A DNA stretch of 64,000 bases from Bacteroidota bacterium (GTDB taxonomy: Bacteria; Bacteroidota; Bacteroidia; Palsa-965). Position 1 is the first letter of the stretch, and each line of letters opens with the position of its first letter. The notes below the pieces were generated by a model. That model saw nothing but the letters and a program-made list of their open reading frames with translations, was not told the origin of the DNA and made no database searches. The stretch covers positions 1,114-65,113 of the forward strand of contig VBWE01000030.1 in the NCBI GenBank assembly GCA_006218065.1. Direction: 5' to 3'. Both the position numbers and the translations under genes were made by a program. Shown one piece after another: positions 1-64,000 of the stretch.

Positions 1-30
1 GGTCGAGCAGTAGCCGAGACCGGACGAAAA

Positions 31-88
31 ACGTCGTCTCACATCTCAAGTCTCATATCCGGAAAAGGTACTGCGAAGCTTTAAAGGA
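31..88. repeat. heptad-iterated repeat, copy A
   Basis: Directly 3' of the aminotransferase gene. Positions 31-58 repeat the right arm of copy C (3481-3510), and the segment through 88 matches the reverse complement of the copy C left flank (about 3390-3448), including the GGAAAAGG and GCGAAGCTTTA words. Relative to copy C it lacks exactly one 7-bp unit (CTCATAT). The other arm, if present, lies left of the window. Confidence 0.8.
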
Positions 89-91
89 AAC

Positions 92-1285
92 TCACTGCAA
101 TTTCGCCAGCGCTTCTTTCATGCGGCGGAGCGCCTCGGTGAGTCTGGCATCCGAAGTGGCGTATGAAAAGCGGATATAATTGTCATCGCCGAAAGCTGCG
201 CCCGGAACAAGGGCCACGTGCGCCTGGTCGAGCAGGTAGCCGCAGAGATCGGTTCCGTTGCGGATAACCTGGTCGCCGTATTTTTTTCCGAAATAATACG
301 TTACGTCGGGAAAAACGTAAAATGCGCCCTGCGGAACGTTGGTTTTCAGCCCGGGAATTTCTTTCATCCCGGCAAGCACAAGATCGCGGCGGCGTTGAAA
401 TGCGTCGCGCATATAATGCGTGGTTTCGCCGGGCAGCAGCATGGCGGCGTGCATGGCTTTCTGCGTGATGGAGCAGGTGGCGCTGGTAAACTGGCCCTGC
501 ATTTTATCGCAGCCTTTCGCAATCCAGAGCGGCGCGGCGAGAATTCCTCCCCGCCAGCCCGTCATCGCAAAACCTTTTGAAACGCCGTTGATCGTGATGG
601 TGCGGTCGTAAATAAAATCGAACTGCGCCATCGCTTCGTGGCCGCCGATGAAGTTGATGTGCTCGTAAATCTCGTCGGAGATGATGTAGAACTCGGGATA
701 CTTCGCTACGACTCCGGCAATCGCTTTCAGTTCATCGCGGGTATATACGCTACCCGTGGGATTGCAGGGTGTGCTGAAAATCAGCAGCCGTGTTTTGGGT
801 GTGACCGCTTTTTCAATCTGCGCGGCGGTTACTTTGAAATCCGTATCAATGCCGGCTTTGATAATCACCGGTACGCCTTCGGCAAGTTTGATGAGTTCGA
901 TATAACTTACCCAGTACGGCGAAGGAACGATTACTTCATCGCCGGGATTTACAAGACTCAGCACGGCATTGGCGATGCTCTGCTTGGCGCCGGTGGAAAT
1001 CACGACCTGGTCCGCCGTGTAATTCAGTTTATTGTCGCGGCGGAATTTTTCGGCTACGGCAGCGCGCAGTTCGGCATAACCGGATACGTGCGTATAGTAA
1101 CTGAAGTTCCCGTCGATGGCTGATTTGGCGGCCTCTTTGATGGAATCGGGCGTCGGGAAATCGGGCTCGCCGAGGCTGAGGCTGATAATATCGACACCTT
1201 GTGCAATCAGTTCGCGGCTGCGTCGTGCCATCGCGATGGTCTGCGATTCACTCAGCCGGTTGATGCGGTCGGAGAGATGCGTCAT
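92..1285 (-). CDS. aspC: class I/II pyridoxal-phosphate aminotransferase, aspartate aminotransferase type
   Basis: The 397-residue protein should transfer amino groups between aspartate (or a similar amino acid) and 2-oxoglutarate in the cytoplasm. It shows the family landmarks in order: SLGEPDFPTP near the start, a STGAKQSI stretch that contacts the cofactor phosphate, STPCNPTGSVY, the SDEIYEHI segment whose Asp contacts the pyridine nitrogen, and NGVSKGFAMTGWRGG with the Schiff-base lysine. Length is normal for bacterial aspartate aminotransferases. The reading frame stays open upstream to about 1603, but the ATG at 1283-1285 begins the conserved MTHLSDRI N-terminus and the upstream extension is antisense to the next gene. 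It is transcribed away from the CFI-box gene. Exact amino-acid preference (aspartate, or a broader range including prephenate) cannot be told from sequence. Confidence 0.92.
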   Translation of the reverse strand: MTHLSDRINRLSESQTIAMARRSRELIAQGVDIISLSLGEPDFPTPDSIKEAAKSAIDGNFSYYTHVSGYAELRAAVAEKFRRDNKLNYTADQVVISTGAKQSIANAVLSLVNPGDEVIVPSPYWVSYIELIKLAEGVPVIIKAGIDTDFKVTAAQIEKAVTPKTRLLIFSTPCNPTGSVYTRDELKAIAGVVAKYPEFYIISDEIYEHINFIGGHEAMAQFDFIYDRTITINGVSKGFAMTGWRGGILAAPLWIAKGCDKMQGQFTSATCSITQKAMHAAMLLPGETTHYMRDAFQRRRDLVLAGMKEIPGLKTNVPQGAFYVFPDVTYYFGKKYGDQVIRNGTDLCGYLLDQAHVALVPGAAFGDDNYIRFSYATSDARLTEALRRMKEALAKLQ

Positions 1286-1363
1286 ATCCCTTTTTTGTGA
1301 AGCGGTAAAACTACTGTTTATATATACATTTGACAAACGCGAAATTTTTGCACCGGTATCCGC

Positions 1364-1924
1364 ATGAATAACCAGCTCAGCGAATTCGACAAACAACTGC
1401 TCGAACTTTGCCGCAAAGGCAGAACACTTGAAGCCGTAAAGCGATACACGGAAACGACTGGCGCCGGCCTCAAGGAAAGCAAAGACTATATAGACAGGCT
1501 GATGGAAAAGCCTTACGAGCCGGAGCCGCCCGATATGAGCAAACTCGACGAACGGCTGCTCGACCTGTGCCGGCAGGGAAACAAACTGGAAGCGGTAAAA
1601 CAATACCGCAATGCCACGGGCCAGGGACTTAAAGAGAGTAAAGATTACGTGGACCAGTTAGCCAAAGCACACGGCATCGAATTCAAAGGCGGCTGTTTCG
1701 TGGCTACGGCCTGTTTCGGCGATTACGATGCGCCCGAAGTTATTTTGCTCCGGCAGTTCCGGGATAAAAAACTGCTGACGAATACCGCCGGAAGGTTGTT
1801 TGTGAAAATATATTACGCCATTTCCCCGCCCATCGCCCGGCAGCTCGAAAAATCCGGCATCCTGAAACGTTTCGTCCGGAACTGTGTGCTGAAACCCTTA
1901 GTAAAACGGATCACCGGGAAGTAA
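1364..1924 (+). CDS. protein with two L7/L12 C-terminal-like repeats and a CFI-box C-terminal domain
   Basis: The 186-residue protein has two near-identical units, roughly residues 6-45 and 60-100, each of the form LLELC-KG-LEAVK-Y-TG-GLKESKDY. This matches the helix-turn region of the ribosomal protein L7/L12 C-terminal domain. It is followed from about residue 108 by GGCFVATACFGDYDAPEV and LLRQFRDKKL, which matches the CFI-box C-terminal domain (Cys-Phe-Ile/Val followed by ATA) seen in many bacterial proteins of unknown role. No signal peptide; cytoplasmic location is likely, though the C-terminus is basic and partly hydrophobic. The family assignment is from memory of motifs; no function is proposed. 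It converges on the next gene across repeat copy B. Confidence 0.75.
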   Translation: MNNQLSEFDKQLLELCRKGRTLEAVKRYTETTGAGLKESKDYIDRLMEKPYEPEPPDMSKLDERLLDLCRQGNKLEAVKQYRNATGQGLKESKDYVDQLAKAHGIEFKGGCFVATACFGDYDAPEVILLRQFRDKKLLTNTAGRLFVKIYYAISPPIARQLEKSGILKRFVRNCVLKPLVKRITGK

Positions 1925-2099
1925 ATATTTCCGATTGCCGATTTTGGATTTGCGATTGCATTATAAACATTAGCGCCTTCGCGTCTTAGCGGTAAAGTTT
2001 GTACTTCGTTTTCACCGCAGAGCCGAAGGGACGCAGAGTTTACGCAGAGATAAATCGCCAATCCAAAATCGGCAATCGGAAAATCGACGAAGTTTCGGA
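1925..2099. repeat. heptad-iterated inverted repeat, copy B
   Basis: Fills the gap between two convergent genes. Perfect 20-bp arms lie at 1931-1950 and 2060-2079. The left arm reads as 7-bp units (CCGATTG, CCGATTT, TGGATTT, GCGATTG). The interior (AGCGCCTTCGCGTCTTAGCG and a GCAGAG/CGCAGAG-rich return arm) forms a second imperfect hairpin and is shared with copy D at about 85-90% by eye over roughly 120 bp. It could act as a bidirectional terminator. Confidence 0.85.
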
Positions 2100-2705
2100 C
2101 TAGGATCCCCTGTATCGTGATTGCCACGAAGGACTTTGCATATCGCGCAGCAGGCGGAAAGCGGCCTCACCGAAAATAGGATCGTTGTACGATTGCGACA
2201 TGCCGTATTCTTTCAGCATATTGAACTGGCCTTCGGAAACGCCCAGTTTATCGGCCGCCCAGCCCGGGCCGGGATCATCTGCGCCCTGTTTGCGCTGGAA
2301 AGGATATTCGCCCCAGCGGAGTCGCCATAAATCGTCAATCACCGGACAATAGGCGGTAAAATCGTATTTGATGCCGCGGATGATGGTATCGAGCTGGTAT
2401 CCGCAGTCCTTGATCTCGTATTTCACGAAAAGATTTTCTTTTTTCGGGTTGGCTTCACTTTCCACCAGGCCCATGGCGATACTCAGGAAGTCGTGGCGGC
2501 TGATATTGATCTGCTCGTAACGAACCGATGGCCCGTTGTACACCCGGACGATTTTATAGGTAACCAGGCTGCTGTTTGCTCCGGGCATCAGGCTGAAACC
2601 GAGGTAAACCATATCAGGAGCTGCGTTTTCCTGTGCGGGAACAGGATTGACCGCCCGGGTACTTAAACCGGCCATGAGCAGGATAGAAAGAAACAGCTTC
2701 TTCAT
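2100..2705 (-). CDS. secreted protein of unknown function
   Basis: The 201-residue protein starts at the ATG at 2703-2705, giving MKKLFLSILLMAGLSTRAVN, a typical signal peptide with a likely cleavage before the mature part beginning around AQENAAPD. The mature protein is polar, with a DFLSIAMGLVESEANPKKE segment and a conserved-looking C-terminal WRLRWGEYPF ... FNMLKEYGMSQ region. It resembles Bacteroidota-specific exported proteins that I cannot assign to a named family. It lies alone on the minus strand, divergent from the 2850 gene and convergent with the CFI-box gene. An in-frame start six codons upstream would only lengthen the n-region. Confidence 0.75.
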   Translation of the reverse strand: MKKLFLSILLMAGLSTRAVNPVPAQENAAPDMVYLGFSLMPGANSSLVTYKIVRVYNGPSVRYEQINISRHDFLSIAMGLVESEANPKKENLFVKYEIKDCGYQLDTIIRGIKYDFTAYCPVIDDLWRLRWGEYPFQRKQGADDPGPGWAADKLGVSEGQFNMLKEYGMSQSYNDPIFGEAAFRLLRDMQSPSWQSRYRGS

Positions 2706-2849
2706 GGGGACAAATGCCGTCAAACCATAGTTTTACGCAATATCGCGCCGTTTTGTTGCGTCTTTTTTGGAAACCACGAACCGGAAATTGTATAAATTTA
2801 CGCCTCCGGCTGCAAAATCCACGCATAAAAGCCAGCCTGAACCACGTCT

Positions 2850-3380
2850 ATGAGTTTTGTCGAGATTGTTTACGACCTTCTGAAAATCCTGCTCCCGGCG
2901 GGTATCGTATTTGTGACCTGCTACTTCGTAGTGAAACATTTCCTCGATACGGAAACCAAACGCAGGCTTGCCGAGATCAGGCTGGCGAACCAGAATGTGA
3001 TTACGCCGGTGCGCTTGCAAGCTTACGAGCGCATTTCCATTTTCCTCGAACGTGTCAACCCGAACAGCCTCGTTCCGCGTGTGCATAAACAGGGCATGAG
3101 CGCCCGCCTGCTCCAGTCGGAACTGACCCGCGTCATCCGCCAGGAGTTCGATCACAACCTTTCCCAGCAGATTTACATGTCGAACCACGCCTGGGAAATG
3201 GTGAAAACCGCCAAAGAAGAAATTACCAAGCTCATCAACATCGCGGCTACCAAACTCCCGGATACCGCTACCGGCGCCGATCTCAGCCAGATGATCATCC
3301 AGATCTCGCAGCAGATCGATAAAATGCCGACGCAGGTGGCGCTTGATTATATCAAGAAAGAAGTAGGGCAGGTGTTTTAG
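2850..3380 (+). CDS. conserved Bacteroidota membrane-anchored protein (DUF7935-like)
   Basis: The 176-residue protein has one N-terminal transmembrane segment (about residues 8-29, ILLPAGIVFVTCYFVV) followed by a charged helical cytoplasmic or periplasmic region. The stretch LANQNVITPVRLQAYERISI, then FLERVNPNSLV and RQEFDHNLSQQIY, is strongly conserved in a Bacteroidota-only family that I recall as DUF7935. No catalytic motif is seen and no function is known to me. The gene converges on a lipoprotein gene, with repeat copy C between their stop codons. Confidence 0.8.
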   Translation: MSFVEIVYDLLKILLPAGIVFVTCYFVVKHFLDTETKRRLAEIRLANQNVITPVRLQAYERISIFLERVNPNSLVPRVHKQGMSARLLQSELTRVIRQEFDHNLSQQIYMSNHAWEMVKTAKEEITKLINIAATKLPDTATGADLSQMIIQISQQIDKMPTQVALDYIKKEVGQVF

Positions 3381-3389
3381 AGGAAGGTT

Positions 3390-3513
3390 CCTGTAAAGCT
3401 TCGCGGTTCCTTTTCCGGATATGAGATATGAGACTTGAGATGTGAGACTCCGTGTACTTGCGGATGATTCATGTCTAACGTCGTCTCACATCTCAAGTCT
3501 CATATCTCATATC
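3390..3513. repeat. heptad-iterated inverted repeat, copy C
   Basis: Perfect 31-bp inverted arms at 3418-3448 and 3483-3513, separated by 34 nt. Each arm is a run of 7-bp units of the pattern AGANNTG (AGATATG, AGACTTG, AGATGTG on the left). The right arm includes base 3513, the last base of the stop codon of the downstream minus-strand gene. The left flank (3390-3417) is shared, inverted, with copy A. A strong candidate for a bidirectional terminator at this convergent junction. Confidence 0.9.
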
Positions 3514-4310
3514 TATGATTTCTTAATCGCCACCTTCACCGGCTTCTCTTTCACATCAGTAACCGCGCCCAGTTTTCCATCGGTAACCTGCCCGGTATAA
3601 CGTGCTTTTTCCAGCATTTCGAAATCTTCGCTGCCTTCGTCATTATTGATGCTGCGCGCTTCGAGCGTAAAACGGCCGTCTTTTTCCAGGTTGCCCTGGA
3701 TCTGTGCGTTCATATATACCGGTGCGTCGGCTGCACCCATCAAACGGCCCAGCAGGAAACCACCGCTCACAGCGCCGTCGCGGATGATTGTGAAATAAAC
3801 GGACTTGTCGTGCGAATAGGGGCAGGCTTCGTATGATTCGGTTCGCAGTCCCCAAACCAGCAGCGTAGTATGTTCGTCCATCACCAGTTTATCCAGGGCG
3901 TATGCGTTCGCGTATTTGATCATGCCGATATCCAGTCCTTCGCAGTACTTCGCATAGCCGTTTTTGCTTTTGATTGAATCGATTTTATAGAATGATTTCA
4001 GATCCCATTCGGCCGCATCCGTCAGTTCATGTTTTGCCTGTACAGAGGAGAGTATTTTAACTTCTGCGGCCGAAAGCGAGTCGGCTTTGGTAATATCTTC
4101 TATCCGGAGGCTGTCCACTTTATAAGGCCAGGTATCCGAAGCTTTGAATCTTGCGGAAAGCGCTTCCATTTCGGGACTGAGTTTGACAGTCGCAACGGTA
4201 TCGCCGCCGGTTTTCGCGCTGTCACCGGTTTTAGAATTTTCCTCTTTACCGCCGCAGGAGCAGAGCATGCTGATGGAAAGGACCAATGCGGAAATCGAAA
4301 TGAGTTTCAT
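3513..4310 (-). CDS. lipoprotein of unknown function
   Basis: The 265-residue product starts at the ATG at 4308-4310, with [20 protein letters not shown] as signal peptide and lipobox (L-C-S-C). A Ser/Thr/Lys/Glu-rich linker follows (about residues 21-45), then a folded domain with no motif I recognise. A conserved-looking part is [15 protein letters not shown] and [19 protein letters not shown]. The frame is open far upstream of this start, but that part is antisense to the mutase gene and lacks a signal sequence, so the lipoprotein start was chosen. The product should sit in the inner or outer membrane facing the periplasm or surface. The gene stands alone and is divergent from the mutase gene. 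Confidence 0.8.
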
Positions 4311-4409
4311 AAGGTGGTACTGGTTTGGATGACAAGTATAAGAAATACTCCAGTTTCCGGAGTTCTCCTGCTGCCGATTATGCCTATTTTTGCGGCAAAT
4401 CATTTCATC

Positions 4410-5987
4410 ATGGCCAAGCCGGGAGAAGAGCAGGAACGCAAAGCGAAATTCATCACCGATTCCGGGATCGAGATCAAACGCATCTATCCGAAAACGGATA
4501 TTCCCGAAGAACAGCCGGGCGAATTTCCGTTCACGCGCGGAGTGCAGTCGAGCATGTACCGGGGCAAACTCTGGACCATGCGCCAGTATGCCGGTTTTTC
4601 CACCGCCGAAGAATCGAACAAACGTTACCATTACCTGCTGAAGAACGGAACCACGGGACTTTCCGTCGCGTTCGACCTGCCCACGCAGATCGGTTACGAT
4701 TCGGATCATGCGTTTTCGGAAGGCGAAGTCGGTAAATCCGGTGTAGCCATCGATTCGCTCCGCGACATGGAAATTTTATTCGACGGCATCCGCCTGGATG
4801 AAGTGACTACATCGATGACGATCAATTCCACGGCTTCGATTCTCCTGTCGATGTACATTGCGCTGGCGAAAAAGCAGGGCGCGGACGTGAAGAAAATTTC
4901 CGGCACGATCCAGAACGATCTGCTTAAAGAATACGCTGCGCGCGGCACGTACATTTACCCGCCGCAGGCTTCCATGCGCATCATCACGGATATTTTTGCC
5001 TACTGCAGCGCGGAAGTGCCGAAATGGAACACGATTTCCATTTCCGGTTACCATATCCGTGAAGCGGGTTCTACGGCAGTGCAGGAACTCGCGTTTACAC
5101 TCAGCAACGGCAAAGCGTACCTGGAAGCGGCGATCGCCAAGGGACTCGATATCGACGTATTTGCCAAACGGCTTTCCTTTTTCTTCAACGCGCACAATAA
5201 TTTTTTCGAAGAGATCGCGAAGTTCCGCGCCGCGCGGCGCATGTGGGCGCAGATCGTGAAAGAACTCGGCGCAAAAGATCCGCGTTCGATGATGCTGCGT
5301 TTTCATACGCAAACCGGCGGATCGACGCTTACCGCGCAGCAGCCGCAGAACAATATCGTGCGTGTTACTTTGCAGGCGCTTTCTGCCGTGATGGGCGGTA
5401 CGCAGAGCCTGCACACCAACGGCTTCGATGAGGCGCTGGCCCTGCCCACCGAAGAGGCTGCCCGCATCGCTTTGCGCACGCAGCAGATCATCGCACATGA
5501 AAGCGGGGCCGCCGATATGGTCGACCCGATGGCCGGTTCCTGGTTCGTGGAATCACTGACGAACGAAGTGGAAGCCGCGGCCTGGGATTATATCCGTAAA
5601 ATTGATGCGATGGGCGGTGCGGTGGCTGCGATCGAGCAGGGTTATATGCAGGACGAGATCGCTGCATCTTCATACAAGTACCAGAACGAAATACAGCGCG
5701 AAGAAAAAATTATCGTCGGCGTAAATAAATTTGTGGTCGAAGAAAAACCGGCTGAAAACCTGTTTACCGTGGATGATTCCATCCGTTTGCAGCAGATGGA
5801 AAAACTGAAGCAGGTAAAAGCATCGCGCAATGCGACTGAAGTACAGCAACTGCTGCAGCGCCTGGAACAGGCCGCCCGCGGCGACGAAAACCTGCTGCCG
5901 CATATTCTCGGTTCGGTGGAAGCTTACGCCACGCTCGGTGAAATTGCCGATGTGCTGCGTAACGTTTTCGGCGAATACAAGAACTGA
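4410..5987 (+). CDS. methylmalonyl-CoA mutase large-subunit catalytic domain (separate-subunit type)
   Basis: The 525-residue protein is the acyl-CoA-binding TIM-barrel part of a B12-dependent acyl-CoA mutase, which interconverts methylmalonyl-CoA and succinyl-CoA in propionate metabolism. Visible family landmarks are [11 protein letters not shown] (Tyr60), [10 protein letters not shown] (Gln168), PPQASMRII (Arg190) and [12 protein letters not shown] (His215). The Tyr/Arg pair is the methylmalonyl-type signature, as opposed to the Phe/Gln pair of isobutyryl-CoA mutase. No C-terminal cobalamin-binding domain (DxHxxG) is present: the protein ends at about 525 residues, so it needs a separately encoded B12-binding subunit, and none is in the window. 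The ATG at 4410-4412 was chosen because upstream sequence is antisense to the divergent lipoprotein gene. Its TGA stop is part of the arm of repeat copy D. Confidence 0.93.
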
Positions 5988-6130
5988 TTTTGGATTGGCA
6001 ATAAAAGCATAAACGTTAGCGCCTTCGCGTCTTAGCGGTGAGGTTTGTGCTTCGTTTTCACCCCGAGTCGCAGGAACGCCGAGTTTATGCAGAGATAAAC
6101 CGCCAATCCAAAATCGGCAATCGCAAATCG
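5986..6130. repeat. heptad-iterated inverted repeat, copy D
   Basis: Perfect 14-bp arms at 5986-5999 and 6102-6115; the first two arm bases are the GA of the mutase TGA stop. The interior and right half match copy B (1965-2079) closely, including GCGCCTTCGCGTCTTAGCGG and GCAGAGATAAA. Both copies sit between convergent genes, in the same orientation. Confidence 0.85.
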
Positions 6131-6436
6131 TTACGGGTTTTGTTTTTCCACGAAGATGTAGATATCCTCGCTGTCGCGCTTCATCAGGTAATTTTCGCGC
6201 ACGAATTTTTCCACGTACTCCGGGTTGCTCTCCAGGTTTTTCAGGTCCTCGCGGTTGCGCTTGATTTCTTTCGAATAATAAAGCGTGTCTTCCTGCATTT
6301 TATTCACCTGCCGGGTGAGGTCGATCTGGGTAAACAGGTCGTTTTTGTCGAAGAACAAAAGCCACACAGCGAGGGCGGTCAGGGTAATGACATATTTGTT
6401 TTTGACAAAACGAAGTAAGAAGCGAATGACTTTCAT
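6131..6436 (-). CDS. FtsB/DivIC-family septum formation initiator
   Basis: The 101-residue protein has a short basic N-terminus, one transmembrane segment (about residues 13-30, YVITLTALAVWLLFF), then a coiled coil (DLTRQVNKMQEDTLYYSKEI) ending in the family-typical NPEYVEKFVRENYLMKR motif. This layout is that of the FtsB/DivIC division proteins, which bridge FtsL and FtsQ and help activate septal peptidoglycan synthesis. The ATG at 6434-6436 gives the usual short cytoplasmic tail; an in-frame start three codons upstream is possible. It is convergent with the mutase gene and divergent from the L,D-transpeptidase gene. Confidence 0.88.
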   Translation of the reverse strand: MKVIRFLLRFVKNKYVITLTALAVWLLFFDKNDLFTQIDLTRQVNKMQEDTLYYSKEIKRNREDLKNLESNPEYVEKFVRENYLMKRDSEDIYIFVEKQNP

Positions 6437-6582
6437 CGGAAACAAAAGTAACCGCCGTTTTCGTTCCTGTCTGCATCTGGACGGCTACGTGTGGATAACT
6501 TCAGCCGATTGTTAATTAAGATTAAGAAGTAAAACCGGTGTAACTTTCAGCGGAATTTTCCGTTTATAGTTCAGATACGCCC

Positions 6583-7338
6583 ATGCATATGAAACGCATT
6601 CTCCTGTTTCTTCCCCTGTTTTTGCTGGTTTCCATGACCTTCCAGGCGACCGGTTCCTTCCGTTCGCAGCAGAAAAAAATAGCCAAAGTCAAAACATCCT
6701 ATTCCGAAAAATGGCCGGGAATTACGAAACGGCTCAAGGAACTGAACCTGGACAGCAGTTCGATCAACATCTGCATCCGTGCATTCAAAAAAGAAGGACA
6801 GCTGGAAGTCTGGGTAAAGTCGTTCGGTTCCGCGGCCTACCAGCTTTACACCACGTACGAGATCTGCCAGGGTTCGGGCGTACTCGGTCCGAAGCGTTGC
6901 CAGGGCGACGGGCAGGTGCCGGAAGGTTTTTATACGGTCAATATCTTCAACCCGTACAGCAGTTATTATTTATCGCTCGGGGTGAGTTACCCGAATGCCT
7001 CCGACCGTTTTTTTGCCTGCAAACGCGATCCCGGCGGCGCGATCATGATTCACGGGAGTTGCGTTACCATCGGCTGCATCCCGCTCACCGACGACAAGAT
7101 CAAGGAGCTGTATGTACTGGCTGTGGAAGCGAAGAATAACGGGCAGCAGCATATTCCTATCCATATTTTCCCGGCACGGCTTTCTTCCTCCGGCCTGGCG
7201 GGACTGCTGGCCGACGAGTCGTACAAAGAGCATCACGCATTCTGGAAAAACCTGAAGAGCGGCTACGATTATTTTGAAGAGAAAAAGATTGCGCCGAAAG
7301 TAACGATAGATGCGAAAGGTGTGTACTCGTTTAATTAA
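6583..7338 (+). CDS. L,D-transpeptidase (YkuD fold, YafK/DpaA-like)
   Basis: The 251-residue protein has a signal peptide (MKRILLFLPLFLLVSMTFQA) and a YkuD-type catalytic domain. The active-site stretch is GGAIMIHGSCVTIGCIPLTD, with His and Gly upstream and the nucleophile Cys in IGCIPL, the form used by the YafK/DpaA branch. Members of this branch act on the peptidoglycan side chain or on the peptidoglycan-lipoprotein link in the periplasm. Another typical stretch is LEVWVKSFGSAAYQLY...YEICQGSGVLGPK. The second ATG (6589) is equally possible and changes only two residues. Its stop is three nucleotides from the convergent kup stop, with no repeat element between. Confidence 0.9.
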   Translation: MHMKRILLFLPLFLLVSMTFQATGSFRSQQKKIAKVKTSYSEKWPGITKRLKELNLDSSSINICIRAFKKEGQLEVWVKSFGSAAYQLYTTYEICQGSGVLGPKRCQGDGQVPEGFYTVNIFNPYSSYYLSLGVSYPNASDRFFACKRDPGGAIMIHGSCVTIGCIPLTDDKIKELYVLAVEAKNNGQQHIPIHIFPARLSSSGLAGLLADESYKEHHAFWKNLKSGYDYFEEKKIAPKVTIDAKGVYSFN

Positions 7339-7341
7339 CGC

Positions 7342-9363
7342 TTAGCTTTTCGGTGCTTCGTTTTCCTTTTGACCTTCTTCTTTCTGCGGCCCGCCGACTC
7401 GCTTCAGGTTTATGTCGCGCACGGGGGAGAGTACAATCGGTACTTTTTCAACGGAAACCGAACTGGTATCCAGTCCGAATGCACGCTCTTCCGAAAGTGT
7501 GATCGGCCGGAGGAAATAGTAAATATCGAGTACGATTTTTTCGTAGATCGGCAGATCGTTGTCATTCGACAGGTATTTCTCCAGTACCACGAAACGGAAA
7601 TCGCCGGTTACGTTTTTCTTGTTCAGCGATTCGTAGCGGCTGAAAATATCCACTTCGTGGTTGTACACCATATCCTGCACCACTTTGCGGAACATCATGT
7701 TGATACGCTGCGGAACACGGAAGCCCAGGTAAAAATCGATGCGGATTACATCGCCTTCCACCAGCTGCGTTACTTTGTATTCCATCAGGTAAGGTTCATC
7801 CACCACGTGCACGTGCACGAACCAGTAAACGTCAGCGCGCTTGGGTTGTTTCTGCAGTATCGAATACACGATTTTGGATTCGATATCTTCCTTATGATCG
7901 GCGCTGGTAAGATAGACCAGGTGCGTGGAATATTTGGGAACGGTCAGGTCGTCCTTCAGGTCGTTGAGCAGGGGCAGGTAATCGGCAATTTTGACGAACT
8001 CCACGTACCGGTTCCTGATCTTGCGCGCATCATACCAGATCCACATGATGGTGATCAGTACGGTAGCAATAAGCAGTGTAATCCAGCCCCCGTGCTCGAA
8101 TTTTTCGAGGTTCGCGATCAGAAACATCGATTCGATAAACAGGTAAACGCAGAGCAGTAAAACCACCAGTATCCTGGAATGCCGCCGCATCATCAGGTAA
8201 TATGACAGCAGGATGGTGGTCATCAGCATGGTAATGACGATGGCCAGTCCGTATGCTGCTTCCATGTTCGACGCTTTCTGGAAATAAATCACGATGCCCA
8301 CGCAGCCCAGCATCAGCAGCCAGTTTATAGAAGGAATGTAAAGCTGTCCTTTCAGGAGCGTAGGATAATTGATCCGTACTTTCGGCCAGAGGTTGAGGCG
8401 GATGGCTTCGTTGATGAGCGTGAATGAGCCGCTGATCAACGCCTGGCTGGCTACCACGGCTGCCGCAGTGGATATGACGATCCCCGATCCCCTGAACCAT
8501 TCGGGCATGATGCTGTAAAACGGGTTCGCATTTTCCAGCAGCGTAACGCCTTCGTTTGAGATCAGCCATGCGCCCTGCCCGAAGTAATTCAGGAGAAGTG
8601 CGGTTTTTACAAACATCCAGCTGACGCGGATATTCTTCCTGCCGCAGTGACCGAGGTCCGAATAAAGCGCTTCGGCTCCCGTTGTGCAAAGGAAAACCGC
8701 GCCCAGCATGACCAGCGCTCCTCCGCGGTCGGCGAGCATGCTCGTATCGGAAAGCAATTTGAATGCATAGTAAGGATTAAGCGCTTTGAGTATCTCGAAA
8801 TTGTGAACCAGTTCGGATACTCCGAGAATCGCCAGCATGGAAAACCAGATGAGCATCACCGGGCCGAAGAAACGTCCCACGAAACGGGTTCCGAATTGCT
8901 GAATGACGAAAAGTCCTACCAGGATAGCGATGACAATCGGTACGGTTGGGATATGCGCATTTTGGTTGGTGGTATTCAATCCCTCGATGGCGGAAGCGAC
9001 GGAAATGGGCGGTGTGATGATACCGTCGGCAAGCAGCATACTTCCGCCGATGATGGCAGGAGCGAGCAGCCATTTTTTCTTGCTGCGGCGTACGAGTGTG
9101 TAAAGCGCGAATATCCCGCCTTCCCCCTTGTTGTCTGCACGCAGGGTGAGGAGTACATATTTGATGGTGGTTTGGAGCGTAAGCGTCCAGAAAATACAGG
9201 AAACGGCGCCGATGACTACATCTTTGCTGATAGCCGCTTTATTGCCGATGATGGAATCAAGCACATAAAGCGGCGATGTGCCGATGTCACCGTAAATAAT
9301 GCCGAGTGTGATGATAAGCCCGGCGGCGGTGATCTTATTCAGATTTTGATTGTCTTTCGACAT
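7342..9363 (-). CDS. kup: KUP-family potassium uptake protein
   Basis: The 673-residue inner-membrane protein imports K+ with H+. The N-terminus GLIITLGIIYGDIGTSPLYV is the KUP signature, followed by about twelve hydrophobic segments, including GGIFALYTLVRR and a conserved GLFVIQQFGT stretch. The region beyond about residue 455 is the hydrophilic C-terminal domain typical of the family. The ATG at 9361-9363 (MSKDNQNLNK) was preferred; an upstream in-frame start would add nine residues. The gene converges with the L,D-transpeptidase. No regulatory element such as a c-di-AMP riboswitch was recognised in the 128-nt gap upstream (9364-9491). Confidence 0.95.
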   Translation of the reverse strand: MSKDNQNLNKITAAGLIITLGIIYGDIGTSPLYVLDSIIGNKAAISKDVVIGAVSCIFWTLTLQTTIKYVLLTLRADNKGEGGIFALYTLVRRSKKKWLLAPAIIGGSMLLADGIITPPISVASAIEGLNTTNQNAHIPTVPIVIAILVGLFVIQQFGTRFVGRFFGPVMLIWFSMLAILGVSELVHNFEILKALNPYYAFKLLSDTSMLADRGGALVMLGAVFLCTTGAEALYSDLGHCGRKNIRVSWMFVKTALLLNYFGQGAWLISNEGVTLLENANPFYSIMPEWFRGSGIVISTAAAVVASQALISGSFTLINEAIRLNLWPKVRINYPTLLKGQLYIPSINWLLMLGCVGIVIYFQKASNMEAAYGLAIVITMLMTTILLSYYLMMRRHSRILVVLLLCVYLFIESMFLIANLEKFEHGGWITLLIATVLITIMWIWYDARKIRNRYVEFVKIADYLPLLNDLKDDLTVPKYSTHLVYLTSADHKEDIESKIVYSILQKQPKRADVYWFVHVHVVDEPYLMEYKVTQLVEGDVIRIDFYLGFRVPQRINMMFRKVVQDMVYNHEVDIFSRYESLNKKNVTGDFRFVVLEKYLSNDNDLPIYEKIVLDIYYFLRPITLSEERAFGLDTSSVSVEKVPIVLSPVRDINLKRVGGPQKEEGQKENEAPKS

Positions 9364-9491
9364 GACAGGGTGGCCCGAAAAGCCGGACAAATGTACTGAT
9401 TAACAACACTGCAAAAACAAGTTTGTTTAAGGTTTTTTACGATTTAGAGGGAGAAGAAAATACAGATATGAAATGAATCCCAGGCAGGCTT

Positions 9492-10421
9492 TTAAAGCAT
9501 CCGGGTTCTTTTCAGCAGGTAGGGAAGCAGGACCTGGCGGTAGCCTTCGTTGATATCGGCCTCCACAAAATCGATGCGGTACTGGGCGCAGCGCAGGGCG
9601 AGTTCTTTCTTGAAAGTCTGGATGGCGTCGAGGTAAGTCGCCTTGATTTCATTCGGGTTGACCTTGACCTCTTCGCCGGTTTCCAGGTCGATGAAACTGT
9701 ACGGGCGGTTTTCGAAATCGAACTCGAGTTCCTTGCTTTTATCGGTAACATGGAAAAGCACTACTTCGTGCCTGTTGTGCCGCAGGTGCTGCAAAGCGGA
9801 GAAGAGTTCTTCGCCTTCCGTTCCCGAATCGAACATGTCGCTGAAAATAATCACCAGCGAACGTTTGTGAATGCTTTCGGCGATCTGGTGAAGCGCATCA
9901 ACCGCGAAGGTTTTCCGCTTGGTTTCGCTTGTTACGGGGGCAAGCATTTTCTCCAGTTCGTTGAAAAGCATTTTATGGTGAACAACGCTGCTGCGGGCGG
10001 GCGTATGCACTTCGAGCGATTCGGAAAACACGCTCAGTCCTACGGCATCGCGCTGGTTGCGGAGCAGTTCGATCAATGCTGCGGCGCAGTGAACGGAAAA
10101 GATCAGCTTGTTGTTCTCCGCCGTTTTTCCTTTTTCGGGCAAAGGAAAAAACATGGACGAGGAATCATCAATGACGATCTGGCAGCGCAGGTTGGTTTCC
10201 TCTTCGTAACGTTTGACGAAAAGCTTGTCCGTCCGCCCGAATAATTTCCAGTCGATATGCTTGGTGGGCTCGCCGGTATTGTAAAGCCGGTGCTCGGCAA
10301 ACTCGACGGAGAATCCGTGGAAGGGACTTTTGTGCAGGCCGGTAATAAATCCTTCGACTACCTGCCGGGCAAGAAGTTCTAAATGCGAGAATTGCTGGAG
10401 TTGCTGCTGATCAAGTTGCAC
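9492..10421 (-). CDS. DUF58 domain protein (VWA-like)
   Basis: The 309-residue protein carries the DUF58 signature: FHGFSVEFAEHRLYNTGEPT, then KHIDWKLFGRTDKLFVKRYEE, then an incomplete MIDAS-like DDSSSMFF in a von Willebrand A-like fold. Such proteins usually act with a MoxR AAA+ ATPase in protein maturation or stress response; no MoxR gene is adjacent here. The start is a GTG at 10419-10421; no internal ATG gives a complete domain. The start codon lies just beyond the trxA terminator hairpin, so the gene probably needs its own promoter inside or next to that hairpin, or is fed by readthrough. Confidence 0.9.
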   Translation of the reverse strand: MQLDQQQLQQFSHLELLARQVVEGFITGLHKSPFHGFSVEFAEHRLYNTGEPTKHIDWKLFGRTDKLFVKRYEEETNLRCQIVIDDSSSMFFPLPEKGKTAENNKLIFSVHCAAALIELLRNQRDAVGLSVFSESLEVHTPARSSVVHHKMLFNELEKMLAPVTSETKRKTFAVDALHQIAESIHKRSLVIIFSDMFDSGTEGEELFSALQHLRHNRHEVVLFHVTDKSKELEFDFENRPYSFIDLETGEEVKVNPNEIKATYLDAIQTFKKELALRCAQYRIDFVEADINEGYRQVLLPYLLKRTRML

Positions 10422-10433
10422 AGTTATAAAGGT

Positions 10434-10472
10434 AAAAAGAAAGCGGCACCCGGGAAGGACGCCGCTTTAGTT
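10434..10472 (-). terminator. intrinsic terminator of trxA
   Basis: On the minus strand an AAAGCGGC / GCCGCTTT stem with a short loop is followed by CTTTTT. It begins about 20 nt after the trxA stop and ends just before the DUF58 start codon. Confidence 0.75.
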
Positions 10473-10490
10473 TTGTCAGAGACTGACCGC

Positions 10491-10811
10491 TTAGCCGATC
10501 TGGGCCTGCAGTTTCGCTTCAAGTACGTTTCTCGGGGCTGCGCCGACTTGTTTGTCGACCACTTTTCCGCCTTTGAAAAAGAGGACGGTCGGGATATTGC
10601 GGATGCCGAATTCCATCGACACGTTCGGGTTATTGTCAACATCCAGTTTCCCGACAACGGCTTTGCCTTCGTATTGATTCGAAAGTTCTTCCACGATCGG
10701 GGCGACCATGCGGCAGGGGCCGCACCATACCGCCCAGAAGTCAACCAGTACGGGTTTATCTGAATTGCGAACGAGTTCGTCGAAATTAGAATCGGTGATT
10801 TCGATTGCCAT
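10491..10811 (-). CDS. trxA: thioredoxin
   Basis: The 106-residue cytoplasmic protein has the classical thioredoxin fold features: VLVDFWAVWCGPCRM with the redox pair Cys30/Cys33, the buried Asp in VDFWA, the cis-proline of IRNIPTVLFF, and a C-terminal helix. It reduces protein disulfides using electrons from thioredoxin reductase. Length is standard and there is no signal peptide, which separates it from the secreted thioredoxin-like protein at 61114. A hairpin terminator follows the stop. Confidence 0.96.
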   Translation of the reverse strand: MAIEITDSNFDELVRNSDKPVLVDFWAVWCGPCRMVAPIVEELSNQYEGKAVVGKLDVDNNPNVSMEFGIRNIPTVLFFKGGKVVDKQVGAAPRNVLEAKLQAQIG

Positions 10812-11000
10812 GATAAATTTCCTTTTGTTTATAGTGAATAATGAGATGGTTTCGTTACCTGCAAAATTACGAATTTTTGGAGGCTTCAGATGTTACAACA
10901 ATTAATCGGCCAAAAAGGTTTTAATGACATAATGACGGTATTCTATAGTTAGTTTTGCCTTTTATGGGGAAAGAAGACGGACTATATAGGCAAACTATAT

Positions 11001-13001
11001 CTAAACCGCGAACACCTTCCTCCAAACCGCGAAAGCGATAAACTTAAATATCCGCCCGTTTTCCGGTTGGTTTTCTACATTGAAAAGTTTGTCGTAATCC
11101 CGGAGCAGGGCTTTGCTGTCGATGATCCCGTTGAAATCCTGTTCGAAATACGGCCTGACCTGGTCGCGGATCTGGGTGATCCATTTGTTGTTCGGCGTGG
11201 CGTAACCGAGTTTGTCGCGGCGGGTGCGGATGGAATCGGGGAGGTAGGGTGCGGCGGCTTCGCGGAGCAGCGACTTGTTCAGGCTTTTCCGGATTTTATA
11301 CGCCGCGGGAACCTGGAATAAATACTCGATCAGCTTATAATCGTCGGAAAACGGCGTGCGCGATTCAACGGAATGCCACATGCTGCAGCGGTCTTCGCAT
11401 TTCAGGTATCCTTTCAGGCGGCCGAGCGCGAATTCTTCGTGCAACTTTCCGTTCAGGGTCCTGGGCGCACTGACTGATTTCCGCCGCTGCAAAAAAGAAT
11501 CCGTCAGTTCCGGCGCGATGTACTGCAGGTCGGGAAAATAGGAACGCATTACCTTGAGCTGCCTGGAAGGTGAAAGCGAAGGCATCGTTTTTTGTTTCAG
11601 GCCTTCGCGTGTCCAGTATTTCAAGGCGCCTCCGAACGATCCGTACCCGTTCAACTCGCCCGCCAAAGCGCCCCAGCGCATGTTCCGCAGCAATTCCGAC
11701 CAGTAAAAAACATAATACGGATAATAGCCCGCGAATAATTCATCACCGCCCTGGCCATCGAGCACCACGCGGATGCCGTTGTCCTTCACAAGCTGCATCA
11801 CGCGGTATTGTGCATACGTGCTCGTGCTCCAGATCGGGACATCCTGGCAGCGGACGAGGTTTTCCAGGTCGCGCAGCAGTTCATCCGGACCGGGATTTAC
11901 GGTATGCCATTCGGCCCCGGTGCGGTTGACCATTTCTTTTGCCCAGCGGCTTTCGTCGATCGAAGGATCGTTAAATGTCGCCGTGAAAAGTTTCAGCCGC
12001 CCGCCGATATTCGCCCGTTCATCTTTACCGACCTGCGCGCTGATGATCCCCGCGATCGCTGAACTATCGAGGCCGCCGCTGAGGCAGGAACCGACGGGAA
12101 CGTCGGAACGGAGCCGGATGCGAACGGCGTCTTCGAGCAGGGTGCGGATATGCGCGGTATGTTTCTCGTATGTTTTCTGATCGAACGGCTCGAAGTTTTC
12201 GTTGAAGGACAGCGTATAATATTTCCACTCGCGGAAAGCGCCGCTGCCCATGTCGAGCTCGAACGCACAGCCGGGAAAAAGTTCGCTGATGCCGGCGAAA
12301 AAACTCTCCGGCGCGTATTCGATCTCTCCCGAAATAAAATAATCCGAAACGGCGGAAATGTTCAGCGACGTTTTTACAAAAGGATTTTGCAGCAGCGCTT
12401 TTTGTTCGGAAGCGAATGCAAATACCCGCGCATCGTGGTAATAATAAAACGGCTTGACCCCGAAACGGTCACGCGAACCGAAAAGCAGTTGTTTCTCTTT
12501 ATCGTAAATCACGAAAGCCCACATCCCGTTGAAACGGTCGAGGCACGCGCTTCCCCAGCGCTGGTAAGCCTGCAGGATAACTTCCGTATCGGTTTGCGTT
12601 AAAAAACGGGATCCGCTTTGTTCAAGTTCTTTCCGCAGTTCGGGATAGTTGTAAAGCTCGCCGTTGTACGTAATCCAGAAACGCCCGTCGGCAGTGCAAA
12701 GCGGCTGGTGCCCGCCGGGACTGAGGTCGATGATGCTCAGCCTGCGGTGTCCGAATATGAGCCGGATTTTTTCAGCCGCGTCGCCGATATGTTCGGCCGG
12801 ACTGTGCAGCATGCCTGCCGAACTGATTTCGGAAGGCGTTTCGTCGCTGAAAGCGGGAATACATTTGTTCGTGTGATCGACTACAAGAAAACCTTCACCG
12901 TCCGGGCCGCGGTGGCGTATCGCAGCGTTCATCGCACGGGCGGCCGCGATAAGACCGGCCTGCGCCCCTGAAAGATTTACGATACCGCTTATGCCGCACA
13001 T
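11001..13001 (-). CDS. asnB: asparagine synthetase (glutamine-hydrolysing)
   Basis: The 666-residue protein starts MCGISGIVNL, so processing exposes the catalytic Cys2 of a class II glutamine amidotransferase. That domain includes HRGPDGEG, GHRRLSIIDLS and TYNGELYNYPEL. The synthetase domain has the PP-loop LSGGLDSSAI at about residue 306 and DGQGGDELFAGY further on. It makes asparagine from aspartate, glutamine and ATP, or acts on an analogous substrate: many environmental bacteria have AsnB homologues for cell-surface or secondary-metabolite amidation. It is longer than E. coli AsnB (554) but within the range of the AsnB group with long inserts. It is the last gene of a tight operon, 9 nt after the HMG-CoA lyase-like gene. 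Confidence 0.93.
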   Translation of the reverse strand: MCGISGIVNLSGAQAGLIAAARAMNAAIRHRGPDGEGFLVVDHTNKCIPAFSDETPSEISSAGMLHSPAEHIGDAAEKIRLIFGHRRLSIIDLSPGGHQPLCTADGRFWITYNGELYNYPELRKELEQSGSRFLTQTDTEVILQAYQRWGSACLDRFNGMWAFVIYDKEKQLLFGSRDRFGVKPFYYYHDARVFAFASEQKALLQNPFVKTSLNISAVSDYFISGEIEYAPESFFAGISELFPGCAFELDMGSGAFREWKYYTLSFNENFEPFDQKTYEKHTAHIRTLLEDAVRIRLRSDVPVGSCLSGGLDSSAIAGIISAQVGKDERANIGGRLKLFTATFNDPSIDESRWAKEMVNRTGAEWHTVNPGPDELLRDLENLVRCQDVPIWSTSTYAQYRVMQLVKDNGIRVVLDGQGGDELFAGYYPYYVFYWSELLRNMRWGALAGELNGYGSFGGALKYWTREGLKQKTMPSLSPSRQLKVMRSYFPDLQYIAPELTDSFLQRRKSVSAPRTLNGKLHEEFALGRLKGYLKCEDRCSMWHSVESRTPFSDDYKLIEYLFQVPAAYKIRKSLNKSLLREAAAPYLPDSIRTRRDKLGYATPNNKWITQIRDQVRPYFEQDFNGIIDSKALLRDYDKLFNVENQPENGRIFKFIAFAVWRKVFAV

Positions 13002-13010
13002 AGCTGGAAA

Positions 13011-13880
13011 TTATTCTGACGGAAAAGTATGATCCGCCATTTGCATCGCTTTGCCGAAAGCATCCATATCGATTCCCGTGTCCGTTTTCCGGTCGCTGAA
13101 AAATTCCAGCACACGTTCGGCAGGCATATTCCCGGTAAGTTTATCCGCGGCCATCGGGCAACCGCCGAAGCCTTTCACGGCATGATCGAAACGGCGGCAT
13201 CCGCTGTTCCAGGCCGCATCCATCTTTTCACGCCAGCTGTCCGGCGTGGTATGCAGGTGCGCGCCGAATGTCACCTGCGGAAATTCCGGGATCAGTCCCG
13301 TGAAAAGTGTGTTTATATTTACCGGGTTCGAAACGCCGATCGTATCCGAAAGCGCGAGGATGCGGATGCCCATGCCCGCGAGTTTTTTTGTCCAGCTTAC
13401 CGCGACGTCCGTATTCCAGGGATCGCCGTACGGGTTTCCGAATGCCATGCTGATGTAAACGACGAGCTGCTTATTATATTTCACGCAGAGGTTTTGAATT
13501 TCTTCCACGCGGCCGAGCGATTCGGCGATGGAGGAATTCGTATTGCGCTGCTGGAAGGTTTCCGAAATCGAAAAAGGAAAACCGAGATATCGTATCTCAT
13601 CAAAACGTACCGCGTCTTCCGCGCCGCGCACGTTCGCGATAATGGCCAGCAGTTTCGAGCGGGTGGAAGAGAGGTCCAGTTTGCCCAGCACTTCAGCGGT
13701 ATCGCGCAATTGCGGAATGGCTTTTGGTGAAACGAAACTTCCGAAATCGATCGTGTGAAAACCGCAGCGAAGCAACTGGTTGATGTACGCCGCTTTTTTA
13801 TCCGTTTCGATAAACGTATGCATGCCCTGCATGGCATCACGCGGACATTCGACAAGCTGTACGGTATTTTCGTTTTCCAT
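13011..13880 (-). CDS. hydroxymethylglutaryl-CoA lyase family protein
   Basis: The 289-residue TIM-barrel protein matches the HMGL/DRE-TIM family: VECPRDAMQG near the start (Arg-Asp of the active site), DFGSFVSPKAIPQ, the metal-binding FGAHLHTTPDSW with its HxH, and the Cys-loop AVKGFGGCPMA followed by LTGNMPAE. Hydroxymethylglutaryl-CoA lyase splits HMG-CoA to acetyl-CoA and acetoacetate at the end of leucine breakdown. The first motif differs from the usual VGPRDGLQNE, so a related CoA-ester lyase cannot be excluded. The ATG at 13878-13880 was chosen because earlier in-frame sequence is antisense-like overlap with pyrD. It is 5 nt after pyrD and 9 nt before asnB. Confidence 0.9.
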   Translation of the reverse strand: MENENTVQLVECPRDAMQGMHTFIETDKKAAYINQLLRCGFHTIDFGSFVSPKAIPQLRDTAEVLGKLDLSSTRSKLLAIIANVRGAEDAVRFDEIRYLGFPFSISETFQQRNTNSSIAESLGRVEEIQNLCVKYNKQLVVYISMAFGNPYGDPWNTDVAVSWTKKLAGMGIRILALSDTIGVSNPVNINTLFTGLIPEFPQVTFGAHLHTTPDSWREKMDAAWNSGCRRFDHAVKGFGGCPMAADKLTGNMPAERVLEFFSDRKTDTGIDMDAFGKAMQMADHTFPSE

Positions 13881-13885
13881 CGTTT

Positions 13886-14920
13886 TCAATTTCGGGCCAG
13901 GATGGCTTTGTTGATCCGTTTCGCGAGCGCCGGCCCTTCGTAAATAAAACCGGTGTACAACTGCACGAGATCCGCGCCGGCATCGAGCATGGCCAGCGCA
14001 TCCGCCGGGCTGTGCACGCCGCCCACGCCGATGATCGGGAATGTTTTGCCCGATTTTTCCGCGAGGTAACGGATCACTTCCGCGGCCCGTTTGGTCAGCG
14101 GCTTTCCGCTCAATCCGCCCGCGCCCATTTTCTCCACTTCGGCAGCGGGTGTTTTCAAACCTTCGCGCGAGATGGTGGTATTGGTCGCGATCAGCCCGTC
14201 GATTTTCGATTCGCGGACGATTTCGATGATATCGTCGAGCTGTTCGTTCGTGAGATCCGGCGCGATTTTCAGCAGGATCGGTTTGGGATTTGTTTTTGCG
14301 GCGTTCCGTTTTTTCAGGTGAACGAGTAAAGCAAGCAGCGGTTCTTTTTCCTGCAGGGCGCGAAGTCCGGGCGTGTTGGGCGAACTTACATTCACCACGA
14401 AATAATCCACCGTATCGAACAGCGCCTCGAAGCATTTTTCATAATCGGAAATGGCTTCTTCGTTCGGCGTTACTTTGTTTTTACCGATGTTTCCGCCGAT
14501 GACTACGCGGCCCTTGCGTTTGCGGAGCCGGGCAGCGGCCGCTTCAGCGCCTTCGTTGTTGAAGCCCATCCGGTTGATCAGTGCTTCGTCTGCCGGAAGC
14601 CGGAACATGCGCGGTTTGTCGTTCCCGGGTTGCGGCTTCGGTGTCACCGTCCCGATTTCCACGAAACCGAAACCGAGATCGCCGAGCTCATCGAAAAGTT
14701 TCGCGTCTTTATCAAAACCGGCTGCAAGTCCTACGGGATTCGGAAACGTAATCCCGAAAAGTTTCCGTTCCAGCCGCGGATCGCGTACGAGGTAGCAGGC
14801 GCGCATCAGTGCGGGAATACCGGGAATGCGAAAGAGAAATTTCAAGGTCCGGAAAACGAAGTGATGAATTTTTTCCGGGTCGACTAAAAAAAGAATGGGC
14901 TTGAGCAGCGCCTTGTACAT
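13886..14920 (-). CDS. pyrD: dihydroorotate dehydrogenase (quinone), class 2
   Basis: The 344-residue FMN enzyme oxidises dihydroorotate to orotate in pyrimidine synthesis, passing electrons to quinone. Class 2 features are the N-terminal helical extension ([20 protein letters not shown]) for membrane contact, [28 protein letters not shown], and the catalytic serine in [14 protein letters not shown]-binding [15 protein letters not shown] and [13 protein letters not shown] lie near the end. It is the first gene of the three-gene minus-strand operon with the HMG-CoA lyase-like gene and asnB. Confidence 0.96.
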
Positions 14921-15050
14921 ACGGCTGCAAAGTTAAGTATTCGGGATGTGTTTATTCCTATTTCGCCGTTTGCCCTGCGGACGTATTTCGCCTGCCCGCG
15001 GTCCATTATTGTGTGTAAAGTATTGACTCGTACTGTTTTTTGTTGTTAAT

Positions 15051-15058
15051 TAGATTTG
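15051..15058 (+). promoter_or_regulatory. possible Bacteroidota -7 box for the 15069 gene
   Basis: TAGATTTG matches the TAnnTTTG consensus 10 nt before the start codon. The best upstream TTG (15023-15025) is 25 nt away, rather long, so this is tentative. Confidence 0.4.
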
Positions 15059-15068
15059 GCGATTCATC

Positions 15069-15494
15069 ATGGAAAACAGCGTGGACTCTATCCGTACTAC
15101 CTATCATTTCATGGAATGGTATGCCGAGCATGTCGTTCGCGTGCGGATCGACGACGGCGCCGAGATCGGGATGGAAGAGGCGCTTGCTTCACACGAAGCG
15201 ATGAAAAAACTCACGGGGGGACGTTTCTGCATACTCCTGATCGACGTGCGCAACACCAATTTCAATGTAGCTTCTGAAGTACGTGCTTTCGCTTCGAGCG
15301 AAGAAGGAAGCTCGACCCGTTATGCCGATGCTATCCTGGTGGATTCGTTGTCCAATGCCCTGGTAGGTAATTTCTATATCCGCTTCAACAGGCCGCGCAT
15401 CCCGACACGGATTTTTAAATCGGAAGCCAAGGCGATGGAATGGATAAAAGTCCAGATTGAAAAAGCACAGAAAAGTTCCATGTTCCAGGTTTAA
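15069..15494 (+). CDS. small STAS-like protein (DUF7793-like)
   Basis: The 141-residue soluble protein resembles a Bacteroidota family with a SpoIIAA/STAS-like alpha/beta fold: YHFMEWYAEHVVRVRIDDG, GGRFCILLIDVRNTNF, EVRAFASSEEGSSTRYADA, and VGNFYIRFNRPRIPTRIF. No catalytic motif is evident; relatives are thought to be regulatory, but that is not shown. The last four codons (M-F-Q-V) and the TAA stop lie in the left arm of repeat copy F, so the present C-terminus was probably set by that element. A possible -7 box lies just upstream. Confidence 0.75.
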   Translation: MENSVDSIRTTYHFMEWYAEHVVRVRIDDGAEIGMEEALASHEAMKKLTGGRFCILLIDVRNTNFNVASEVRAFASSEEGSSTRYADAILVDSLSNALVGNFYIRFNRPRIPTRIFKSEAKAMEWIKVQIEKAQKSSMFQV

Positions 15495-15540
15495 AGTTTC
15501 AAGTTCAACATGGAACATGAAACTTTAAACCTGGAACATG
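15479..15540. repeat. heptad-iterated inverted repeat, copy F
   Basis: Perfect 23-bp arms at 15479-15501 and 15518-15540 with a 16-nt loop. Words are GTTTAAA, GTTTCAA, GTTCAAC and similar, 7-bp periodic. The left arm overlaps the last codons and stop of the 15069 gene. The right arm ends 10 nt before the stop of the convergent gene. Confidence 0.9.
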
Positions 15541-15550
15541 AAACGTTGAA

Positions 15551-16588
15551 TTATTGCCCGTTCTGCTGTTTCTCTTTTTCCTCGATTACTTTCATCTGTT
15601 GTTTTACGCGCTCGATTTCCTGTTTGCGGAAGAAGAGTTCGTCGCGGTAGCGCAGCGATGATTTATTGCCGTAGTTCGTGTATGCTTTTTCGGTCCAGCT
15701 GATCGCCTCGTCGATATTACCCATCTTTTCGCAGTACAGGGCCATATTGTGATGCGCTCTTCCGGCGGTCTTTTCTTTCGAACTGTTCAGCTGTGTTTTC
15801 CACATTTCGGATGCTTTGTCCCAGTTGTTTACGCGGACCAAACGCGCGGCGGATTTCATTTCAGGGCTTCCTTTCGAATAGTACATGCGGTTTACCCAGA
15901 TCCATTGCGGGGCGATACGATGGCCGTAGATATCACCGGCCGCGTTGCCTGCGTTGCGCATCATCTCCAGTTTGCGCTGGCGCTGGATGGCTATATCGAG
16001 CAGGCCGCCGATCACGCCGTCATAAATGTATTCGCTGGTTTGCGTATGTTCGTCGAGAATGATTTTTTTCTTCGCATCGTACACGCGCCAGGTGCAGAGT
16101 ACATTGACACGCGTACGGTTGTAGATCGTTCCGTTCGGGCCGGGCTGCACATAAGGCAGGCTGTTCGAGTCGAAACTTTCGAGAACCACGAGCGCGTCGG
16201 CGTTGCGGGCGTTGCAGATTTTAATCACGGTATCCCAGGGAAGCGCGGGAGGCATTTTCGCCGTGCCGGTTCCTTTCATGCCGCTTACCGATGCGATATC
16301 GACCGTAAAGCGCGGCGTTTGCAGCAGTGACGATTTCACAGCTTCGAGGCAGGCTTTGGAACCTTCCTTGTCCATACCGATGCCTTCGCCGGTAAAAATA
16401 CCTTCGATGACGTTGGTGTTTTTATGCGCTTCATCCGGGCGCGTGCGGTCAGCGACGATGAAATGCATGACATGGTCGGGAAGACCGATATCGGCGGGGC
16501 GCATCACTTGCAGGCCCACGCTGCTGGTGCAGGCGGGGAGCAGGGAAAGCGCAGGAAAAACGAGGAGGAGAAGTAATTTACGATTCAT
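15551..16588 (-). CDS. DUF6340 family lipoprotein (first copy)
   Basis: The 345-residue protein has a signal peptide with lipobox (LSLLPACTSS) and then LQVMRPADIGLPDHV, a hallmark opening of the Bacteroidota DUF6340 lipoproteins. A central nucleotide-binding-like NADALVVLESFDSN segment and a VLCTWRVYDAKKKIILDEH strand follow. The C-terminal third is helical and TPR-like (AHHNMALYCEKMGNIDEAIS), ending in a coiled, charged tail. Function is unknown. It is a paralogue of the adjacent upstream gene, sharing layout and the VLE-W-IYD core, and ends the porD-containing gene run. Confidence 0.82.
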   Translation of the reverse strand: MNRKLLLLLVFPALSLLPACTSSVGLQVMRPADIGLPDHVMHFIVADRTRPDEAHKNTNVIEGIFTGEGIGMDKEGSKACLEAVKSSLLQTPRFTVDIASVSGMKGTGTAKMPPALPWDTVIKICNARNADALVVLESFDSNSLPYVQPGPNGTIYNRTRVNVLCTWRVYDAKKKIILDEHTQTSEYIYDGVIGGLLDIAIQRQRKLEMMRNAGNAAGDIYGHRIAPQWIWVNRMYYSKGSPEMKSAARLVRVNNWDKASEMWKTQLNSSKEKTAGRAHHNMALYCEKMGNIDEAISWTEKAYTNYGNKSSLRYRDELFFRKQEIERVKQQMKVIEEKEKQQNGQ

Positions 16589-16634
16589 AGTGACAGCTTT
16601 TTGCAGCTATCCTGCGAAGATCGTACCAAAAAAA

Positions 16635-17579
16635 TTAGTTTCCAATGACCTTCGATTCCTCTTCCTGTTCCAGTTCCACGAGGTATTGCCTGGCGAGACG
16701 GCTGCCCTTCTCCGAAGCCCTCTGCGCCCAGTCGATAGCCAGCTGCGGCCGCCCCAGCTTTTCCGCTGCAACGGCCATGTTGAGGCAGGCCTTGCGTGAG
16801 AGCGACCGGGTTCTGCTTTCCGTAACCGGGAGCCATTTGGTCACTGCCGATTTCCATTCGTCCCGGCGGGCATAGCTGCTGCCGTATTTCAGAGGCGGAC
16901 TGAGAAAAGCGCGTTTATAGTACAGGCGATATACTGTGCGCGACTGCGACTGGACACGCGCGGCAATCTGTTCCCCGATCATGCGCCCGGCCACTTCCCG
17001 GGCATGCTTTTCTGTCCCGTCGTACGCGGAATACAAAACCATCGGGCTGTTTTGCATATGCAGTTCGCTGATCACCGTTTTACTGCGGATATCATAAATG
17101 CGCCAGACGGACTGTATCGTAAAATCGAGCGAGCCTCTGTTCGAGTTGACGTAACTCGATTCGTACCGCTCGAGTACCACCAGGATATCGGCATTCAGCT
17201 TTTTGGAAATGCGGATGGCTTCTTCCCAGTTCATTTTTTCCGGGACTTTATCAACGGAATCGGCATTGTAGAGTTCGATATTGTACGGGACAAAAATACT
17301 GTCGGCTACTTCGAGCTCCTGCCAGCGTTCGGAAAGGCTCTGCATGGCGGTGAGTACGCCGTAATTGTACTGCAATTCTTCCTTCGTTTTGCGTTGCCTG
17401 GGATCTTCCAGGTTTCTAACCAGGTTGACGTAAAACCGGCAACGGTCGACAATGGCGATTTTTTTCGCGCTGCGCGGGATGACCAGGTCGGGTTTGACCT
17501 TGACTTCAAAGGTCGCCGTGGACTTGCAGGAAGGAAGCCCTGCGAAGCAGATCAGTACAAGGGGAATCCATTTTTTCAT
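16635..17579 (-). CDS. DUF6340 family lipoprotein (second copy)
   Basis: The 314-residue protein starts at the ATG at 17577-17579 (MKKWIPLVLICFAGLPSCKS), with a clear lipobox GLPSC. It then has LVIPRSAKKIAIVDRCRFY, LNADILVVLERYESS, IQSVWRIYDIRSKTVISE, and a TPR-like C-terminus (CLNMAVAAEKLGRPQLAIDW). The order of these blocks is the same as in the neighbouring 15551 gene, so the two arose by duplication, though they are now quite diverged. It is 49 nt downstream of porD. Unknown role at the cell envelope. Confidence 0.82.
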   Translation of the reverse strand: MKKWIPLVLICFAGLPSCKSTATFEVKVKPDLVIPRSAKKIAIVDRCRFYVNLVRNLEDPRQRKTKEELQYNYGVLTAMQSLSERWQELEVADSIFVPYNIELYNADSVDKVPEKMNWEEAIRISKKLNADILVVLERYESSYVNSNRGSLDFTIQSVWRIYDIRSKTVISELHMQNSPMVLYSAYDGTEKHAREVAGRMIGEQIAARVQSQSRTVYRLYYKRAFLSPPLKYGSSYARRDEWKSAVTKWLPVTESRTRSLSRKACLNMAVAAEKLGRPQLAIDWAQRASEKGSRLARQYLVELEQEEESKVIGN

Positions 17580-17628
17580 AAAAACGCTGTAGATGAAAAA
17601 ACGGGGATGTATTTCGCGCAAGCCTGCG

Positions 17629-18528
17629 CTAATTCTGTTGTATTTTCAGGTACTTGCTCCCGTTCCCGGGATCTATTTCGTTCAGCAGTTGCGTGGCTTT
17701 GGCTTTTTCGTCGGGCATGCCGCCGGAAAAAAGTTTGACCACTTCATCCGATTTGGCGTTGAAAAAGACCTGCATGTTGAATGAAAGCGGTTTGGCCTGG
17801 TGTACTTTTTTGAGCAGTTGCAATGCATCGAGCACGGCCGCGCGACCTGTGTTCACGTCCTGGTGCATGAGGTCGAAACCGAGGCGGTGATATTTGTACA
17901 TGCACTCGCGCATAGAAGAGAACTGCGTATTCAGCAGGTTGTCCACGAGCCAGTAGCGGTTTTTGGTTCCTTCGAACGATTTCCATCCGCGCTCCGGGGC
18001 GGTTTGTGCGTTGGCCACGATGGTCTGGCATTTCTGGTACCAGGGCGATCCGCCGTTCAGTGAATACGAATCGTAATCGAGCCCGATGATGAGGTAAGCA
18101 TAATAACCCAGTACGGCGGTGAGGTTGCTCATGTGCTGCTGCAGGGAAAAGTCGAGCGACTGGAATTCGACGTAGCGGAACTGGAAATCGTTGTCGTTGT
18201 AGTTCAAAAGCAGCGAACTGTACGATGACTTGTACACCGGCCGCGTAGCCTGGATCTGGATGGATCCTTTGAACTCGTCGTTTGAAATTTTCTCGGTTAC
18301 GTTGATGAAAAACGTACACTCAATGCGCTCGTCCAGCGAAAAAACATCGTTGGTCCATTTCCGGTTATTCATGAACTCGTAAATGTCCTTTTGCAGGTTT
18401 TCAAAAATCCGCTTTTCGGTTGTGCCCTGGATTTGCGGGGAAACGACCTGCACTTTGCAATTCAGTTCCTGGCCGAAAGCCGGGGCGAAAAAGGTGAGGG
18501 CAAGAAGAACGTTCAGTATCCGTTTCAT
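17629..18528 (-). CDS. porD: type IX secretion system protein PorD (DUF4835)
   Basis: The 299-residue protein has a signal peptide (MKRILNVLLALTFFAPAFGQ) followed by ELNCKVQVVSPQIQGT, the conserved opening of DUF4835, and DIYEFMNNRKWTNDVF. In Porphyromonas this family is PorD, needed for T9SS secretion. YYAYLIIGLDYDSYSLNGG is another typical block. Its start overlaps the coaBC stop by 4 nt (18525-18528), showing translational coupling. In other Bacteroidota recN often follows; here two DUF6340 genes follow instead. Confidence 0.9.
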   Translation of the reverse strand: MKRILNVLLALTFFAPAFGQELNCKVQVVSPQIQGTTEKRIFENLQKDIYEFMNNRKWTNDVFSLDERIECTFFINVTEKISNDEFKGSIQIQATRPVYKSSYSSLLLNYNDNDFQFRYVEFQSLDFSLQQHMSNLTAVLGYYAYLIIGLDYDSYSLNGGSPWYQKCQTIVANAQTAPERGWKSFEGTKNRYWLVDNLLNTQFSSMRECMYKYHRLGFDLMHQDVNTGRAAVLDALQLLKKVHQAKPLSFNMQVFFNAKSDEVVKLFSGGMPDEKAKATQLLNEIDPGNGSKYLKIQQN

Positions 18529-19739
18529 GATTTTTTCTCCATCAGGCCCGCCAGGTAGTCGGCAATATCGACAGCTACCGCGGTTTTGGCCTTCACTTCA
18601 AAATTAATGGTTTTATTGTTTTTCCCGATGATGGTAATGCGGTTGGTATCAACAGCAAATCCCGCACCTTTTTCGCGAAGCGAGTTCAGTACGATGAAAT
18701 CGAGGTTTTTCTTTTTCAGTTTGGCTTTCGCGTGTTCAATTTCGTTATCCGTTTCGAGTGCAAAGCCCGCGAGGACCTGCCCGCTTTTTTTACGGCGGCC
18801 CAGTTCGGCGAGTATGTCGGCGGTTTCTTCCAGTTCGATCTGCGTGAACGGCCTGGACTTATCCTTTTTGATTTTGCTTTTCGAGGCATGTGCAGGCCTG
18901 TAATCCGCTACCGCAGCCGAAAGTATCGCGGCATGACAGGTGCCGAAAACTTTGGTGCAGGCGGTATACATTTCTTTGGCCGTCATGACATCGACTCGTT
19001 GGATATTCGGATGATGGACCTGCAGCGACGTGGGACCACAGACCAGTATAACCCTGGCTCCTTGTCCCGCCAGCGTTTCCGCCAGCGCCAGTCCCATTTT
19101 TCCCGACGAATGATTGCCGATAAAACGTACCGGGTCGATCGGTTCATACGTGGGGCCTGCAGTTACCAGGATCTTCCTCCCTTTCAGACGTTGTTTTACG
19201 GAAAGCGTTGCCTCGGTATGCGCCAGGATTTCTTCCGGTTCGGCCATGCGTCCTTCGCCGTGCAGCCCGCTCGCCAGTTCCCCGTTCCCGGGCGGAATAA
19301 GGTGAACGCCGTCGGCCCGCAGTTGGGCCAGGTTGCGCTGTGTGGAAGGATGGCGGTACATATCCAGGTCCATGGCCGGGGCCGCGGATACCGGGCAGCG
19401 TGCCGAAAGGTAAACGGCCAGCAGCAGGTTGTCGCAGATGCCGTTCGCCATTTTGGCCAGCGTATCGGCCGTGGCGGGCGCAATTATCATAAGATCGGCC
19501 CAGAGACCGAGGTCCACGTGATTGTTCCAGGTCCCGTTGCCGGAGTCGTGGAAAAGCGTATGGACCGGTCTTTTGGAAAGCGTGGCGAGGGTGAGTGGTG
19601 TTATAAATTCATGCGCTGCCGGCGTCATCAGTACCTGCACTTCGGCCCCGGCTTTGATCAGCAGGCGAACGAGCATAGCGGATTTGTAGGCCGCAATGCC
19701 ACCGGTAACTCCGACGATTATTTTTTTTCCGCGCAACAT
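18525..19739 (-). CDS. coaBC: bifunctional phosphopantothenoylcysteine decarboxylase/phosphopantothenate-cysteine ligase
   Basis: The 404-residue two-domain protein makes 4'-phosphopantetheine for coenzyme A. The N-terminal CoaC flavoprotein domain shows IIVGVTGGIAAYKSAMLVR, the catalytic-His region NHVDLGLWADLMIIAPATA and PAMDLDMY. The C-terminal CoaB ligase domain shows ILVTAGPTYEPIDPVRFIGN, SSGKMG and ILSAAVADYRPA, with the conserved Lys in KIKKDK. The ATG at 19737-19739 (MLRGKKIIVG) fits the family; an upstream in-frame TTG at 19757 would add six residues. It follows rpoZ and overlaps porD. Confidence 0.95.
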   Translation of the reverse strand: MLRGKKIIVGVTGGIAAYKSAMLVRLLIKAGAEVQVLMTPAAHEFITPLTLATLSKRPVHTLFHDSGNGTWNNHVDLGLWADLMIIAPATADTLAKMANGICDNLLLAVYLSARCPVSAAPAMDLDMYRHPSTQRNLAQLRADGVHLIPPGNGELASGLHGEGRMAEPEEILAHTEATLSVKQRLKGRKILVTAGPTYEPIDPVRFIGNHSSGKMGLALAETLAGQGARVILVCGPTSLQVHHPNIQRVDVMTAKEMYTACTKVFGTCHAAILSAAVADYRPAHASKSKIKKDKSRPFTQIELEETADILAELGRRKKSGQVLAGFALETDNEIEHAKAKLKKKNLDFIVLNSLREKGAGFAVDTNRITIIGKNNKTINFEVKAKTAVAVDIADYLAGLMEKKS

Positions 19740-19756
19740 TCGTGTAAAAATAAACA

Positions 19757-19802
19757 ATCGTCATGAAGGGCGCACCGCGAGGTAAGAGCCGATCATGACG
19801 AT
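19757..19802. other. inverted repeat between rpoZ and coaBC
   Basis: Perfect 10-bp arms (ATCGTCATGA and its complement) at 19757-19766 and 19793-19802 with a 26-nt loop. It lies in the only sizeable gap inside the bamD-rpoZ-coaBC-porD run, so it could attenuate or bind a regulator. No T-tract follows on the minus strand, so it does not look like a standard terminator. Confidence 0.4.
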
Positions 19803-19832
19803 CGCAGTATGATTCAGGCAGTTTTAGTGCTG

Positions 19833-20162
19833 CTATTTGCCTTCTTTGGCGGGATTGCGATGATACACCTTCTTGTCCATGAATTCCTGGATGGCAATGT
19901 TGGCCGGCTTGGGAAGGCGCTCGTAAAATTTCGAGATCTCGATCTGTTCCCGGTTTTCGAAAACTTCTTCGAGGTTATCGGTATGCGTTGCAAACTCGTT
20001 CAGTTTACCCTGGAGCTCTTCTTTCAACTCGGCGCTGATCTGGTTAGCGCGCTTTGAAATGATCGCCACGGCTTCGTAAACGTTGCCGGTTTCTACGTCG
20101 AGCTGGCGTACATCGCGGGTAACCGTAGTTACCTCTGCATTGGTTTTCTTGAAGTCAACCAT
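19833..20162 (-). CDS. rpoZ: RNA polymerase omega subunit, Bacteroidota type
   Basis: The 109-residue protein corresponds to the small Bacteroidota RNA polymerase omega/RpoZ-like protein. The core NVYEAVAIISKRANQISAEL matches the omega signature (usually R-x-x-L-V-x-x-x-A-x-R-A) and is followed by ELQGKLNEFA. The tail IAIQEFMDKKVYHRNP is typical of the phylum's version. It would stabilise the beta-prime subunit. It lies between bamD and coaBC, the order expected for Bacteroidota. Confidence 0.9.
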   Translation of the reverse strand: MVDFKKTNAEVTTVTRDVRQLDVETGNVYEAVAIISKRANQISAELKEELQGKLNEFATHTDNLEEVFENREQIEISKFYERLPKPANIAIQEFMDKKVYHRNPAKEGK

Positions 20163-20189
20163 GTTTATCTGTTTGTTTTATTTGGTGTT

Positions 20190-21011
20190 CTAGTTATTCG
20201 CTTTTTTATCCCTGTCGAGACGTTCTTTGATCTTCATCGTGCTTTTGTAAAGCTCATCGACATCCTGTTCGTAGCGGCTGTCGCGGAAAGCAGACTTGAA
20301 TTTATTACAGGCTTCGAGTGTTGTTTTCACACGTTCATCAGCTTTGGCTGCAACGCTGTTTACGGTAAGCAGGTAATTGCATTTTACAATCAGGAAATTG
20401 CCTTCTTCCCGGTGTTTGCTGTCGGGAAATTCCCGGAACAGGTTCTGGAATGCGGCAATCGATGCTTTGTAGTCTTCGGTGCGGTAGTACTGTTTTGCAA
20501 TTTCGTACGATTTTCTTTCGAGCTTTTCGTAAAGCTTGTCGATCATCTTATTGCATTCGGGTACATATTTGCTGTTTGGGAACTGCTTCACGAAGAAGGT
20601 GAATTCCGTAATCGCATCGCGGCTGTCGGTTTGATCGAGCGAGTAGGGCGGGGAGTTGAGGAAATGGCAGTAAGCGCTCATGTATGCGCATTCTTCCGCT
20701 TTTTCGCTCAACGGGTAACGCCTGAAATAATTGCGAAACTGGTAACCTGCCATGATGTAATCATTCAACTGGTAATTGGTCATGGCCTGGTAATACAGGA
20801 TCGTTTGTCCCTGCTCGGAACCTACGTTTACCGAAGACGACAGATCTTCAAAGAGCTGCTGCGCGCGTACATATTCCTTCTTCTCGTAATATTCCAGCGC
20901 TTTGGCGTATTTAGCGTCGAAAGTGCCGTGCTTCTTCAGCTTCTCGAACTCACCGCACGAAACCGCCGAAACCGCTAATAACAAGACAAGAAATGTGTAA
21001 ACCCGTTGCAT
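20190..21011 (-). CDS. bamD: outer membrane protein assembly factor BamD
   Basis: The 273-residue lipoprotein has a signal peptide and lipobox (VLLLAVSAVSCGEFEKL), then five TPR-like helical repeats, for example AKALEYYEKKEYVRAQQLFE and KYVPECNKMIDKLYEKLER. BamD works with BamA to insert beta-barrel proteins in the outer membrane. The ATG at 21009-21011 was chosen; a TTG four codons upstream also keeps the frame open. It is the first gene of the bamD-rpoZ-coaBC-porD run; a heptad repeat (copy G) lies just upstream, so the promoter must lie between about 21012 and 21102. Confidence 0.93.
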   Translation of the reverse strand: MQRVYTFLVLLLAVSAVSCGEFEKLKKHGTFDAKYAKALEYYEKKEYVRAQQLFEDLSSSVNVGSEQGQTILYYQAMTNYQLNDYIMAGYQFRNYFRRYPLSEKAEECAYMSAYCHFLNSPPYSLDQTDSRDAITEFTFFVKQFPNSKYVPECNKMIDKLYEKLERKSYEIAKQYYRTEDYKASIAAFQNLFREFPDSKHREEGNFLIVKCNYLLTVNSVAAKADERVKTTLEACNKFKSAFRDSRYEQDVDELYKSTMKIKERLDRDKKANN

Positions 21012-21102
21012 GAAAGCCCGCAAAGATAGCTATTTTTATCAATCAGACGGAAAAAGTACGGGTAAGTTGCCTCAGTATGTTTTTACAATAGCGGATTAAC
21101 TG

Positions 21103-21199
21103 AATTTGACGATTTGAAAATTGAGCCAATTTGAAAATGAAGAGAACGAGGGCATTTTCAAATTGAATCATCTTCTCAATTTTCAAATTGTCAAATCGG
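21103..21199. repeat. heptad-iterated inverted repeat, copy G
   Basis: Outer 23-bp arms (21103-21125 and 21175-21197, 21 of 23 matching) enclose perfect inner 13-bp arms (21127-21139 and 21153-21165). Words are AATTTGA, CGATTTG, AAAATTG. The right edge abuts the TAA stop of the T9SS cargo gene (21200-21202). Confidence 0.85.
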
Positions 21200-22147
21200 T
21201 TAATTTATAACCAGCTTCGCTGATGCAGCCGGTAATCCTGCTGTTTCTATGCGCAGAAGATATATTCCTTCGGCTAAGTTTTGCCCGTTTAACCCGTAAC
21301 TGCTCCCGGTAAAAGAATCGCTCATCACCAGTTTTCCGCTGAAATCGTACACGGATAATTGTGTAGTTGCATTACTGTTCACGCCTTCCAGGCTGATCTG
21401 TGTAAAACCGGCGGATGGATTCGGCGCAAGACCGATTTTCGGGGCTTCAGCCGTCTGGTCGCTGATCCCGTTCGGCTGGCAACCGGAACAAGGACCGGCG
21501 GCACAGTATGTAATTGTCCCGGTAATCGTTCCTGCGTTCACATCCCAGGGCGTATTGGGCGTGGCGTCGCAGAAATCGAGCGTCCCGGAAATGGAACCGC
21601 TGTTGATAAACCAGTTGCTGATGCAGAACTGCCCGCCATTGCCGGTAATATTATCACCGTTGGTCAGGTTGGTGCACTGGATGCTGCCGTCGTTTACCAG
21701 GTCCTGCCCGACCGCAAACTGTTGTCCGACGCAGATCGCGCCGGTGGAACGGTTGATCGTTAGTCCCGACTGGACAAAATCGTAGGTGATATTGATTGAT
21801 CCATAGTTAACAGTACTGTCGTTATCCTCGCCTCCGAAAAACCCGCAGGAAATATGGCCATAGTTCCTGAAAACGTCGTTCCCGAAAACGAGGGAATCCT
21901 GTCCGCCCGGGTTTACCAGCGAAGCGCCTGCGTTGATGGTGAAGTTACCCGTGGCTACAACCAGTTGCTGGCTGAAAGTGACCTGTGTATTGACAGTGAT
22001 GTTCTGTGCGCCCGGACCGGGAACCAGCGCGGGGCTCCAGGTAGCAGGGTTGAACCAGTCGCCGTTTGCAACGGAAGTGTAGGTTGTTTGTGCAAAAGAT
22101 GCGGAAGAGAAAATCAGGATACTGATGAGCGCGTATAGCTTTTTCAT
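21200..22147 (-). CDS. T9SS-exported protein with type A sorting domain
   Basis: The 315-residue protein starts at the ATG at 22145-22147 (MKKLYALISILIFSSASFAQ, signal peptide). The mature N-terminus, TTYTSVANGDWFNPATWSP, is the GDWxxxATW motif common in Bacteroidota surface proteins with parallel-beta or G8-like folds. A Gly/Asn/Thr-rich beta region follows, then a Cys-rich spot (CAAGPCSGCQPNG). The last 70 or so residues, from IGLAPNPSAGF through LAEGIYLLRIETAG to KLVIN, are a type A T9SS sorting domain. It should be exported through the outer membrane. Substrate or binding target unknown. Confidence 0.85.
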   Translation of the reverse strand: MKKLYALISILIFSSASFAQTTYTSVANGDWFNPATWSPALVPGPGAQNITVNTQVTFSQQLVVATGNFTINAGASLVNPGGQDSLVFGNDVFRNYGHISCGFFGGEDNDSTVNYGSINITYDFVQSGLTINRSTGAICVGQQFAVGQDLVNDGSIQCTNLTNGDNITGNGGQFCISNWFINSGSISGTLDFCDATPNTPWDVNAGTITGTITYCAAGPCSGCQPNGISDQTAEAPKIGLAPNPSAGFTQISLEGVNSNATTQLSVYDFSGKLVMSDSFTGSSYGLNGQNLAEGIYLLRIETAGLPAASAKLVIN

Positions 22148-22302
22148 AGTCGTTGTTTTTGTTTCGGGGAACAGGTACAAATCTCCGGCCCCGGCGCCTG
22201 ATTTCAAGTGCCAGTTATCATGATAGTTTATTTTTTAAATTCAATTTATTTTGATATAATATTGATAATAAATAATTTAGAAGAATATTTATTTTGTTTT
22301 AA

Positions 22303-23838
22303 ATGGATAAATCAAGTCCTCTTCACCAGTTGATACATGCCCTTACGCCGGGGGAAAAACGATATTTCAGCCTCTCGCTTTCCCGGTACGAGAAAAAGGA
22401 GAAGAACAGCCTGCTCTTGTTCGACGCGCTGCTGCGCATGAAAAAGTATGACGGGAAGAAACTGGAAAAATCATTCGCCGGGACAAAAACGGGCAAAAAC
22501 CTGGCGGTTGAAAAACACCTGCTTTATGAGCGCCTGCTGGTCAGTCTTGCCGCCTGTCATATTTCCGATTCTTCCCGCGCCCAATTGCACGAACTGGTAC
22601 GCCAGGGCGAACTGCTGCTCGAAAAAGCGCTTTACGCCGCCTGTTACCGCCGTTTGCAGAGCGCCAGGAAAATAGGATACGAACTGGAAGAACATGCTGC
22701 TCTCCTCGAAATCCTGCGCCTGGAGCGGGAAATGCTCAACGACGGTAAAATAAAGGGCAAACTCGAAGACCTGCACCGGGAAGAAAAAGAACTGGTTGCG
22801 GCGATGACCGAGCGGCAGGAACTCACCTTGCTGAACAACGAATTTTTCGGACTGATGAAATCATCTGCTGTCCGTGAAACGGAAAAAATCGCGCAGATGG
22901 CCGATATCATCAGCCGCCTCGACCGGTTCGACCCGGAAAACCTGCGGTCGGCGCGGGCCAAAGCGACTTTTTTCGGGATGAAACTGCGCTATTCCCGCGT
23001 GATCGGCGATACGGAACAGCAGAAGAAATACTCGCTGCTTTCGCTGGCCCTGCTCGAGAAAAACCCGTCGCTGATCAATGAAAATATCCGGGGTTACTTT
23101 TCGAGACTGATCAATATGGCGATCAGCTACGGGGAAAACGGCGACGCAAACGAACTGGAAATAACGATTGAAAAAATCCGCATGCTCCCGCAGCGTTTTC
23201 CCGGCGCGCGCGACCCGCATATCCTGCATGATATCCAGTCGGCGTATTTCGGGCTGTCGCTGGAAATGCGCCTGCAGCAGGGCGATTTTGCCAAAGGACT
23301 CGCGCTCGTTCCCGCGGTTTCGGAATGGCTCGCGGAAAAGGAACAACTGATGGACCGGAATCACCGGATGGTGATTTATATGACGGTGGCCGACCTGTAT
23401 TTTATGGCCGGCGATTACCGGAAAACACTGCAGTGGCTGCGCGGCGTGGTGCACGAAAGCAATATCGGTTTCCGCGACGACGTGCAGTGTTTTGCATATA
23501 TCCTGCAACTGGTCACGCATTATAAACTCGGGCACGACGACCTGCTGCCTTCGCTGCTGAAAAGCACCTACCGTTTCCTGCACAAGCGAAAAAAAATGTT
23601 CCGCGTCGAACAACTCGTATTGGGTTTCATCGCCACGCAGATACGCCGGCCCGCCACGTCTGTCGACCTGCGCCTGTCGTTCAAAGCGCTGCACGAAGCG
23701 CTGTTGGGAGTCGTGCAGGATAAAATAGAACGCAAAGCGCTCGACTTTTTCGACCTGGTGAGCTGGCTGGAAAGTGAAATTTCCGGTGAAGGATTTTCCG
23801 TAACCGTTGCGCGCAAAAGCAAACTTGCCGGGAAGTGA
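22303..23838 (+). CDS. large helical cytoplasmic protein of unknown function
   Basis: The 511-residue protein has no signal peptide or membrane segment and is almost wholly predicted helical by eye, with Leu/Arg/Glu-rich stretches reminiscent of degenerate TPR solenoids (YMTVADLYFMAGDYRKTLQW). The N-terminus HQLIHALTPGEKRYFSLSLS recurs, as far as I recall, in Bacteroidota proteins of similar length that lack a named function. The gene is monocistronic. Its upstream gap is very AT-rich (about 22220-22302), in contrast with the rest of the window, and may hold a strong promoter. Could be a scaffold or regulator; no evidence favours either. Confidence 0.8.
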   Translation: MDKSSPLHQLIHALTPGEKRYFSLSLSRYEKKEKNSLLLFDALLRMKKYDGKKLEKSFAGTKTGKNLAVEKHLLYERLLVSLAACHISDSSRAQLHELVRQGELLLEKALYAACYRRLQSARKIGYELEEHAALLEILRLEREMLNDGKIKGKLEDLHREEKELVAAMTERQELTLLNNEFFGLMKSSAVRETEKIAQMADIISRLDRFDPENLRSARAKATFFGMKLRYSRVIGDTEQQKKYSLLSLALLEKNPSLINENIRGYFSRLINMAISYGENGDANELEITIEKIRMLPQRFPGARDPHILHDIQSAYFGLSLEMRLQQGDFAKGLALVPAVSEWLAEKEQLMDRNHRMVIYMTVADLYFMAGDYRKTLQWLRGVVHESNIGFRDDVQCFAYILQLVTHYKLGHDDLLPSLLKSTYRFLHKRKKMFRVEQLVLGFIATQIRRPATSVDLRLSFKALHEALLGVVQDKIERKALDFFDLVSWLESEISGEGFSVTVARKSKLAGK

Positions 23839-23851
23839 ATGATCAATACCA

Positions 23852-23924
23852 AACGCACAACGCACAATTATCAACAAGGCTTTCCGATGAACATTGAATA
23901 TGTTTGATATTGTGCGTTGTGTGT
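23852..23924. repeat. heptad-iterated inverted repeat, copy H
   Basis: Arms at 23852-23874 and 23904-23924 match except for one base gap and two mismatches. Words are AACGCAC, AACGCAC, AATTATC on the left. It lies 3' of the helical unknown and upstream of the SGNH gene. The rest of the gap to 24081 shows nothing else that I recognise. Confidence 0.8.
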
Positions 23925-24081
23925 CTGGAAGAGATAGCTCCCGGGTTTTGCGCTTTCCCGTGTTGAAAGATATTTTTTCGCGGGCCGACAGGAGTTAGAA
24001 AAAACAATACACTTGTCCCACGGAGTACCCGTGAAGCCATCTTTCGCGTAATTTTACACGCAATCCGAACCACAGCAACCG

Positions 24082-25470
24082 ATGAAGAACGAAAATCGTG
24101 TGTTTGAGCCTTTCCTGCTGGTGCTGTGCAGCCTCGTCATTTTTGTCGGCCTGTCTTTTGTCAATACGGAGTTTTCCGCCGCCGGGTATTCCGCCAAAAA
24201 AATCCATCTCTTTTCCGACGTCATCGCTTCAGGCCGCGTGGCCGTTGCACCTGCGGTTGGTCCCGTGGTCAACGATTCCATGATGAAAAAGCGCGGCGTT
24301 TTTATGAAACCCGATAACAAGCACTCCGCCGAGATCGTGGAGTTCGGCGACGACAGCCTGGGCGGACTGATCCGTTTTTTCATGGCCATCGAGCAGTTGA
24401 AAACGAAAGGCAAACAGGTCCGCATCGCGTATTTCGGCGATTCGATGATCGAAGGCGACCTGATTTCACAGGATCTGCGTGCGCTGATGCAGGATACCTT
24501 TGGCGGCTACGGTGTAGGATTCATGCCTATCACCTCGATCGTTGCGGGTTTCCGGCAGTCCATTATACATTCGTTTTCCACCAACTGGACGGACCACAAC
24601 CTGCTGGAGAAAAACAGCGGCGGTCATGCGCCGGGAATCACGGGACATACGTTTGTTCCCGCTTTCACCGGCCAGGGCGACAGTACGATTACCGGGAGCT
24701 GGGTGAAATACACCGCACCGAACCGTGCGCGCCTGGATCGTTTTTATAATGTGCGTCTTTTTTATGGGAAGACCGAAAGCGCCTGCTACGTAAACTGCAA
24801 CAAGCAAAACCATAAACTCGACGGCGTGAATGCGGTGAACCAGTTGTACGTTAATCGCGGCGGAGCGATCCAGGCTGTACAGGCGGGTTTCAGTTGCGGC
24901 GGGCCGCTGGATGTGTACGGTTTCAGCATGGATACCGACAGCGGAGTTTTCGTGGATAATTTATCGTACAGGGGAAACAGCGGGCTTCCGCTCACGCAAA
25001 TGCCATATCGTGTGCTGAACGGTTTGAACCAGCATCTCGATTATGACCTGATCATCCTGCAATACGGTCCGAATGTTGTGAACAGTAAACTGAAAAGCTA
25101 CGACTGGTATGAAAAAGGGATGGTAGAAGTGGTGAAACATCTGAAACAGGCTTTTCCCACGGCCAGTATCCTGGTGATCAGCACCGGCGATAAAGGCTAT
25201 CGTAAAAACGGCGTGATGGGTACCGATCCCGCCGTGCCGATCCTCGTGGAATCGCAGCGCAAGACCGCGGAAAAAACAGGCGCGGCATTCTGGAATTTGT
25301 ACCAGGCCATGGGGGGTGAAGCTTCGATGGTGAAATGGGTGCAGGGCGATACGGTGTATGCGAACAAAGATTATACGCATTTCAATCACCGGGGTGCGAA
25401 ACGGATCGGGAAGATGTTGTTTGACCGGCTGATGAACGAATATAAATCATACAAGAAGAGTGCTACATAA
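24082..25470 (+). CDS. SGNH-fold hydrolase, membrane anchored
   Basis: The 462-residue protein has an N-terminal transmembrane/signal-anchor segment (PFLLVLCSLVIFVGLSFV) and a periplasmic SGNH/GDSL esterase domain. Block I is RIAYFGDSMIEGD (about residue 118), followed by GGYGVGFMP; block III is ILQYGPNVVNS (about 327); and the catalytic Asp/His pair is in DYTHFNHRG (about 433). Such domains add or remove acetyl groups on polysaccharides, as AlgJ/AlgX do with the MBOAT protein AlgI. The adjacent second SGNH gene overlaps it by 11 nt and an MBOAT gene follows, so a role in O-acetylation of a surface polymer is inferred. Confidence 0.85.
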   Translation: MKNENRVFEPFLLVLCSLVIFVGLSFVNTEFSAAGYSAKKIHLFSDVIASGRVAVAPAVGPVVNDSMMKKRGVFMKPDNKHSAEIVEFGDDSLGGLIRFFMAIEQLKTKGKQVRIAYFGDSMIEGDLISQDLRALMQDTFGGYGVGFMPITSIVAGFRQSIIHSFSTNWTDHNLLEKNSGGHAPGITGHTFVPAFTGQGDSTITGSWVKYTAPNRARLDRFYNVRLFYGKTESACYVNCNKQNHKLDGVNAVNQLYVNRGGAIQAVQAGFSCGGPLDVYGFSMDTDSGVFVDNLSYRGNSGLPLTQMPYRVLNGLNQHLDYDLIILQYGPNVVNSKLKSYDWYEKGMVEVVKHLKQAFPTASILVISTGDKGYRKNGVMGTDPAVPILVESQRKTAEKTGAAFWNLYQAMGGEASMVKWVQGDTVYANKDYTHFNHRGAKRIGKMLFDRLMNEYKSYKKSAT

Positions 25471-26758
25471 CTCACTGAAAATACTGCTCGCTGCATTTTT
25501 GTGGCTGTCCGCTTCGTGCGAAGAGGCGCCTGCGCAGGAAAGCATGGGCAAAACGCTCGATTCGATGCTGCTGCCGTACCCGTTCATCAAGAAGAGCGCA
25601 AGCAAAATCGAGAACGACAGTCTCGGCGAACAACTGGCCGATTTTTACCAGAAATTATATGAACTGAAAACCGGCAAGCGCGATCGCGTTACGGTAGTCC
25701 ATATCGGCGATTCGCATATCCAGGCCGATTTTTTTACCGGCCGCGTCCGCCAGAACATGCAGCTGGAATTCGGCAATGCCGGCCGGGGGACGGTTTTCCC
25801 GTATCGCGTGGCAAAAACGAACGGCCCGTCGGATTACCGGAGCTGGACGAATACAGAATGGTCGGCGCGGCGCAATGCCTACGGAGCAAATGAAATGCCG
25901 ATCGGGCTGAGCGGGATTACGGTGGAAACGATGGACACGAATTCCATGCTGCGCATCACGATGAAAAACATGCCGGGCCTGGACTACGGGTTCAACAAAC
26001 TGGCGCTTTTCCACGAAAAGGGAATCGGTTCATTCGATGTAACGGTTTGCGATACCTTCAACTGCGAGCTGGCGAAAATCGACGTGCGCAGCGGCGATCC
26101 GCAATATTCGATCGTGAATTTCGACAAGCTCATGTACAGCGTGATGTTCGATTTTTCCGCACCCGATACCAACGCCAAACGCGAGCGGATTTACGGCATG
26201 GTGCTCGAAAACGGGCAGCCTGGCGTGCAGTACAATATGATCGGCGTGAACGGCGCGGAATACAGGCATTACAATATCTCCGAGTATTTCGTCAAACAGC
26301 TTTCGTACCTGAAGCCCGACCTGGTCATCGTTTCGATGGGCACGAACGAAGCGTATCACACCGGGTTCAAGCGCGATTTATTTTATGGTAATATCGATTC
26401 GCTGGTGAAAGATATCGCAGCTGTTGCGCCGGAGGCAAAAGTATTGCTCACCACGCCCGGCGATTCTTTCCGCCGCACGAGAAAAGGCCGCGTGAAAAAT
26501 CCCGACGTGAAAGAAGCGCGCAATACCGTAGCCGATTACTGCACTACGAACAAAATCGCTTACTGGGACCTGTTCAGCGTGATGGGCGGGTACGGCTCCA
26601 TGGCCAAATGGTACGTGAGCGGGCTGGCTGCGAAGGACCGCCTGCATTTCAGCAAAAAAGGCTACGACATCCAGGGACGCCTTTTGTACGATGCCATGAT
26701 AAAATCCTACGAAGAGTACGTGATCAGGAAATACGGAAAAAAGCAGGGAGAGAAATAA
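25460..26758 (+). CDS. second SGNH-fold hydrolase, exported
   Basis: The 432-residue protein starts at a GTG (25460-25462) inside the end of the preceding gene. The N-terminus is a signal peptide, possibly with a weak lipobox (WLSASCEE). SGNH blocks are VVHIGDSHIQADF (about residue 82), IVSMGTNEAY (about 292) and DRLHFSKKG (about 393), with all catalytic residues (Ser, Gly, Asn, Asp/His) present. Between blocks I and III lies a long beta-rich insert, as in other two-domain polysaccharide acetyl esterase/transferases. It is a distant paralogue of the 24082 protein and presumably works with it and the MBOAT protein. Confidence 0.85.
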   Translation: MLHNSLKILLAAFLWLSASCEEAPAQESMGKTLDSMLLPYPFIKKSASKIENDSLGEQLADFYQKLYELKTGKRDRVTVVHIGDSHIQADFFTGRVRQNMQLEFGNAGRGTVFPYRVAKTNGPSDYRSWTNTEWSARRNAYGANEMPIGLSGITVETMDTNSMLRITMKNMPGLDYGFNKLALFHEKGIGSFDVTVCDTFNCELAKIDVRSGDPQYSIVNFDKLMYSVMFDFSAPDTNAKRERIYGMVLENGQPGVQYNMIGVNGAEYRHYNISEYFVKQLSYLKPDLVIVSMGTNEAYHTGFKRDLFYGNIDSLVKDIAAVAPEAKVLLTTPGDSFRRTRKGRVKNPDVKEARNTVADYCTTNKIAYWDLFSVMGGYGSMAKWYVSGLAAKDRLHFSKKGYDIQGRLLYDAMIKSYEEYVIRKYGKKQGEK

Positions 26759-26787
26759 CCCAACTCAACAGGATCGGCCGAACCAAT

Positions 26788-26823
26788 TCCCCTCTCTGCA
26801 GGAGAGGAGTTGGGGTGAGGTCT
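26788..26823. repeat. short hairpin resembling a widespread intergenic repeat
   Basis: A CCCTCTCTGCAGGAGAGG hairpin followed by AGTTGGGGTGAGGTC lies between the second SGNH gene and the MBOAT gene. Sequences of this kind (CTCTCC-loop-GGAGAGG-GTTGGGGTGAGGT) recur between genes in unrelated bacteria, as far as I recall. The right part also reads as 7-bp words (GGAGAGG, AGTTGGG, GTGAGGT), though only three. Confidence 0.5.
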
Positions 26824-26863
26824 TCCGAACAACAGCAAAAAACAGCAAGAGCGGAATCGTAAC

Positions 26864-28417
26864 GTGTTCGACATCGACTGGCATAAAATAATTGATTCGC
26901 TCGCTTATAGCGAGAAAGATCCCCTGCTTTTCAACAGCGGTTTTTTCTTTTTCTTTTTTGCCGTCGTGCTCTTTTATTTGCAGTTCGTTCACCGGCGGAA
27001 GCTGACGCGCATAATTGTTTTTTCGCTTTTCTCGCTTTACTTTTTTTACAAATGCTGCGGCTGGTACGTGGGTTTTATGCTCATCGCGGCCACCATCGAC
27101 TTCGGTCTTTCAAACTGGATCTATGCGCTGAAAAAGAAAGCGGGCAAAACGGCCGTGCTGGTGCTGAGTCTTGTACTGAACATTGGCCTGCTCTGCACGT
27201 TCAAATACACCGATCTGTTTATCAATACCTGGAACAGCCTTGCCGGCGGAACACTGAAGCCGCTTGATCTCATTATTCCCGTCGGCATTTCGTTTTACAC
27301 GTTCGAAAACCTCAGCTATACGATCGATGTTTACCGCGGTCATTTCAAGCCGGTGCGGAATTTCCTGGATTACCTGTTTTTCCTTTCGTTCTTCCCGAAA
27401 CTGGTCATGGGTCCGATCGTCCGCGCCTCCGATTTCATTCCCCAGATCCGGAAGGATACGCTGATCACGCAGGAGGATATCGGGCGCGGCTTGTATCTTA
27501 TCCTCAGCGGCCTTTTCCGGAAAGTGATTATTTCCGATTACCTCTACGTCAACTTCGTGCAGTATATTTTCGACGATCCTTCCAAGCACAGCGGCGTGGA
27601 ATGCCTGTTCGGCGTATATGCCTACGCACTGGTGATTTACTGCGACTTTTCGGGCTACAGCGACATGGCTATCGGCATGGCGCGCTGGATGGGCTTTAAA
27701 ATCCCCGCCAACTTCGATTCGCCTTACCAGTCGGGCAGCATTACCGAGTTCTGGCGGCGCTGGCATATTTCACTTTCTTCGTGGCTGCGCGATTATCTCT
27801 ACATCTCACTGGGCGGAAACCGGCGCGGAACGGTGGGAACGTACGTTATTTCGGGGTTGTTTTTCGCGCTTTCCCTCACGGCCTGTTTCGTGATTTTCAA
27901 CCAGTACGACACCTGGTGGCCTTTCCTGGCCTGGGGCGCACTGGTTTTGCTTTTCGTACTGCCGCCGCTGATCAGCAAAAAAGAAAAAAAGGGATTCAGC
28001 ACCAGCCTGAACCTGCTCAATACCATGCTGCTCGGCGGACTCTGGCACGGGGCTTCGTGGAATTTCATGATCTGGGGCCTGCTGCACGGCATGGCACTCG
28101 CGGTGGATAAACTGCGTACGACGTTCCTGCCCGCGCCGAAAAGCAGGGCCGGGGCAACCTGGCTGCGCGTAGCGGGTGTTTTTATCACGTTCCATTTTGT
28201 TTGTTTCTGCTGGGTCTTTTTCAAAGCGGAAAATTTCGGGCAGGCTTCCGTATTGCTCGGCCTGCATTTCGTGCCTAAATCCATCGAAGAAAAGACCCAG
28301 CTTTTGCTTTCCCGGGCCCCGATGATCGGCCGGCTGGCGCTTATCGTGGTGGTACTGTGGCTGGTAGTCCAGTTTAAGCAGGCGGAACAGATCCTGCCGA
28401 TTTACCTGCAGTTCTGA
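26864..28417 (+). CDS. MBOAT family O-acyltransferase (AlgI-like)
   Basis: The 517-residue integral membrane protein has about ten to twelve hydrophobic segments and the MBOAT core: IPVGISFYTFENLSYTIDVY, FFPKLVMGPIVR, YCDFSGYSDMAIGMARWMGF, FWRRWHISLSSWLRDYLYI, and the catalytic His in MLLGGLWHGASWNF (about residue 390). In AlgI-type systems it moves acetyl groups from a cytoplasmic donor across the membrane to periplasmic SGNH partners. The start is a GTG at 26864-26866; no ATG nearby gives a complete first helix. It lies 105 nt after the second SGNH gene, which includes a short hairpin. Confidence 0.93.
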   Translation: MFDIDWHKIIDSLAYSEKDPLLFNSGFFFFFFAVVLFYLQFVHRRKLTRIIVFSLFSLYFFYKCCGWYVGFMLIAATIDFGLSNWIYALKKKAGKTAVLVLSLVLNIGLLCTFKYTDLFINTWNSLAGGTLKPLDLIIPVGISFYTFENLSYTIDVYRGHFKPVRNFLDYLFFLSFFPKLVMGPIVRASDFIPQIRKDTLITQEDIGRGLYLILSGLFRKVIISDYLYVNFVQYIFDDPSKHSGVECLFGVYAYALVIYCDFSGYSDMAIGMARWMGFKIPANFDSPYQSGSITEFWRRWHISLSSWLRDYLYISLGGNRRGTVGTYVISGLFFALSLTACFVIFNQYDTWWPFLAWGALVLLFVLPPLISKKEKKGFSTSLNLLNTMLLGGLWHGASWNFMIWGLLHGMALAVDKLRTTFLPAPKSRAGATWLRVAGVFITFHFVCFCWVFFKAENFGQASVLLGLHFVPKSIEEKTQLLLSRAPMIGRLALIVVVLWLVVQFKQAEQILPIYLQF

Positions 28418-28446
28418 TTTTTACCCGGCCTATTTTTTAATGCGGA

Positions 28447-28478
28447 TTTGGTTTTTCCGGGTTTTTGATATAGATTTG
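28447..28478 (+). promoter_or_regulatory. Bacteroidota-type promoter of the cold-shock gene
   Basis: TTTG at 28447-28450 and TAGATTTG at 28471-28478, 20 nt apart, match the -33/-7 consensus of Bacteroidota sigma factor. The start codon follows 28 nt later. Confidence 0.7.
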
Positions 28479-28505
28479 CGCCTCATCATCAAAAAACAGA
28501 TCAAA

Positions 28506-28697
28506 ATGAAAAATGGTACAGTAAAATTCTTTAACAACGTAAAAGGTTTTGGTTTCATCAAAGAAGACGGAACAAACCAGGAAATTTTCGTTCACGTTTC
28601 CGGCCTGAAAGAAGAAATTCGCCAGGATGATCGCGTTGTATTTGAAGTTCAGGAAGGCAAAAAAGGACTGAACGCCGTTAATGTACGTCTGGCGTAA
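28506..28697 (+). CDS. cold-shock domain protein
   Basis: The 63-residue protein is a single cold-shock domain: MKNGTVKFFNNVKGFGFIKE with RNP1 (GFGFI), then IFVHVSGL (RNP2-like FVH). It binds single-stranded RNA/DNA and may act as an RNA chaperone. The ATG at 28506-28508 was chosen since the upstream in-frame extension covers the promoter. It is monocistronic, with its own promoter and a strong hairpin terminator. Confidence 0.95.
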   Translation: MKNGTVKFFNNVKGFGFIKEDGTNQEIFVHVSGLKEEIRQDDRVVFEVQEGKKGLNAVNVRLA

Positions 28698-28717
28698 GTC
28701 ATAAGTGCATAAAACTG

Positions 28718-28754
28718 AAAAGACCCTGTTCGAAAGAACGGGGTCTTTTTATTT
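28718..28754 (+). terminator. intrinsic terminator of the cold-shock gene
   Basis: AAAAGACCCTGTTC, a GAAA tetraloop, GAACGGGGTCTTTT and more Ts: a 14-bp stem with one G-T wobble. Confidence 0.9.
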
Positions 28755-28851
28755 ATACCGGTTCGTGAAAGTTTGGAAAACAAAACCCTCCTCGTGTGAA
28801 ATCGGCTTCCGCGCATCATCATAGGGGCATAACCGGAACGCTACCTACCGT

Positions 28852-30372
28852 ATGAAAAACCCTGGAATACGCCTATTTGCAGGCATCGTGATCATCCTGG
28901 CCAGTTCGGCTTCCGCGCATGCGCAAAAACTCCCCGGTCTTATTCCTTTCCGCGACAAACAGGGGCTTTTCGGCTATTGCGACAGCATGAAAAAAATCAT
29001 CATTCCCTGCCGGTTCGATCGTGCGGAACTTTTTGACGGCGACAGCGCGTTGGTGGAATGGGAGAATAAACAGGGACATATTTTTAAAAACGGGAAAATG
29101 GGTAAGGTGGATTCCAATTTTGTACCGCCGCCGCCGCCGGCCTGGCCGTTTACGTGGATACCCATGACCGTTATGTTCCCCACGTATGTTGTCGAAACGG
29201 AATCAAGCCCGAAACTCATCCCTGTCCGGGCAAAATCGGGCTTGTATGGCTACATGAACAGGAAAAGCGATACGGCTATTGCCTGCCGGTATAAAACCGC
29301 CGATTATTACGCCGAAGGACTGGCTTTCGTTACCGAAGGTGATTCGGTGAGCGGATTTATCGATGAACAGGGGAAATGGGCGCTCCGGTTCAGCCAGGCG
29401 GAAGTTTCCAGCGCTTCGGCTTTCAAACACGGACTGGCAGAATTCGCTTCGTCAAGAGGCCGGGGCATCATGACTAAAAAAGGAACCTGGATCATACCGC
29501 CCATATTCGATCTTGCGCCGGTGGTTATTGGTCCGGATTGTATTCTTGCCGGGAACTCGGACGCCCGCTTTTTCTGCAATGGGAAAGGCATTCCCGTGGA
29601 ACCGAAATTCTATTCGGAAGTGAGTAGCCTCTCGTCCGGAAGAATACTCGTGCAGGATGCGCAGAGCCGGCTTTACGGCTATACGGACGCGAAAGGAAAG
29701 CTGGTCATTCCCTGCATCTATGCGGAAGCCGTCGGTTTTTCCATGAACGCAGCGCCGGCGTGCATGAGCGGCATGGGCTGGGGACTGATTGACCTGCAGG
29801 GAAGGAAAATCCTGCCTTTTGAGTATAACCAGGTCTTTTTCGCCGGGCAGGAATACTCCCTGTTTGTCATCCAGCGGGATGAGCGATACGGGTATTTCAA
29901 TGCGCGCACGAAAAAAATGGATATTCCCCTGACCTGGCAGGATGCTTCCGTTTTTGATGAGCGGGGCTGGGCTTCGGTTATGGATACCAGTACCAACAGT
30001 TATGGCATGATAAACCGGTCGGGCGAAAAGCAGATCGACTTTTTGTACGACGAGCAGATTATATTTTCCGGGGACAGCCTGGCGATTATCAGCCGTGAAA
30101 ACCGCTTTGGACTCATAAACAGGGCGGGGAAGGAAGTCGTTAAACCGGAATACAGCGAACTGAACAGTTTCAACAGTTTCGGCCTGGCCTGGGCGCAGAA
30201 CTGGGATGGATATTATGGTTGCATTAACAATAAAGGTGATACTATTATTGCATTCAAATTCAATACAATATATAATTTTGATGAAGCCGGAATGGCTAAA
30301 GTTGAAACCGGGGACGGAGCGTACTATATTGACCGGAAAGGGAACGAGTATTTTGAGCCGGTGGAGGAGTAA
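28852..30372 (+). CDS. secreted WG-repeat protein
   Basis: The 506-residue protein has a signal peptide (ILASSASAHAQ) and is built from about eight to ten WG-type repeats of the form G-YG-D-GK-VIPC-YD-A--F, for example RLYGYTDAKGKLVIPCIYAE, GLIDLQGRKILPFEYNQVFF and GLINRAGKEVVKPEYSEL. WG (KWG) repeats are thought to form a beta structure at the cell surface or in the periplasm; their partners are unknown. It is monocistronic. The last quarter is more AT-rich in codon use (from about 30220), unlike the start. A perfect-armed palindrome (30378-30482) begins five bases after its stop. Confidence 0.88.
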   Translation: MKNPGIRLFAGIVIILASSASAHAQKLPGLIPFRDKQGLFGYCDSMKKIIIPCRFDRAELFDGDSALVEWENKQGHIFKNGKMGKVDSNFVPPPPPAWPFTWIPMTVMFPTYVVETESSPKLIPVRAKSGLYGYMNRKSDTAIACRYKTADYYAEGLAFVTEGDSVSGFIDEQGKWALRFSQAEVSSASAFKHGLAEFASSRGRGIMTKKGTWIIPPIFDLAPVVIGPDCILAGNSDARFFCNGKGIPVEPKFYSEVSSLSSGRILVQDAQSRLYGYTDAKGKLVIPCIYAEAVGFSMNAAPACMSGMGWGLIDLQGRKILPFEYNQVFFAGQEYSLFVIQRDERYGYFNARTKKMDIPLTWQDASVFDERGWASVMDTSTNSYGMINRSGEKQIDFLYDEQIIFSGDSLAIISRENRFGLINRAGKEVVKPEYSELNSFNSFGLAWAQNWDGYYGCINNKGDTIIAFKFNTIYNFDEAGMAKVETGDGAYYIDRKGNEYFEPVEE

Positions 30373-30373
30373 T

Positions 30374-30482
30374 GAACTTCACTGGTCGGCATAAATAGTC
30401 GCATGGAGTCGTCGTCTTCAGACGACGACTAGCGAAGTTCCCGGAAGACGACTCCACGCGACTATTTATGCCGACCAGTGAA
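30374..30482. repeat. long palindromic element with nested alternative hairpins
   Basis: Outer arms of 36 bp (30378-30413 and 30447-30482) match except for one base. An inner perfect palindrome, AGTCGTCGTCT-TC-AGACGACGACT (30407-30430), overlaps the left outer arm, so the two folds compete. GAACTTC (30374-30380) also pairs with GAAGTTC (30434-30440). It is not built of 7-bp words, so it is a different class from the heptad elements. It lies between the WG-repeat gene and rpmB and could be a MITE/REP-like element or a terminator. Confidence 0.85.
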
Positions 30483-30529
30483 ATACTTTTCTGACATTAT
30501 TCTGTTTCTTCGCACATCAAACAAAAAAA

Positions 30530-30561
30530 TTTGTCCGTTTCGTATAAAACTCCGTTATTTG
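30530..30561 (+). promoter_or_regulatory. promoter of rpmB
   Basis: TTTG at 30530-30533 and GTTATTTG at 30554-30561, 20 nt apart. The -7 box is imperfect, but the sequence from it to the ATG (CACCCCTGAATTCAATAAAA and onward) is nearly identical to that upstream of rpmG. Confidence 0.6.
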
Positions 30562-30593
30562 CACCCCTGAATTCAATAAAAAACGATTGCATC

Positions 30594-30833
30594 ATGTCTA
30601 AAGTTTGTCAGATTACCGGGAAGAAATCGATTGGCGGGAACAAAGTGTCTCACTCCAACCGTAAAACCAAGCGTCGCTTTAACGTAAACCTGCACGCAAA
30701 GCGCTTCTTCCTGCCCGAAGAAAACAAATGGCTGCAGCTCCGCATTTCTACCGCGGGTATGCGCACGATCAATAAAATCGGTATCAGCGAAGCCGTAAAG
30801 CGCGCCCGTGAAGCGGGTTATCTTGCGAAGTAA
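30594..30833 (+). CDS. rpmB: 50S ribosomal protein L28
   Basis: The 79-residue basic protein starts MSKVCQITGKKSIGGNKVSH and shows SNRKTKRRFNVNLHAKRFF, the L28 signature. It is a component of the large ribosomal subunit. The ATG at 30594-30596 was chosen; upstream in-frame sequence is the promoter and leader. In most Bacteroidota rpmB is followed directly by rpmG; here they are 4.4 kb apart. A hairpin terminator follows. Confidence 0.97.
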   Translation: MSKVCQITGKKSIGGNKVSHSNRKTKRRFNVNLHAKRFFLPEENKWLQLRISTAGMRTINKIGISEAVKRAREAGYLAK

Positions 30834-30863
30834 CCGCTCATCCGCTTTTAAAAGCATTAATAG

Positions 30864-30900
30864 AAACGTTGTCGTGAATTCGCGGCAACGTTTTTATTTT
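30864..30900 (+). terminator. terminator of rpmB
   Basis: AAACGTTG and CAACGTTT arms with a short loop (CG-TGAATT-CG inside), followed by a T-rich run. The following promoter of the peptidase gene overlaps it. Confidence 0.7.
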
Positions 30901-30902
30901 TG
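30869..30902 (+). promoter_or_regulatory. promoter of the M24 peptidase gene
   Basis: TTG at 30869-30871 and TATTTTTG at 30895-30902 (TAnnTTTG), 23 nt apart, with the ATG 22 nt further on. Its -33 element lies in the stem of the rpmB terminator. Confidence 0.5.
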
Positions 30903-30924
30903 TAAGTATCCAATCGCCAGCTAC

Positions 30925-32343
30925 ATGAAACGACCCGTTATTACCGCCCTTTTTTGCGCTCTCGGCCTGGGCCTTTTCGCCCAGGATTCCGATGCGGCCC
31001 GTTTCATGTACGATAAAGACCGCCTTTCGAAAGAGTTCCATGCAGGCCGCCGCGATGCCTTGCGCCGCCTGATGCCCGACAGCAGCGTGGCCGTGTTCTT
31101 CGCCAACCCCGAACGCAACCGCGCAAACGATGTGGATTACCAGTATCACCAGGATCCGAATTTTTACTACCTCACCGGCCTGGAAGAACCCAACGCCATG
31201 CTTTTCGTGTTCAAGGAAAAGCAGCACGTGGATACCTTGTACACCAACGAGATCATTTTTGTGCAGGGCCGCGACCAGAAAGAGGAAGCATGGACCGGCC
31301 GCAGGCTGGGGACCAAAGGCGTGCGCGACCTGTACGGGCTGAATACCGTGCTGCTGAACACGACTTTCGCCGACATGAATATCGATTTTGCGAAATACAA
31401 GCGCGTGCTTTTCAGTCCGCTCATTACCGACCTGCGGGATGATCCGGGCGATCGCGGCGACCTGTTCAGCATGATTCGTTACTTCAGGAACCGTACGGAG
31501 AAAAACAAAAACAACGAAAACTATTACGTTGCGCAGTACATGGCTATGCTGCGGCAGATCAAGCAGCCGGAAGAAATGGTCCTGCTCCGCAAAGCCATCG
31601 ACATGAGTTGTATCGGCCATATCGAACTGATCAAAGCGCTGGAAGACGGTATGAACGAATACGAAGCGCAGGCTGTGATCGAATACGTGTTCAAAAAATA
31701 CGGGGCGGAATATTGCGGTTACCCGAGTATCGTGGGCGGCGGCGAAAATTCCTGCATCCTGCATTATATCTCGAACAGGCGGCCGCTTACGGGGAAAGAC
31801 ATGCTGGTGGTGGATGCCGGCGCGGAATATCACGGCTACACGGCGGATATCACGCGTACTTTACCGACAGACGGAAAATACTCGGACCAGGAAAAAGCCA
31901 TTTACAATATCGTACTCGAAGCGCAGGAAGCCGGTATCAAAGCCTGCCGGAAAGGAAACGAATTCCGTGGTCCGCACAAAGAAGCGCTGAAAGTGATCCA
32001 GGCCCGGTTAAAGGAACTCGGCATCATCAAAAAGGACGAGGAATGCTTGCAGTATTTTTTCCACGGTACTTCGCATTACCTCGGGCTCGATGTGCACGAT
32101 CCCGGTTTGTACGGTAAACTGGAGCCCGGCAACGTGATCACCGTTGAACCCGGCATTTATATTCCCGAAGGTTCGCCCTGCGATCCGAAATGGTGGAATA
32201 TCGGCATCCGTATCGAAGACGACGTACTGATTACCGACGGCGATCCCGACGTACTTTCAAAAGCTGTTCCCAAAACAGTGGAATCGATCGAAAAGCTGAT
32301 GGAGGAAAAAAGCTACCTCAACCAGCCGAAAAGCGACAACTAG
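30925..32343 (+). CDS. exported aminopeptidase P family (M24) metallopeptidase
   Basis: The 472-residue protein has a signal peptide (ITALFCALGLGLFAQ), an N-terminal creatinase-like domain (VAVFFANPERNRANDVDYQY, DPNFYYLTGLEEPNAML), and an M24 pita-bread domain. Metal ligands are visible in order: Asp in MLVVDAGAEYHGY, Asp in TADITRTLP, His in HGTSHYLGLDVHD, Glu in ITVEPGIYIP and Glu in IGIRIEDDV. It should remove an N-terminal residue next to proline in the periplasm. The ATG at 30925-30927 gives the signal peptide; the longer frame runs back over the end of rpmB. It is the first gene of the stretch that separates rpmB from rpmG. Confidence 0.93.
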   Translation: MKRPVITALFCALGLGLFAQDSDAARFMYDKDRLSKEFHAGRRDALRRLMPDSSVAVFFANPERNRANDVDYQYHQDPNFYYLTGLEEPNAMLFVFKEKQHVDTLYTNEIIFVQGRDQKEEAWTGRRLGTKGVRDLYGLNTVLLNTTFADMNIDFAKYKRVLFSPLITDLRDDPGDRGDLFSMIRYFRNRTEKNKNNENYYVAQYMAMLRQIKQPEEMVLLRKAIDMSCIGHIELIKALEDGMNEYEAQAVIEYVFKKYGAEYCGYPSIVGGGENSCILHYISNRRPLTGKDMLVVDAGAEYHGYTADITRTLPTDGKYSDQEKAIYNIVLEAQEAGIKACRKGNEFRGPHKEALKVIQARLKELGIIKKDEECLQYFFHGTSHYLGLDVHDPGLYGKLEPGNVITVEPGIYIPEGSPCDPKWWNIGIRIEDDVLITDGDPDVLSKAVPKTVESIEKLMEEKSYLNQPKSDN

Positions 32344-32430
32344 CGGGTATCGGCGGGACTAACAGAAGCCCTGAAAACGATAGACCGGGTATTGACAGGC
32401 ATAAATAACCGCACCTGAACTTGTAAAATC

Positions 32431-33243
32431 ATGGCAAAAGCTAAAAACGTTATTGTCTATATTCTGCTGCTGATCGCTTCCATGGGCAGCTTGCATGGGC
32501 AAACCAGTCCGCTTGCTGATGAATACATCCGGGCGGCAGATGATTTTAAAAAGAACATGAAACCGGACAGCGCGATGGTGTATTATGAAAAAGCGTCGGT
32601 TGAATTTCAAAGACTGGGTAACGTAGAAAAATTCATAAGCGCATATAACCAGATTGGAATTATTTTAACCAGGCGGGATGAATATGAAAAAGCGAAATCG
32701 TATTTGGATAAGGCTTTATCAACAGGGCTTGCTTCACTGGACTCGAACAACCTGGAAATTGCAACGACTTATATCAGCCTGGGCGTAATTTATAACGCGG
32801 AAGAAAAATACACGGATGCTTTGGCTTACCACAACAAAGCGTTGTCAATACGGCTGCGGCAGTTAGGGAAGAACGATGCCCAGGTGGCAACGAGCTATGG
32901 TAATATTGGAAATGTGTACCTGTACGCAAAGGATTATAATAAATCCATTGATGCGCATTCGAAAGCGATGAAAATCAGGGAGAAGGTTTTTGGTGAAAAA
33001 AGTGCGGAGATTATTGAAAGCTACAGGGGCTTAGGAAATGGGTACAGGGAGAAGGGAGAATATAAGAAGGCGCTGAAGTATTTTGAAAAAGCATTGGAAA
33101 ATAAAATTATACAGCGCGGAGAAGGACATAAAGACCTGGGGAGGTTTTATAAAAACATCAGTGAAGTGTACTATTTGATGGAAAACAAAGCGCAGGGAGA
33201 TTTCTATAAAAGCAAGTCCGAGGAAGTTTTAAAGAATCGTTAA
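32431..33243 (+). CDS. exported TPR protein
   Basis: The 270-residue protein has a signal peptide (VYILLLIASMGSLHGQ) and about five tetratricopeptide repeats of the kinesin-light-chain type: ATTYISLGVIYNAEEKYTDA, ATSYGNIGNVYLYAKDYNKS, IESYRGLGNGYREKGEYKKA, KDLGRFYKNISEVYYL. Similar repeats usually precede a CHAT protease or kinase domain, but this protein ends after the repeats. Codon use is AT-richer than in its neighbours, which suggests later acquisition. Binding partner unknown. Confidence 0.87.
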   Translation: MAKAKNVIVYILLLIASMGSLHGQTSPLADEYIRAADDFKKNMKPDSAMVYYEKASVEFQRLGNVEKFISAYNQIGIILTRRDEYEKAKSYLDKALSTGLASLDSNNLEIATTYISLGVIYNAEEKYTDALAYHNKALSIRLRQLGKNDAQVATSYGNIGNVYLYAKDYNKSIDAHSKAMKIREKVFGEKSAEIIESYRGLGNGYREKGEYKKALKYFEKALENKIIQRGEGHKDLGRFYKNISEVYYLMENKAQGDFYKSKSEEVLKNR

Positions 33244-33255
33244 GCCGGAACTGTT

Positions 33256-33346
33256 TATCCCTTCAGGGCGGGAACTTAATTTCGAATTTCGAACTCCGAA
33301 TTTTGAAGTTGTATGAAACACTTCGCAATTCGGCATTCGAAATTCG
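33256..33346. repeat. heptad-iterated inverted repeat, copy J
   Basis: Between the convergent TPR and lipoprotein genes. Left words CGAATTT, CGAACTC, CGAATTT (33283-33303); loop TGAAGTTGTATGAAACACTT; right words GCAATTC, GGCATTC, GAAATTC (33325-33345). The loop and the CGAACTC word recur in copy M (inverted), and the leader TATCCCTTC recurs in copy K. Confidence 0.88.
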
Positions 33347-33354
33347 GTTTGTTA

Positions 33355-33951
33355 TTACTTCCTCCTGAAATAACTTTCCGCATCGGCCCGGCTTCCTTTC
33401 CTGAGCCACCCGGCAAAAAGCGAATCTTTTTTCATGCCCGGGTTTTCGTCAACCGGCGAGAACATATGATTCCAGGTATTGACGAAAATCACCGGCCGGC
33501 TATCCGTGAGCCGGAATGCTGATCCCGGGAAGGTTTGACTGAAATGCGTCACCATGTTTTTCCGGAAACGCTGATCCCTGCTGAACGTGGAAGGAAAAGC
33601 CACCGAATCGAGTGCATCCGTGGCCGCCGAATAATACAGCACAAAACTTTCGATGTCCTTTTTCCGCCGGTAATGGTTTCGCCGGTAGGCATCGTAGCAC
33701 CAGTCGAAAAAGAAAAACGGCAGGTCTTCGTCAACAAAAACCACGGAAATTTCTTTACGGATACTGTTGTCCAGCGTATCCGTTTTTACAAAAAGGATCT
33801 CGACCGGGTTTTTCGCGTCTTTTTCGGGACTTACGAATATGCAGGGATAGTTGATGTAAGGCGAATGTTTGTGGTCTTCCGCCAGCTGCGGTAAAGGTCG
33901 GCAGGAAAGGAGCAGGAGGAAGGCAAAAAAGAAAAGTGGCTTCCGCGTCAT
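33355..33951 (-). CDS. lipoprotein of unknown function
   Basis: The 198-residue protein has a signal peptide and lipobox (FFAFLLLLSCRPLPQ). The mature part contains NYPCIFVSPEKDAKNPVEIL, SVVFVDEDLPFFFFDWCYDA and FVNTWNHMFSPVDENP; I know no family for it. Its start codon overlaps the stop of the DUF1697 gene by 4 nt (33948-33951), so the two are translated as a unit. It is convergent with the TPR gene. Confidence 0.75.
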   Translation of the reverse strand: MTRKPLFFFAFLLLLSCRPLPQLAEDHKHSPYINYPCIFVSPEKDAKNPVEILFVKTDTLDNSIRKEISVVFVDEDLPFFFFDWCYDAYRRNHYRRKKDIESFVLYYSAATDALDSVAFPSTFSRDQRFRKNMVTHFSQTFPGSAFRLTDSRPVIFVNTWNHMFSPVDENPGMKKDSLFAGWLRKGSRADAESYFRRK

Positions 33952-34499
33952 GATCCGGCAGGCAGGTATTTTTCAAGCAGCGTTTTGGTCGTGGCCCAGT
34001 TGCGGAGGGTGGTTTTCTGTTTCAGCTTTTTCTCGATCACGCTGCCGGCCATTTTGGATTCACCGAGTCCTTTCCGGCAAAGCCAGTACAATTCCGATCC
34101 GGCAAAGTGAAAACTGTCGATTTTATTTTCGAGAACAAGCAGCGCATCCTGCATCTCTTTTTCAGCTTCCCGCTCGAGGAAGGCGATATAAAGCTGGATC
34201 GTTTTATCGGCCCGGATGTCGCCGAACGGGTTGTTTTTCACTACGTTTTTCATATCCGCTGCGCTGCGCACGAATGTTTCCACTTCGTAGCCGAGCGATT
34301 TATGCAGCCGTTTTTCAATTTTTTCCCGCAGGGCGGATTTATCGTTCTCCGCTGCGTCGAAAATCACGTTCCCGCTCTGGATATAGGTTTCGATATTCTT
34401 CAGTCCCGGCATCACCATGATTTTCCGGAGTTCTTCCATTTTGATGATCTTGCTTCCGCCCACGTTGATGGCGCGGAGTAAGACTACGTAACGATTCAT
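33948..34499 (-). CDS. DUF1697 family protein
   Basis: The 183-residue cytoplasmic protein matches DUF1697: YVVLLRAINVGGSKIIKMEEL at the start, YIQSGNVIFDA, then a C-terminal block ending KTTLRNWATTKTLLEKY. Members are widespread, and the fold is known but not the role. It is upstream of and coupled to the lipoprotein gene. A heptad element (copy K) lies immediately upstream, where the promoter should be. Confidence 0.9.
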   Translation of the reverse strand: MNRYVVLLRAINVGGSKIIKMEELRKIMVMPGLKNIETYIQSGNVIFDAAENDKSALREKIEKRLHKSLGYEVETFVRSAADMKNVVKNNPFGDIRADKTIQLYIAFLEREAEKEMQDALLVLENKIDSFHFAGSELYWLCRKGLGESKMAGSVIEKKLKQKTTLRNWATTKTLLEKYLPAGS

Positions 34500-34518
34500 G
34501 CAATTGGTTTTTGGTTAT

Positions 34519-34615
34519 CCCTTCGGGAAAGTTAAGCGAATTCCGAATGCCGAATTTCGAATGTCGAATGCCGAAGTTTAGTCGTAAAAACAATGCACTT
34601 CATTGATTCGGCATT
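34519..34615. repeat. heptad-iterated repeat, copy K
   Basis: Six perfect 7-bp units in a row at 34537-34578: CGAATTC, CGAATGC, CGAATTT, CGAATGT, CGAATGC, CGAAGTT. A loop follows, then the return arm GATTCGGCATT at 34605-34615. The leader TATCCCTTC is shared with copy J. The clearest example of the 7-bp period in the window. Confidence 0.92.
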
Positions 34616-34670
34616 ATTCTTTTCCCGTTGCATCAGACACGAGGTCCAGCGGCCGCAAAAAACGTTCGTT

Positions 34671-35108
34671 TCATTTCAACTGAAGCCTGGCGATGAGTAC
34701 GGTATCGTTGTAAGCATCCTCTTTCGAATCGATCCCGAAATACAGGCTGACTGCTTTGCCGTTTTTGAAATCCGCGGAAGCCAGCAGGTCGCTCACAGGC
34801 GCTTTGGCGGAAAAGACAAGACCCGAATTACGGTATTCATACATTTTGATCAGTTCGTTTTTCTCGTTCCGGATAAAAAGCGTAGTGCGCGATGCTGTTC
34901 CCGAAGCTCCGCAGAGGTACCTGCTCACCTGCAAGGTATCGCGGTTGTTCAGTTTCTTTTTGTCGAGGAAGGCCAGTTCGCCCAACTGGTTTTTCTGGCT
35001 GGAAAGCAGTGTTTTTTTGCCGATGTCCAGCGACCAACTGTTGGCATTGAACGGTGCCCAGGAGCCGAGCAGAACGGCGAGGAACAGGGCGGAAAGCAGG
35101 GTTTTCAT
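34671..35108 (-). CDS. exported protein of unknown function
   Basis: The 145-residue protein has a signal peptide (MKTLLSALFLAVLLGSWAPF) and a short mature domain with RYLCGASGTASRTTLFIRNE and KMYEYRNSGLVFSAKAPVSD. It resembles small Bacteroidota periplasmic proteins without a name. It is divergent from rpmG. It belongs to the group of accessory genes lying between rpmB and rpmG. Confidence 0.75.
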   Translation of the reverse strand: MKTLLSALFLAVLLGSWAPFNANSWSLDIGKKTLLSSQKNQLGELAFLDKKKLNNRDTLQVSRYLCGASGTASRTTLFIRNEKNELIKMYEYRNSGLVFSAKAPVSDLLASADFKNGKAVSLYFGIDSKEDAYNDTVLIARLQLK

Positions 35109-35209
35109 GATTTTGTACGGGTTATCCTGGATTGCTTACAAGATAACGAATTGTGCTTATTTCCATAAACAGGAGGCCGCCATCCGGGTCAATATTTTAC
35201 CCTTAATTC

Positions 35210-35239
35210 TTGTCAAAAACAAAAAACTCCCTATATTTG
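35210..35239 (+). promoter_or_regulatory. promoter of rpmG
   Basis: TTG at 35210-35212 and TATATTTG at 35232-35239, 19 nt apart, a full match to the -33/-7 consensus. The leader that follows (CACCCCTGAATTCAATAAAA...) is the same as that of rpmB with one base fewer. Confidence 0.85.
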
Positions 35240-35270
35240 CACCCCTGAATTCAATAAAAACGATTCAATC

Positions 35271-35453
35271 ATGGCTAAGAAAGGCAATCGCATACAGGTT
35301 ATCCTGGAATGCACCGAGCACAAGGAAAGCGGGAAACCGGGTACTTCGCGTTATATCACTACGAAGAACAAGAAGAATTCGCCCGACCGGATGGAGATCA
35401 AGAAATACAATCCCATCCTGAAGAAAATGACCGTTCACAAAGAGATCAAGTAA
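35271..35453 (+). CDS. rpmG: 50S ribosomal protein L33
   Basis: The 60-residue basic protein starts [18 protein letters not shown] and has [20 protein letters not shown], the L33 signature. It lacks the four zinc-binding cysteines (only one Cys), so it is the zinc-independent type. It lies first in the rpmG-DUF4295-ftsY run. Its promoter and leader duplicate those of rpmB. Confidence 0.97.
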
Positions 35454-35482
35454 CCGGCGAAAGCCACTAATACCATAAAGTC

Positions 35483-35641
35483 ATGGCAAAGAAAGTAGTT
35501 GCGACGCTCAAATCCGGTGAAGGCAAGCAGTTCACCCGCGTAATCAAGATGGTGAAATCGCCCAAGACCGGCGCGTATGCATTCAAAGAAGAAGTAGTGC
35601 ACAACGATCATATCAAGGATTTCCTCTCCGACAAGAAGTAA
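35483..35641 (+). CDS. DUF4295 protein (small Bacteroidota ribosome-linked protein)
   Basis: The 52-residue basic protein starts MAKKVVATLKSGEGKQFTRV and ends KDFLSDKK. DUF4295 is a Bacteroidota protein always found just after rpmG. Its size, charge and place suggest a ribosome-associated role, but this is inferred. The gene starts 29 nt after the rpmG stop and is followed by a weak hairpin at about 35664-35697. Confidence 0.9.
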   Translation: MAKKVVATLKSGEGKQFTRVIKMVKSPKTGAYAFKEEVVHNDHIKDFLSDKK

Positions 35642-35663
35642 GTTCTGAACGATACATAATCAG

Positions 35664-35697
35664 CCAAAGCTTTCCATACCGGGAAGCTTTTGGTGTT
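35664..35697 (+). terminator. possible terminator after DUF4295
   Basis: CCAAAGCTTTCC and GGGAAGCTTTTGG arms around ATACC, followed by TGTTT. The stem is imperfect. Confidence 0.5.
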
Positions 35698-35728
35698 TAT
35701 AAGCCGACCCGCCCCGCATTGCCGGCGC

Positions 35729-35960
35729 GCAAAAGGCAAAAAACAAAAAGCAATGAAAATCAAAAAAACAAAGGGCAAAGGCAAAAAATAGTAAACGTCA
35801 CACTGAGCGGAGACGAAGTGTGTGTAAAACAGACCTGACGTCTTTTTATTTTTTGTTTTTTGTGAGTTGCCTTTTGAAACAGGCCCTTCTGCAAAGCAGT
35901 CTCCGGTTATTTGCCTTTTGCCCTTTGCTATTTGCTTTTGCTTTTTGAATAAACGACCGG
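35729..35960. repeat. heptad-iterated inverted repeat, copy L
   Basis: Left words GCAAAAG, GCAAAAA, ACAAAAA, GCAATGA and related; right words TTATTTG, CCTTTTG, CCCTTTG, CTATTTG (35907-35934), then CTTTTG and CTTTTTG. Between them lies a GTCACACTGAGCGGAGACGA hairpin (35797-35823). The right half is flanked by a 14-bp direct repeat, GTGTAAAACAGACC (35822-35835 and 35962-35975). This accounts for most of the 375-nt gap between DUF4295 and ftsY. Confidence 0.82.
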
Positions 35961-35985
35961 CGTGTAAAACAGACCATCTATTCCG

Positions 35986-35993
35986 TAATTTTG
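35986..35993 (+). promoter_or_regulatory. possible -7 box for ftsY
   Basis: TAATTTTG (TAnnTTTG) 24 nt before the ftsY ATG; no TTG at proper spacing, so tentative. Confidence 0.45.
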
Positions 35994-36016
35994 CTCACGT
36001 TTTACGCGAACCTCTT

Positions 36017-36964
36017 ATGGGTATTTTCAGTTTTTTCAGCAAGGACAAAAAAGAAAGCCTCGACCAGGGCCTGGCCAAAACCAAGGAAGGTTTTTTCCAG
36101 AAGATTACGCGCGCCGTAGTCGGCAAATCGGCTGTGGATGCGGAAGTGCTCGATAACCTGGAAGAAGCGCTGATCACGTCCGACGTTGGCGTGGAAACAA
36201 CCATTAAAATTATCCGCCGGATAGAAGAACGCGTTTCCAGAGACAAATACGTCGGTACTTCGGAACTGAACGCGATCATGAAAGAAGAAATCGCTTCGCT
36301 GCTGGCGGAAAACAATACCGAGGACCTGAAAGATTTCGTAATTCCCGCCGATAAAAAGCCCTACGTGATCATGGTAGTCGGTGTAAACGGCGTGGGAAAA
36401 ACGACAACCATCGGTAAACTCGCATACGCCTTTAAAAAAGCGGGCAAGAGCGTGATGCTCGGAGCCGCCGATACTTTCCGCGCCGCCGCAGTCGATCAAC
36501 TCGTCATCTGGTCCAAACGCGTGGACGTGCCCATCGTGGCACAGGCTATGGGGTCCGACCCGGCATCTGTGGCATTCGATACGCTGAACTCGGCGGTTTC
36601 CAAAGGAACCGACGTAGTGATCATCGATACGGCCGGACGTTTGCACAACAAAGTGAACCTGATGAACGAACTGTCGAAGATCAAAAAAGTGATGCAGAAA
36701 GTCGTTCCCGACGCTCCGCACGACGTGTTGCTTGTACTCGACGGTTCCACCGGCCAGAACGCGATAAACCAGTGCCGCGAATTCACCGCCGCAACCGATG
36801 TCACCGCATTGGCCGTAACCAAGCTCGACGGAACAGCCAAAGGCGGCGTGGTGATCGGTATTTCCGACCAGTTCAAAATCCCGGTAAAGTATATCGGGGT
36901 AGGCGAGAAGATGGAAGACCTGCAGGTATTCAACAAACACGAGTTCGTGGACTCGTTGTTCTAA
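36017..36964 (+). CDS. ftsY: signal recognition particle receptor FtsY
   Basis: The 315-residue GTPase docks SRP-bound ribosomes at the membrane translocon. The N domain is helical (VDAEVLDNLEEALITSDVGV). The G domain shows MVVGVNGVGKTTTIGKLAY (P-loop, about residue 118), AADTFRAAAVDQL, IDTAGRLHNKVNLM, TKLDGTAKGGV and YIGVGEKMEDL. The acidic A domain is absent, as usual in Bacteroidota. The ATG at 36017-36019 was chosen because upstream in-frame sequence is repeat element. The last two stop-codon bases form part of the left arm of repeat copy M. Confidence 0.96.
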   Translation: MGIFSFFSKDKKESLDQGLAKTKEGFFQKITRAVVGKSAVDAEVLDNLEEALITSDVGVETTIKIIRRIEERVSRDKYVGTSELNAIMKEEIASLLAENNTEDLKDFVIPADKKPYVIMVVGVNGVGKTTTIGKLAYAFKKAGKSVMLGAADTFRAAAVDQLVIWSKRVDVPIVAQAMGSDPASVAFDTLNSAVSKGTDVVIIDTAGRLHNKVNLMNELSKIKKVMQKVVPDAPHDVLLVLDGSTGQNAINQCREFTAATDVTALAVTKLDGTAKGGVVIGISDQFKIPVKYIGVGEKMEDLQVFNKHEFVDSLF

Positions 36965-37019
36965 TGCCGAAGTGTTTTATACAACTTCAATATTCGGCAT
37001 TCGCAATTCGGAGTTCGAT
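36963..37019. repeat. heptad-iterated inverted repeat, copy M
   Basis: Left arm AATGCCGAA (36963-36971) begins inside the ftsY TAA and pairs with TTCGGCATT (36993-37001). Words on the right: ATTCGGC, ATTCGCA, ATTCGGA, GTTCGAT (36992-37019). The loop matches copy J inverted. Confidence 0.85.
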
Positions 37020-37020
37020 C

Positions 37021-39681
37021 CTAAAACTTCGCTATTAAACGTACACTAAGCTGCCGGTTGGTGAGATAATTCGGAATGCCGTACAAACGCCCGGTCACGT
37101 CTTTTACCCAGTAATACGAAACGGTATTGTTTACCTGCAGCAGGTTGTACACTTCGGCTCCGATCCAGAGCGATTTCATGAAACGGAACGGGTTGGATTC
37201 TTTCAGCGGCTTTTCTTCTTTGATCACCTGGTAGGAAAAACCGATATCCACGCGGCGGTAAGGAGGCATGCGCAGAACGGCCAGGTGCCGCTGGTGGTTG
37301 GGTGGTCCGAAAGGAAGACCCGTACCGACAACCAGCCCGAGGCTCATCTTGCAGTCGGGAAGCATAGGCAGGTAATCCTGGAAGTACATGGAAAAATTCA
37401 CGATCTGGTCCGTAGGACGCGGAATGAAACCGGGAGCATTGACGATACTGTCGACCGCGATATTATTCACCGTGTAGCCGGGATAAATCGTATCGCCGTC
37501 GCTGTTCAGGTAAATCACGAACCGGTCGTTATATAAATTTTCACGCGTGCGCAGGATGGAAAGATTTACCCACGAATCCGCTTTGCGCACAAACTGTCCG
37601 TTCAGTTTGAAGTCGATACCGTACGCGTAACCGTAAGCCTGGTTTTCGCCGAAATAGCGCAGGCGGACATCCGTTACTTCGTAAGGCACCAGGTTGTCGA
37701 GGTATTTGTAATACGCTTCGGTGATGAAACGGAAAGGCCGGTTCCAGAGTTTGAAATGAATATCGCCGCCGAGTACGGCGTGGACAGCGGTCTGCGCTTT
37801 TACATTCTTGTGCACGGTTCCGTTGAAATCGCGCAGTTCACGGTAAAACGGGGGCTGGCTGTAAAGTCCGCCCGCTACGCGGAAAGAAGCCTGGCGTTTC
37901 CAGTGCGGTTTCCAGGAAAGATTCACGCGCGGGCTCACGATCGTTTGCCCGTTCATGTTCCAGTAATGGCTGCGCACGCCGGCATTCAGTTCGAGCTGCG
38001 AAGTGTCGCGCAGTTTCCAGTTCCAGATATGCTGCACGAAAGCCATCGCCCGCGACGAAGCCAGTTCTGCTTTGCCTTTGATCAGGCCCTGCACTTCGAG
38101 CACTTCCAGCGGGTAGAACGGGATCGAATAACCTGCCGAATCCACCAGGCCCCATTCGCTCAGCTCGTCGGTAATCTGCTCGTGCTGGTAACGCAGTCCC
38201 CAGGAAAGAATGGAATTATTCGCGTTGTACGTGTAATCGCCTTTATGCTCACCGTTAATGACAAGTGCATCGAGAAAGTTCCGCGCATGATTAAGATATC
38301 CGCCCACGCCGCGGTTAAAAGCCACCTGCCCGAAAGTCGGTTTTCCGAAATCCGTTTCCAGCTGATCGATATAATATGCGCCTTCGATATCGAAGGTTTC
38401 ATTTTCGGAAGAGAAGAAAGAGGAACCGATAAATCTCAGCCGAAGCCGTTCGTTCGGGTGCATGTAATTCAACGCAAGCGCATTGAAATTCGTTTTGAAA
38501 CTGTTCACTTCCTGCCCCTCGAAAAACACCGTAAAGCGCAGCGCCTGGTTCAGCGTGCCGAATTCGGTTTCGCGCGTTTCGGGTCGCAGTTCGTATTTGT
38601 TCTGCGCGTAATTGCCGAGATAATCGAGCCGCCAGTGTTCGGTAAAATTATACGTCAGGAAAGCCTGCACATCGGTGAACGAAGTGGTGTAATCGCCGCG
38701 CGTATCGAGTTTGTTCAGCAGGTAACGGTTGCTTTTCTGCCGCGCGCCAAGCATCCAGGTAAACCGTTCGTCTTTCGAAATGCCTTCCACTTCAAAACTT
38801 CCACCGAGCAGTCCCGCGGAAAAAGTGCCTCCGAATTTTTTCGGCCGGCGGTAGGTGATATCGAGCACCGACGACATGGCATCGCCGTATTTCGCTTCAT
38901 AGCCGCCCGCGGAAAAAAATACGCGATCCACCATGTCGCCGTTCACGATGGTCAGTCCTTCCTGCTGCCCGGAGCGCGTGATCAATGGACGATACACTTC
39001 GATGCCGTTGATGTAAAGTTTGTTTTCGTCAAAACTTCCGCCGCGGATGGAGTATTGCGAACTCAGTTCGTTGTTTACCGAGCCGCCGATCACCAGGCGG
39101 AGCGCACCGATGAAATCGCCGCTGGGGCTGGGAATATTCTGGATCGGCCCGGGAGGAAAATAATCGCCGGTGCCGAGTACGCCATACACTTCGGTGGTAT
39201 CGCCGCCTTTGGGTTCGAGCTCAATCGCGAAATTTTTTATTTCCCCGGCCGTGAGCTTTACGGGAACATCATACCGTTTGAACCCGGTAAGCTGTACGGT
39301 GATCATCAGCGGCTGGCCTGCCGGGACGGTGAGTGTGAAATTTCCTTTAGCGTCGGTGAACGTTCCCTTGCTTTTTCCGCCGAGAATATACCCGACTGCG
39401 GCCGATTCCACAGGGCTGCCTTCCGGACCGGTGACGCGGCCGGTAATGGTTGCTTCCTGCGCGAGAGCCGGCAGGGTGAGTGCGAAAGCAAACAGGAGGA
39501 AAACGGAGCGTATCAGTTTACAGTTGGCAGTTGGCAGTTTCTGTTTTACAGGGATGTCGTCAAAAACCAGGAACTTCCGCTTATACAAGACAAAATTGCC
39601 AACTGTAAACTGCAAACGGCCAACTGCAAACCGGAATAACGACTTGATTGAAAAACGAATCTTTGAAATTTCCGCGGGCAT
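37021..39681 (-). CDS. TonB-dependent outer membrane receptor with an interrupted signal-peptide region
   Basis: The 886-residue protein has a signal sequence ending LTLPALAQ, an N-terminal carboxypeptidase-regulatory-like domain (ATITGRVTGPEGSPVESAAV), a plug domain (SSQYSIRGGSFDENKLYING, GYEAKYGDAMSSVLDITYR) and a beta-barrel ending VRLIAKF. It takes up an unknown substrate in an energised way. The start chosen is the ATG at 39679-39681 (MPAEISKIRFSIKSLFR), 17 nt after the preceding gene. Residues 18-56 are encoded by repeat copy N; without them the sequence joins to IRSVFLLFAFALTLPALAQ, a normal signal peptide. The longer open frame upstream (to 40407) is antisense-frame overlap with the 39699 gene. 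Alternative: a rare CTG or ATA start after the repeat. Confidence 0.9.
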   Translation of the reverse strand: MPAEISKIRFSIKSLFRFAVGRLQFTVGNFVLYKRKFLVFDDIPVKQKLPTANCKLIRSVFLLFAFALTLPALAQEATITGRVTGPEGSPVESAAVGYILGGKSKGTFTDAKGNFTLTVPAGQPLMITVQLTGFKRYDVPVKLTAGEIKNFAIELEPKGGDTTEVYGVLGTGDYFPPGPIQNIPSPSGDFIGALRLVIGGSVNNELSSQYSIRGGSFDENKLYINGIEVYRPLITRSGQQEGLTIVNGDMVDRVFFSAGGYEAKYGDAMSSVLDITYRRPKKFGGTFSAGLLGGSFEVEGISKDERFTWMLGARQKSNRYLLNKLDTRGDYTTSFTDVQAFLTYNFTEHWRLDYLGNYAQNKYELRPETRETEFGTLNQALRFTVFFEGQEVNSFKTNFNALALNYMHPNERLRLRFIGSSFFSSENETFDIEGAYYIDQLETDFGKPTFGQVAFNRGVGGYLNHARNFLDALVINGEHKGDYTYNANNSILSWGLRYQHEQITDELSEWGLVDSAGYSIPFYPLEVLEVQGLIKGKAELASSRAMAFVQHIWNWKLRDTSQLELNAGVRSHYWNMNGQTIVSPRVNLSWKPHWKRQASFRVAGGLYSQPPFYRELRDFNGTVHKNVKAQTAVHAVLGGDIHFKLWNRPFRFITEAYYKYLDNLVPYEVTDVRLRYFGENQAYGYAYGIDFKLNGQFVRKADSWVNLSILRTRENLYNDRFVIYLNSDGDTIYPGYTVNNIAVDSIVNAPGFIPRPTDQIVNFSMYFQDYLPMLPDCKMSLGLVVGTGLPFGPPNHQRHLAVLRMPPYRRVDIGFSYQVIKEEKPLKESNPFRFMKSLWIGAEVYNLLQVNNTVSYYWVKDVTGRLYGIPNYLTNRQLSVRLIAKF
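39514..39630. repeat. heptad-iterated inverted repeat, copy N, inside a coding region
   Basis: Left words CAGTTTA, CAGTTGG, CAGTTGG, CAGTTTC (39514-39541); right words GCCAACT, GTAAACT, GCAAACG, GCCAACT, GCAAACC (39598-39632). The 117-bp element has a length divisible by three and no stop in the receptor frame. Confidence 0.88.
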
Positions 39682-39698
39682 AATTTCAACGGCCTCCT

Positions 39699-40340
39699 TT
39701 ATTGTTTTTTGAGTGCGCCGCTTCGCCAGGCTTTTACAAATCGCGACCAGGCTACCGGGTTCAACAGGTTGTTGGGCGGGAGCTGCCCTGCGTAATACAT
39801 TTTGTTGCTTTGCTGCTGCATGCCTGAACGGAAGTTGGAGGAACCGTCGGCCCCGATGCTCGCCACGCCGATCAGCATAGCCTGCTGGTCGAGGTTCTTC
39901 TGCGCGCGCGCCAGGTCGTCGTCCGGGATATCCAGTTTCAGGAAAGCATCCTTGAATTGTTCTTTGGTGGGCCAGGGATAAATCACGGCTTCGCGCAGTT
40001 CGTAGGTATCGCGCTTCATCAGCTGGATAAGCGAGTAACGCGTTTGTTTGAGCGTATCGGGAATAACAAAACTGTTGTCCTTGTACCCGAGCGTGGTAAA
40101 CTGGATGGTATCGCCGGGCTGGGCTACAAACGAAAAGTATCCCGATACGTCGGCGAAAGTCCCGCGATGCGTATTTTGAATGATCACGGCTGTAAACGGA
40201 ACGGGTTGCAGGCTGTCGGCATCCACAACAACACCGGAAAACTGAACGACCGGTTTCCGGGGCGGTGCGGGAGGCGTTTTCGGCTGGGCAAAACCGGTAC
40301 CGGCTACGGCCAGGAAAAAAAGAAGAAAGAGTGCTCTCAT
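39699..40340 (-). CDS. exported carboxypeptidase-regulatory-like domain protein
   Basis: The 213-residue protein has a signal peptide (MRALFLLFFLAVAGTGFAQ), then a carboxypeptidase D regulatory-like domain: VQFSGVVVDADSLQPVPFTA, HRGTFADVSGYFSFVAQPGD, TLGYKDNSFVIPD. A C-terminal helical part (about residues 120-213) is specific. It lies 17 nt upstream of the receptor gene, so it probably works with it at the outer membrane. An in-frame start seven codons upstream is possible. Confidence 0.88.
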   Translation of the reverse strand: MRALFLLFFLAVAGTGFAQPKTPPAPPRKPVVQFSGVVVDADSLQPVPFTAVIIQNTHRGTFADVSGYFSFVAQPGDTIQFTTLGYKDNSFVIPDTLKQTRYSLIQLMKRDTYELREAVIYPWPTKEQFKDAFLKLDIPDDDLARAQKNLDQQAMLIGVASIGADGSSNFRSGMQQQSNKMYYAGQLPPNNLLNPVAWSRFVKAWRSGALKKQ

Positions 40341-40517
40341 TATAGATAACAGATGTCTCAAAGTTACAAAGAAAAGCCGCCCGATTATTCATAAGCATGT
40401 TATTCACTGGCTTACAAACAAAAACGGTTCTGGATTATTGTTTAAGACGCAAAAAAAAGAAAAAAGAATAGGGCAGGGGTTTAAAATTGGCTACTTTTAA
40501 CAGCCCAAACACACCTT

Positions 40518-41600
40518 ATGAAGCACTCTTACGTATTGGCTGCTTTTCTATCTGCTGCCAGCCTGCCTCTCGGAGCCCAGATTACCATTACCGATGCGGA
40601 TATGCCTGCTGCGAACGATACGGTTCGTTTAAGCTATGCGCTGACGGTAGGTTCTGTCGATTATCACCTGACCGGGCCGGCGTATTTATGGGATTTTTCA
40701 AGTCTTGTGCCTTCCGCCCAGCAACTGGTTAATTACGAAACCCCGACGGCCTTTCCGTTTAATTTCACCGCAACATTCGGCGTTTACAATATTTCACCGG
40801 ATTCGCTGCCTGTGATCGGTACCGTTCCCAGTGATTTTTACGACTATTACAAGGTAAGCAGTTCGAGCTACCGCCAGGTTGGACAAAGTTTCATGTTCAA
40901 TTTCAGTTTTGCCATCCCGGTGATTTACAACAACGCCGATTACGTATATCGTTTCCCGATGAACCCGGGTAACGTGGATTCCTGTGATTACGATTACGGT
41001 TTCAGTATCCCCGGTTTCGGTTATTTCGGGCAGGACGGGCACCGGCATAACGAAGTGGACGGTTGGGGCACGCTGGTTACGCCTTTCGGCTCATTCCAGA
41101 CCTTGCGGGTAAAATCAATCCTCAACATTACCGATACTGTTTCTCTGGATACGACCGGGAACCAGGGATTTGCCATCCAGCGGCCCACGCTTACCGAGTA
41201 TAAATGGCTCGCATTGGGCGGCAAAGCGCCGATTCTCCAGATCGATGTACAGGATATCCTGAGTAACGAAGTGGTTACCGGCGTGTATTACCAGGACAGT
41301 ATCCGCGACAGCGTATTCCAGATCAGCGTTCCCGAATACCTTGTAGTATCCAGCGCCGAAGTATTTCCCAACCCGGCAAGCGACTTCGCCGTATTGCGTT
41401 ACGATCTTAAACAGGCCTCGGATGTCTCTTTCCGCCTTTACGACCTGGGCGGAAGGCTTATCGATGAAATAAAAGCTTCCACGCAATTCGCCGGCACCCA
41501 CATCCAGAGAATTCCCCTGGAGAAACTGGAATCCGGTATGTATATCCTGCAATTAAAAGCCGGTGATCATGTCCTTTCACGCAGAATTTGCAAACAATAG
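40518..41600 (+). CDS. T9SS-exported protein with type A sorting domain
   Basis: The 360-residue protein has a signal peptide (MKHSYVLAAFLSAASLPLGAQ) and an aromatic and beta-rich middle (GPAYLWDFSSLVPSAQQLVNYE, HNEVDGWGTLVTPFGSFQTL), which recalls the carbohydrate- or adhesion-type domains found in many uncharacterised Bacteroidota cargo proteins. The C-terminus AEVFPNPASDFAVLRYDLK...LYDLGGRLIDE...LESGMYILQLKAGD is a type A T9SS sorting domain. Function is unknown. It is upstream of the adhesin but in its own transcription unit, since a 254-nt gap follows. Confidence 0.88.
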   Translation: MKHSYVLAAFLSAASLPLGAQITITDADMPAANDTVRLSYALTVGSVDYHLTGPAYLWDFSSLVPSAQQLVNYETPTAFPFNFTATFGVYNISPDSLPVIGTVPSDFYDYYKVSSSSYRQVGQSFMFNFSFAIPVIYNNADYVYRFPMNPGNVDSCDYDYGFSIPGFGYFGQDGHRHNEVDGWGTLVTPFGSFQTLRVKSILNITDTVSLDTTGNQGFAIQRPTLTEYKWLALGGKAPILQIDVQDILSNEVVTGVYYQDSIRDSVFQISVPEYLVVSSAEVFPNPASDFAVLRYDLKQASDVSFRLYDLGGRLIDEIKASTQFAGTHIQRIPLEKLESGMYILQLKAGDHVLSRRICKQ

Positions 41601-41854
41601 GATAAATGCGCCGAATCATTCTAAATAAACGCCTGATTTACAGTCTTTATGCCGCTTGCGCAACTTTCGAACCCATTTTTCAGTATAAGTCTTCAAAACA
41701 CCTGAATGGGGAGTATGCATAAAACGTACAATCTGCCTCATTTTCACTATCTTAATTACACGAAACAGCCTTCCGCAAGTTGGGCCTGTTTACGTGTCGC
41801 TTCTTTTTGTTCACTCTCCCATAACGCTTTCCTATTCTAAATCTTTTTCTACCT
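41601..41854 (+). other. intergenic region before the adhesin gene
   Basis: The 254-nt gap holds no open frame, hairpin or heptad repeat that I can support. It is pyrimidine-rich close to the adhesin start and may contain the promoter. Confidence 0.4.
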
Positions 41855-44800
41855 ATGAAAAAGCTGTACACGCTGTTCCTGTCGGTTTTATTCGCTTCTG
41901 CGCTGAATGCCCAGGATATTTCAGTTATCGCGATTACTTCACCCGTTAGCGGCTGTGCGCTTACGTCAACGGAAAATGTGACGATCCGGATATTCAACTA
42001 CGGTCCAACGCTCGTGGCGGGAAGCTCGTTCAACGTTTCCTATACTATAAACGGCGGGCTCCCGGTAACCGAGTTGCTCGTTTTAGGCGCCAATATGCTG
42101 ACCAACTCCACGTTGAACTATACGTTTACAACGCAGGCAGATCTTTCAGTCCCCGGTTCCTTTACATTTGATGCTACCTGCGCCTTGCCCGGGGATGTAA
42201 ACCCCGGTAATGATGCCTTTACGGGTTACCTGGTTACCAATACGGCCGCATCCGTGGGCGGAACGGTTACCGGTCCTGGCAGCGTCTGTTTTTCCGGCAA
42301 CAGCGGTAACCTTACGCTGGCCGGGCAGACCGGGAACGTACTGCGCTGGGAATATTCCACCGACGGAGGATTTACCTGGATCAACGTTACAAATACCACC
42401 ACCACGCAGCCATACAACAACCTCACCGTACCTACGCAATATCGCGCCGTTGTGCAGAATGGCGGCTGTGCAACCGCGTTTTCTTCCGTAGCATCCATTA
42501 CGATTGATCCTGCCACAGTGGGTGGCTCACTACCCGGTACGGCAACCCGCTGTTTCGGCAGCAACAGCGGAACAATTACGCTGAGCGGTCATACCGGTTC
42601 TGTCGTGCGCTGGGAGTTTTCTACCGATGGCTCTACCGATGGCGGTGCAACCTGGACCAATATTGCAAATACGACGACCTCGCAGTCGTACCTGAACCTT
42701 ACCGTAACCACCATTTACAGGGCACGCGTTCAAAGCGGAACCTGCGTGGCGCTTTATTCCACAAATGCAACGATCACGATCAGCCCGACAACGGTTGGCG
42801 GTTCTCTTTCCCCGGCAGTATCAACAGTATGCAGCGGGGCAAACAGTGGAACACTAACGCTGAGCGGCCACGTAGGAAGTGTAGTCCGCTGGCAGTATTC
42901 CACCGATGGTGGAGTTACCTGGATCAACGTAGCGAATACTACTACCACACAGTCTTATCTTAACCTGGTTGCCTCGCGCATGTACAGGGCACAGGTGCAA
43001 AGCGGCGCCTGCCTGCTGGTCAACTCGGCCACGGCGACTATAAACGTTACATCCGCTTCCATCGGGGGCAGCATTACGCCCGCGGCATCTACCGTATGCA
43101 GCGGGGCCAACAGCGGTACACTCACACTTTCCGGGCATACCGGGTCTATTATCCAGTGGGAATTTTCTATCGATGGCGGTGTAACCTGGTCTGTAATTGC
43201 AAACACGACGACAACAGAAAATTACCTCAACCTGGTCAGTACCACCATGTATCGTGCGCTGGTGCAGAGCGGGGGATGTACCGCATCGTATTCGGCAACG
43301 GCCACGGTAACAGTCGATGCACCTTCCGTCGGCGGAACAGTATCAGGCGGATTATCCGTCTGCAGCGGCTCGAACAGCGGATCGCTTACACTCGGAGGAC
43401 AAACAGGTTCGGTTACAAGCTGGGAATTCTCCACCGATGGCGGCGTAACCTGGACGCCGATTGCCAATACCACGACCACACAAGCATATACCAACCTGGT
43501 AACTACGACAATTTATCACGCTATCGTACAAAGCGGTGTATGTCCTTCGGCAACTGCTGCGGAAGACACCGTATTCGTTGATCCGAATACCGTGGGCGGA
43601 ACGCTTTCTCCTGTGCTCGATACCGTTTGCAGCGGGAACAATAGCGGGGTTATTACACTGAGCGGCGAAACAGGCAGTGTATTGCGCTGGGAATTTTCTA
43701 CCGACGGCGGTTCGACCTGGATCGCAAATTCGAACACAAGCACGACACAGGCGTATACCAATATTGCTACGCCTACGTATTACCGCGCGGTAGTTCAGAG
43801 CGGAACCTGCGCGCTTGCGTATTCTTCTACAGCGGCTGTAACCATCGATCAGCCTTCTGCCGGAGGAACGTTGTACGGTAACGCCACGGTATGCAGCGGA
43901 TCCAATAACGGAACGATCACGCTGATCGGCAACGTAGGAACCATCCTCGGATGGGAATTCTCGAATGACGGCGGAACTACCTGGAATGCGATTGCAAACA
44001 CAACAGGATCTGAAAACTACCTGAACCTGACTGATACTACGATATACCAGGCGATTTCACAGAACGGGGTTTGTCCTTCGGATACCTCCACACTGGTGAC
44101 GATTCTCGTGGATGAAGTATCTCTCGGCGGAATCGTTACCATTGACGATACCGTTTGCAGCGGCGCCAACAGCGGTTCGATCACGCTGAGCGGGCAGCTC
44201 GGAACCGTTGATGGTTGGGAGTATTCCACTGACGGAGGATTTACCTGGATCAATATCTCGAATAATACGACGACGCAGAACTTCCTCAACCTTACGGCGA
44301 CTACCATGTACCGCGCCCGCGTGCACAATGGGGTTTGCAGCCCGGTCAACTCAACTTTCGCAACAATTACAGTTGATCCCCCGGCAACCGGCGGAACAGT
44401 AGCCGGAACGACAGCGGTTTGCGCTTCGGGTAATACCGGGACACTCACGCTCGGCGGATCTTCGGGCGCCATCGTAAGCTGGGAAACTTCTACCGACGGC
44501 GGACTGACCTGGACACCCAACGGAAACACGACAGCCACAGAAACATATACCAACCTGCTTGATACAACCTGGTACCGCGTCATCATCAGCAGCGGCGTTT
44601 GCGGAAACGATACGTCTTCCGTCGGCGTCGTTACAGTTGACCCGGTTTCTGTGGGCGGTGCGCTGACGGTAAACGATACCGTTTGCAGCGGCACGAACAG
44701 CGGTACGATCTACCTCAACGGCTGGACTGGCAATATTCTCGGCTGGGAATATTCAACAGACGGCATGAACTGGATCGCGCTTACCAATACGGCGGATTCC

Positions 44801-46144
44801 ATCAATTACGCCAACCTGCTCCAGACTACGTATTACCGGACCATCATTCGCAACGGGGCATGTAATCCTGTTTATTCTTCGATTGATACGATTACCGTTA
44901 TACCGCCTTCCAACGCCGGAACGATTACCGGTGCAGTTGCCGGATGCGCAGGTGCCAATGCCGGAACGCTTGTACTGAGCGGATTTACCGGCTCGGTGCT
45001 CGGATGGGAATCATCAGCAGATGGCGGACTGACCTGGACGCCGATCAGCAATACCACGTCTGTACAAACCTATTTAAACCTTGCTGATACAACCTGGTAC
45101 CAGGCGATCGTGGCCAGCGGAAGCTGCACGCCGGATACTTCTGCTTCGGCAATGGTTGTTACGTATCCGCAGCCGGTAGCGGCATTCACTGTGGCCGACG
45201 GATGCTTCAACAGCCCGAGCGTTTTTGCAAATGCGTCTTCCGTTTCTTCCGGAAGCATCATCATCAACAACTGGGATTTCGGCGACAATACTACCTCGAT
45301 CAATATCAGTCCTTCGCACGTTTACGCAAGCGCCGATACGTTTACGGTAGCGCTGGTAATCACAAGCAACTTCGGTTGTGCGGATACGCTGGTCGATTCC
45401 GTTATCGTTCACCCGCTTCCTGCTGCAGCGATTGCAGTAACCGGCAACAGCCCGCTTTGCACAGGCGATACAGCAGTACTGACTGTACCGATGGACACGC
45501 TGTTCACGTATCTCTGGAATACCGGCGACTCGATCAACACCATCATGATCGATTCTGCTGCAACGTATGTCGTAACCGTAACGGATACGATTACCGGCTG
45601 CGTCGCTATGGATTCGGTTACGATGACGATTCTCGCAAAACCGGTTGCCAGCGCAGGCCTGGATTCCACGATCGGTTTCGGAAGCAGCATCACGCTGAAT
45701 GGCGAAGGCGGAGGTTTTTATTCCTGGACTCCGCTGGTAGGCCTGGATAATGCAAGTGCGGAAGATCCCGTAGCATCGCCGCCCACGACGATCACTTATA
45801 CGCTTACAGTAACCGGTATCAACGGTTGCATGGATACCGACGTGGTCAAAATCACGCTGGTGAAAGATTACAACCTGGTGATCGCAAACCTGGTTACGGC
45901 AAACGGCGACGGGCATAACGACAACTGGATCATCGACGGGATCAATTATTATCCCGAAAACGAAGTGCATATCTACAACCGGAACGGTATGGAACTGTTC
46001 ACCGCAACAGCATACCACAACGAATGGAATGCCACGTACAACGGGCAGCAGGTTCCCGACGGTACGTACTATTATGTTCTCAAATTCACCGACGACAGCG
46101 GCATGGTTCTGAAAGGCGCCATTACGGTAGTCAGCAACAAATAA
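41855..46144 (+). CDS. giant repeat adhesin with type B T9SS sorting domain
   Basis: The 1429-residue protein has a signal peptide (MKKLYTLFLSVLFASALNAQ), a CARDB-like domain (about 21-130), eleven tandem repeats of about 88 residues (133-1106, positions 42251-45172), a PKD domain (VAAFTVADGCF...WDFGDN), two further Ig-like domains, and a C-terminal gliding-motility-type (type B) sorting domain (LVTANGDGHNDNWIIDGINYYP...HIYNRNGMELFTA). Each repeat runs SVGGTVSG--VCSGSNSGSLTL, then WEFSTDGGVTWTPIANTT and Y---V-SG-C. Such proteins are exported through PorP/SprF partners, and SprB-like ones serve gliding or adhesion. It is five nucleotides upstream of the PorP/SprF gene, forming a conserved pair. 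Confidence 0.93.
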   Translation: MKKLYTLFLSVLFASALNAQDISVIAITSPVSGCALTSTENVTIRIFNYGPTLVAGSSFNVSYTINGGLPVTELLVLGANMLTNSTLNYTFTTQADLSVPGSFTFDATCALPGDVNPGNDAFTGYLVTNTAASVGGTVTGPGSVCFSGNSGNLTLAGQTGNVLRWEYSTDGGFTWINVTNTTTTQPYNNLTVPTQYRAVVQNGGCATAFSSVASITIDPATVGGSLPGTATRCFGSNSGTITLSGHTGSVVRWEFSTDGSTDGGATWTNIANTTTSQSYLNLTVTTIYRARVQSGTCVALYSTNATITISPTTVGGSLSPAVSTVCSGANSGTLTLSGHVGSVVRWQYSTDGGVTWINVANTTTTQSYLNLVASRMYRAQVQSGACLLVNSATATINVTSASIGGSITPAASTVCSGANSGTLTLSGHTGSIIQWEFSIDGGVTWSVIANTTTTENYLNLVSTTMYRALVQSGGCTASYSATATVTVDAPSVGGTVSGGLSVCSGSNSGSLTLGGQTGSVTSWEFSTDGGVTWTPIANTTTTQAYTNLVTTTIYHAIVQSGVCPSATAAEDTVFVDPNTVGGTLSPVLDTVCSGNNSGVITLSGETGSVLRWEFSTDGGSTWIANSNTSTTQAYTNIATPTYYRAVVQSGTCALAYSSTAAVTIDQPSAGGTLYGNATVCSGSNNGTITLIGNVGTILGWEFSNDGGTTWNAIANTTGSENYLNLTDTTIYQAISQNGVCPSDTSTLVTILVDEVSLGGIVTIDDTVCSGANSGSITLSGQLGTVDGWEYSTDGGFTWINISNNTTTQNFLNLTATTMYRARVHNGVCSPVNSTFATITVDPPATGGTVAGTTAVCASGNTGTLTLGGSSGAIVSWETSTDGGLTWTPNGNTTATETYTNLLDTTWYRVIISSGVCGNDTSSVGVVTVDPVSVGGALTVNDTVCSGTNSGTIYLNGWTGNILGWEYSTDGMNWIALTNTADSINYANLLQTTYYRTIIRNGACNPVYSSIDTITVIPPSNAGTITGAVAGCAGANAGTLVLSGFTGSVLGWESSADGGLTWTPISNTTSVQTYLNLADTTWYQAIVASGSCTPDTSASAMVVTYPQPVAAFTVADGCFNSPSVFANASSVSSGSIIINNWDFGDNTTSINISPSHVYASADTFTVALVITSNFGCADTLVDSVIVHPLPAAAIAVTGNSPLCTGDTAVLTVPMDTLFTYLWNTGDSINTIMIDSAATYVVTVTDTITGCVAMDSVTMTILAKPVASAGLDSTIGFGSSITLNGEGGGFYSWTPLVGLDNASAEDPVASPPTTITYTLTVTGINGCMDTDVVKITLVKDYNLVIANLVTANGDGHNDNWIIDGINYYPENEVHIYNRNGMELFTATAYHNEWNATYNGQQVPDGTYYYVLKFTDDSGMVLKGAITVVSNK
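42612..42637 (+). repeat. 12-bp tandem duplication in adhesin repeat 2
   Basis: TCTACCGATGGC occurs twice in a row, giving an extra Ser-Thr-Asp-Gly in the second repeat (STDGSTDGG) that the other ten repeats lack. Coordinates approximate. Confidence 0.8.
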
Positions 46145-46148
46145 ACGC

Positions 46149-47114
46149 ATGTCGAAACTGTCAACAGCACGCAAGATGAAAAAGATCACAACAGCAATCG
46201 CACTGGTACTTGGAATTTCGGGAAGCCTTTCTGCCCAGCAGTTACCGCTTTACAGCCAGTACTACTTCAACCCGTTCGTAAGCAACCCGTCGATGACGGG
46301 AATCAGCGACGAAACCAACGCGTACCTGGTTCACCGTGCGCAATGGACGGGGATTCCCGGCGCGCCGGTTACCAATGCCTTTACCGTGGACGGGTCCATT
46401 AAGGACAAGAACATGGGACTGGGCTTTATGGTATTCAACGACGTGCAGGATATCAACGAACGGCTCGGCCTGTATGCTTCATACGCGTACCGCCTGAAAA
46501 TCGATGACAACAACCGCGTACTGCTCGGGCTTTCTATGGGTTTCCTCGATAACCGTATCGACTTCTCGAAAGCTGTTGTTACCGATAATACCGACCCGAT
46601 GCTGTTCTCCGCTATCCAGCGCAAGAGCGCACTCGACGCGACATTCGGCGCGATTTACGAATGGAAAAAACTGCGCGCCGGTTTTGCGATCCCGCAGATC
46701 TTCGGTCAGCATGTAAAATACGACGGGCTGGATGCGCTGGCGTATTACCAGCTTGCACGGCATTACCAGGGAAGCGTGCAGTATAATTTCATGCTGAGCG
46801 AAACGGCAGAACTCAGCCTCGAACCGCTGGCGATGGTGCGCTGGGTTCCGAATACGCCCGTGCAGTATGATATCAACGCGATCCTGAACTGGAAAAATAT
46901 CGGCTGGCTGGGATTATCGTACCGCAGCAATTACGCTGTGGGCACAAACCTCCGCGTGAAATTATTCAACAGCCTCAGTGCAGGATATGCCTACGACGTG
47001 ATCATCACGCCGCTTCGCACATCGGGCGGTGTAAGCCATGAGTTCATGCTCGGTTATACTTTCGGGCAGATGCAGGGCGGCGGCGGCGGAAAAATGCGCG
47101 GGAAATACGACTAG
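46149..47114 (+). CDS. PorP/SprF family type IX secretion outer membrane protein
   Basis: The 321-residue protein has a signal peptide (ITTAIALVLGISGSLSAQ) and the PorP/SprF opening QLPLYSQYYFNPFVSNPSMTG, which is nearly diagnostic. It then has a beta-barrel pattern (GASYAYRLKI..., SLSAGYAYDVIITPLR, HEFMLGYTFGQ). These proteins anchor type B cargo of the T9SS to the outer membrane or assist its export. A second ATG at 46176 would give the more compact signal peptide. It follows the adhesin by 4 nt and is followed by the PorE-like gene. Confidence 0.93.
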   Translation: MSKLSTARKMKKITTAIALVLGISGSLSAQQLPLYSQYYFNPFVSNPSMTGISDETNAYLVHRAQWTGIPGAPVTNAFTVDGSIKDKNMGLGFMVFNDVQDINERLGLYASYAYRLKIDDNNRVLLGLSMGFLDNRIDFSKAVVTDNTDPMLFSAIQRKSALDATFGAIYEWKKLRAGFAIPQIFGQHVKYDGLDALAYYQLARHYQGSVQYNFMLSETAELSLEPLAMVRWVPNTPVQYDINAILNWKNIGWLGLSYRSNYAVGTNLRVKLFNSLSAGYAYDVIITPLRTSGGVSHEFMLGYTFGQMQGGGGGKMRGKYD

Positions 47115-47174
47115 GCAATACTCCTCAAAGTACGATTGCTGAAAACGGATAATTTATTTCGGAAGACTTTAGAT

Positions 47175-47360
47175 CAAAAAACAAAAAGCAAAATGCAAAC
47201 GGCAAAAAGCAAACAAATCGGTTTATGGAAAAAGGAATTGCCATTTGCCATTTGCTTTTTGCTTTTTATTAAGTACAAAATGCAAACAGCAACACGTGAT
47301 AAAATGAATACAGGAAAAAGGAAATTGCTTTTTGCATTTTGCTTTTTGCCTTTTCATTTG
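47175..47360. repeat. heptad-iterated inverted repeat, copy O (two modules)
   Basis: Module 1: six perfect units CAAAAAA, CAAAAAG, CAAAATG, CAAACGG, CAAAAAG, CAAACAA (47175-47216) against CCATTTG, CCATTTG, CTTTTTG, CTTTTTA (47241-47268). Module 2: CAAAATG, CAAACAG, CAACACG against CTTTTTG, CATTTTG, CTTTTTG near 47330-47355. Module 2 contains the chosen start codon of the next gene. Confidence 0.88.
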
Positions 47361-49328
47361 AATATACGCCATTTCGCACTCTTACTTTTGCTCGTTGTAC
47401 CGGATGCCGTTTCCGCAGCGCCCGTTTCAGAAGCGGACCTGCAGAAGAAAGCGGATATTCTCTACAACCGCCGCGAATACGAGCTTGCCTATGATTACTA
47501 CCTGCGGCTGAAATCCATACAGCCAGCCAAACTGCTGTACGAATTCCGTGCAGGAGTTTGCGCCATTTATTCGGGCGACGCGGTTACCGCGCTCGGTTTC
47601 CTGAAAGGATGCATTGAAAAAGACACCGCGCTCACCGATATTCATTTCTTCCTCGGCCGGGCCTATCTTTTAAACAACAAGCCCGACGAAGCCCGTACCT
47701 ATTTCATGAAGCAGGCTTCAAAAGAAACGGATGAAGCCCAGCGGAAAAAACTGCAGTACTGGGTGTATTACTGCAACAACGCTATCGAACAAATGGCGAA
47801 ACCGGTAAATGCCAACGTGCAGAATGCCGGCCGCCCTGTAAATACACCCGGAGATGAATTTGCACCCGTGCTTATGCCGGATAATATGGGCATGTGGTTC
47901 ACGTACAAAGGCACGCAAAGCACCGGCGGAAAAATGCGCGTATTCGGCCGCAACGATTCGGCGGGGTATTACCTCGAAGACGTACTCGATTGCCGGATGA
48001 CCAACAACGGCTGGTCGATCCCGCTCCCGCTGAGCGACAGTGTAAACACCGCGAAGCACGACGCCTGCACGGCCGTTTCTCCCGACGGGCTGCACCTGTA
48101 TATTTACCGGAGCTCACCGAAAGACGGCGGCGATATTTACGTTTGCCACAAACGCGGACTGGACTGGAGCCGCCCGGAAAAAATCCTAGGCGAAATTAAT
48201 ACGCCGGCGTGGGAGGGCAGCATCAGTTTTGCAGCGGACGGAAAAACGGCCTATTTCGCCAGCGAGCGTGAAGGCGGTTATGGCGGAAAAGATATTTACC
48301 GGAGCACATTGAAAGACGACGGTACCTGGGGAAATATCGAAAACCTCGGGCCTAATATCAATACGGAGATGGACGACGATGCGCCGTTTCTTTTCGAAGA
48401 AGGCAAACGCATGTCGTACGCATCGAAAGGACAAAACAGCATCGGCGGTTATGATATTTTTATTTCGGAGCTGCTGCCCGACGGAAAAACATGGAAAGAA
48501 GGCGTAACGATCGGCTACCCGGTAAACAGTACCATGGACGATATTTATTACGCACCGAACCCGGATGGATTTTCCGCTTATCTCTGCTCCAACCGCGCGG
48601 GCGGAAACGGCGGGATGGATATTTACATCAGTGAACCCGGCATGCCCGCGAAAGCCGGCGACCTGGTACTCATCAAAGGCATTGTAACGCTCGACGATCT
48701 TCCTGCCGCCGCCGCCGTTTCGGTTACTGCCGGCGGAAAAGATTCGCTGGTGGGCGATTACCGCAGCAACGGGGCTTCCGGCCGCTATGCCGTTTCGCTT
48801 CCGCCTGGAAACGATTATAAAGTAACCTTCATCATGAGCGGCTGCATCGATTCGGTAAAATCATTCAATGCTTCCGATGTAAGCAGCTTTGTAGCCAAAT
48901 CGTTTGATGTTGCGTTTTACTCCGCGGAATATAAACGCGTGCACTACGAACGTTTCGGCGTGAAGGACACCAGTACGTTTACCAAAAAACTGCTTTTCCT
49001 TTCCGGCGACGAGATTACGCTTCCGAACGGGGAAAAAACGGTTGTCCGCCGCGACTCCAGCAAAACGTACCAGGACGAAAAAGGACAAACGATGGGGCAG
49101 GGTATGTTTATCGTGATCGGTTCGTTTAAAAATGCGCCGTATGCCAAACGCCTGCAGGCCAAAATCAAAAATGATAAGGTATATCCAGCGCACGACCTGG
49201 TGTATAACCGCGAAAACGGATTTACTTACGTGGTTGTTGCACGCCCGAAATCAACGGAAGAAGCCGCCGACTGGGTAACACGCGCAAGAAAAGAATATCG
49301 CGATGCCTGGATTCAGCAACTCGAATAA
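47304..49328 (+). CDS. PorE-like protein: TPR, beta-propeller, regulatory-like domain and C-terminal SPOR-like domain
   Basis: The 674-residue protein begins in a repeat (ATG 47304-47306), with a signal peptide near RHFALLLLLVVPDAVSA. Domains: TPR-like helices (about 40-140, REYELAYDYYLRLKSIQPAK); a PD40-type beta-propeller (about 187-455) with blades such as WEGSISFAADGKTAYFASER and DIYYAPNPDGFSAYLCSNRA; a carboxypeptidase-regulatory-like domain (about 457-515, DYRSNGASGRYAVSLPPGND); and a C-terminal SPOR-like domain (about 600-674, GMFIVIGSFKNAPYAKRL). This is the PorE layout, except that PorE ends in an OmpA-C peptidoglycan-binding domain. It probably ties the secretion/adhesin complex to peptidoglycan. 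The longer frame upstream starts in a TTG at 47136. Confidence 0.85.
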   Translation: MNTGKRKLLFAFCFLPFHLNIRHFALLLLLVVPDAVSAAPVSEADLQKKADILYNRREYELAYDYYLRLKSIQPAKLLYEFRAGVCAIYSGDAVTALGFLKGCIEKDTALTDIHFFLGRAYLLNNKPDEARTYFMKQASKETDEAQRKKLQYWVYYCNNAIEQMAKPVNANVQNAGRPVNTPGDEFAPVLMPDNMGMWFTYKGTQSTGGKMRVFGRNDSAGYYLEDVLDCRMTNNGWSIPLPLSDSVNTAKHDACTAVSPDGLHLYIYRSSPKDGGDIYVCHKRGLDWSRPEKILGEINTPAWEGSISFAADGKTAYFASEREGGYGGKDIYRSTLKDDGTWGNIENLGPNINTEMDDDAPFLFEEGKRMSYASKGQNSIGGYDIFISELLPDGKTWKEGVTIGYPVNSTMDDIYYAPNPDGFSAYLCSNRAGGNGGMDIYISEPGMPAKAGDLVLIKGIVTLDDLPAAAAVSVTAGGKDSLVGDYRSNGASGRYAVSLPPGNDYKVTFIMSGCIDSVKSFNASDVSSFVAKSFDVAFYSAEYKRVHYERFGVKDTSTFTKKLLFLSGDEITLPNGEKTVVRRDSSKTYQDEKGQTMGQGMFIVIGSFKNAPYAKRLQAKIKNDKVYPAHDLVYNRENGFTYVVVARPKSTEEAADWVTRARKEYRDAWIQQLE

Positions 49329-51047
49329 TCAGCGCGTAAATTTCTTTTTGTATTCCGTCGCATTTCCTTTTTTATCCGAAACGAGCAGCCGCAGCTCATG
49401 ATCGCCTTTTCCCACGCGCGAATCGAAAGAGTAATAGAGTAATTTTTTCTTCGGCTCGTATTCCAGCAGCACCCATTTTCCGTCGATATACAATTTATAG
49501 CTGCCGATCCCGGAAAGATTATCACTCACGGTAAAGCCGATGTATTTCAGCGCTGCGAAGCCGGACTGGATACCTTTCTGGTCGAAATTGGCGGGCTTTA
49601 CGGAAGGAGCCGTAGTATCGGGCGCGACGGAGTAATTTCCGAATTCCTTGATCATTGTCGTAATCTGCCCGTTTTCATAAACGCCGCCCACGCTGCTGCG
49701 CCCTCCTTTCGGGGAAATTTCAACGACCAGTAATTTTGAAGCAAGCGAGTCCGGGATTCTTCCTGCGGGTTTGATGGTCAGCGAGCAGGGCAGTTGCAGC
49801 GGCGTTTTGTCGTTGTGCAAACTCACGACCGGCCAGGTGGCCCCTGCCGCGCGGCTTGAACCGGATTTGAGGTACTCATCTTCATATAAAGCGCCTGCCG
49901 GGATGACAAAACGGAAATGCTCGGATTGCAGTACGTTTTCCTGGTCCCATTTTTTCGGTGCGAGCGACTGGCCCATGATGTTTTTTCCTGATCCTTTGAT
50001 TTTGAATTCCGCCGCAGCCGTATTTCCGTTCACATCGATGAGTACGTATTTTATACGGTACACGCTGTCACCGGAGATCAGTAACTGTCCTTTGGAAACA
50101 ACCGAATCGTAAATCGGCAGTTTGTTGTTCGGCGCGAGAAAACTTTTCTGGTAATACTTTTTGCCGGTCTGCAGTTCCGGGTAGTCGATATAACAATTGA
50201 TGTAACGCGACTCGTCAAACCCCATTTTGCGGAAGCCGTGACTGTAAATCAGCTTGTCGTTTTTCCAGACCTGCATGCCGTACACGCCGTTTTTCCCGTG
50301 GCGCGTATCTTCCTGGTCGAAACCTTCCATCGCGAAACCGATCCTTCCGCAGGCCACGATACTGTCGGCCGGGTTGGCGAAAACATATTTCTGCCCGGAT
50401 TTTTTCAGCGTGATTTTTTTGCGTCCCGATTTCGCTCCTTTGACTTCCGCAGCGCCATCCAGTTCGTACACTACCAGCGTTTGCGGCGTGGGCGGGATGG
50501 AATCGGAAATGGGCAAACCGAAAAGCTGCGGGTTCAATGCTTCTTCCGTATTCGCATCGCGTATCTCGAAATGCAGGTGCGGTCCTCCCGAACTGCCGGT
50601 ATTGCCCGAGTATCCCATGATCTGTCCCTGCTTCACCGGCAGTTCGCCCGGGCGCGGAAAAAGTTCCACTTCAAATGATTCGCGCGAGTATTGTTCGTGC
50701 TCTACGTATTTCCCGATCCCGGGATTGAATTTCGAGAGGTGCGCATAAACCGTCACGTAACCGTTGGCATGCATCACGTAAAGCACCCGCCCGTACCCGT
50801 AAGGACCCACTTTGATGCGCGTAACAAAACCTTCGGCGGAAGCCATTACCGGGATGCCTTCTTTGTTGCTGGTCGAAAAATCGAGCCCGGCGTGAAAATG
50901 GTTCGGCCGCAGTTCCCCGAAATTCCCGGAAATGCGCGGCGGAATGTTCATCGGCATCCGGAAATAATTCTTCGGGAAATTATCCTGGGCAGTGGAAACC
51001 AATACCGGTAAAAAGAGCAGGAGGTTTATGGAAATCAGTCGGCGCAT
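49329..51047 (-). CDS. exported M23 family metallopeptidase
   Basis: The 572-residue protein has a signal peptide (MRRLISINLLLFLPVLVSTAQ) and an N-terminal LytM/M23 domain: NHFHAGLDFST (first zinc ligands His and Asp), VYAHLS and GPHLHFEIRD (HxH). It cleaves peptidoglycan cross-bridges or other peptides. Two or more C-terminal beta domains follow (TTAPSVKPANFD, FTVSDNLSGIGSYKLYIDGK), as in Bacteroidota DipM/NlpD-like long peptidases. The ATG at 51045-51047 was chosen; MAKLLLQY ten codons upstream also keeps the frame. Its stop is adjacent to the PorE-like stop, with no gap. Confidence 0.92.
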   Translation of the reverse strand: MRRLISINLLLFLPVLVSTAQDNFPKNYFRMPMNIPPRISGNFGELRPNHFHAGLDFSTSNKEGIPVMASAEGFVTRIKVGPYGYGRVLYVMHANGYVTVYAHLSKFNPGIGKYVEHEQYSRESFEVELFPRPGELPVKQGQIMGYSGNTGSSGGPHLHFEIRDANTEEALNPQLFGLPISDSIPPTPQTLVVYELDGAAEVKGAKSGRKKITLKKSGQKYVFANPADSIVACGRIGFAMEGFDQEDTRHGKNGVYGMQVWKNDKLIYSHGFRKMGFDESRYINCYIDYPELQTGKKYYQKSFLAPNNKLPIYDSVVSKGQLLISGDSVYRIKYVLIDVNGNTAAAEFKIKGSGKNIMGQSLAPKKWDQENVLQSEHFRFVIPAGALYEDEYLKSGSSRAAGATWPVVSLHNDKTPLQLPCSLTIKPAGRIPDSLASKLLVVEISPKGGRSSVGGVYENGQITTMIKEFGNYSVAPDTTAPSVKPANFDQKGIQSGFAALKYIGFTVSDNLSGIGSYKLYIDGKWVLLEYEPKKKLLYYSFDSRVGKGDHELRLLVSDKKGNATEYKKKFTR

Positions 51048-51126
51048 GAGTCTATACTGCAAAAGTAGTTTCGCCATCCATGCACATTGCCTATTTTTGA
51101 TAAACAATCCCCAATACTTTTCAACT

Positions 51127-52908
51127 GTGCTGAATAGACTCATTTCTGTTTTCCTGTTTCTCGCAATTGCCGTGCCTCTTTCGGCGCAGCCGCGAAACGG
51201 GCGGCACAAAGAGCAGCATCCTAACGGGAAAACGTCGGTGAGCGGGCATTTCAGGAAAGGACTGCGGAGCGGTAAATGGGAATATTACGCCGAAAACGGG
51301 TTACTGCTTCGCCGCGAATATTATAAGCAGGGGAAAGCGCAGGGCTGGTCGCGGGCTTTTGAAGACGGGAAGTATCTCCGCACGGAGACACATTATACGG
51401 ACGGAAAACGTGACAGTATTTACCGCGAATTCGACCGGCAGGGAAACGTTATGCTGGCCGGCCGTTATGCCGGTGATATGAAACAGGGAACCTGGACAAC
51501 ATACAGCAGTCCTTCGCCGGATATGATCAGCAGGAAGAGTTTTTACATTCCATACGTCCGTTTCCGCTTCGTATATGCGCACAAACTGGTCAAAGGCCGC
51601 CAGCTAACGCTGAAAACGGAAAACTACCTCGACGGTCTGCTGCACGGGGAATACAAACAATTCAACGAAACATTCAACCTGGTCGTTTCAGGTCAGTACG
51701 AAAACGGGAAACGATCGGGACTTTTCACCGAATTCAGTAAAGATTTCACTACGCGTTATGAACGTACGTACCGGAACGACAGCCTGGTGAAAGAAGCGGA
51801 GTTCGGCCGGAAACATATAGAGTATGAACTGCGGGACGGCGTAAAGCATGGTGTTTATAAAGAATGGTCCACATACTCGGGCGGACATCTGAAACTGCAG
51901 GGACAATATGTAAACGGTGAACGTCACGGAACTTTCCAGGAATGGAACCGCACGGGAAAAAAATGGCTGGAGTATAATTATGTAAACGGGGAACTGACGG
52001 GCGAACGAAAAGAGTTTGACGAGAACGGGTGGGTTACCATACACGCGTTTTTCAAAAACGGTGATTACGACAGTACATACACAACATACTACGATAAGTC
52101 TTTAAAGCATGAAGAACAGTGGTTTTGCCGGGATGGGAAATTCGAAGGTACTTACTTCCGCTGGCATGAACATGTCTGTATTGACAAACAGGCGTATCAG
52201 CCGGAACTCTACCCGGGAGCGCTCATGGGCATACCTTCGCTTGCGGAAGAAGGACAATATGTGAATGACAAACGCGAAGGCAAATTCACCGGTTACGCCT
52301 GCGACGGTAAACTGCTTTATACAGCGCATTATAGAAGCGGGACGCTGGACGGACTTTATGAAGAGTATCATGCTAATGGGAAAATATTTATCCGGCAGGA
52401 ATTTAAAACCGGTCAGCTTGCCGGAACGCTGAAAGTATGGGAGCCCAATGGGAAACTGCAGAAAGAATACTCCATCGCTGAGATAAAAAGCAACATGGTA
52501 GATCAAGATCCGGTCGCGGGCATCAGGCGATTCGCAGCGCGGGCCAGCAGAAGACCGGATGAGGTGACCGATCCTGGAGATGAGATTGGCTTGATGGAAT
52601 TCCCGGAAGAACAACCTTCCTTTCCCGGCGGTGAGAGTGAAATGTACAAGTACCTGTCTCAAAATATCCGCTATCCGGCCATGGAGAAGGAAATGGGCAT
52701 CCAGGGAACGGTGTATATCAAGTTCATTATCGGAAAAGACGGCTCGGTTTCGGAAGTGGAAGTTGCAAGATCCGTTCCCGGCGGCACTGGCCTGGAAAAG
52801 GAAGCTGTACGCGTGATCAGAAGCATGCCCCGCTGGAGCCCTGGTAAAACAAACGGAAGACCTGTTCGCACAAAATACACGCTTCCTATCCGTTTTATCC
52901 TGCACTGA
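51127..52908 (+). CDS. YwqK/MORN_2-repeat protein 1 with TonB C-terminal domain
   Basis: The 593-residue protein starts at a GTG (51127-51129) and has a signal peptide (LISVFLFLAIAVPLSAQ). Residues about 22-450 are YwqK-type MORN_2 repeats of about 23 residues: GHFRKGLRSGKWEYYAENG, GQYVNGERHGTFQEWNRTGK, HYRSGTLDGLYEEYHANGKI. The last 100 residues are a TonB C-terminal domain: QPSFPGGESEMYKYLSQNIRYP, GTVYIKFIIGKDGSVSEVEV, MPRWSPGKTNGRPVRTKYTL. There is no cytoplasmic TonB anchor, only a cleavable signal peptide, so the domain should be free in the periplasm or outside. It is first of five tandem paralogues and divergent from the M23 peptidase. Confidence 0.85.
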   Translation: MLNRLISVFLFLAIAVPLSAQPRNGRHKEQHPNGKTSVSGHFRKGLRSGKWEYYAENGLLLRREYYKQGKAQGWSRAFEDGKYLRTETHYTDGKRDSIYREFDRQGNVMLAGRYAGDMKQGTWTTYSSPSPDMISRKSFYIPYVRFRFVYAHKLVKGRQLTLKTENYLDGLLHGEYKQFNETFNLVVSGQYENGKRSGLFTEFSKDFTTRYERTYRNDSLVKEAEFGRKHIEYELRDGVKHGVYKEWSTYSGGHLKLQGQYVNGERHGTFQEWNRTGKKWLEYNYVNGELTGERKEFDENGWVTIHAFFKNGDYDSTYTTYYDKSLKHEEQWFCRDGKFEGTYFRWHEHVCIDKQAYQPELYPGALMGIPSLAEEGQYVNDKREGKFTGYACDGKLLYTAHYRSGTLDGLYEEYHANGKIFIRQEFKTGQLAGTLKVWEPNGKLQKEYSIAEIKSNMVDQDPVAGIRRFAARASRRPDEVTDPGDEIGLMEFPEEQPSFPGGESEMYKYLSQNIRYPAMEKEMGIQGTVYIKFIIGKDGSVSEVEVARSVPGGTGLEKEAVRVIRSMPRWSPGKTNGRPVRTKYTLPIRFILH

Positions 52909-52949
52909 TTGTCCCTGCATTATCTTAAATTTGATCAAAACCGTGCCGG

Positions 52950-54167
52950 ATGAGATTCGTTTCTCTTTTTTCCTTTTTCCTGTTTTTCTCTGTCATCCTC
53001 CGGGCTCAGCCGGAGAACGGGTATTATGCGGAAAAACATCCCGGCGGGGAAAAATCCTGTGAAGGCAATTACAAAAAAGGGAAAAAAGAAGGCACCTGGA
53101 ATTGCTGGTCGGCCAACGGCGTACTGATCCGCAAAGAAAATTACCGCCAGGGAGAACTGCATGGCAGGCAGATCGAATGTTACGGCGAAAAATTCATTAC
53201 CAGCAGCAGTTATTATACAATGGGCCTGCGCGACAGCGTATGGAAACGTTTCGATGAAAAAGGCCGCGTAATCTCGGAAAGGACATACCGCAACGATCTG
53301 CCCGGCGGAGGCTGGGATTATTATGACTGGACCAGTGGGCAGCAGATCCGGGTGAAAAGAGAATTTTACCGCGACGGCCTGCGCGACGGCCAGTTTATTG
53401 AATGGACCAATACCGGCGTGAGAAAATCGGAATCGTGGTACAAAAAAGATCTGCGCGACAGTCTCTGGCTGACTTTCGATAATTCAGGACGTGTGCTTAC
53501 CGAATCACGTTACCGGGATGATTTGCCAAACGGAGTATGGCGCACCTGGCAATGGTCGGGGCAAAAAAAAATACTTGTGCAAAGCGAAAATTACGTGGAC
53601 GGAAAAAGAGACGGGCTTTTCGAAGCCTGGAACCCCGACAGCACAAAGAAAGTCAGCGCTAAGTTTAAAGCCGGTAAAATACAGGCTGCGCCCGAAGCCT
53701 GGGATTACACCGGTGCGCCTGTCGCTCCGGATCAGTTCGAATATTGTGCTATCGTTTACAGTACCGACCTGAGATCGTATTACATGAATGATACTGTACT
53801 CGCGCGCAAACACATGCCCGGTTGCTATGGTTACGATCCTACCGAACAGGTATTTGATTATACCGATACCCGCGCTGAATTTCCCGGCGGAATTGATTCG
53901 ATGAATGCGTATATCCGCAGGAACCTGCGTTATCCCGACCTCTGCAAAGAACAGGCGATCCAGGGAACCGTGTACATTAAGTTCATCGTGGAGAAAAACG
54001 GCATGATTACCGATGCGAAGATCGTGCGGGGCATACGAGGTTGTCCGCAGATGGAAAAAGAATCGTTGCGGGTGGTGAAAGGAATGCCCCGGTTTAAACC
54101 GGCCCGGCAAGGCGGCAGGATTGTTCGTTCCTATTCTACAATCCCGTTCCGCTTTAAGCTGAGCTGA
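52950..54167 (+). CDS. YwqK/MORN_2-repeat protein 2 with TonB C-terminal domain
   Basis: The 405-residue protein has a signal peptide (SLFSFFLFFSVILRAQ), a shorter set of MORN_2 repeats (about 20-270, for example GNYKKGKKEGTWNCWSANG and ENYVDGKRDGLFEAWNPD), and a TonB C-terminal domain (about 312-405: RAEFPGGIDSMNAYIRRNLRYP, GTVYIKFIVEKNGMITDAKI, MPRFKPARQGGRIVRSY). It lies 41 nt after protein 1. The repeats are less regular than in proteins 1 and 4. Role as for protein 1. Confidence 0.87.
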   Translation: MRFVSLFSFFLFFSVILRAQPENGYYAEKHPGGEKSCEGNYKKGKKEGTWNCWSANGVLIRKENYRQGELHGRQIECYGEKFITSSSYYTMGLRDSVWKRFDEKGRVISERTYRNDLPGGGWDYYDWTSGQQIRVKREFYRDGLRDGQFIEWTNTGVRKSESWYKKDLRDSLWLTFDNSGRVLTESRYRDDLPNGVWRTWQWSGQKKILVQSENYVDGKRDGLFEAWNPDSTKKVSAKFKAGKIQAAPEAWDYTGAPVAPDQFEYCAIVYSTDLRSYYMNDTVLARKHMPGCYGYDPTEQVFDYTDTRAEFPGGIDSMNAYIRRNLRYPDLCKEQAIQGTVYIKFIVEKNGMITDAKIVRGIRGCPQMEKESLRVVKGMPRFKPARQGGRIVRSYSTIPFRFKLS

Positions 54168-54224
54168 AGCGGTATGGAAAATGCCGGTTCGATGCATCCA
54201 GTAAGAAACCAAAATGGAATTTCT

Positions 54225-55940
54225 ATGCGTTTCTTTACCCAAACCATCCTGATTGCAAGCCTGTTCAGTTCATCCCTTTTGGCCCAGCCCGGAGATACAG
54301 ACGGATTTAAAACCGAAAAACATCCCAACGGGCAAAAAGCCGCAGCCGGTTATTACGTAAAAGGCAAAAAAGACGGTTTCTGGAAATACTGGTCCGAAGA
54401 CGGCAAACTCCGCAAAACGGAAATGTACCGGAAAGGCCTGTTGAACGGTTGGTACAGGCTGTATTTCGCCAACGATTCCACAGCCGAAGAAATGTTTTAT
54501 GCAAACGGCGAGCTGGACAGTTCATACAAAGAGTTTAACGATGCCGGCAGTTTGCTGGTCAGCGGACATTATAAGAGCGGGAAAAAAACGGGCGAGTGGA
54601 ATCATTACCTGCGCAACACAACAATTAACGGCGTTAACATGAACTGGGGCGGACAGAACGGCAGCCAGGCGAGGCCCGCACCTCCGAAACTTCCGCTGGT
54701 AAAAACGGAAAACTACCGCGAAGGATTATTGCATGGAACGTATATCGAAAATGACGCCTGGGGAAGAGTGACCTTGCGGGGCCAGTATACGAATGGCAAG
54801 AAAGACGGCAAATTCGAAAAGATTTATGAAAGCCTCGTGCAATGGTTCAGCCGTGATTCGCTGGTGCGGGAGAAGAAAGCGAAAGACGGCGGCATGGAAG
54901 AATCAGAATTGAAAAACGGGCAGAAGCACGGCGAGTACAAATATTACAAACCGGCGAATGTCCTGCGGATCGAAGGACGTTACAGGAATAATATCCGCCA
55001 CGGAAAATTTACCGAATACCGCGCCGACGGAAGCAAATGGCTCGAATACACATACGTTGACGGCACCCTGCATGGTGAAAAAAGAGAATTCGACGCAGCC
55101 GGGAAACTCAGCCTGGTATGCCGCCTGAACAACGGAATTTTCGACAGCCTGTATACTACGTTTTACCCGAAAGGAACGGTGAAAGAACAATGGAGATGCG
55201 TGAAAGGAGATTTTGAAGGCGCTTTTACGGCGCATCATCCAAACGGCAGGCTCGCGGAAACGGGCATGTACCGGAACGATATGCGCGAAGGTATTTTTAC
55301 TTCGTACGATACGCTGGGAAATAAAATGGGTGTGGTGCAGTACCACGAAGGTATGAAAAACGGTACTTATACCGAATGGTATTCGTCGGGCAGCGCGAAG
55401 AAAATGGAACTGAAATTTGTGGACGACAGCCTGGCCGGTGCACCGAAATTCTGGTCGAAGGAAGGCCGGATGCTCCGCGGCCCGCAGCTCGGAGGGATTT
55501 ACGAACTCAACGGGAGTTACGCGAATTATTACGGGTACGCGATGCCGGATACGCTTACGGAAATTTTTGACCAGATGCGTTTTATTTTCAGCCTGCCGCT
55601 CGAAAACCGGAACGAAAATGTAAAACCTGCGCGTTATGCCAAAGGCGACAAGGGCCTGGTGAGCGATCTCGCGCGTGTGCTGCTTCCGTATGCCAATAAT
55701 TATTATTATGGATCGGGAATCGTGGTGCTTACTTTTGATGTGACGGAAAAAGGCGTGATGGAAAACCTGAAAGTGTATAAAGCATACGACCGGAAAAGTA
55801 TTTACAACTACAATGCGCAGTCTTTCAGCCAGAATATACTGGCCGCAATGAACACCTTGCTTAATGAAAAATGGATCCCTGCGGAAGAGAACGGTCAGAA
55901 AAGAAAGAGCCGGGAAATCCTGGTCATAAAATCCAAATAG
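54225..55940 (+). CDS. YwqK/MORN_2-repeat protein 3 with divergent TonB_C-like end
   Basis: The 571-residue protein has a signal peptide (TILIASLFSSSLLAQ) and MORN_2 repeats to about residue 430 (GYYVKGKKDGFWKYWSEDGK, GRYRNNIRHGKFTEYRADGS, YHEGMKNGTYTEWYSSG). No FPGG motif follows. The last 85 residues, GIVVLTFDVTEKGVMENLKV...NEKWIPAEENGQKRKSREIL, still follow the strand order of a TonB C-terminal domain, so it seems to be a degenerate version. The ATG at 54225-54227 was chosen as it gives a direct signal peptide; an upstream in-frame start at 54174 adds 17 residues. Confidence 0.82.
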   Translation: MRFFTQTILIASLFSSSLLAQPGDTDGFKTEKHPNGQKAAAGYYVKGKKDGFWKYWSEDGKLRKTEMYRKGLLNGWYRLYFANDSTAEEMFYANGELDSSYKEFNDAGSLLVSGHYKSGKKTGEWNHYLRNTTINGVNMNWGGQNGSQARPAPPKLPLVKTENYREGLLHGTYIENDAWGRVTLRGQYTNGKKDGKFEKIYESLVQWFSRDSLVREKKAKDGGMEESELKNGQKHGEYKYYKPANVLRIEGRYRNNIRHGKFTEYRADGSKWLEYTYVDGTLHGEKREFDAAGKLSLVCRLNNGIFDSLYTTFYPKGTVKEQWRCVKGDFEGAFTAHHPNGRLAETGMYRNDMREGIFTSYDTLGNKMGVVQYHEGMKNGTYTEWYSSGSAKKMELKFVDDSLAGAPKFWSKEGRMLRGPQLGGIYELNGSYANYYGYAMPDTLTEIFDQMRFIFSLPLENRNENVKPARYAKGDKGLVSDLARVLLPYANNYYYGSGIVVLTFDVTEKGVMENLKVYKAYDRKSIYNYNAQSFSQNILAAMNTLLNEKWIPAEENGQKRKSREILVIKSK

Positions 55941-55948
55941 AGCGAATT

Positions 55949-57652
55949 GTGAAGAAGTGTCTTTTTCTTGTCTTCCTGTTTTTTGCAGGCATAACCGTTG
56001 CAGATGCGCAAACCATTCCTCCGCACCGCGGCAGGCATATTGAAAAGTATCCGAACGGAGAAAAGAAACTCGTCGGGCGTTGCAAAAAAAGCGGGGCCAC
56101 AGGCAAATGGAAATCATACTATGAAAACGGGAATCTCCGCGAATTAAGCCATTATCATAAAGGCGAACGCACAGGTTCATTTACATCCTGGTATGAATCC
56201 GGTAAAGTAAAAGAGACCGGAACGTATATGCAGGACAAAAAAAACGGGGAATGGATTGTCCTATATGAAAGCGGGAAACGGAAAAACGTGCGTTATTATG
56301 ACCAGGGCCAGGCCGTGGGCGAGTGGATGCATTGGTACGAAAACGGCAGGGTGGAAAAAACGGAATCGTTTGCCGATGGTTTGCTGTACGGCCCTTCGGA
56401 ATATTTTTATAGTAATGGACAAGTCATGCGCCTGGTTTCATACGATGCCGGCCGGAAAAACGGTTATTGGAACGAATATGATTCAACAGGCGCAGTTACG
56501 CTGATGATCGAATACCGGCTGGATGTGCTCGATGGAAATTACCGGCAGTGGGAAAATGGTAAACAAATTAAGGATTACTGGTACGCCAACGGTTTGCTCC
56601 ACGGTTCGCAGCTCGATATGAATGTAAAAGGCGATACGGTGCTTTATGAAAACTACAGCGCCGGTAAATTTCACGGCATACAGAAACGATATGAAAACGG
56701 GAAATGCGTGTATGCCGCCATGTATTCCGACGGCTCCCGGAACGGCGAAGTAAATTCCTATGCCGTAACATCCGGTGTGCTGCTGCTGCGCGAATGGTTT
56801 ACGATGGATCACGTGGACAGTACGCTGGCGCGGTATGTAAACGGGTACGATAAATATTTCCGCCGCTACGACCGGAACGGAAAACTGCACGGCATTTACG
56901 AGGAATGGAATGACAACGGGAAATTGCTGGTGCGCGGAACATATGTACATGGATTAAAGAGCGGGGAGTGGACAGTATATTATCCCGAAGGGCAGAAAAA
57001 GTCGACGGTAACTTTTGTGGACGGGAAAGCGCACGGACTTTTCCAGCGTACCTATCCGAACGGTAAAAAAATACTGGTGCAGCGTTTTGAAAACGGCGAA
57101 GCGAAAGGATACGCCGAAATATGGGACGATAAAGGCCGACTGTTCCGCCGCGGAAGCCTGATGTATGAAGCGATACTCGCCAGCAGCCTGATCGATGAAA
57201 CCTTTGTGGGCGCAAACGACGAACCGGATATGCCCGAACCGCCGAGAAGAACAAAGCAGCACGATGCAAGGAATGAAATACCTGTATATGATTATGTTAT
57301 TGAGCCGCCCGTACCTGAACTGCCCGAACCTGAAATATTCCAGGTTGCAGAAGAAATGCCGGTTTTTCCCGGTGGCGAAGCGGGGATGATGGAATTTATA
57401 AAGAGAAATATGGTTTATCCGCGGGAAGAACTGGAAGCCGATAAAAAGGGTACTGTTTACCTCAGCTTTGTTGTTGAAAAAGACGGAAGCATATCGGATG
57501 TGAAACCGCTTAAAGAAGTCCGCGACGCCCCCGGCCTCAGCAAAGAAGCTATCCGCCTGGTCAAGACGATGCCCCGGTTTACGCCGGCTAAAATGAACGG
57601 AAGAACCGTGCGCGCACGCATGACCATCCCGATCCGGTTTGTATTGCGTTGA
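55949..57652 (+). CDS. YwqK/MORN_2-repeat protein 4 with TonB C-terminal domain
   Basis: The 567-residue protein starts at a GTG (55949-55951) 8 nt after protein 3, with a signal peptide (CLFLVFLFFAGITVADAQ). MORN_2 repeats run to about 405 (GTYMQDKKNGEWIVLYESGK, GTYVHGLKSGEWTVYYPEG). A Pro/Glu-rich linker of about 65 residues (PVPELPEPEIF) then leads to the TonB domain (about 471-567: MPVFPGGEAGMMEFIKRNMV, GTVYLSFVVEKDGSISDVKP, MPRFTPAKMNGRTVRARMTI). The linker resembles the Pro-rich spacer of true TonB, but no membrane anchor precedes it. Confidence 0.87.
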   Translation: MKKCLFLVFLFFAGITVADAQTIPPHRGRHIEKYPNGEKKLVGRCKKSGATGKWKSYYENGNLRELSHYHKGERTGSFTSWYESGKVKETGTYMQDKKNGEWIVLYESGKRKNVRYYDQGQAVGEWMHWYENGRVEKTESFADGLLYGPSEYFYSNGQVMRLVSYDAGRKNGYWNEYDSTGAVTLMIEYRLDVLDGNYRQWENGKQIKDYWYANGLLHGSQLDMNVKGDTVLYENYSAGKFHGIQKRYENGKCVYAAMYSDGSRNGEVNSYAVTSGVLLLREWFTMDHVDSTLARYVNGYDKYFRRYDRNGKLHGIYEEWNDNGKLLVRGTYVHGLKSGEWTVYYPEGQKKSTVTFVDGKAHGLFQRTYPNGKKILVQRFENGEAKGYAEIWDDKGRLFRRGSLMYEAILASSLIDETFVGANDEPDMPEPPRRTKQHDARNEIPVYDYVIEPPVPELPEPEIFQVAEEMPVFPGGEAGMMEFIKRNMVYPREELEADKKGTVYLSFVVEKDGSISDVKPLKEVRDAPGLSKEAIRLVKTMPRFTPAKMNGRTVRARMTIPIRFVLR

Positions 57653-57691
57653 AAATCGCAATAGCTTTGCAGCGGCAAATACATTCCACCC

Positions 57692-58939
57692 GTGAACAAA
57701 ATTCCGCTTTACATCCTCGGTATTCTTTTTACTTTTTCCTGTATCCATGCTTCGGCTCAGCCTGAAAACGGCCTGTTCAAAGCGAAGCACGCCAACGGGG
57801 AAACCGCGTCGCGCGGACATTACAAGGACGGGCTTAAAACCGGCAAGTGGGAATACTGGACGGAAACCGGCAGCCTGGTGAAAGTGGAAACCTTCGAGAA
57901 AGGCAAAAGGAACGGACGCTACGAAACCTATATCTATTCGAACAAACCTGCTGTTACCGGTTCATTCCTCGATGATAAGGAAGATGGCGAATGGCGCGGC
58001 TATTACGAAAACGGTTTGCCGCATTATATAAAATATTACAAAGCCGGTTTGCCGGATAAAACCTGGATTTATTTTCACCTGAACGGGCAGAAAGCATCCG
58101 AGGAGAAATATGTTGACGGCCTGAAGGAAGGACTTGCCACGACCTGGTCGGTGAATGGAGAAGTATCAACGGAAATTATGCACAGCAAGGGAAAATGGAA
58201 CGGCACCGCGAAAACCTACGAGGAATCGGGCAAGCTGAGTATCGTTTCCGAATACCGCGACCAGTTGCGGCACGGGGAATACAAAGAATGGAAAAAAGGC
58301 GTGCTCGTGGAAGCTTCCGCGTACAGTGAAGGTAAGCTGCACGGCCGCAGAACAACCTGGTCTGCCGCAGGCGATACGCTTTTACAGGAGCATTATAAGA
58401 ACGGTATCCGCGAGGGCCATGCGATCGTATGGAGCAACAAGCGCCGCGTAAGTGAAACGAATTACATGAACGGAAAGCTCGAAGGCGTTTCCAGATTTTA
58501 CGATTCGGAAAAAGGCAATTTGCTGTACGTCATGTGGCTCCACGAGGGCCGTCCCGACAGCGCGATGAATTTTTATCCCGATGGAAAACGGCAGAACCTG
58601 ATCATCTACGGAAAAGACGGCCTGCGCACCGGCAATTTCACGGATTGGTATGAAGACGGTAAAATAAAAACCACCGGCTATTATATGAATGGCGAACGCC
58701 AGTTTATCTGGAAAACGTTTTTTCCCGACGGTTCGATCGCATCCATCGCCGCCTACCAGTTCGGCGACCTGGTGGAAACGTATACGGCCAAATATCCCAA
58801 CGGGAAAAAGAAAATCGAGCAGAATTATAAAGAAGGCAAACCTGTCGGCCCGGCAAGAATATGGGACGACAAAGGGAAATTACTGCCCGCATCATCCGAA
58901 CAGTATAAGGAAATTCTGAAAACCGGTTTGCCGGATTAA
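57692..58939 (+). CDS. YwqK/MORN_2-repeat protein 5, repeats only
   Basis: The 415-residue protein starts at a GTG (57692-57694) and has a signal peptide (ILGILFTFSCIHASAQ). MORN_2 repeats fill nearly all of it (GHYKDGLKTGKWEYWTETGS, YYMNGERQFIWKTFFPDGS). The last 30 residues (GPARIWDDKGKLLPASSEQY) correspond to the end of the repeat part of protein 4 (GYAEIWDDKGRLFRRGSLMY), so this paralogue stops exactly where protein 4's linker begins. It is the last gene of the run, convergent with the next gene. Confidence 0.87.
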   Translation: MNKIPLYILGILFTFSCIHASAQPENGLFKAKHANGETASRGHYKDGLKTGKWEYWTETGSLVKVETFEKGKRNGRYETYIYSNKPAVTGSFLDDKEDGEWRGYYENGLPHYIKYYKAGLPDKTWIYFHLNGQKASEEKYVDGLKEGLATTWSVNGEVSTEIMHSKGKWNGTAKTYEESGKLSIVSEYRDQLRHGEYKEWKKGVLVEASAYSEGKLHGRRTTWSAAGDTLLQEHYKNGIREGHAIVWSNKRRVSETNYMNGKLEGVSRFYDSEKGNLLYVMWLHEGRPDSAMNFYPDGKRQNLIIYGKDGLRTGNFTDWYEDGKIKTTGYYMNGERQFIWKTFFPDGSIASIAAYQFGDLVETYTAKYPNGKKKIEQNYKEGKPVGPARIWDDKGKLLPASSEQYKEILKTGLPD

Positions 58940-58976
58940 ATACCCGGCGAAGTCTCGTGAAATTTTTTCGCGACGA

Positions 58977-60437
58977 TCAGTAAAAACATACGCAGGCTTT
59001 ATAAACCGCATTGTTCTCCCCGGTTACTTCGACAAAATAAATACCGGGACTTTGCCGGCGAAGTTGTATGCGCTGTTCCCCGTTTGTCGTTAAAGTTTCC
59101 ACAATTCTTCCGGTTACGTCCACCAGTTTTATGCTGGCATGATCAAAAGAAATGGCCGGGAGGTCAAGCGAAACATTTCCATTTGCCGGGTTGGGATAAA
59201 CGCGAAGCATGCCTGCGCCCGCCGGTTCGGAAATGCTGTTCGGGGCAAGTGTTGCGCTTTTGTATTTAACGTTCCCGGAGTTCAGGTCGGTGAAGACAAA
59301 ATGAAATGTGCCGTTTGAAAAAGCGACGTGCGGATTCTGCTGCTGTCCCGCCATAGAACTGTTCAGCATATTCACATTCGCGAACAGTCCGGCTGAACCG
59401 GTTACCGACCAGGAATAATACGTGTCGATATTCCCGCTTGTGTTTTGCTGCCATACCATCACCAGCGTATCACCGTTCCCGGCAATAAACGGGTAGTTCT
59501 GGCTGCTTGATCCGGAAAGACTGGGTGTCAGCATAGCCGTATACCCGTCCTGCTGTGTAAGTATATTGTGTGAGTTGAAAATAATGCGCGGGTCGCCGGA
59601 AGCTTCACTCATGAAAACAGTAAACAAACTGTCATTCTTCAGAAGAGGAGCCGGGCCGGTAGAAGGGCAGGAGCCGATCATCCAGTTTGTATTGTCCACA
59701 TCCAGTCCTGTTGTAAAACTCATACCGCTGTTGGTTGAAACGCCCGCCCACATATCGCGGAGGTTGTTGTTGTTTCTGCGCCAGGATGCTACCTGGTTAT
59801 TGCCCTGGATAGTCATGTAACCGGGACAGCAGTCGCAGACTTCGGACGATCCCAGGCCACTTACCGTTACCGGCATCGGGAATGTTTGCCCGCCATCGGT
59901 CGAATTCGTGACCGCGTAAGCGGGATTTCCCCAGCTCGTATCAAATGTCATAAACATGACTGCCGGATTTCCTGCGGATGAAACAGCGACCGATGGAAAA
60001 CGGGTATATGGACCGTTCATGCCGTCCACGCGTGTGGTATCTGACCAGGTTACGCCGCCATCGGCAGATTTTACAATAAAAATATTGTTCATCATTTCCA
60101 TCTGCCGTTTGAAAACGACAAACACATTATTCCCGCTGGCAGCCATGTCGGCGCCCGCCCAGGTATCAATAAAAGGATCGACATTGTTCGGTGTTACGGT
60201 TGCCGGCGTATTGAAACCGGTTCCATTCCACCGGGCGGCGTATAAAGGTTCCGATCCGGCTCCGCCTCCCCACATTACTACGGGAATATTGCCGGAAGCA
60301 ACCGCGATCCGCGGGCGGATATATCCGTACGGGTTTCCGTTTGCGACGACAATTTCGCTGCTCCAGGTAAGCGATTGTGAGTATGCATCGGTTACAAAAA
60401 CAACGGAACAGATGAGAAACGTATATATTGTTTTCAT
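58977..60437 (-). CDS. T9SS-exported beta-propeller protein (BNR/sialidase-like repeats)
   Basis: The 486-residue protein has a signal peptide (MKTIYTFLICSVVFVTDAYSQ) and a six-bladed propeller pattern with Asp-box-like SADGGVTWSD and STDGGQTFPM repeats. This is the layout of sialidases and BNR-repeat proteins. The Arg triad and catalytic residues are not obvious, so enzyme activity is unsure. The unusual Cys cluster EVCDCCPGYM may bind metal. The end, MLRVYPNPANGNVSLDLP...LVDVTGRIVETL...SPGIYFVEVTGEN, is a type A T9SS sorting domain. It is divergent from the HYC_CC_PP gene, so the neighbourhood could be linked to metal use. Confidence 0.85.
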   Translation of the reverse strand: MKTIYTFLICSVVFVTDAYSQSLTWSSEIVVANGNPYGYIRPRIAVASGNIPVVMWGGGAGSEPLYAARWNGTGFNTPATVTPNNVDPFIDTWAGADMAASGNNVFVVFKRQMEMMNNIFIVKSADGGVTWSDTTRVDGMNGPYTRFPSVAVSSAGNPAVMFMTFDTSWGNPAYAVTNSTDGGQTFPMPVTVSGLGSSEVCDCCPGYMTIQGNNQVASWRRNNNNLRDMWAGVSTNSGMSFTTGLDVDNTNWMIGSCPSTGPAPLLKNDSLFTVFMSEASGDPRIIFNSHNILTQQDGYTAMLTPSLSGSSSQNYPFIAGNGDTLVMVWQQNTSGNIDTYYSWSVTGSAGLFANVNMLNSSMAGQQQNPHVAFSNGTFHFVFTDLNSGNVKYKSATLAPNSISEPAGAGMLRVYPNPANGNVSLDLPAISFDHASIKLVDVTGRIVETLTTNGEQRIQLRRQSPGIYFVEVTGENNAVYKACVCFY

Positions 60438-60604
60438 GGTATTGGGTTTTAGATAACCAATATATAAAAAAAACAGCACTATGAAATTTATTGGACCGTA
60501 GCTGCATCAACGGCGGGAAACAAGGAAGTTCATATCCCGTGGTTGATAAATCACCGGGATATTGCTTTGATTTTCAGAGAAAAGAGGCTACATTTAACCT
60601 TCGT

Positions 60605-61033
60605 ATGAAACGCGCTGCCGCATTGCTTATCCTGATGTTGTACGTTATCTCGGTTTCCGGGGCTTCGTTCAACGTGCATTTCTGCGGGAAAAAGTTTCAG
60701 AAAATCTCATTTTCCGGTTTCGAATCTTCGGGCTGCTGCTGTGAAGGCAAAATGAAAATGAAGAAAAAGCGCAGTTGCTGCGCCAAAGCGAAAAAGAAGA
60801 AAAAATGCTGCGAGGATAAAGTCATCAGTTTCAAAGCAGCCGAAAAGCATAAAAACAGTGAAATCGCCGTCTTGCCGGTTTCCGTTCCCAAGGCGATTGC
60901 ACTGGAACAGCCGGTTTTTCTCTGCATCGGCAAAATAATATCCACGTTTTCCGTCGCTCCGAATTTTCACTCTCCCCCTATACGCGGCGGTGATACCGGC
61001 CTGTTTATACGTTACGGTATTTTAAGAATCTGA
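60605..61033 (+). CDS. Cys-rich HYC_CC_PP family protein
   Basis: The 142-residue protein has a signal peptide (ALLILMLYVISVSGASF), then NVHFCGKK (the HxC motif), a cluster of Cys pairs in a Lys-rich stretch (SSGCCCEGK, RSCCAKAKK, KKCCEDK), and SPPIRGG (the PP motif). This matches a small Bacteroidota family I recall as HYC_CC_PP. The Cys pairs look able to bind copper or another soft metal; that is inferred, helped by the multicopper oxidase 1.6 kb downstream. Confidence 0.8.
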   Translation: MKRAAALLILMLYVISVSGASFNVHFCGKKFQKISFSGFESSGCCCEGKMKMKKKRSCCAKAKKKKKCCEDKVISFKAAEKHKNSEIAVLPVSVPKAIALEQPVFLCIGKIISTFSVAPNFHSPPIRGGDTGLFIRYGILRI

Positions 61034-61113
61034 TCCTCCATTTCATCCGCAGACTGATTTGGGGCGCTTTGGCGTTCCCGGCTATATCCATTTTCAATAC
61101 AAATAATCACAAA

Positions 61114-61899
61114 ATGAAAAACAAACTATTTTTTGTTTTCGCTCTGATGTTCGCGTTTACGATTTCCAGGGCACAACAAACCGCCATGCAGTTCAGCGGT
61201 GTTGATTGTAACAGCAACGCGGTTGATCTTTTTGCAGACCTGAATGCAGGTAAAGCGGTTGTCCTGTTTTATTACATGCCCAACTGCGGCGCATGTCCGC
61301 CTCCTGCGCAGAAGATTCAGACTATGGCGAATAATATTATGAATACATATCCCGGGATGGTTAAAGGGTATGCTTACCCGTACCAGAACTCCACTACCTG
61401 CGCATATTCTGCGTCATGGGTTACCAACAATAACCTCACGATGTACGCGCCGATGGACAGCGGGGCAGCGCAGGTTGCCTATTACGGCGGTTTCGGAATG
61501 CCTACCGTGGTTTTGGTAGGCGGCGCCGATCACCGGGTTCTGTTTTCCACACTGAGCTTTTCAACCAGCGATACCACGATTATGCGCGATTCTATTCTTG
61601 GGTTGCTCAACCCGTCGGGAATAAACGGTTTAAACAGCGTTGTTTCCTCGGTAAATGTATTTCCGAGCCCGGCAACGGACAAGGTACAGGTAGAACTGAA
61701 CCTGAAGCAATCGGCCGATCTGAAAATAGAAATCGTAAACATGCTGGGAGAACTGGTCTCTTCCGTTTACAACCAAAACACGCAGGCCGGTTTGCTGAAA
61801 AAAGAAATTCCGACTGCTGCGCTCAGTAACGGTGTTTATTTTATCCGCCTGAGCGCCGGCGACAAAGTGCAGAACCATAAGTTCACGGTTGCACATTAA
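61114..61899 (+). CDS. T9SS-exported thioredoxin-like protein
   Basis: The 261-residue protein has a signal peptide (FVFALMFAFTISRAQ), a thioredoxin/AhpC-like domain with the redox motif FYYMPNCGACPPPAQ (CGAC) and the cis-Pro region GGFGMPTVVLV, and a type A T9SS sorting domain (VNVFPSPATDKVQVELNLK...IVNMLGELVSS...NGVYFIRLSAGD). It would act outside the cell or on the surface, where a thioredoxin needs no recycling system known here. It is followed 3 nt later by another T9SS protein, so the two are co-transcribed. Confidence 0.9.
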   Translation: MKNKLFFVFALMFAFTISRAQQTAMQFSGVDCNSNAVDLFADLNAGKAVVLFYYMPNCGACPPPAQKIQTMANNIMNTYPGMVKGYAYPYQNSTTCAYSASWVTNNNLTMYAPMDSGAAQVAYYGGFGMPTVVLVGGADHRVLFSTLSFSTSDTTIMRDSILGLLNPSGINGLNSVVSSVNVFPSPATDKVQVELNLKQSADLKIEIVNMLGELVSSVYNQNTQAGLLKKEIPTAALSNGVYFIRLSAGDKVQNHKFTVAH

Positions 61900-61902
61900 C
61901 GT

Positions 61903-62607
61903 ATGCGCAGTTATTGCATGACAAAGCTGAAAATGGTACTGGCAGTGACATTTGTCACTGCCGGTACCTTTGCTTTCGGGCAAGGCTATGTGCTGTCGCC
62001 GGGAGATAGTCTCGTTGATGTAACACCGTTCAATGACCTGAACCATTTTACCATTCAGCAAAACAATATTTCCGGCATGCCCATCATACTGAGCTGGCAG
62101 CAGGTGGCATTGAATATTCCTTCCGGCTGGACGGCTTACCTCTGCGATAACGGGAATTGTTTTACCGGTTTCCCGCAGAGCGGAACGATGGATACGGTTT
62201 TTGCCGGCGATTATGGGATGCTTTCCGTTGCGATCGATCCCATCAACATTACCGGTACGGCATTTGTCCAATATGCCGTTTGGGACAATGCCAGTCCGAG
62301 TCAAAAGGATACGCTGACCTGGACGATATCGGCTAACGGTACAGCCGGCCTGGCGCAGGCGGAAAATGCAAAACCGTTTACCGTTTTTCCCTCCGTTGCG
62401 AATACGCATATCACGCTGCGGTCGGGCAGGAGGGAACCGGTACAATATTTCCTGCTGGATATTTCAGGAAAAATCGTCAGCAACGGAAGTATGCAGTTGC
62501 CCGAAACACGCGTATCCGTAGAAACATTGCCGGAAGGAATCTACTTCATCTCCTTGCTCGATTCAAACAGGAACCGATTCACTGAACGCATTATCGTGAA
62601 GCATTAA
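61903..62607 (+). CDS. T9SS-exported protein of unknown function
   Basis: The 234-residue protein has a signal peptide (VLAVTFVTAGTFAFGQ), a beta-rich middle with WQQVALNIPSGWTAYLCDNG and CFTGFPQSG, and a type A sorting domain (PFTVFPSVANTHITLRSG...LLDISGKIVSNG...LPEGIYFISLLDSNR). The middle recalls small beta-sandwich (cupredoxin-like) domains, but no metal ligands are clear. It starts 3 nt after the thioredoxin-like gene and 7 nt before the multicopper oxidase, so all three are one operon. A start at 61918 is also possible. Confidence 0.85.
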   Translation: MRSYCMTKLKMVLAVTFVTAGTFAFGQGYVLSPGDSLVDVTPFNDLNHFTIQQNNISGMPIILSWQQVALNIPSGWTAYLCDNGNCFTGFPQSGTMDTVFAGDYGMLSVAIDPINITGTAFVQYAVWDNASPSQKDTLTWTISANGTAGLAQAENAKPFTVFPSVANTHITLRSGRREPVQYFLLDISGKIVSNGSMQLPETRVSVETLPEGIYFISLLDSNRNRFTERIIVKH

Positions 62608-62614
62608 GCAGAAA

Positions 62615-64000
62615 ATGAAAAAATCTTTTTTGACCATTGGCGTTTTCATAAGCGGAATAGCGCTTGCCCAAAACCCGCTTTTTATTCCCCCGGCGCTTAC
62701 CGGGACAACGTTCAACTTAACTGTTCAGAACGGGGTGACGCAATTTTACCCGTCCGTGAACACGCCGACATACGGGATCAACGGGCCTTTGCTTGCGCCG
62801 ACACTGATCCTGAACAAGTTTGACTGGGTAACGATGAACGTGACCAACACGCTGGTCGGGAACGGAAATTCAACCACCATGCACTGGCACGGTTTGCATC
62901 TCCCGGCTATGGCTGATGGTGGCCCGCACCAGGTCATCGCCCAGAACACCACCTGGAGCCCGACTTTCCAGGTACTGAATACGGCCGGAACATTCTGGTA
63001 TCATCCGCACGGCGAAGGGAAAACCGATCTGCATGTTTCGAAAGGACTTGCCGGGATGATCATTATCAAAGACAATGTGGAAGCCGCGATTACTTTGCCG
63101 CGAACTTACGGTGTTGACGATTTCCCGGTTATCGCGCAAACCAAAAGTTTTGATATCCTGAACCAGATCGCCATTTCAACGGGTTACGATACCGTTCCGA
63201 TGGTAAACGGAATTATTGATCCTTACCTCGATGCGCCCGCACAGGTAATACGTTTGCGCCTGCTGAACGGATCGTCGGGCCGCAGTTTCCTGTTCGGACT
63301 TTCGACCAATGCGAATTTTCACCTGGTCGCGAACGACGGCGGATTGCTCGACACGACGGTTACGCTGAACCGTTTGCTTTTGTCGAACGGGGAACGTGCC
63401 GAAATTCTCGTTGATCTAACCGGCCTGCAGGGCGATACCGTTTTTTTAATGAATTACGGTTCCGAAATACAGCATGGCATTATGGGCGCTGATTCTGTCG
63501 GTGATGGGTTTAACCAGGTACCGGATTATTACAATAATTTCCTGAACGGCGCCGATTTTAATCTTTTGCAGATTAACGTGGTTGCGCAGAACGGAAACCC
63601 GGTAACCACTATTCCGACGACACTAGCCGCACTGAATCCCTGGAGCGAATCATCAGCCACGGTCAACCGCAGGTTTGAGCTGGATACCTTATCCGAAATG
63701 TTTACCATGCCGAACTTAGCCGAAGGGCCTTTCGGAATCAACCGGAAATTTTTCGATATGGATTCCATCAACGAAGTGGTGTACCTGAACGATATCGAAA
63801 TATGGACGCTGCATAACAAAACGATGGTCGCTCACCCGTTTCATATTCACGATGTCCAGTTTTATATTCTTGACATCAACGGCGGCCCGGTTCCCGCTCA
63901 CCAGCGCGGACAGAAAGACGTGGTACTCGTCATGCCCGGCGACAGCCTGCGTTTCATTACGAAGTTCGAAGACTTCGCCGACGATTCTGTTCCGTTCATG
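62615..64000 (+). CDS. multicopper oxidase, 3' end beyond window
   Basis: The gene runs from the ATG at 62615-62617 to the window edge (462 codons, no stop). It has a signal peptide (FLTIGVFISGIALAQ) and three cupredoxin domains with copper sites: TTMHWHGLHLP and TFWYHPHGEGKTDLHV (type 2/3), and HPFHIHDVQFYIL (type 1/2/3). The last HCH-type motif must lie past 64000. It resembles bacterial laccase/bilirubin oxidase/CueO-like enzymes, which oxidise Cu(I), other metals or phenols in the periplasm. The extent of any C-terminal sorting domain cannot be seen. It follows the two T9SS genes and the Cys-rich protein, suggesting a copper-related cluster. Confidence 0.92.
   Translation, partial: MKKSFLTIGVFISGIALAQNPLFIPPALTGTTFNLTVQNGVTQFYPSVNTPTYGINGPLLAPTLILNKFDWVTMNVTNTLVGNGNSTTMHWHGLHLPAMADGGPHQVIAQNTTWSPTFQVLNTAGTFWYHPHGEGKTDLHVSKGLAGMIIIKDNVEAAITLPRTYGVDDFPVIAQTKSFDILNQIAISTGYDTVPMVNGIIDPYLDAPAQVIRLRLLNGSSGRSFLFGLSTNANFHLVANDGGLLDTTVTLNRLLLSNGERAEILVDLTGLQGDTVFLMNYGSEIQHGIMGADSVGDGFNQVPDYYNNFLNGADFNLLQINVVAQNGNPVTTIPTTLAALNPWSESSATVNRRFELDTLSEMFTMPNLAEGPFGINRKFFDMDSINEVVYLNDIEIWTLHNKTMVAHPFHIHDVQFYILDINGGPVPAHQRGQKDVVLVMPGDSLRFITKFEDFADDSVPFM

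Follow-up and report, generated by a model that had tools for sequence, protein, structure and literature searches.

The window, that is, the whole stretch of 64,000 nucleotides that was analysed, contains two copies, A and C, of a palindromic element whose arms are built of 7-nt units (heptads) around a central cargo. It also contains stretches built of other heptad words. The features are as follows.

1–61, plus strand: right part of element A, made up of the cargo end and the right arm; the matching left arm is immediately upstream, outside the window
within 1–61, plus strand: hairpin at the cargo end of element A, ggtcgagcagtagccgagacc
37–57, plus strand: three TCTCANN heptads of the right arm of element A, with the outer end TCCGGAAAA
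60–92, plus strand: A flank (the element's outer end), an inverted match to C's left flank
1928–2082, unstranded: heptad-armed palindrome of GATTNNC-type words with a 95-nt cargo
3385–3417, plus strand: C flank, a reverse-complement match to A's right flank
3418–3448, minus strand: four-heptad left arm of element C, reading TCTCANN in the outward direction
3449–3482, unstranded: cargo of element C, with ends as in the A cargo and no nested hairpin
3483–3513, plus strand: four-heptad right arm of element C, adjoining the stop codon of an ORF on the minus strand (3513–4709)
15475–15544, unstranded: heptad-armed palindrome of GTTYNAN-type words with a 6-nt gap
35729–35947, unstranded: GCAAAAR-type heptad stretches flanking a cargo that contains ACGTCACACTGAGCGGAGACGAAGTGTGTG
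39514–39612, unstranded: heptad-armed palindrome of CAGTTNN-type words
47175–47354, unstranded: heptad-armed palindrome of CAAANNG-type words, plus a third stretch made of the inverted word

Copies A and C differ by one heptad

The sequence-only reading had proposed that A and the reverse complement of C match over more than 50 bp and differ in length by a single CTCATAT unit. Both statements hold. When C's left arm and flank (3385–3453) are reverse-complemented and globally aligned with A (31–92), 56 positions are identical and 6 are mismatched, and the ungapped match spans 56 nt at 86% identity. The alignment has a single gap, which is exactly 7 columns wide and corresponds to one TCTCATA (= CTCATAT) unit. 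Compared in direct orientation, A and C show no difference in their left arms (28/28); over the arm and the start of the cargo together, 60 of 63 positions agree, and one of the three disagreements falls opposite an N. The longer form occurs in A's left arm and in both arms of C, the right arm of A being the short one; thus, the 7-nt unit is absent from A's right arm only. A and C are paralogues rather than alleles. They share their cargo ends, and the cargo of A holds a nested hairpin that the cargo of C lacks.

The word CTCATAT by itself has 7 matches in the window against 4.2 expected. Since 13 of 100 shuffles reach that count, the single word is not above chance there. Unlike the lone word, arrays exceed their control: TCTCANNTCTCANNTCTCA was found at 95 places in the 5.26-Mb genome, compared with 0 for the reversed pattern.

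A dispersed family quantised in 7-nt steps

A and C belong to a single family of heptad-armed palindromes, dispersed over this genome as about 32 intergenic elements with a common outer end. In each element, outward arms, mostly of four TCTCANN heptads (38 of 62 arms), flank a variable cargo of 17 to 151 nt. The elements have the structure of MITEs (terminal inverted repeats enclosing a short non-coding body, in many copies), and their head-to-tail 7-nt unit is that of a heptameric tandem repeat (STRR, or heptanucleotide SSR). The parsed set comprises 34 rows, 31 two-armed and three one-armed; of the latter, one lies beside a full element, one is cut by a contig end and one comes from an element that a 6-nt unit interrupts and whose outer run was added by hand for the mirror-order and arm-mismatch counts. 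Within the unit, two positions are variable and five are fixed, a contrast that is partly selection by the search, as the five fixed letters belong to the search pattern. Slippage alone is insufficient to explain this two-variable, five-fixed pattern. The order of the variable letters is mirrored between left and right arms (1.56 versus 0.64), and none of 20,000 permutations scored as high.

Length differences within the family are almost always whole units. Over the 34 element regions, successive TCTCA words are spaced by 7 nt in 167 cases, 14 in 5 and 13 in 2, so 172 of 174 counts are 7 or 14; both 13-nt spacings are one place, counted via two overlapping regions. Of the 31 two-armed elements, 13 have the same number of units in both arms, 12 show a difference of one unit and 6 a difference of two to five. 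Across 67 Mucilaginibacter regions, 135 of the 140 ATCTC spacings are multiples of 7. A heptad-pattern search with a free gap returned 187 places versus 13 in the control. Period 7 exceeds all other periods, with 22 true stretches in 464 kb, and flanks of other genomes gave 59 stretches in 505 kb compared with 11 for period 8.

These counts bear on the earlier claim that the A/C difference shows the 7-bp word to be the unit of gain or loss. The claim stands insofar as length differences are almost always whole 7-nt units; the single paralogous arm pair from which it was drawn is insufficient alone to show it. Indels among other copies that are not multiples of 7, named there as the refuting case, are present though rare: by eye, a 6-nt unit was read in L044, in the right arm of L088 and in L255, and an 8-nt unit in L273. 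Pooled interspecies indel lengths (888 pairs) showed no excess of multiples of 7, but the identity measure was too lax and this analysis was discarded as uninformative, for or against.

Further elements in this genome use other heptads for their arms, so that several words co-exist. Word and cargo are coupled in some families (in two of these, at three places each), and unrelated cargos are also found within the same arms. On the outward strand, TCTCANN arms are 4% G and 31% C, without G-runs, and the ruvX and holB leaders are 8% and 5% G. A G-poor outward strand was nonetheless rejected as a general rule, as the 16 other sampled heptad palindromes are 16% G and 19% C (the split into Bacteroidota and others was assigned by hand from record titles).

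Arms recur at the ruvX/holB site with changed words

The ruvX sample comprised 76 matching genomes, 6 of them left out; the 76 loci were reduced to 67 Mucilaginibacter regions by excluding 6 without a recognisable holB start and 3 duplicates. At this orthologous site heptad arms recur and their words differ between species. A word could be called in 53 of the 67 regions, and the 8 labels need 20 changes on the tree, from which one region was left out as too short and for which six labels were set by hand (TCTCTAA 4, GCAACC 1, ACTCACT 1). The arms surround what looks like a native promoter. In L262, cargo and left arm are as in its near relative L250 and the right-arm word is different; therefore, arms are exchangeable singly. 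At the C locus, the relative L088 carries a heptad palindrome built of a different word, and its genus mate L089 has none.

The local ruvX/holB word tends to match the genome-wide word in 20 genomes, which were chosen after the site word was known. G089 has many copies of two words, and G067 has many TCTCA yet a different site word. Cargo scores of close pairs at the site were 10.2 for the same word and 8.2 for different words, against a background of 8.8; nothing was drawn from this on whether cargo follows word, because unlike cargo also occurs in many same-word sisters.

Strong in-register mirroring at the ruvX site was rejected, as it is almost gone when the shared word is controlled for (24.2 versus 23.5; 940 of 20,000 permutations, n = 33). 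Among other genomes, 18 of 80 loci with a TCTCA-type word lie in an inverted repeat, the mirrored partner being mostly absent. Both observations were counted against the reading that we prefer below.

Origin and meaning of the heptad arms

REP, BIME and REPIN elements are short intergenic palindromes in many copies, as are the heptad elements here; a partial description sets them apart, as heptad arms are not mentioned in it, and in this genome no RAYT gene adjoins heptads. DNA uptake sequence dialects of Neisseriaceae are likewise genome-wide short words that differ between related species, but they are single fixed words for an uptake receptor and not heptad arrays. Heptameric repeats and 7-nt indels are already in print. 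One report describes such repeats (STRR; TAACTGA) in cyanobacteria, Beggiatoaceae and some Bacteroidetes, with two Cyanothece strains differing by indels in steps of 7 nt, and offers polymerase slippage as the reason why 7 nt is a favoured longer-repeat unit in many bacteria (PMC4679880). The heptad elements have in common with them the 7-nt unit, intergenic and genome-wide placement and degenerate heptamer mixtures. STRR-type repeats are described as direct (169 sets direct and one indirect in one genome; PMC4679880), whereas here the arms come as inverted pairs that mirror each other across a cargo, with several words co-existing. GGGNATC repeats of Xanthomonas and Nostoc resemble TCTCANN in being heptamers with a variable letter that lie between genes and prefer four units; that preference is tied to G-quadruplexes (PMC4692102), an explanation rejected for the G-poor TCTCANN arms, which prefer four without G-runs. 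BrickBuilt of Porphyromonas gingivalis is also a tandem repeat in a MITE-like intergenic element of a Bacteroidota, but its unit is 23 nt and the repeat lies in the body rather than in mirrored arms (PMC4596501). Neither mirrored heptad arms nor the replacement of words at a fixed site was found described in the literature.

The best reading, which we hold tentatively and somewhat short of even, is slippage in 7-nt units together with copying between arms and sites. Arms would lengthen or shorten by whole units through slippage, and arm-to-arm copying in the folded palindrome (hairpin template switching or conversion) would maintain their likeness within an element. Recombination with other copies could carry new word variants, as single arms or whole elements, between genomic sites, and such spread may let each genome drift to its own word dialect.

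A rather unlikely alternative is that the elements are non-autonomous and mobile, MITE- or REPIN-like, their arms serving as terminal inverted repeats for a transposase that acts in trans. The shared outer end of the roughly 32 intergenic copies, the word-cargo coupling in some families, the similar cargo ends of A and C and the difference between L088 and L089 at the C locus are consistent with it. However, among the matches no gene is enclosed by such arms, all paired matches lying within 260 nt. RAYT mobility was rejected, the two Y1_Tnp genes of the genome having no period-7 stretch within about 1.5 kb of either. Unrelated cargos inside the same arms, the apparently native promoter at ruvX/holB and the single-arm change in L262 also argue against mobility. 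Far less probable is a role as RNA hairpins, either terminators or stabilisers of mRNA ends. The predicted fold of a single strand of copy C is very stable (-35.3 kcal/mol, z -10.7), and copy C lies between convergent ORFs. Nevertheless, by a crude ORF caller the 34 rows comprise 20 tandem, 6 convergent and 6 divergent contexts and 2 contig ends, compared with 115, 32 and 45 of 192 background gaps of at least 60 nt; placement at gene ends is thus not above background, and intrinsic terminators were rejected. At divergent sites the two arms belong to two different transcripts, and in the window Rfam gave 0 matches above gathering score. Arm mismatches (4 G-U, 6 A-C and 18 others, with gene-orientation labels entered by hand from the gene-context table) show no G-U preference; on this ground RNA-stem selection was rejected, and a DNA-level process is favoured.

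It is also conceivable, though distinctly unlikely, that the heptads are sites for a sequence-specific factor stepping 7 nt, with dialects arising as the word shifts between species and the sites follow. The persistence of arms at one site through the word changes and the agreement of local and genome-wide words in the chosen genomes point this way, and the TAACTGA report proposes a binding factor for repeats preceding start codons (PMC4679880). Against this, many words are present simultaneously in this genome, G089 is rich in two and G067 in TCTCA despite its other site word, and no candidate factor is known. Moreover, the genomes were chosen with the site word in hand, and arm copying between sites would lead to word agreement as well.

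Beyond slippage and copying, we regard it as unlikely that some Bacteroidota carry a genome-wide heptad code, in which fixed intergenic sites retain outward arms over the long term while the word is swapped. Such swaps would, on this reading, usually hit both arms and many sites together, so that sites are conserved and sequence is not. The persistent place, the mirrored arms and the word change between sister species open the 7-nt question to testing, since the strain-to-strain changes to be expected are not the same for slippage, arm copying, mobility and a word-reading factor. A heptad code, if true, would imply a factor able to read or write DNA in steps of 7 nt, with a word that changes between species. 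If such a factor is responsible, Bacteroidota genomes would have a sequence-specific organisation of a new kind.

Copies A and C and their family

The sequence-only reading had set copy A of the heptad-armed element beside the reverse complement of the left arm and flank of copy C, and had found one 7-nt unit as the only length difference. Both the positions and the difference hold:

31-92: right arm and flank of copy A
3385-3513: copy C
3385-3453: left arm and flank of copy C, aligned as the reverse complement

The alignment has 56 identities, 6 mismatches, and a single 7-column gap. The pair thus aligned is the right arm of A against the left arm of C. Element A straddles the window start, its left arm lying just upstream, outside the window. 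Since the four units of that arm are the same as those of the left arm of C, and the cargo (the variable middle) starts similarly in both, A and C are paralogues that point the same way, ~3.4 kb from each other. They differ in the right arm (three units in A, four in C) and in a nested hairpin inside the cargo of A, which C lacks.

The family parse gave 34 rows, 31 of them two-armed. Its words are TCTCA plus two letters, for the most part TA, AA, AG, or CA, and several unrelated cargo kinds occur within it. Among 62 arms, 38 have four units, 13 three, 5 two, and 6 five to seven; the two arms of an element differ by 0 units in 13 cases, 1 in 12, and 2 to 5 in 6. Outer ends follow a consensus close to TCTGGAAAACAGACT, fading by ~16 nt. 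On contigs C10 and C34 (L031-L059), the assembly ends inside an element, apparently two halves of one.

Successive TCTCA words in element regions lie 7 or 14 nt apart in 172/174 cases (the two exceptions are a single place counted in overlapping regions), a count biased toward 7 because the elements were found by a 7-spaced pattern. Less biased are a free-gap pattern count and a lag scan of 464 kb. The free-gap pattern TCTCAN{0,14}TCTCA occurs at 187 places, against 13 for its reversed form; among the 100 matches listed, 87 are spaced by 7 or 14 (hand count), and 12 of the other 13 fall outside elements. As a single word, CTCATAT shows no enrichment across the window, with 7 matches vs 4.2 expected. 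The array does: its pattern TCTCANNTCTCANNTCTCA occurs at 95 genomic places, and the reversed pattern at none.

The units also run in mirror order, the left and right arms of one element resembling each other more closely than arms taken from different elements do (1.56 vs 0.64; 0 of 20,000 permutations as high). On the transcribed strand of elements between tandem genes, arm-arm mismatches comprise 4 G-U, 6 A-C, and 18 others, and therefore give no pointer to RNA-stem selection.

Period 7 beyond the TCTCANN word

The lag scan covered the window and twenty 20-kb genome stretches. It returned 23 stretches at lag 7 (including one N run), 13 at lag 14, and at most 6 at any other lag; an order-3 Markov copy of the sample gave none at lag 7. 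Lag 7 or 14 was best in the arms of 17/50 strong inverted repeats. Further arm words, with formulas read by eye, are GATTNNC, GTTYNAN, ATGTTTM, GCAAAAR, CAGTTNN, and CAAANNG. Also by eye, GCGCCTTCGCG cargo is paired with GATT-type arms at 3 places, and ACGTCACAC...GAAGTGTG cargo with GCAAAA-type arms at 3 places. Two other inverted repeats lie in the window:

30378-30482: near-perfect 36-nt inverted repeat, 33-nt gap, no 7-nt period
21104-21196: inverted repeat with mixed 7- and 8-nt arm spacing (ATTTGANN), which may be a heptad palindrome in decay

Two further dispersed palindrome types of this genome, beginning GCCTCACCTCTTTCC or GACTCACCCCC, lack period 7 (loci L061, L078, L079, L065, L068, and L072).

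At the C locus, 8 of 9 same-family loci read have no heptad palindrome, the neighbouring gene not being the same in several of the nine. L088 carries a heptad palindrome of another word there, and its genus mate L089 a ~35-nt gap instead. In 20 stretches from 20 relatives (379 kb), 8 runs were at lag 7 (one merely AT-rich sequence), 5 each at lags 8, 14, and 21, and at most 2 at the remaining lags. TCTCANN triples occur in 5/12 family genomes (95, 27, 22, 8, and 2), with different variable letters in two of the five (list read by eye).

A scan of named genomes gave at least 112 stretches, and 55 of the 80 loci examined from these were Bacteroidota. Only 18/80 lie in an inverted repeat; mirrored arms are therefore not general for the TCTCA word. 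The flanks of the 80 loci (505 kb, match region excluded) hold 59 stretches at lag 7 vs 11 at lag 8. Some of the TCTCAAA arrays of Mucilaginibacter-like genomes lie within a recurring coding-looking stretch and are not intergenic (L141, L159, L172, L173, L182, and L203).

Different words at one Mucilaginibacter site

Three Mucilaginibacter loci among the scan matches listed share the gap between two divergent genes, which we take to be ruvX and holB from the appearance of their proteins. ruvX was found in 76/80 Mucilaginibacter genomes searched; the 76 loci read gave 70 delimited gaps, 67 of them distinct. The site word is TCTCA in 38, TCTCTAA in 4, TCTAA/TCGTA, ACTCA, and ACAAC in 3 each, GCAACC and ACTCACT in 1 each, and weak in 14, six labels being assigned by hand. 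On the holB tree, in which few forks are resolved, these eight labels need 20 changes (minimum possible 7); the starred branches alone force 8 for TCTCA and 3 for ACAAC. L262, with a holB start 98% identical to that of L250, shares its cargo and left arm with L250 and carries a different word in the right arm. At L248, a ~45-nt right arm stands in four tandem copies ahead of ruvX.

Left and right arms within a gap are alike (19.0 vs 14.5; 0 of 20,000 permutations). This likeness is mostly the shared word, since the contrast narrows to 24.2 vs 23.5 (940 of 20,000 permutations) in the 33 gaps whose two arms both carry TCTCA. Mid-gap, TAnnTTTG occurs on the ruvX strand in 48/67 (shuffled mean 5.2). 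As we take this motif to be the Bacteroidota -7 box, the arms seem to flank a promoter.

The site word tends to match the word preferred genome-wide, in 20 chosen genomes (one-sided rank tests over 19: 0.003 and 0.011). Where the site word is ACAAC, the genomes contain 43, 39, and 21 triples of ACAAC and 0, 0, and 9 of TCTCA; where one or both site arms carry TCTCA, they contain 25, 51, 17, and 27 triples of TCTCA and 0, 0, 0, and 2 of ACAAC. For TCTAA/TCGTA-like sites, the searched form has 10 places in G097, 11 in G037, 1 in G109, and 0 in G072, and the TCTCA-site genomes G033 and G095 hold 20 and 8 such places, chiefly mixed with TCTCA units. Against a genome-wide preference stand G089, rich in both words, G067, with 17 TCTCA although its site word differs, and the multiple counting of long arrays in these tallies.

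How arms may change

Movement of the elements as a cassette explains how this genome came by its family, but leaves the promoter-centred Mucilaginibacter site unexplained. A hypothetical factor that reads the word would account for a site that stays while its word changes. Heptameric repeats are already described in earlier reports, as are indels of 7 nt between strains and a four-unit preference (PMC4679880, PMC4692102). The literature searched, which takes in few subscription journals, gave no description of mirrored heptad arms or of heptad-word replacement at a fixed site, a weak negative. The least demanding reading is that arms would change length through 7-nt slippage, with copying from arm to arm and from site to site.

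What the first reader, a model, noticed from the sequence alone, without database searches (positions are those of the whole stretch)
51127..58939. Five tandem secreted YwqK/MORN_2-repeat paralogues, with TonB C-terminal domains on three
The five genes share a signal peptide cut near A-Q, an opening such as KHPNGEK---G-Y-KGKK-G-W, and many 23-residue repeats. Proteins 1, 2 and 4 end in a complete TonB C-terminal domain with FPGG, G-VY--F-V---G and MPR(F/W)-P. They lack the inner-membrane anchor of a true TonB. A TonB box-binding domain that is free in the periplasm, or attached to the outer membrane, could hold or block TonB-dependent receptors, or the repeats could bind peptidoglycan or glycans. 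YwqK of Bacillus is an antitoxin to YwqJ, so an immunity role is another idea. No toxin gene is seen.
Basis: partly seen in the sequence, partly recalled or inferred. Interest (0 to 1): 0.75.

Follow-up and report, generated by a model that had tools for sequence, protein, structure and literature searches.

The report
Anchorless TonB-tipped periplasmic MORN-repeat proteins
Five neighbouring genes in a Bacteroidota bacterium make secreted, rod-like repeat proteins, three of which end in a seemingly intact copy of the receptor-gripping tip of TonB but lack the membrane anchor and motor link that make TonB work, so they may hold or brake nutrient receptors rather than drive them; this is untested.

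Summary
Genes at 51127-52908, 52950-54167, 54225-55940, 55949-57652 and 57692-58939 encode secreted MORN_2-repeat proteins. The repeat period is 24 residues, not 23. All five keep the signal-peptidase site A/Q expected of soluble Bacteroidota exports. Proteins 1, 2 and 4 end in canonical TonB_C domains (54-72 bits). Protein 3 ends in a degenerate one, visible only in the predicted fold; protein 5 has none. The architecture is in 7 of 7 near-complete genomes of the same family (12 species) and only sporadic elsewhere. Lone secreted TonB_C proteins often lie beside these genes. The domains keep TonB's conserved positions as well as a second, truly anchored TonB does (73% against 71%). Across the family they resemble the housekeeping TonB of their own genome more than chance allows (p about 0.001, absent in two controls), though not in this genome. 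My preferred reading is a motorless TonB-tip mimic: a periplasmic solenoid that binds TonB's partners without energy, as a clamp or brake. The main rival is an envelope scaffold tied to the adjacent M23 peptidase and PorE-like SPOR protein. Immunity (YwqK) is unsupported. No partner was tested. New variant of a known kind.

The parts
51127..52908 (+). Gene 1 (P0001, 593 aa, GTG start): signal peptide, MORN_2 solenoid, short linker, canonical TonB_C
52606..52905 (+). TonB_C domain of protein 1 (residues 494-593): FPGG, YP, GTVY, MPRWSPG, LPIRF
52950..54167 (+). Gene 2 (P0002, 405 aa): signal peptide, MORN_2 repeats (sub-threshold in Pfam), TonB_C
53865..54164 (+). TonB_C domain of protein 2
54225..55940 (+). 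Gene 3 (P0003, 571 aa): signal peptide, MORN_2 solenoid, degenerate TonB_C
55635..55937 (+). Degenerate TonB_C of protein 3: predicted topology kept, 31% of conserved TonB positions, altered last strand
55949..57652 (+). Gene 4 (P0004 plus start; GTG, 567 aa): signal peptide, MORN_2 solenoid, acidic/proline-rich linker, canonical TonB_C
57350..57649 (+). TonB_C domain of protein 4
57692..58939 (+). Gene 5 (P0005, 415 aa, GTG start): signal peptide and MORN_2 repeats only, no TonB_C
51092..51099 (+). TAnnTTTG, Bacteroidota -7-type promoter motif upstream of gene 1 (the motif consensus is from general knowledge)
51060..51067 (-). Divergent TAnnTTTG motif upstream of the M23 gene
52926..52933 (+). 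TAnnTTTG motif upstream of gene 2
57662..57669 (+). TAnnTTTG motif upstream of gene 5
49329..51047 (-). Divergent neighbour: secreted M23 peptidase, a core gene of the class; adjacent or near-adjacent to MORN genes in 6 family genomes
47136..49328 (+). Context: PorE-like protein with TPR, PD40 propeller and SPOR domain

Best explanation
[quoted passage not shown] The MORN solenoid holds the protein to itself or to another envelope component. The TonB_C tip binds by strand addition to partners that the anchored TonB also binds, probably TonB boxes of outer-membrane receptors. With no motor attached they cannot pull plugs open, so they would hold, mask or compete for receptors: a brake, clamp or tether. 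Protein 3 (degenerate tip) and protein 5 (no tip) would be accessory solenoids or diverging copies. Shown: domain content, predicted fold, signal sequences, absence of an anchor, conserved positions, family conservation, and the same-genome resemblance in relatives. Inferred: what the tip binds, what the MORN part binds, and the effect on transport.
For: Canonical TonB_C in three proteins; a profile of these plus anchored TonBs finds solved TonB structures (E 8e-8). Predicted structure has the TonB fold after a short linker. Export without anchor: A/Q sites, the site favoured by Bacteroidetes signal peptidase I substrates (PMC5837995). TonB-A conserved positions are kept at 73% on average in MORN-TonB_C, 86% in protein 1, against 71% in anchored TonB-B. 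Synonymous change is near or at saturation (dS about 1.5) while dN is 0.41-0.49 between protein 1 or 4 and the genome's TonB, so the domain looks to be under purifying selection. Across the family, MORN-type and array-type tips resemble the same genome's TonB-A beyond chance (+2.6 points, p=0.0018, and +5.4, p=0.0012); TonB-B (p=0.22) and lipoprotein-type TonB_C (p=0.71) do not. The genome has 22 plug matches and anchored TonBs. Precedent by title: periplasmic TonB domain inhibits FecA and FhuA.
Against: No partner binding was modelled or measured. In this genome the tips are not specially close to its own TonB (ranks 5, 3 and 5 of 7). The same-genome effect is small, rests on one approximate permutation scheme, and one of its groups was split after seeing the data. 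TonB_C is also fused to a protein kinase, a zinc-finger membrane protein, an M56 peptidase and TPRs, so it may be a general periplasmic binding module. Proteins 3 and 5 show that the tip is dispensable.
Confidence: 0.4

Rival explanations
1. Peptidoglycan or outer-membrane scaffold: the MORN rods and TonB_C tips organise cell-wall remodelling or outer-membrane tethering with the adjacent M23 peptidase and PorE-like SPOR protein, and the tip's partner is not a transport receptor.
For: M23 gene is divergent, 80 bp from gene 1, with motifs on both strands. MORN(-TonB_C) genes lie next to or one gene from M23 in G000, G002, G004, G006, G008 and G009. PorE-like SPOR and PorP are on the other side in G000, G004 and G008. 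In Fusobacterium nucleatum, FtsX and EnvC pulldowns contain M23 NlpD and two MORN proteins, one named YwqK (PMC5915739).
Against: M23 keeps its usual neighbours (a ~513 aa RNase Y-like gene and ZapA-like genes) without MORN in G001, G003, G005 and G010, and in sampled genomes of other families no TonB_C gene adjoins it. Several MORN-TonB_C genes lie elsewhere (L049, L053, L056). Shared position can be inherited rather than functional.
Confidence: 0.27
2. Ordinary lineage-expanded MORN surface or periplasmic proteins in which TonB_C is a general protein-binding or sensing domain with diverse, non-TonB-box ligands.
For: TonB_C occurs in many unrelated architectures; MORN-TonB_C rows do not form one clade; the tip is lost or degenerate in some copies.
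Against: Conserved TonB positions are retained as well as in anchored TonB-B, and the same-genome resemblance to TonB-A is unexpected under this reading.
Confidence: 0.22
3. Immunity or antitoxin proteins of the YwqK kind against periplasm-acting toxins.
For: Same MORN_2 repeats as in proteins named YwqK; tandem divergent paralogues resemble immunity arrays in outline.
Against: No toxin gene among scanned neighbours, no PADLOC match, all exported, TonB_C unexplained.
Confidence: 0.04
4. True energy-transducing TonBs in which an uncleaved signal peptide serves as anchor.
For: N-terminal hydrophobic segment precedes a periplasmic body and a TonB_C tip.
Against: A/Q cleavage sites in all five; no cytoplasmic motif as in the genome's anchored TonBs; no ExbB/ExbD nearby; some relatives have lipoboxes.
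Confidence: 0.05

Closest known systems
TonB energy transducer, C-terminal domain (PF03544 / TIGR01352)
   Same: Same C-terminal domain, conserved positions and predicted fold
   Different: No inner-membrane anchor, no motor-binding segment, MORN solenoid in place of the usual spacer, no ExbBD nearby
MORN_2 / YwqK-type repeat proteins (PF07661)
   Same: Same repeat family and beta-meander; best sensible fold matches are MORN1 of Trypanosoma and Toxoplasma, junctophilins, SET7/9
   Different: Exported; three carry TonB_C; no YwqJ-like toxin linked
LIC20035 family adhesin (NF033566)
   Same: Weak similarity through MORN repeats, 50-70 bits
   Different: Far below that model's cut-off of 250 bits
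Lone secreted TonB_C proteins of Bacteroidota (about 130-200 aa)
   Same: Exported TonB_C without anchor; interleaved with MORN-TonB_C genes in L047
   Different: No repeats; some are lipoproteins

Membership tests
TonB energy transducer | C-terminal TonB_C domain | tested here: met
   72.0, 54.2, 54.6 bits in proteins 1, 2, 4; degenerate in 3; absent in 5
TonB energy transducer | N-terminal inner-membrane anchor that contacts the motor | tested here: not met
   Cleavable A/Q signal peptides; no cytoplasmic extension as in the genome's anchored TonBs
TonB energy transducer | Genetic link to ExbB/ExbD | tested here: not met
   None among neighbours; ExbB/D-like genes sit by the anchored TonB in L065 (identified by reading the sequences)
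TonB energy transducer | Binds TonB boxes | not testable with these tools
   No complex prediction or assay available
MORN_2 repeat family | MORN_2 repeats above Pfam cut-off | tested here: met
   Proteins 1, 3, 4, 5 over 29.6 bits; protein 2 at 25.0 is below
YwqK antitoxin | Cytoplasmic partner of a linked YwqJ-type toxin | tested here: not met
   Exported proteins, no linked toxin, no PADLOC hit
LIC20035 adhesin | NF033566 score of at least 250 | tested here: not met
   50.4-70.2 bits

The most novel reading that the evidence does not exclude
Bacteroidota evolved families of motorless TonB mimics, secreted rods or small domains that present the same tip as the cell's own TonB and track it in evolution, and use them to regulate, park or tether TonB-dependent receptors or PorE-like proteins without energy.
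Probability: 0.33. Interest if true: 0.78.

Novelty: new variant of a known kind. Interest (0 to 1): 0.5.

Why it matters
TonB is understood as an anchored, energised puller. Many Bacteroidota proteins annotated by this domain have no anchor. If the anchorless tips bind the same receptors, they are a built-in control on nutrient import, and counts of TonB genes per genome are inflated. The question is directly testable with peptide-binding and uptake assays.

Tried and rejected
The profile A1 was too diverse for a genome-contig scan. A scan with P0001 alone found nothing. A scan with A2 returned almost only anchored TonBs: by my classifier 79 anchored, 9 short, 1 MORN, and several of the 'short' are truncated or anchored on inspection. 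The M23 link was at first thought general to the class; 40 neighbourhoods showed it is not, and four family genomes lack it. Recent gene conversion as the cause of the same-genome resemblance was rejected because synonymous sites are at or near saturation. Rhs and teneurin fold matches were discarded (rmsd over 30 A). Literature search for MORN with TonB C-terminal in Bacteroidetes gave no paper in the held library. A first periodicity run used gapped rows by mistake and was replaced.

Full report
Observation. Five same-strand genes lie at 51127-52908, 52950-54167, 54225-55940, 55949-57652 and 57692-58939 (gene 4 start read). Four exceed the MORN_2 cut-off; protein 2 scores 25.0 against 29.6. 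A loose repeat pattern is found 4-12 times per protein against about one in shuffled copies. The repeat period is 24 residues with 48 and 72 harmonics, not 23. TonB_C is present in proteins 1, 2 and 4 with 72.0, 54.2 and 54.6 bits (cut-off 24.6) and a profile of such domains finds solved TonB structures.

Protein 3. Pfam gives only 12.7 bits, but the sequence aligns along the whole domain, profile comparison gives E 9e-4 with a low probability of 23%, and the predicted structure has the same order of helices and strands at moderate confidence. It keeps 31% of the positions conserved in the anchored TonB-A group, against 67-86% for proteins 1, 2 and 4. I call it a degenerate TonB_C.

Location. 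All five have an invariant A/Q signal-peptidase site. In Bacteroidetes most signal peptidase I substrates expose an N-terminal glutamine (PMC5837995). No other hydrophobic segment is found in them. The genome's main anchored TonBs instead have a cytoplasmic segment with YGA before a membrane helix. No type IX sorting domain is matched at their C-terminus. So they are predicted soluble and periplasmic. Relatives L049 and L052 have lipoboxes instead.

Structure. Protein 1 is predicted as a MORN beta-meander from residue 25 to 448, a short helical segment, a disordered linker at 476-491 and a TonB-type domain. Foldseek finds MORN1 of Trypanosoma and Toxoplasma, junctophilin and SET7/9. An individual MORN1 subunit of 9 repeats is about 80 A long, and MORN repeats are protein-interaction modules (PMC7725318). 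About 17 hairpins here would give a rod near 15 nm if straight; this is my extrapolation and two or three loops are disordered.

TonB_C in this genome. Eight matches: three here, three anchored-type TonBs (C78; two on C64), one M56 peptidase fusion and one lipoprotein. Plug-domain matches number 22.

Distribution. Long MORN-TonB_C matches are in 7 of 7 near-complete genomes of the family of 12 sampled species. At E 1e-60 they occur in no other of 296 genomes across the phylum, although that search scored few candidates per genome and would miss diverged forms. Shorter or diverged cases are in G018, G083 and a named Bacteroidetes MAG (L193). Tandem groups recur: L047 has three MORN-TonB_C and four lone TonB_C genes in a row, and L048, L138, L172 and L193 have pairs.

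Is the tip functional? Averaged over 20 MORN-TonB_C domains, 73% of TonB-A conserved positions are kept, against 71% for anchored TonB-B and 61% for lone TonB_C. Synonymous sites are at or near saturation while non-synonymous change is limited. On the domain tree MORN rows do not form one group; starred branches force at least three changes, but 95 columns leave most forks unresolved.

Same-genome resemblance. For each anchorless domain I compared identity to TonB-A of its own genome with TonB-A of six other genomes, with exhaustive permutation of genome labels. MORN-TonB_C: +2.6 points, p=0.0018 (n=17). Array-type lone TonB_C: +5.4 points, p=0.0012 (n=11). Controls: TonB-B +0.9, p=0.22 (n=6), and lipoprotein-type TonB_C -0.6, p=0.71 (n=8). 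The split of the lone class was made after seeing the rows, n is small, and proteins 1, 2 and 4 here show no such closeness (ranks 5, 3, 5 of 7). It suggests that such tips have been recopied from, or co-evolve with, the housekeeping TonB in relatives, which fits shared partners. It does not prove it.

Neighbourhood. An M23 peptidase is divergent from gene 1 with TAnnTTTG motifs on both strands in the gap. M23 is a core gene of the class, nearly always single-copy (178 of 196 good genomes). A MORN(-TonB_C) gene lies beside it, or one gene away, in six family genomes, including a contig-end fragment in G002. G001, G003, G005 and G010 keep M23 next to zapA/RNase Y-like genes without it, as do many other families. 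PorE-like SPOR and PorP genes lie on the other side in G000, G004 and G008. MORN proteins copurify with FtsX/EnvC and an M23 protein in Fusobacterium nucleatum (PMC5915739). This supports the wall-scaffold rival, at moderate strength.

Mechanism. The preferred model is a motorless TonB-tip mimic. In FhuA the TonB box pairs with the TonB C-terminal domain by strand addition (PMC11658791). A periplasmic TonB domain made in E. coli inhibits uptake through FecA and FhuA (Howard et al. 2001, title seen in two reference lists; paper not read). A natural protein of that make would compete with, hold or mask receptors. Steps from domain identity to ligand and effect are inference.

Other readings. Immunity is unsupported. 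Energised TonB through an uncleaved signal peptide is unlikely. A general binding or sensing use of TonB_C is plausible, since it also occurs with kinase, zinc-finger, M56 and TPR parts.

Verdict. The receptor interpretation is reasonable but untested. It is a new variant of known parts, conserved in one family.

Noticed in passing
L047:6610-13845 (G009): Array of seven exported TonB_C genes: three MORN-TonB_C interleaved with four lone TonB_C proteins, one a likely lipoprotein.
   Followed up: partly
L055:8763-10556: Ser/Thr protein kinase with a membrane segment and a C-terminal TonB_C domain, in a cluster of similar kinase and FHA-like genes (the FHA part by eye).
   Followed up: partly
L063:8536-10125 and L181:5930-7258: Membrane proteins with an N-terminal zinc-finger-like stretch (weak zf-HC2 match in L063) and a C-terminal TonB_C, looking like anti-sigma-type sensors.
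   Followed up: partly
L232:9896-11830: Exported protein with TonB_C near the N-terminus followed by many TPR repeats.
   Followed up: partly
window 47136-49328: PorE-like TPR-PD40 protein that ends in a SPOR domain; a carboxypeptidase-like stretch between them is by eye only.
   Followed up: partly
window 37021-40407: 1128-aa receptor-like protein with CarboxypepD_reg and only a weak Plug match after a long N-terminal extension; its relation to the cluster was not tested.
   Followed up: no
L051:4437-6679 and L267:6697-8592: In two genomes a MORN gene, with TonB_C in G003 and without it in G001, is followed by a related 192-aa lipoprotein gene.
   Followed up: no
window 52926 and 57662: TAnnTTTG motifs shortly upstream of genes 2 and 5 suggest separate promoters inside the cluster.
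   Followed up: no
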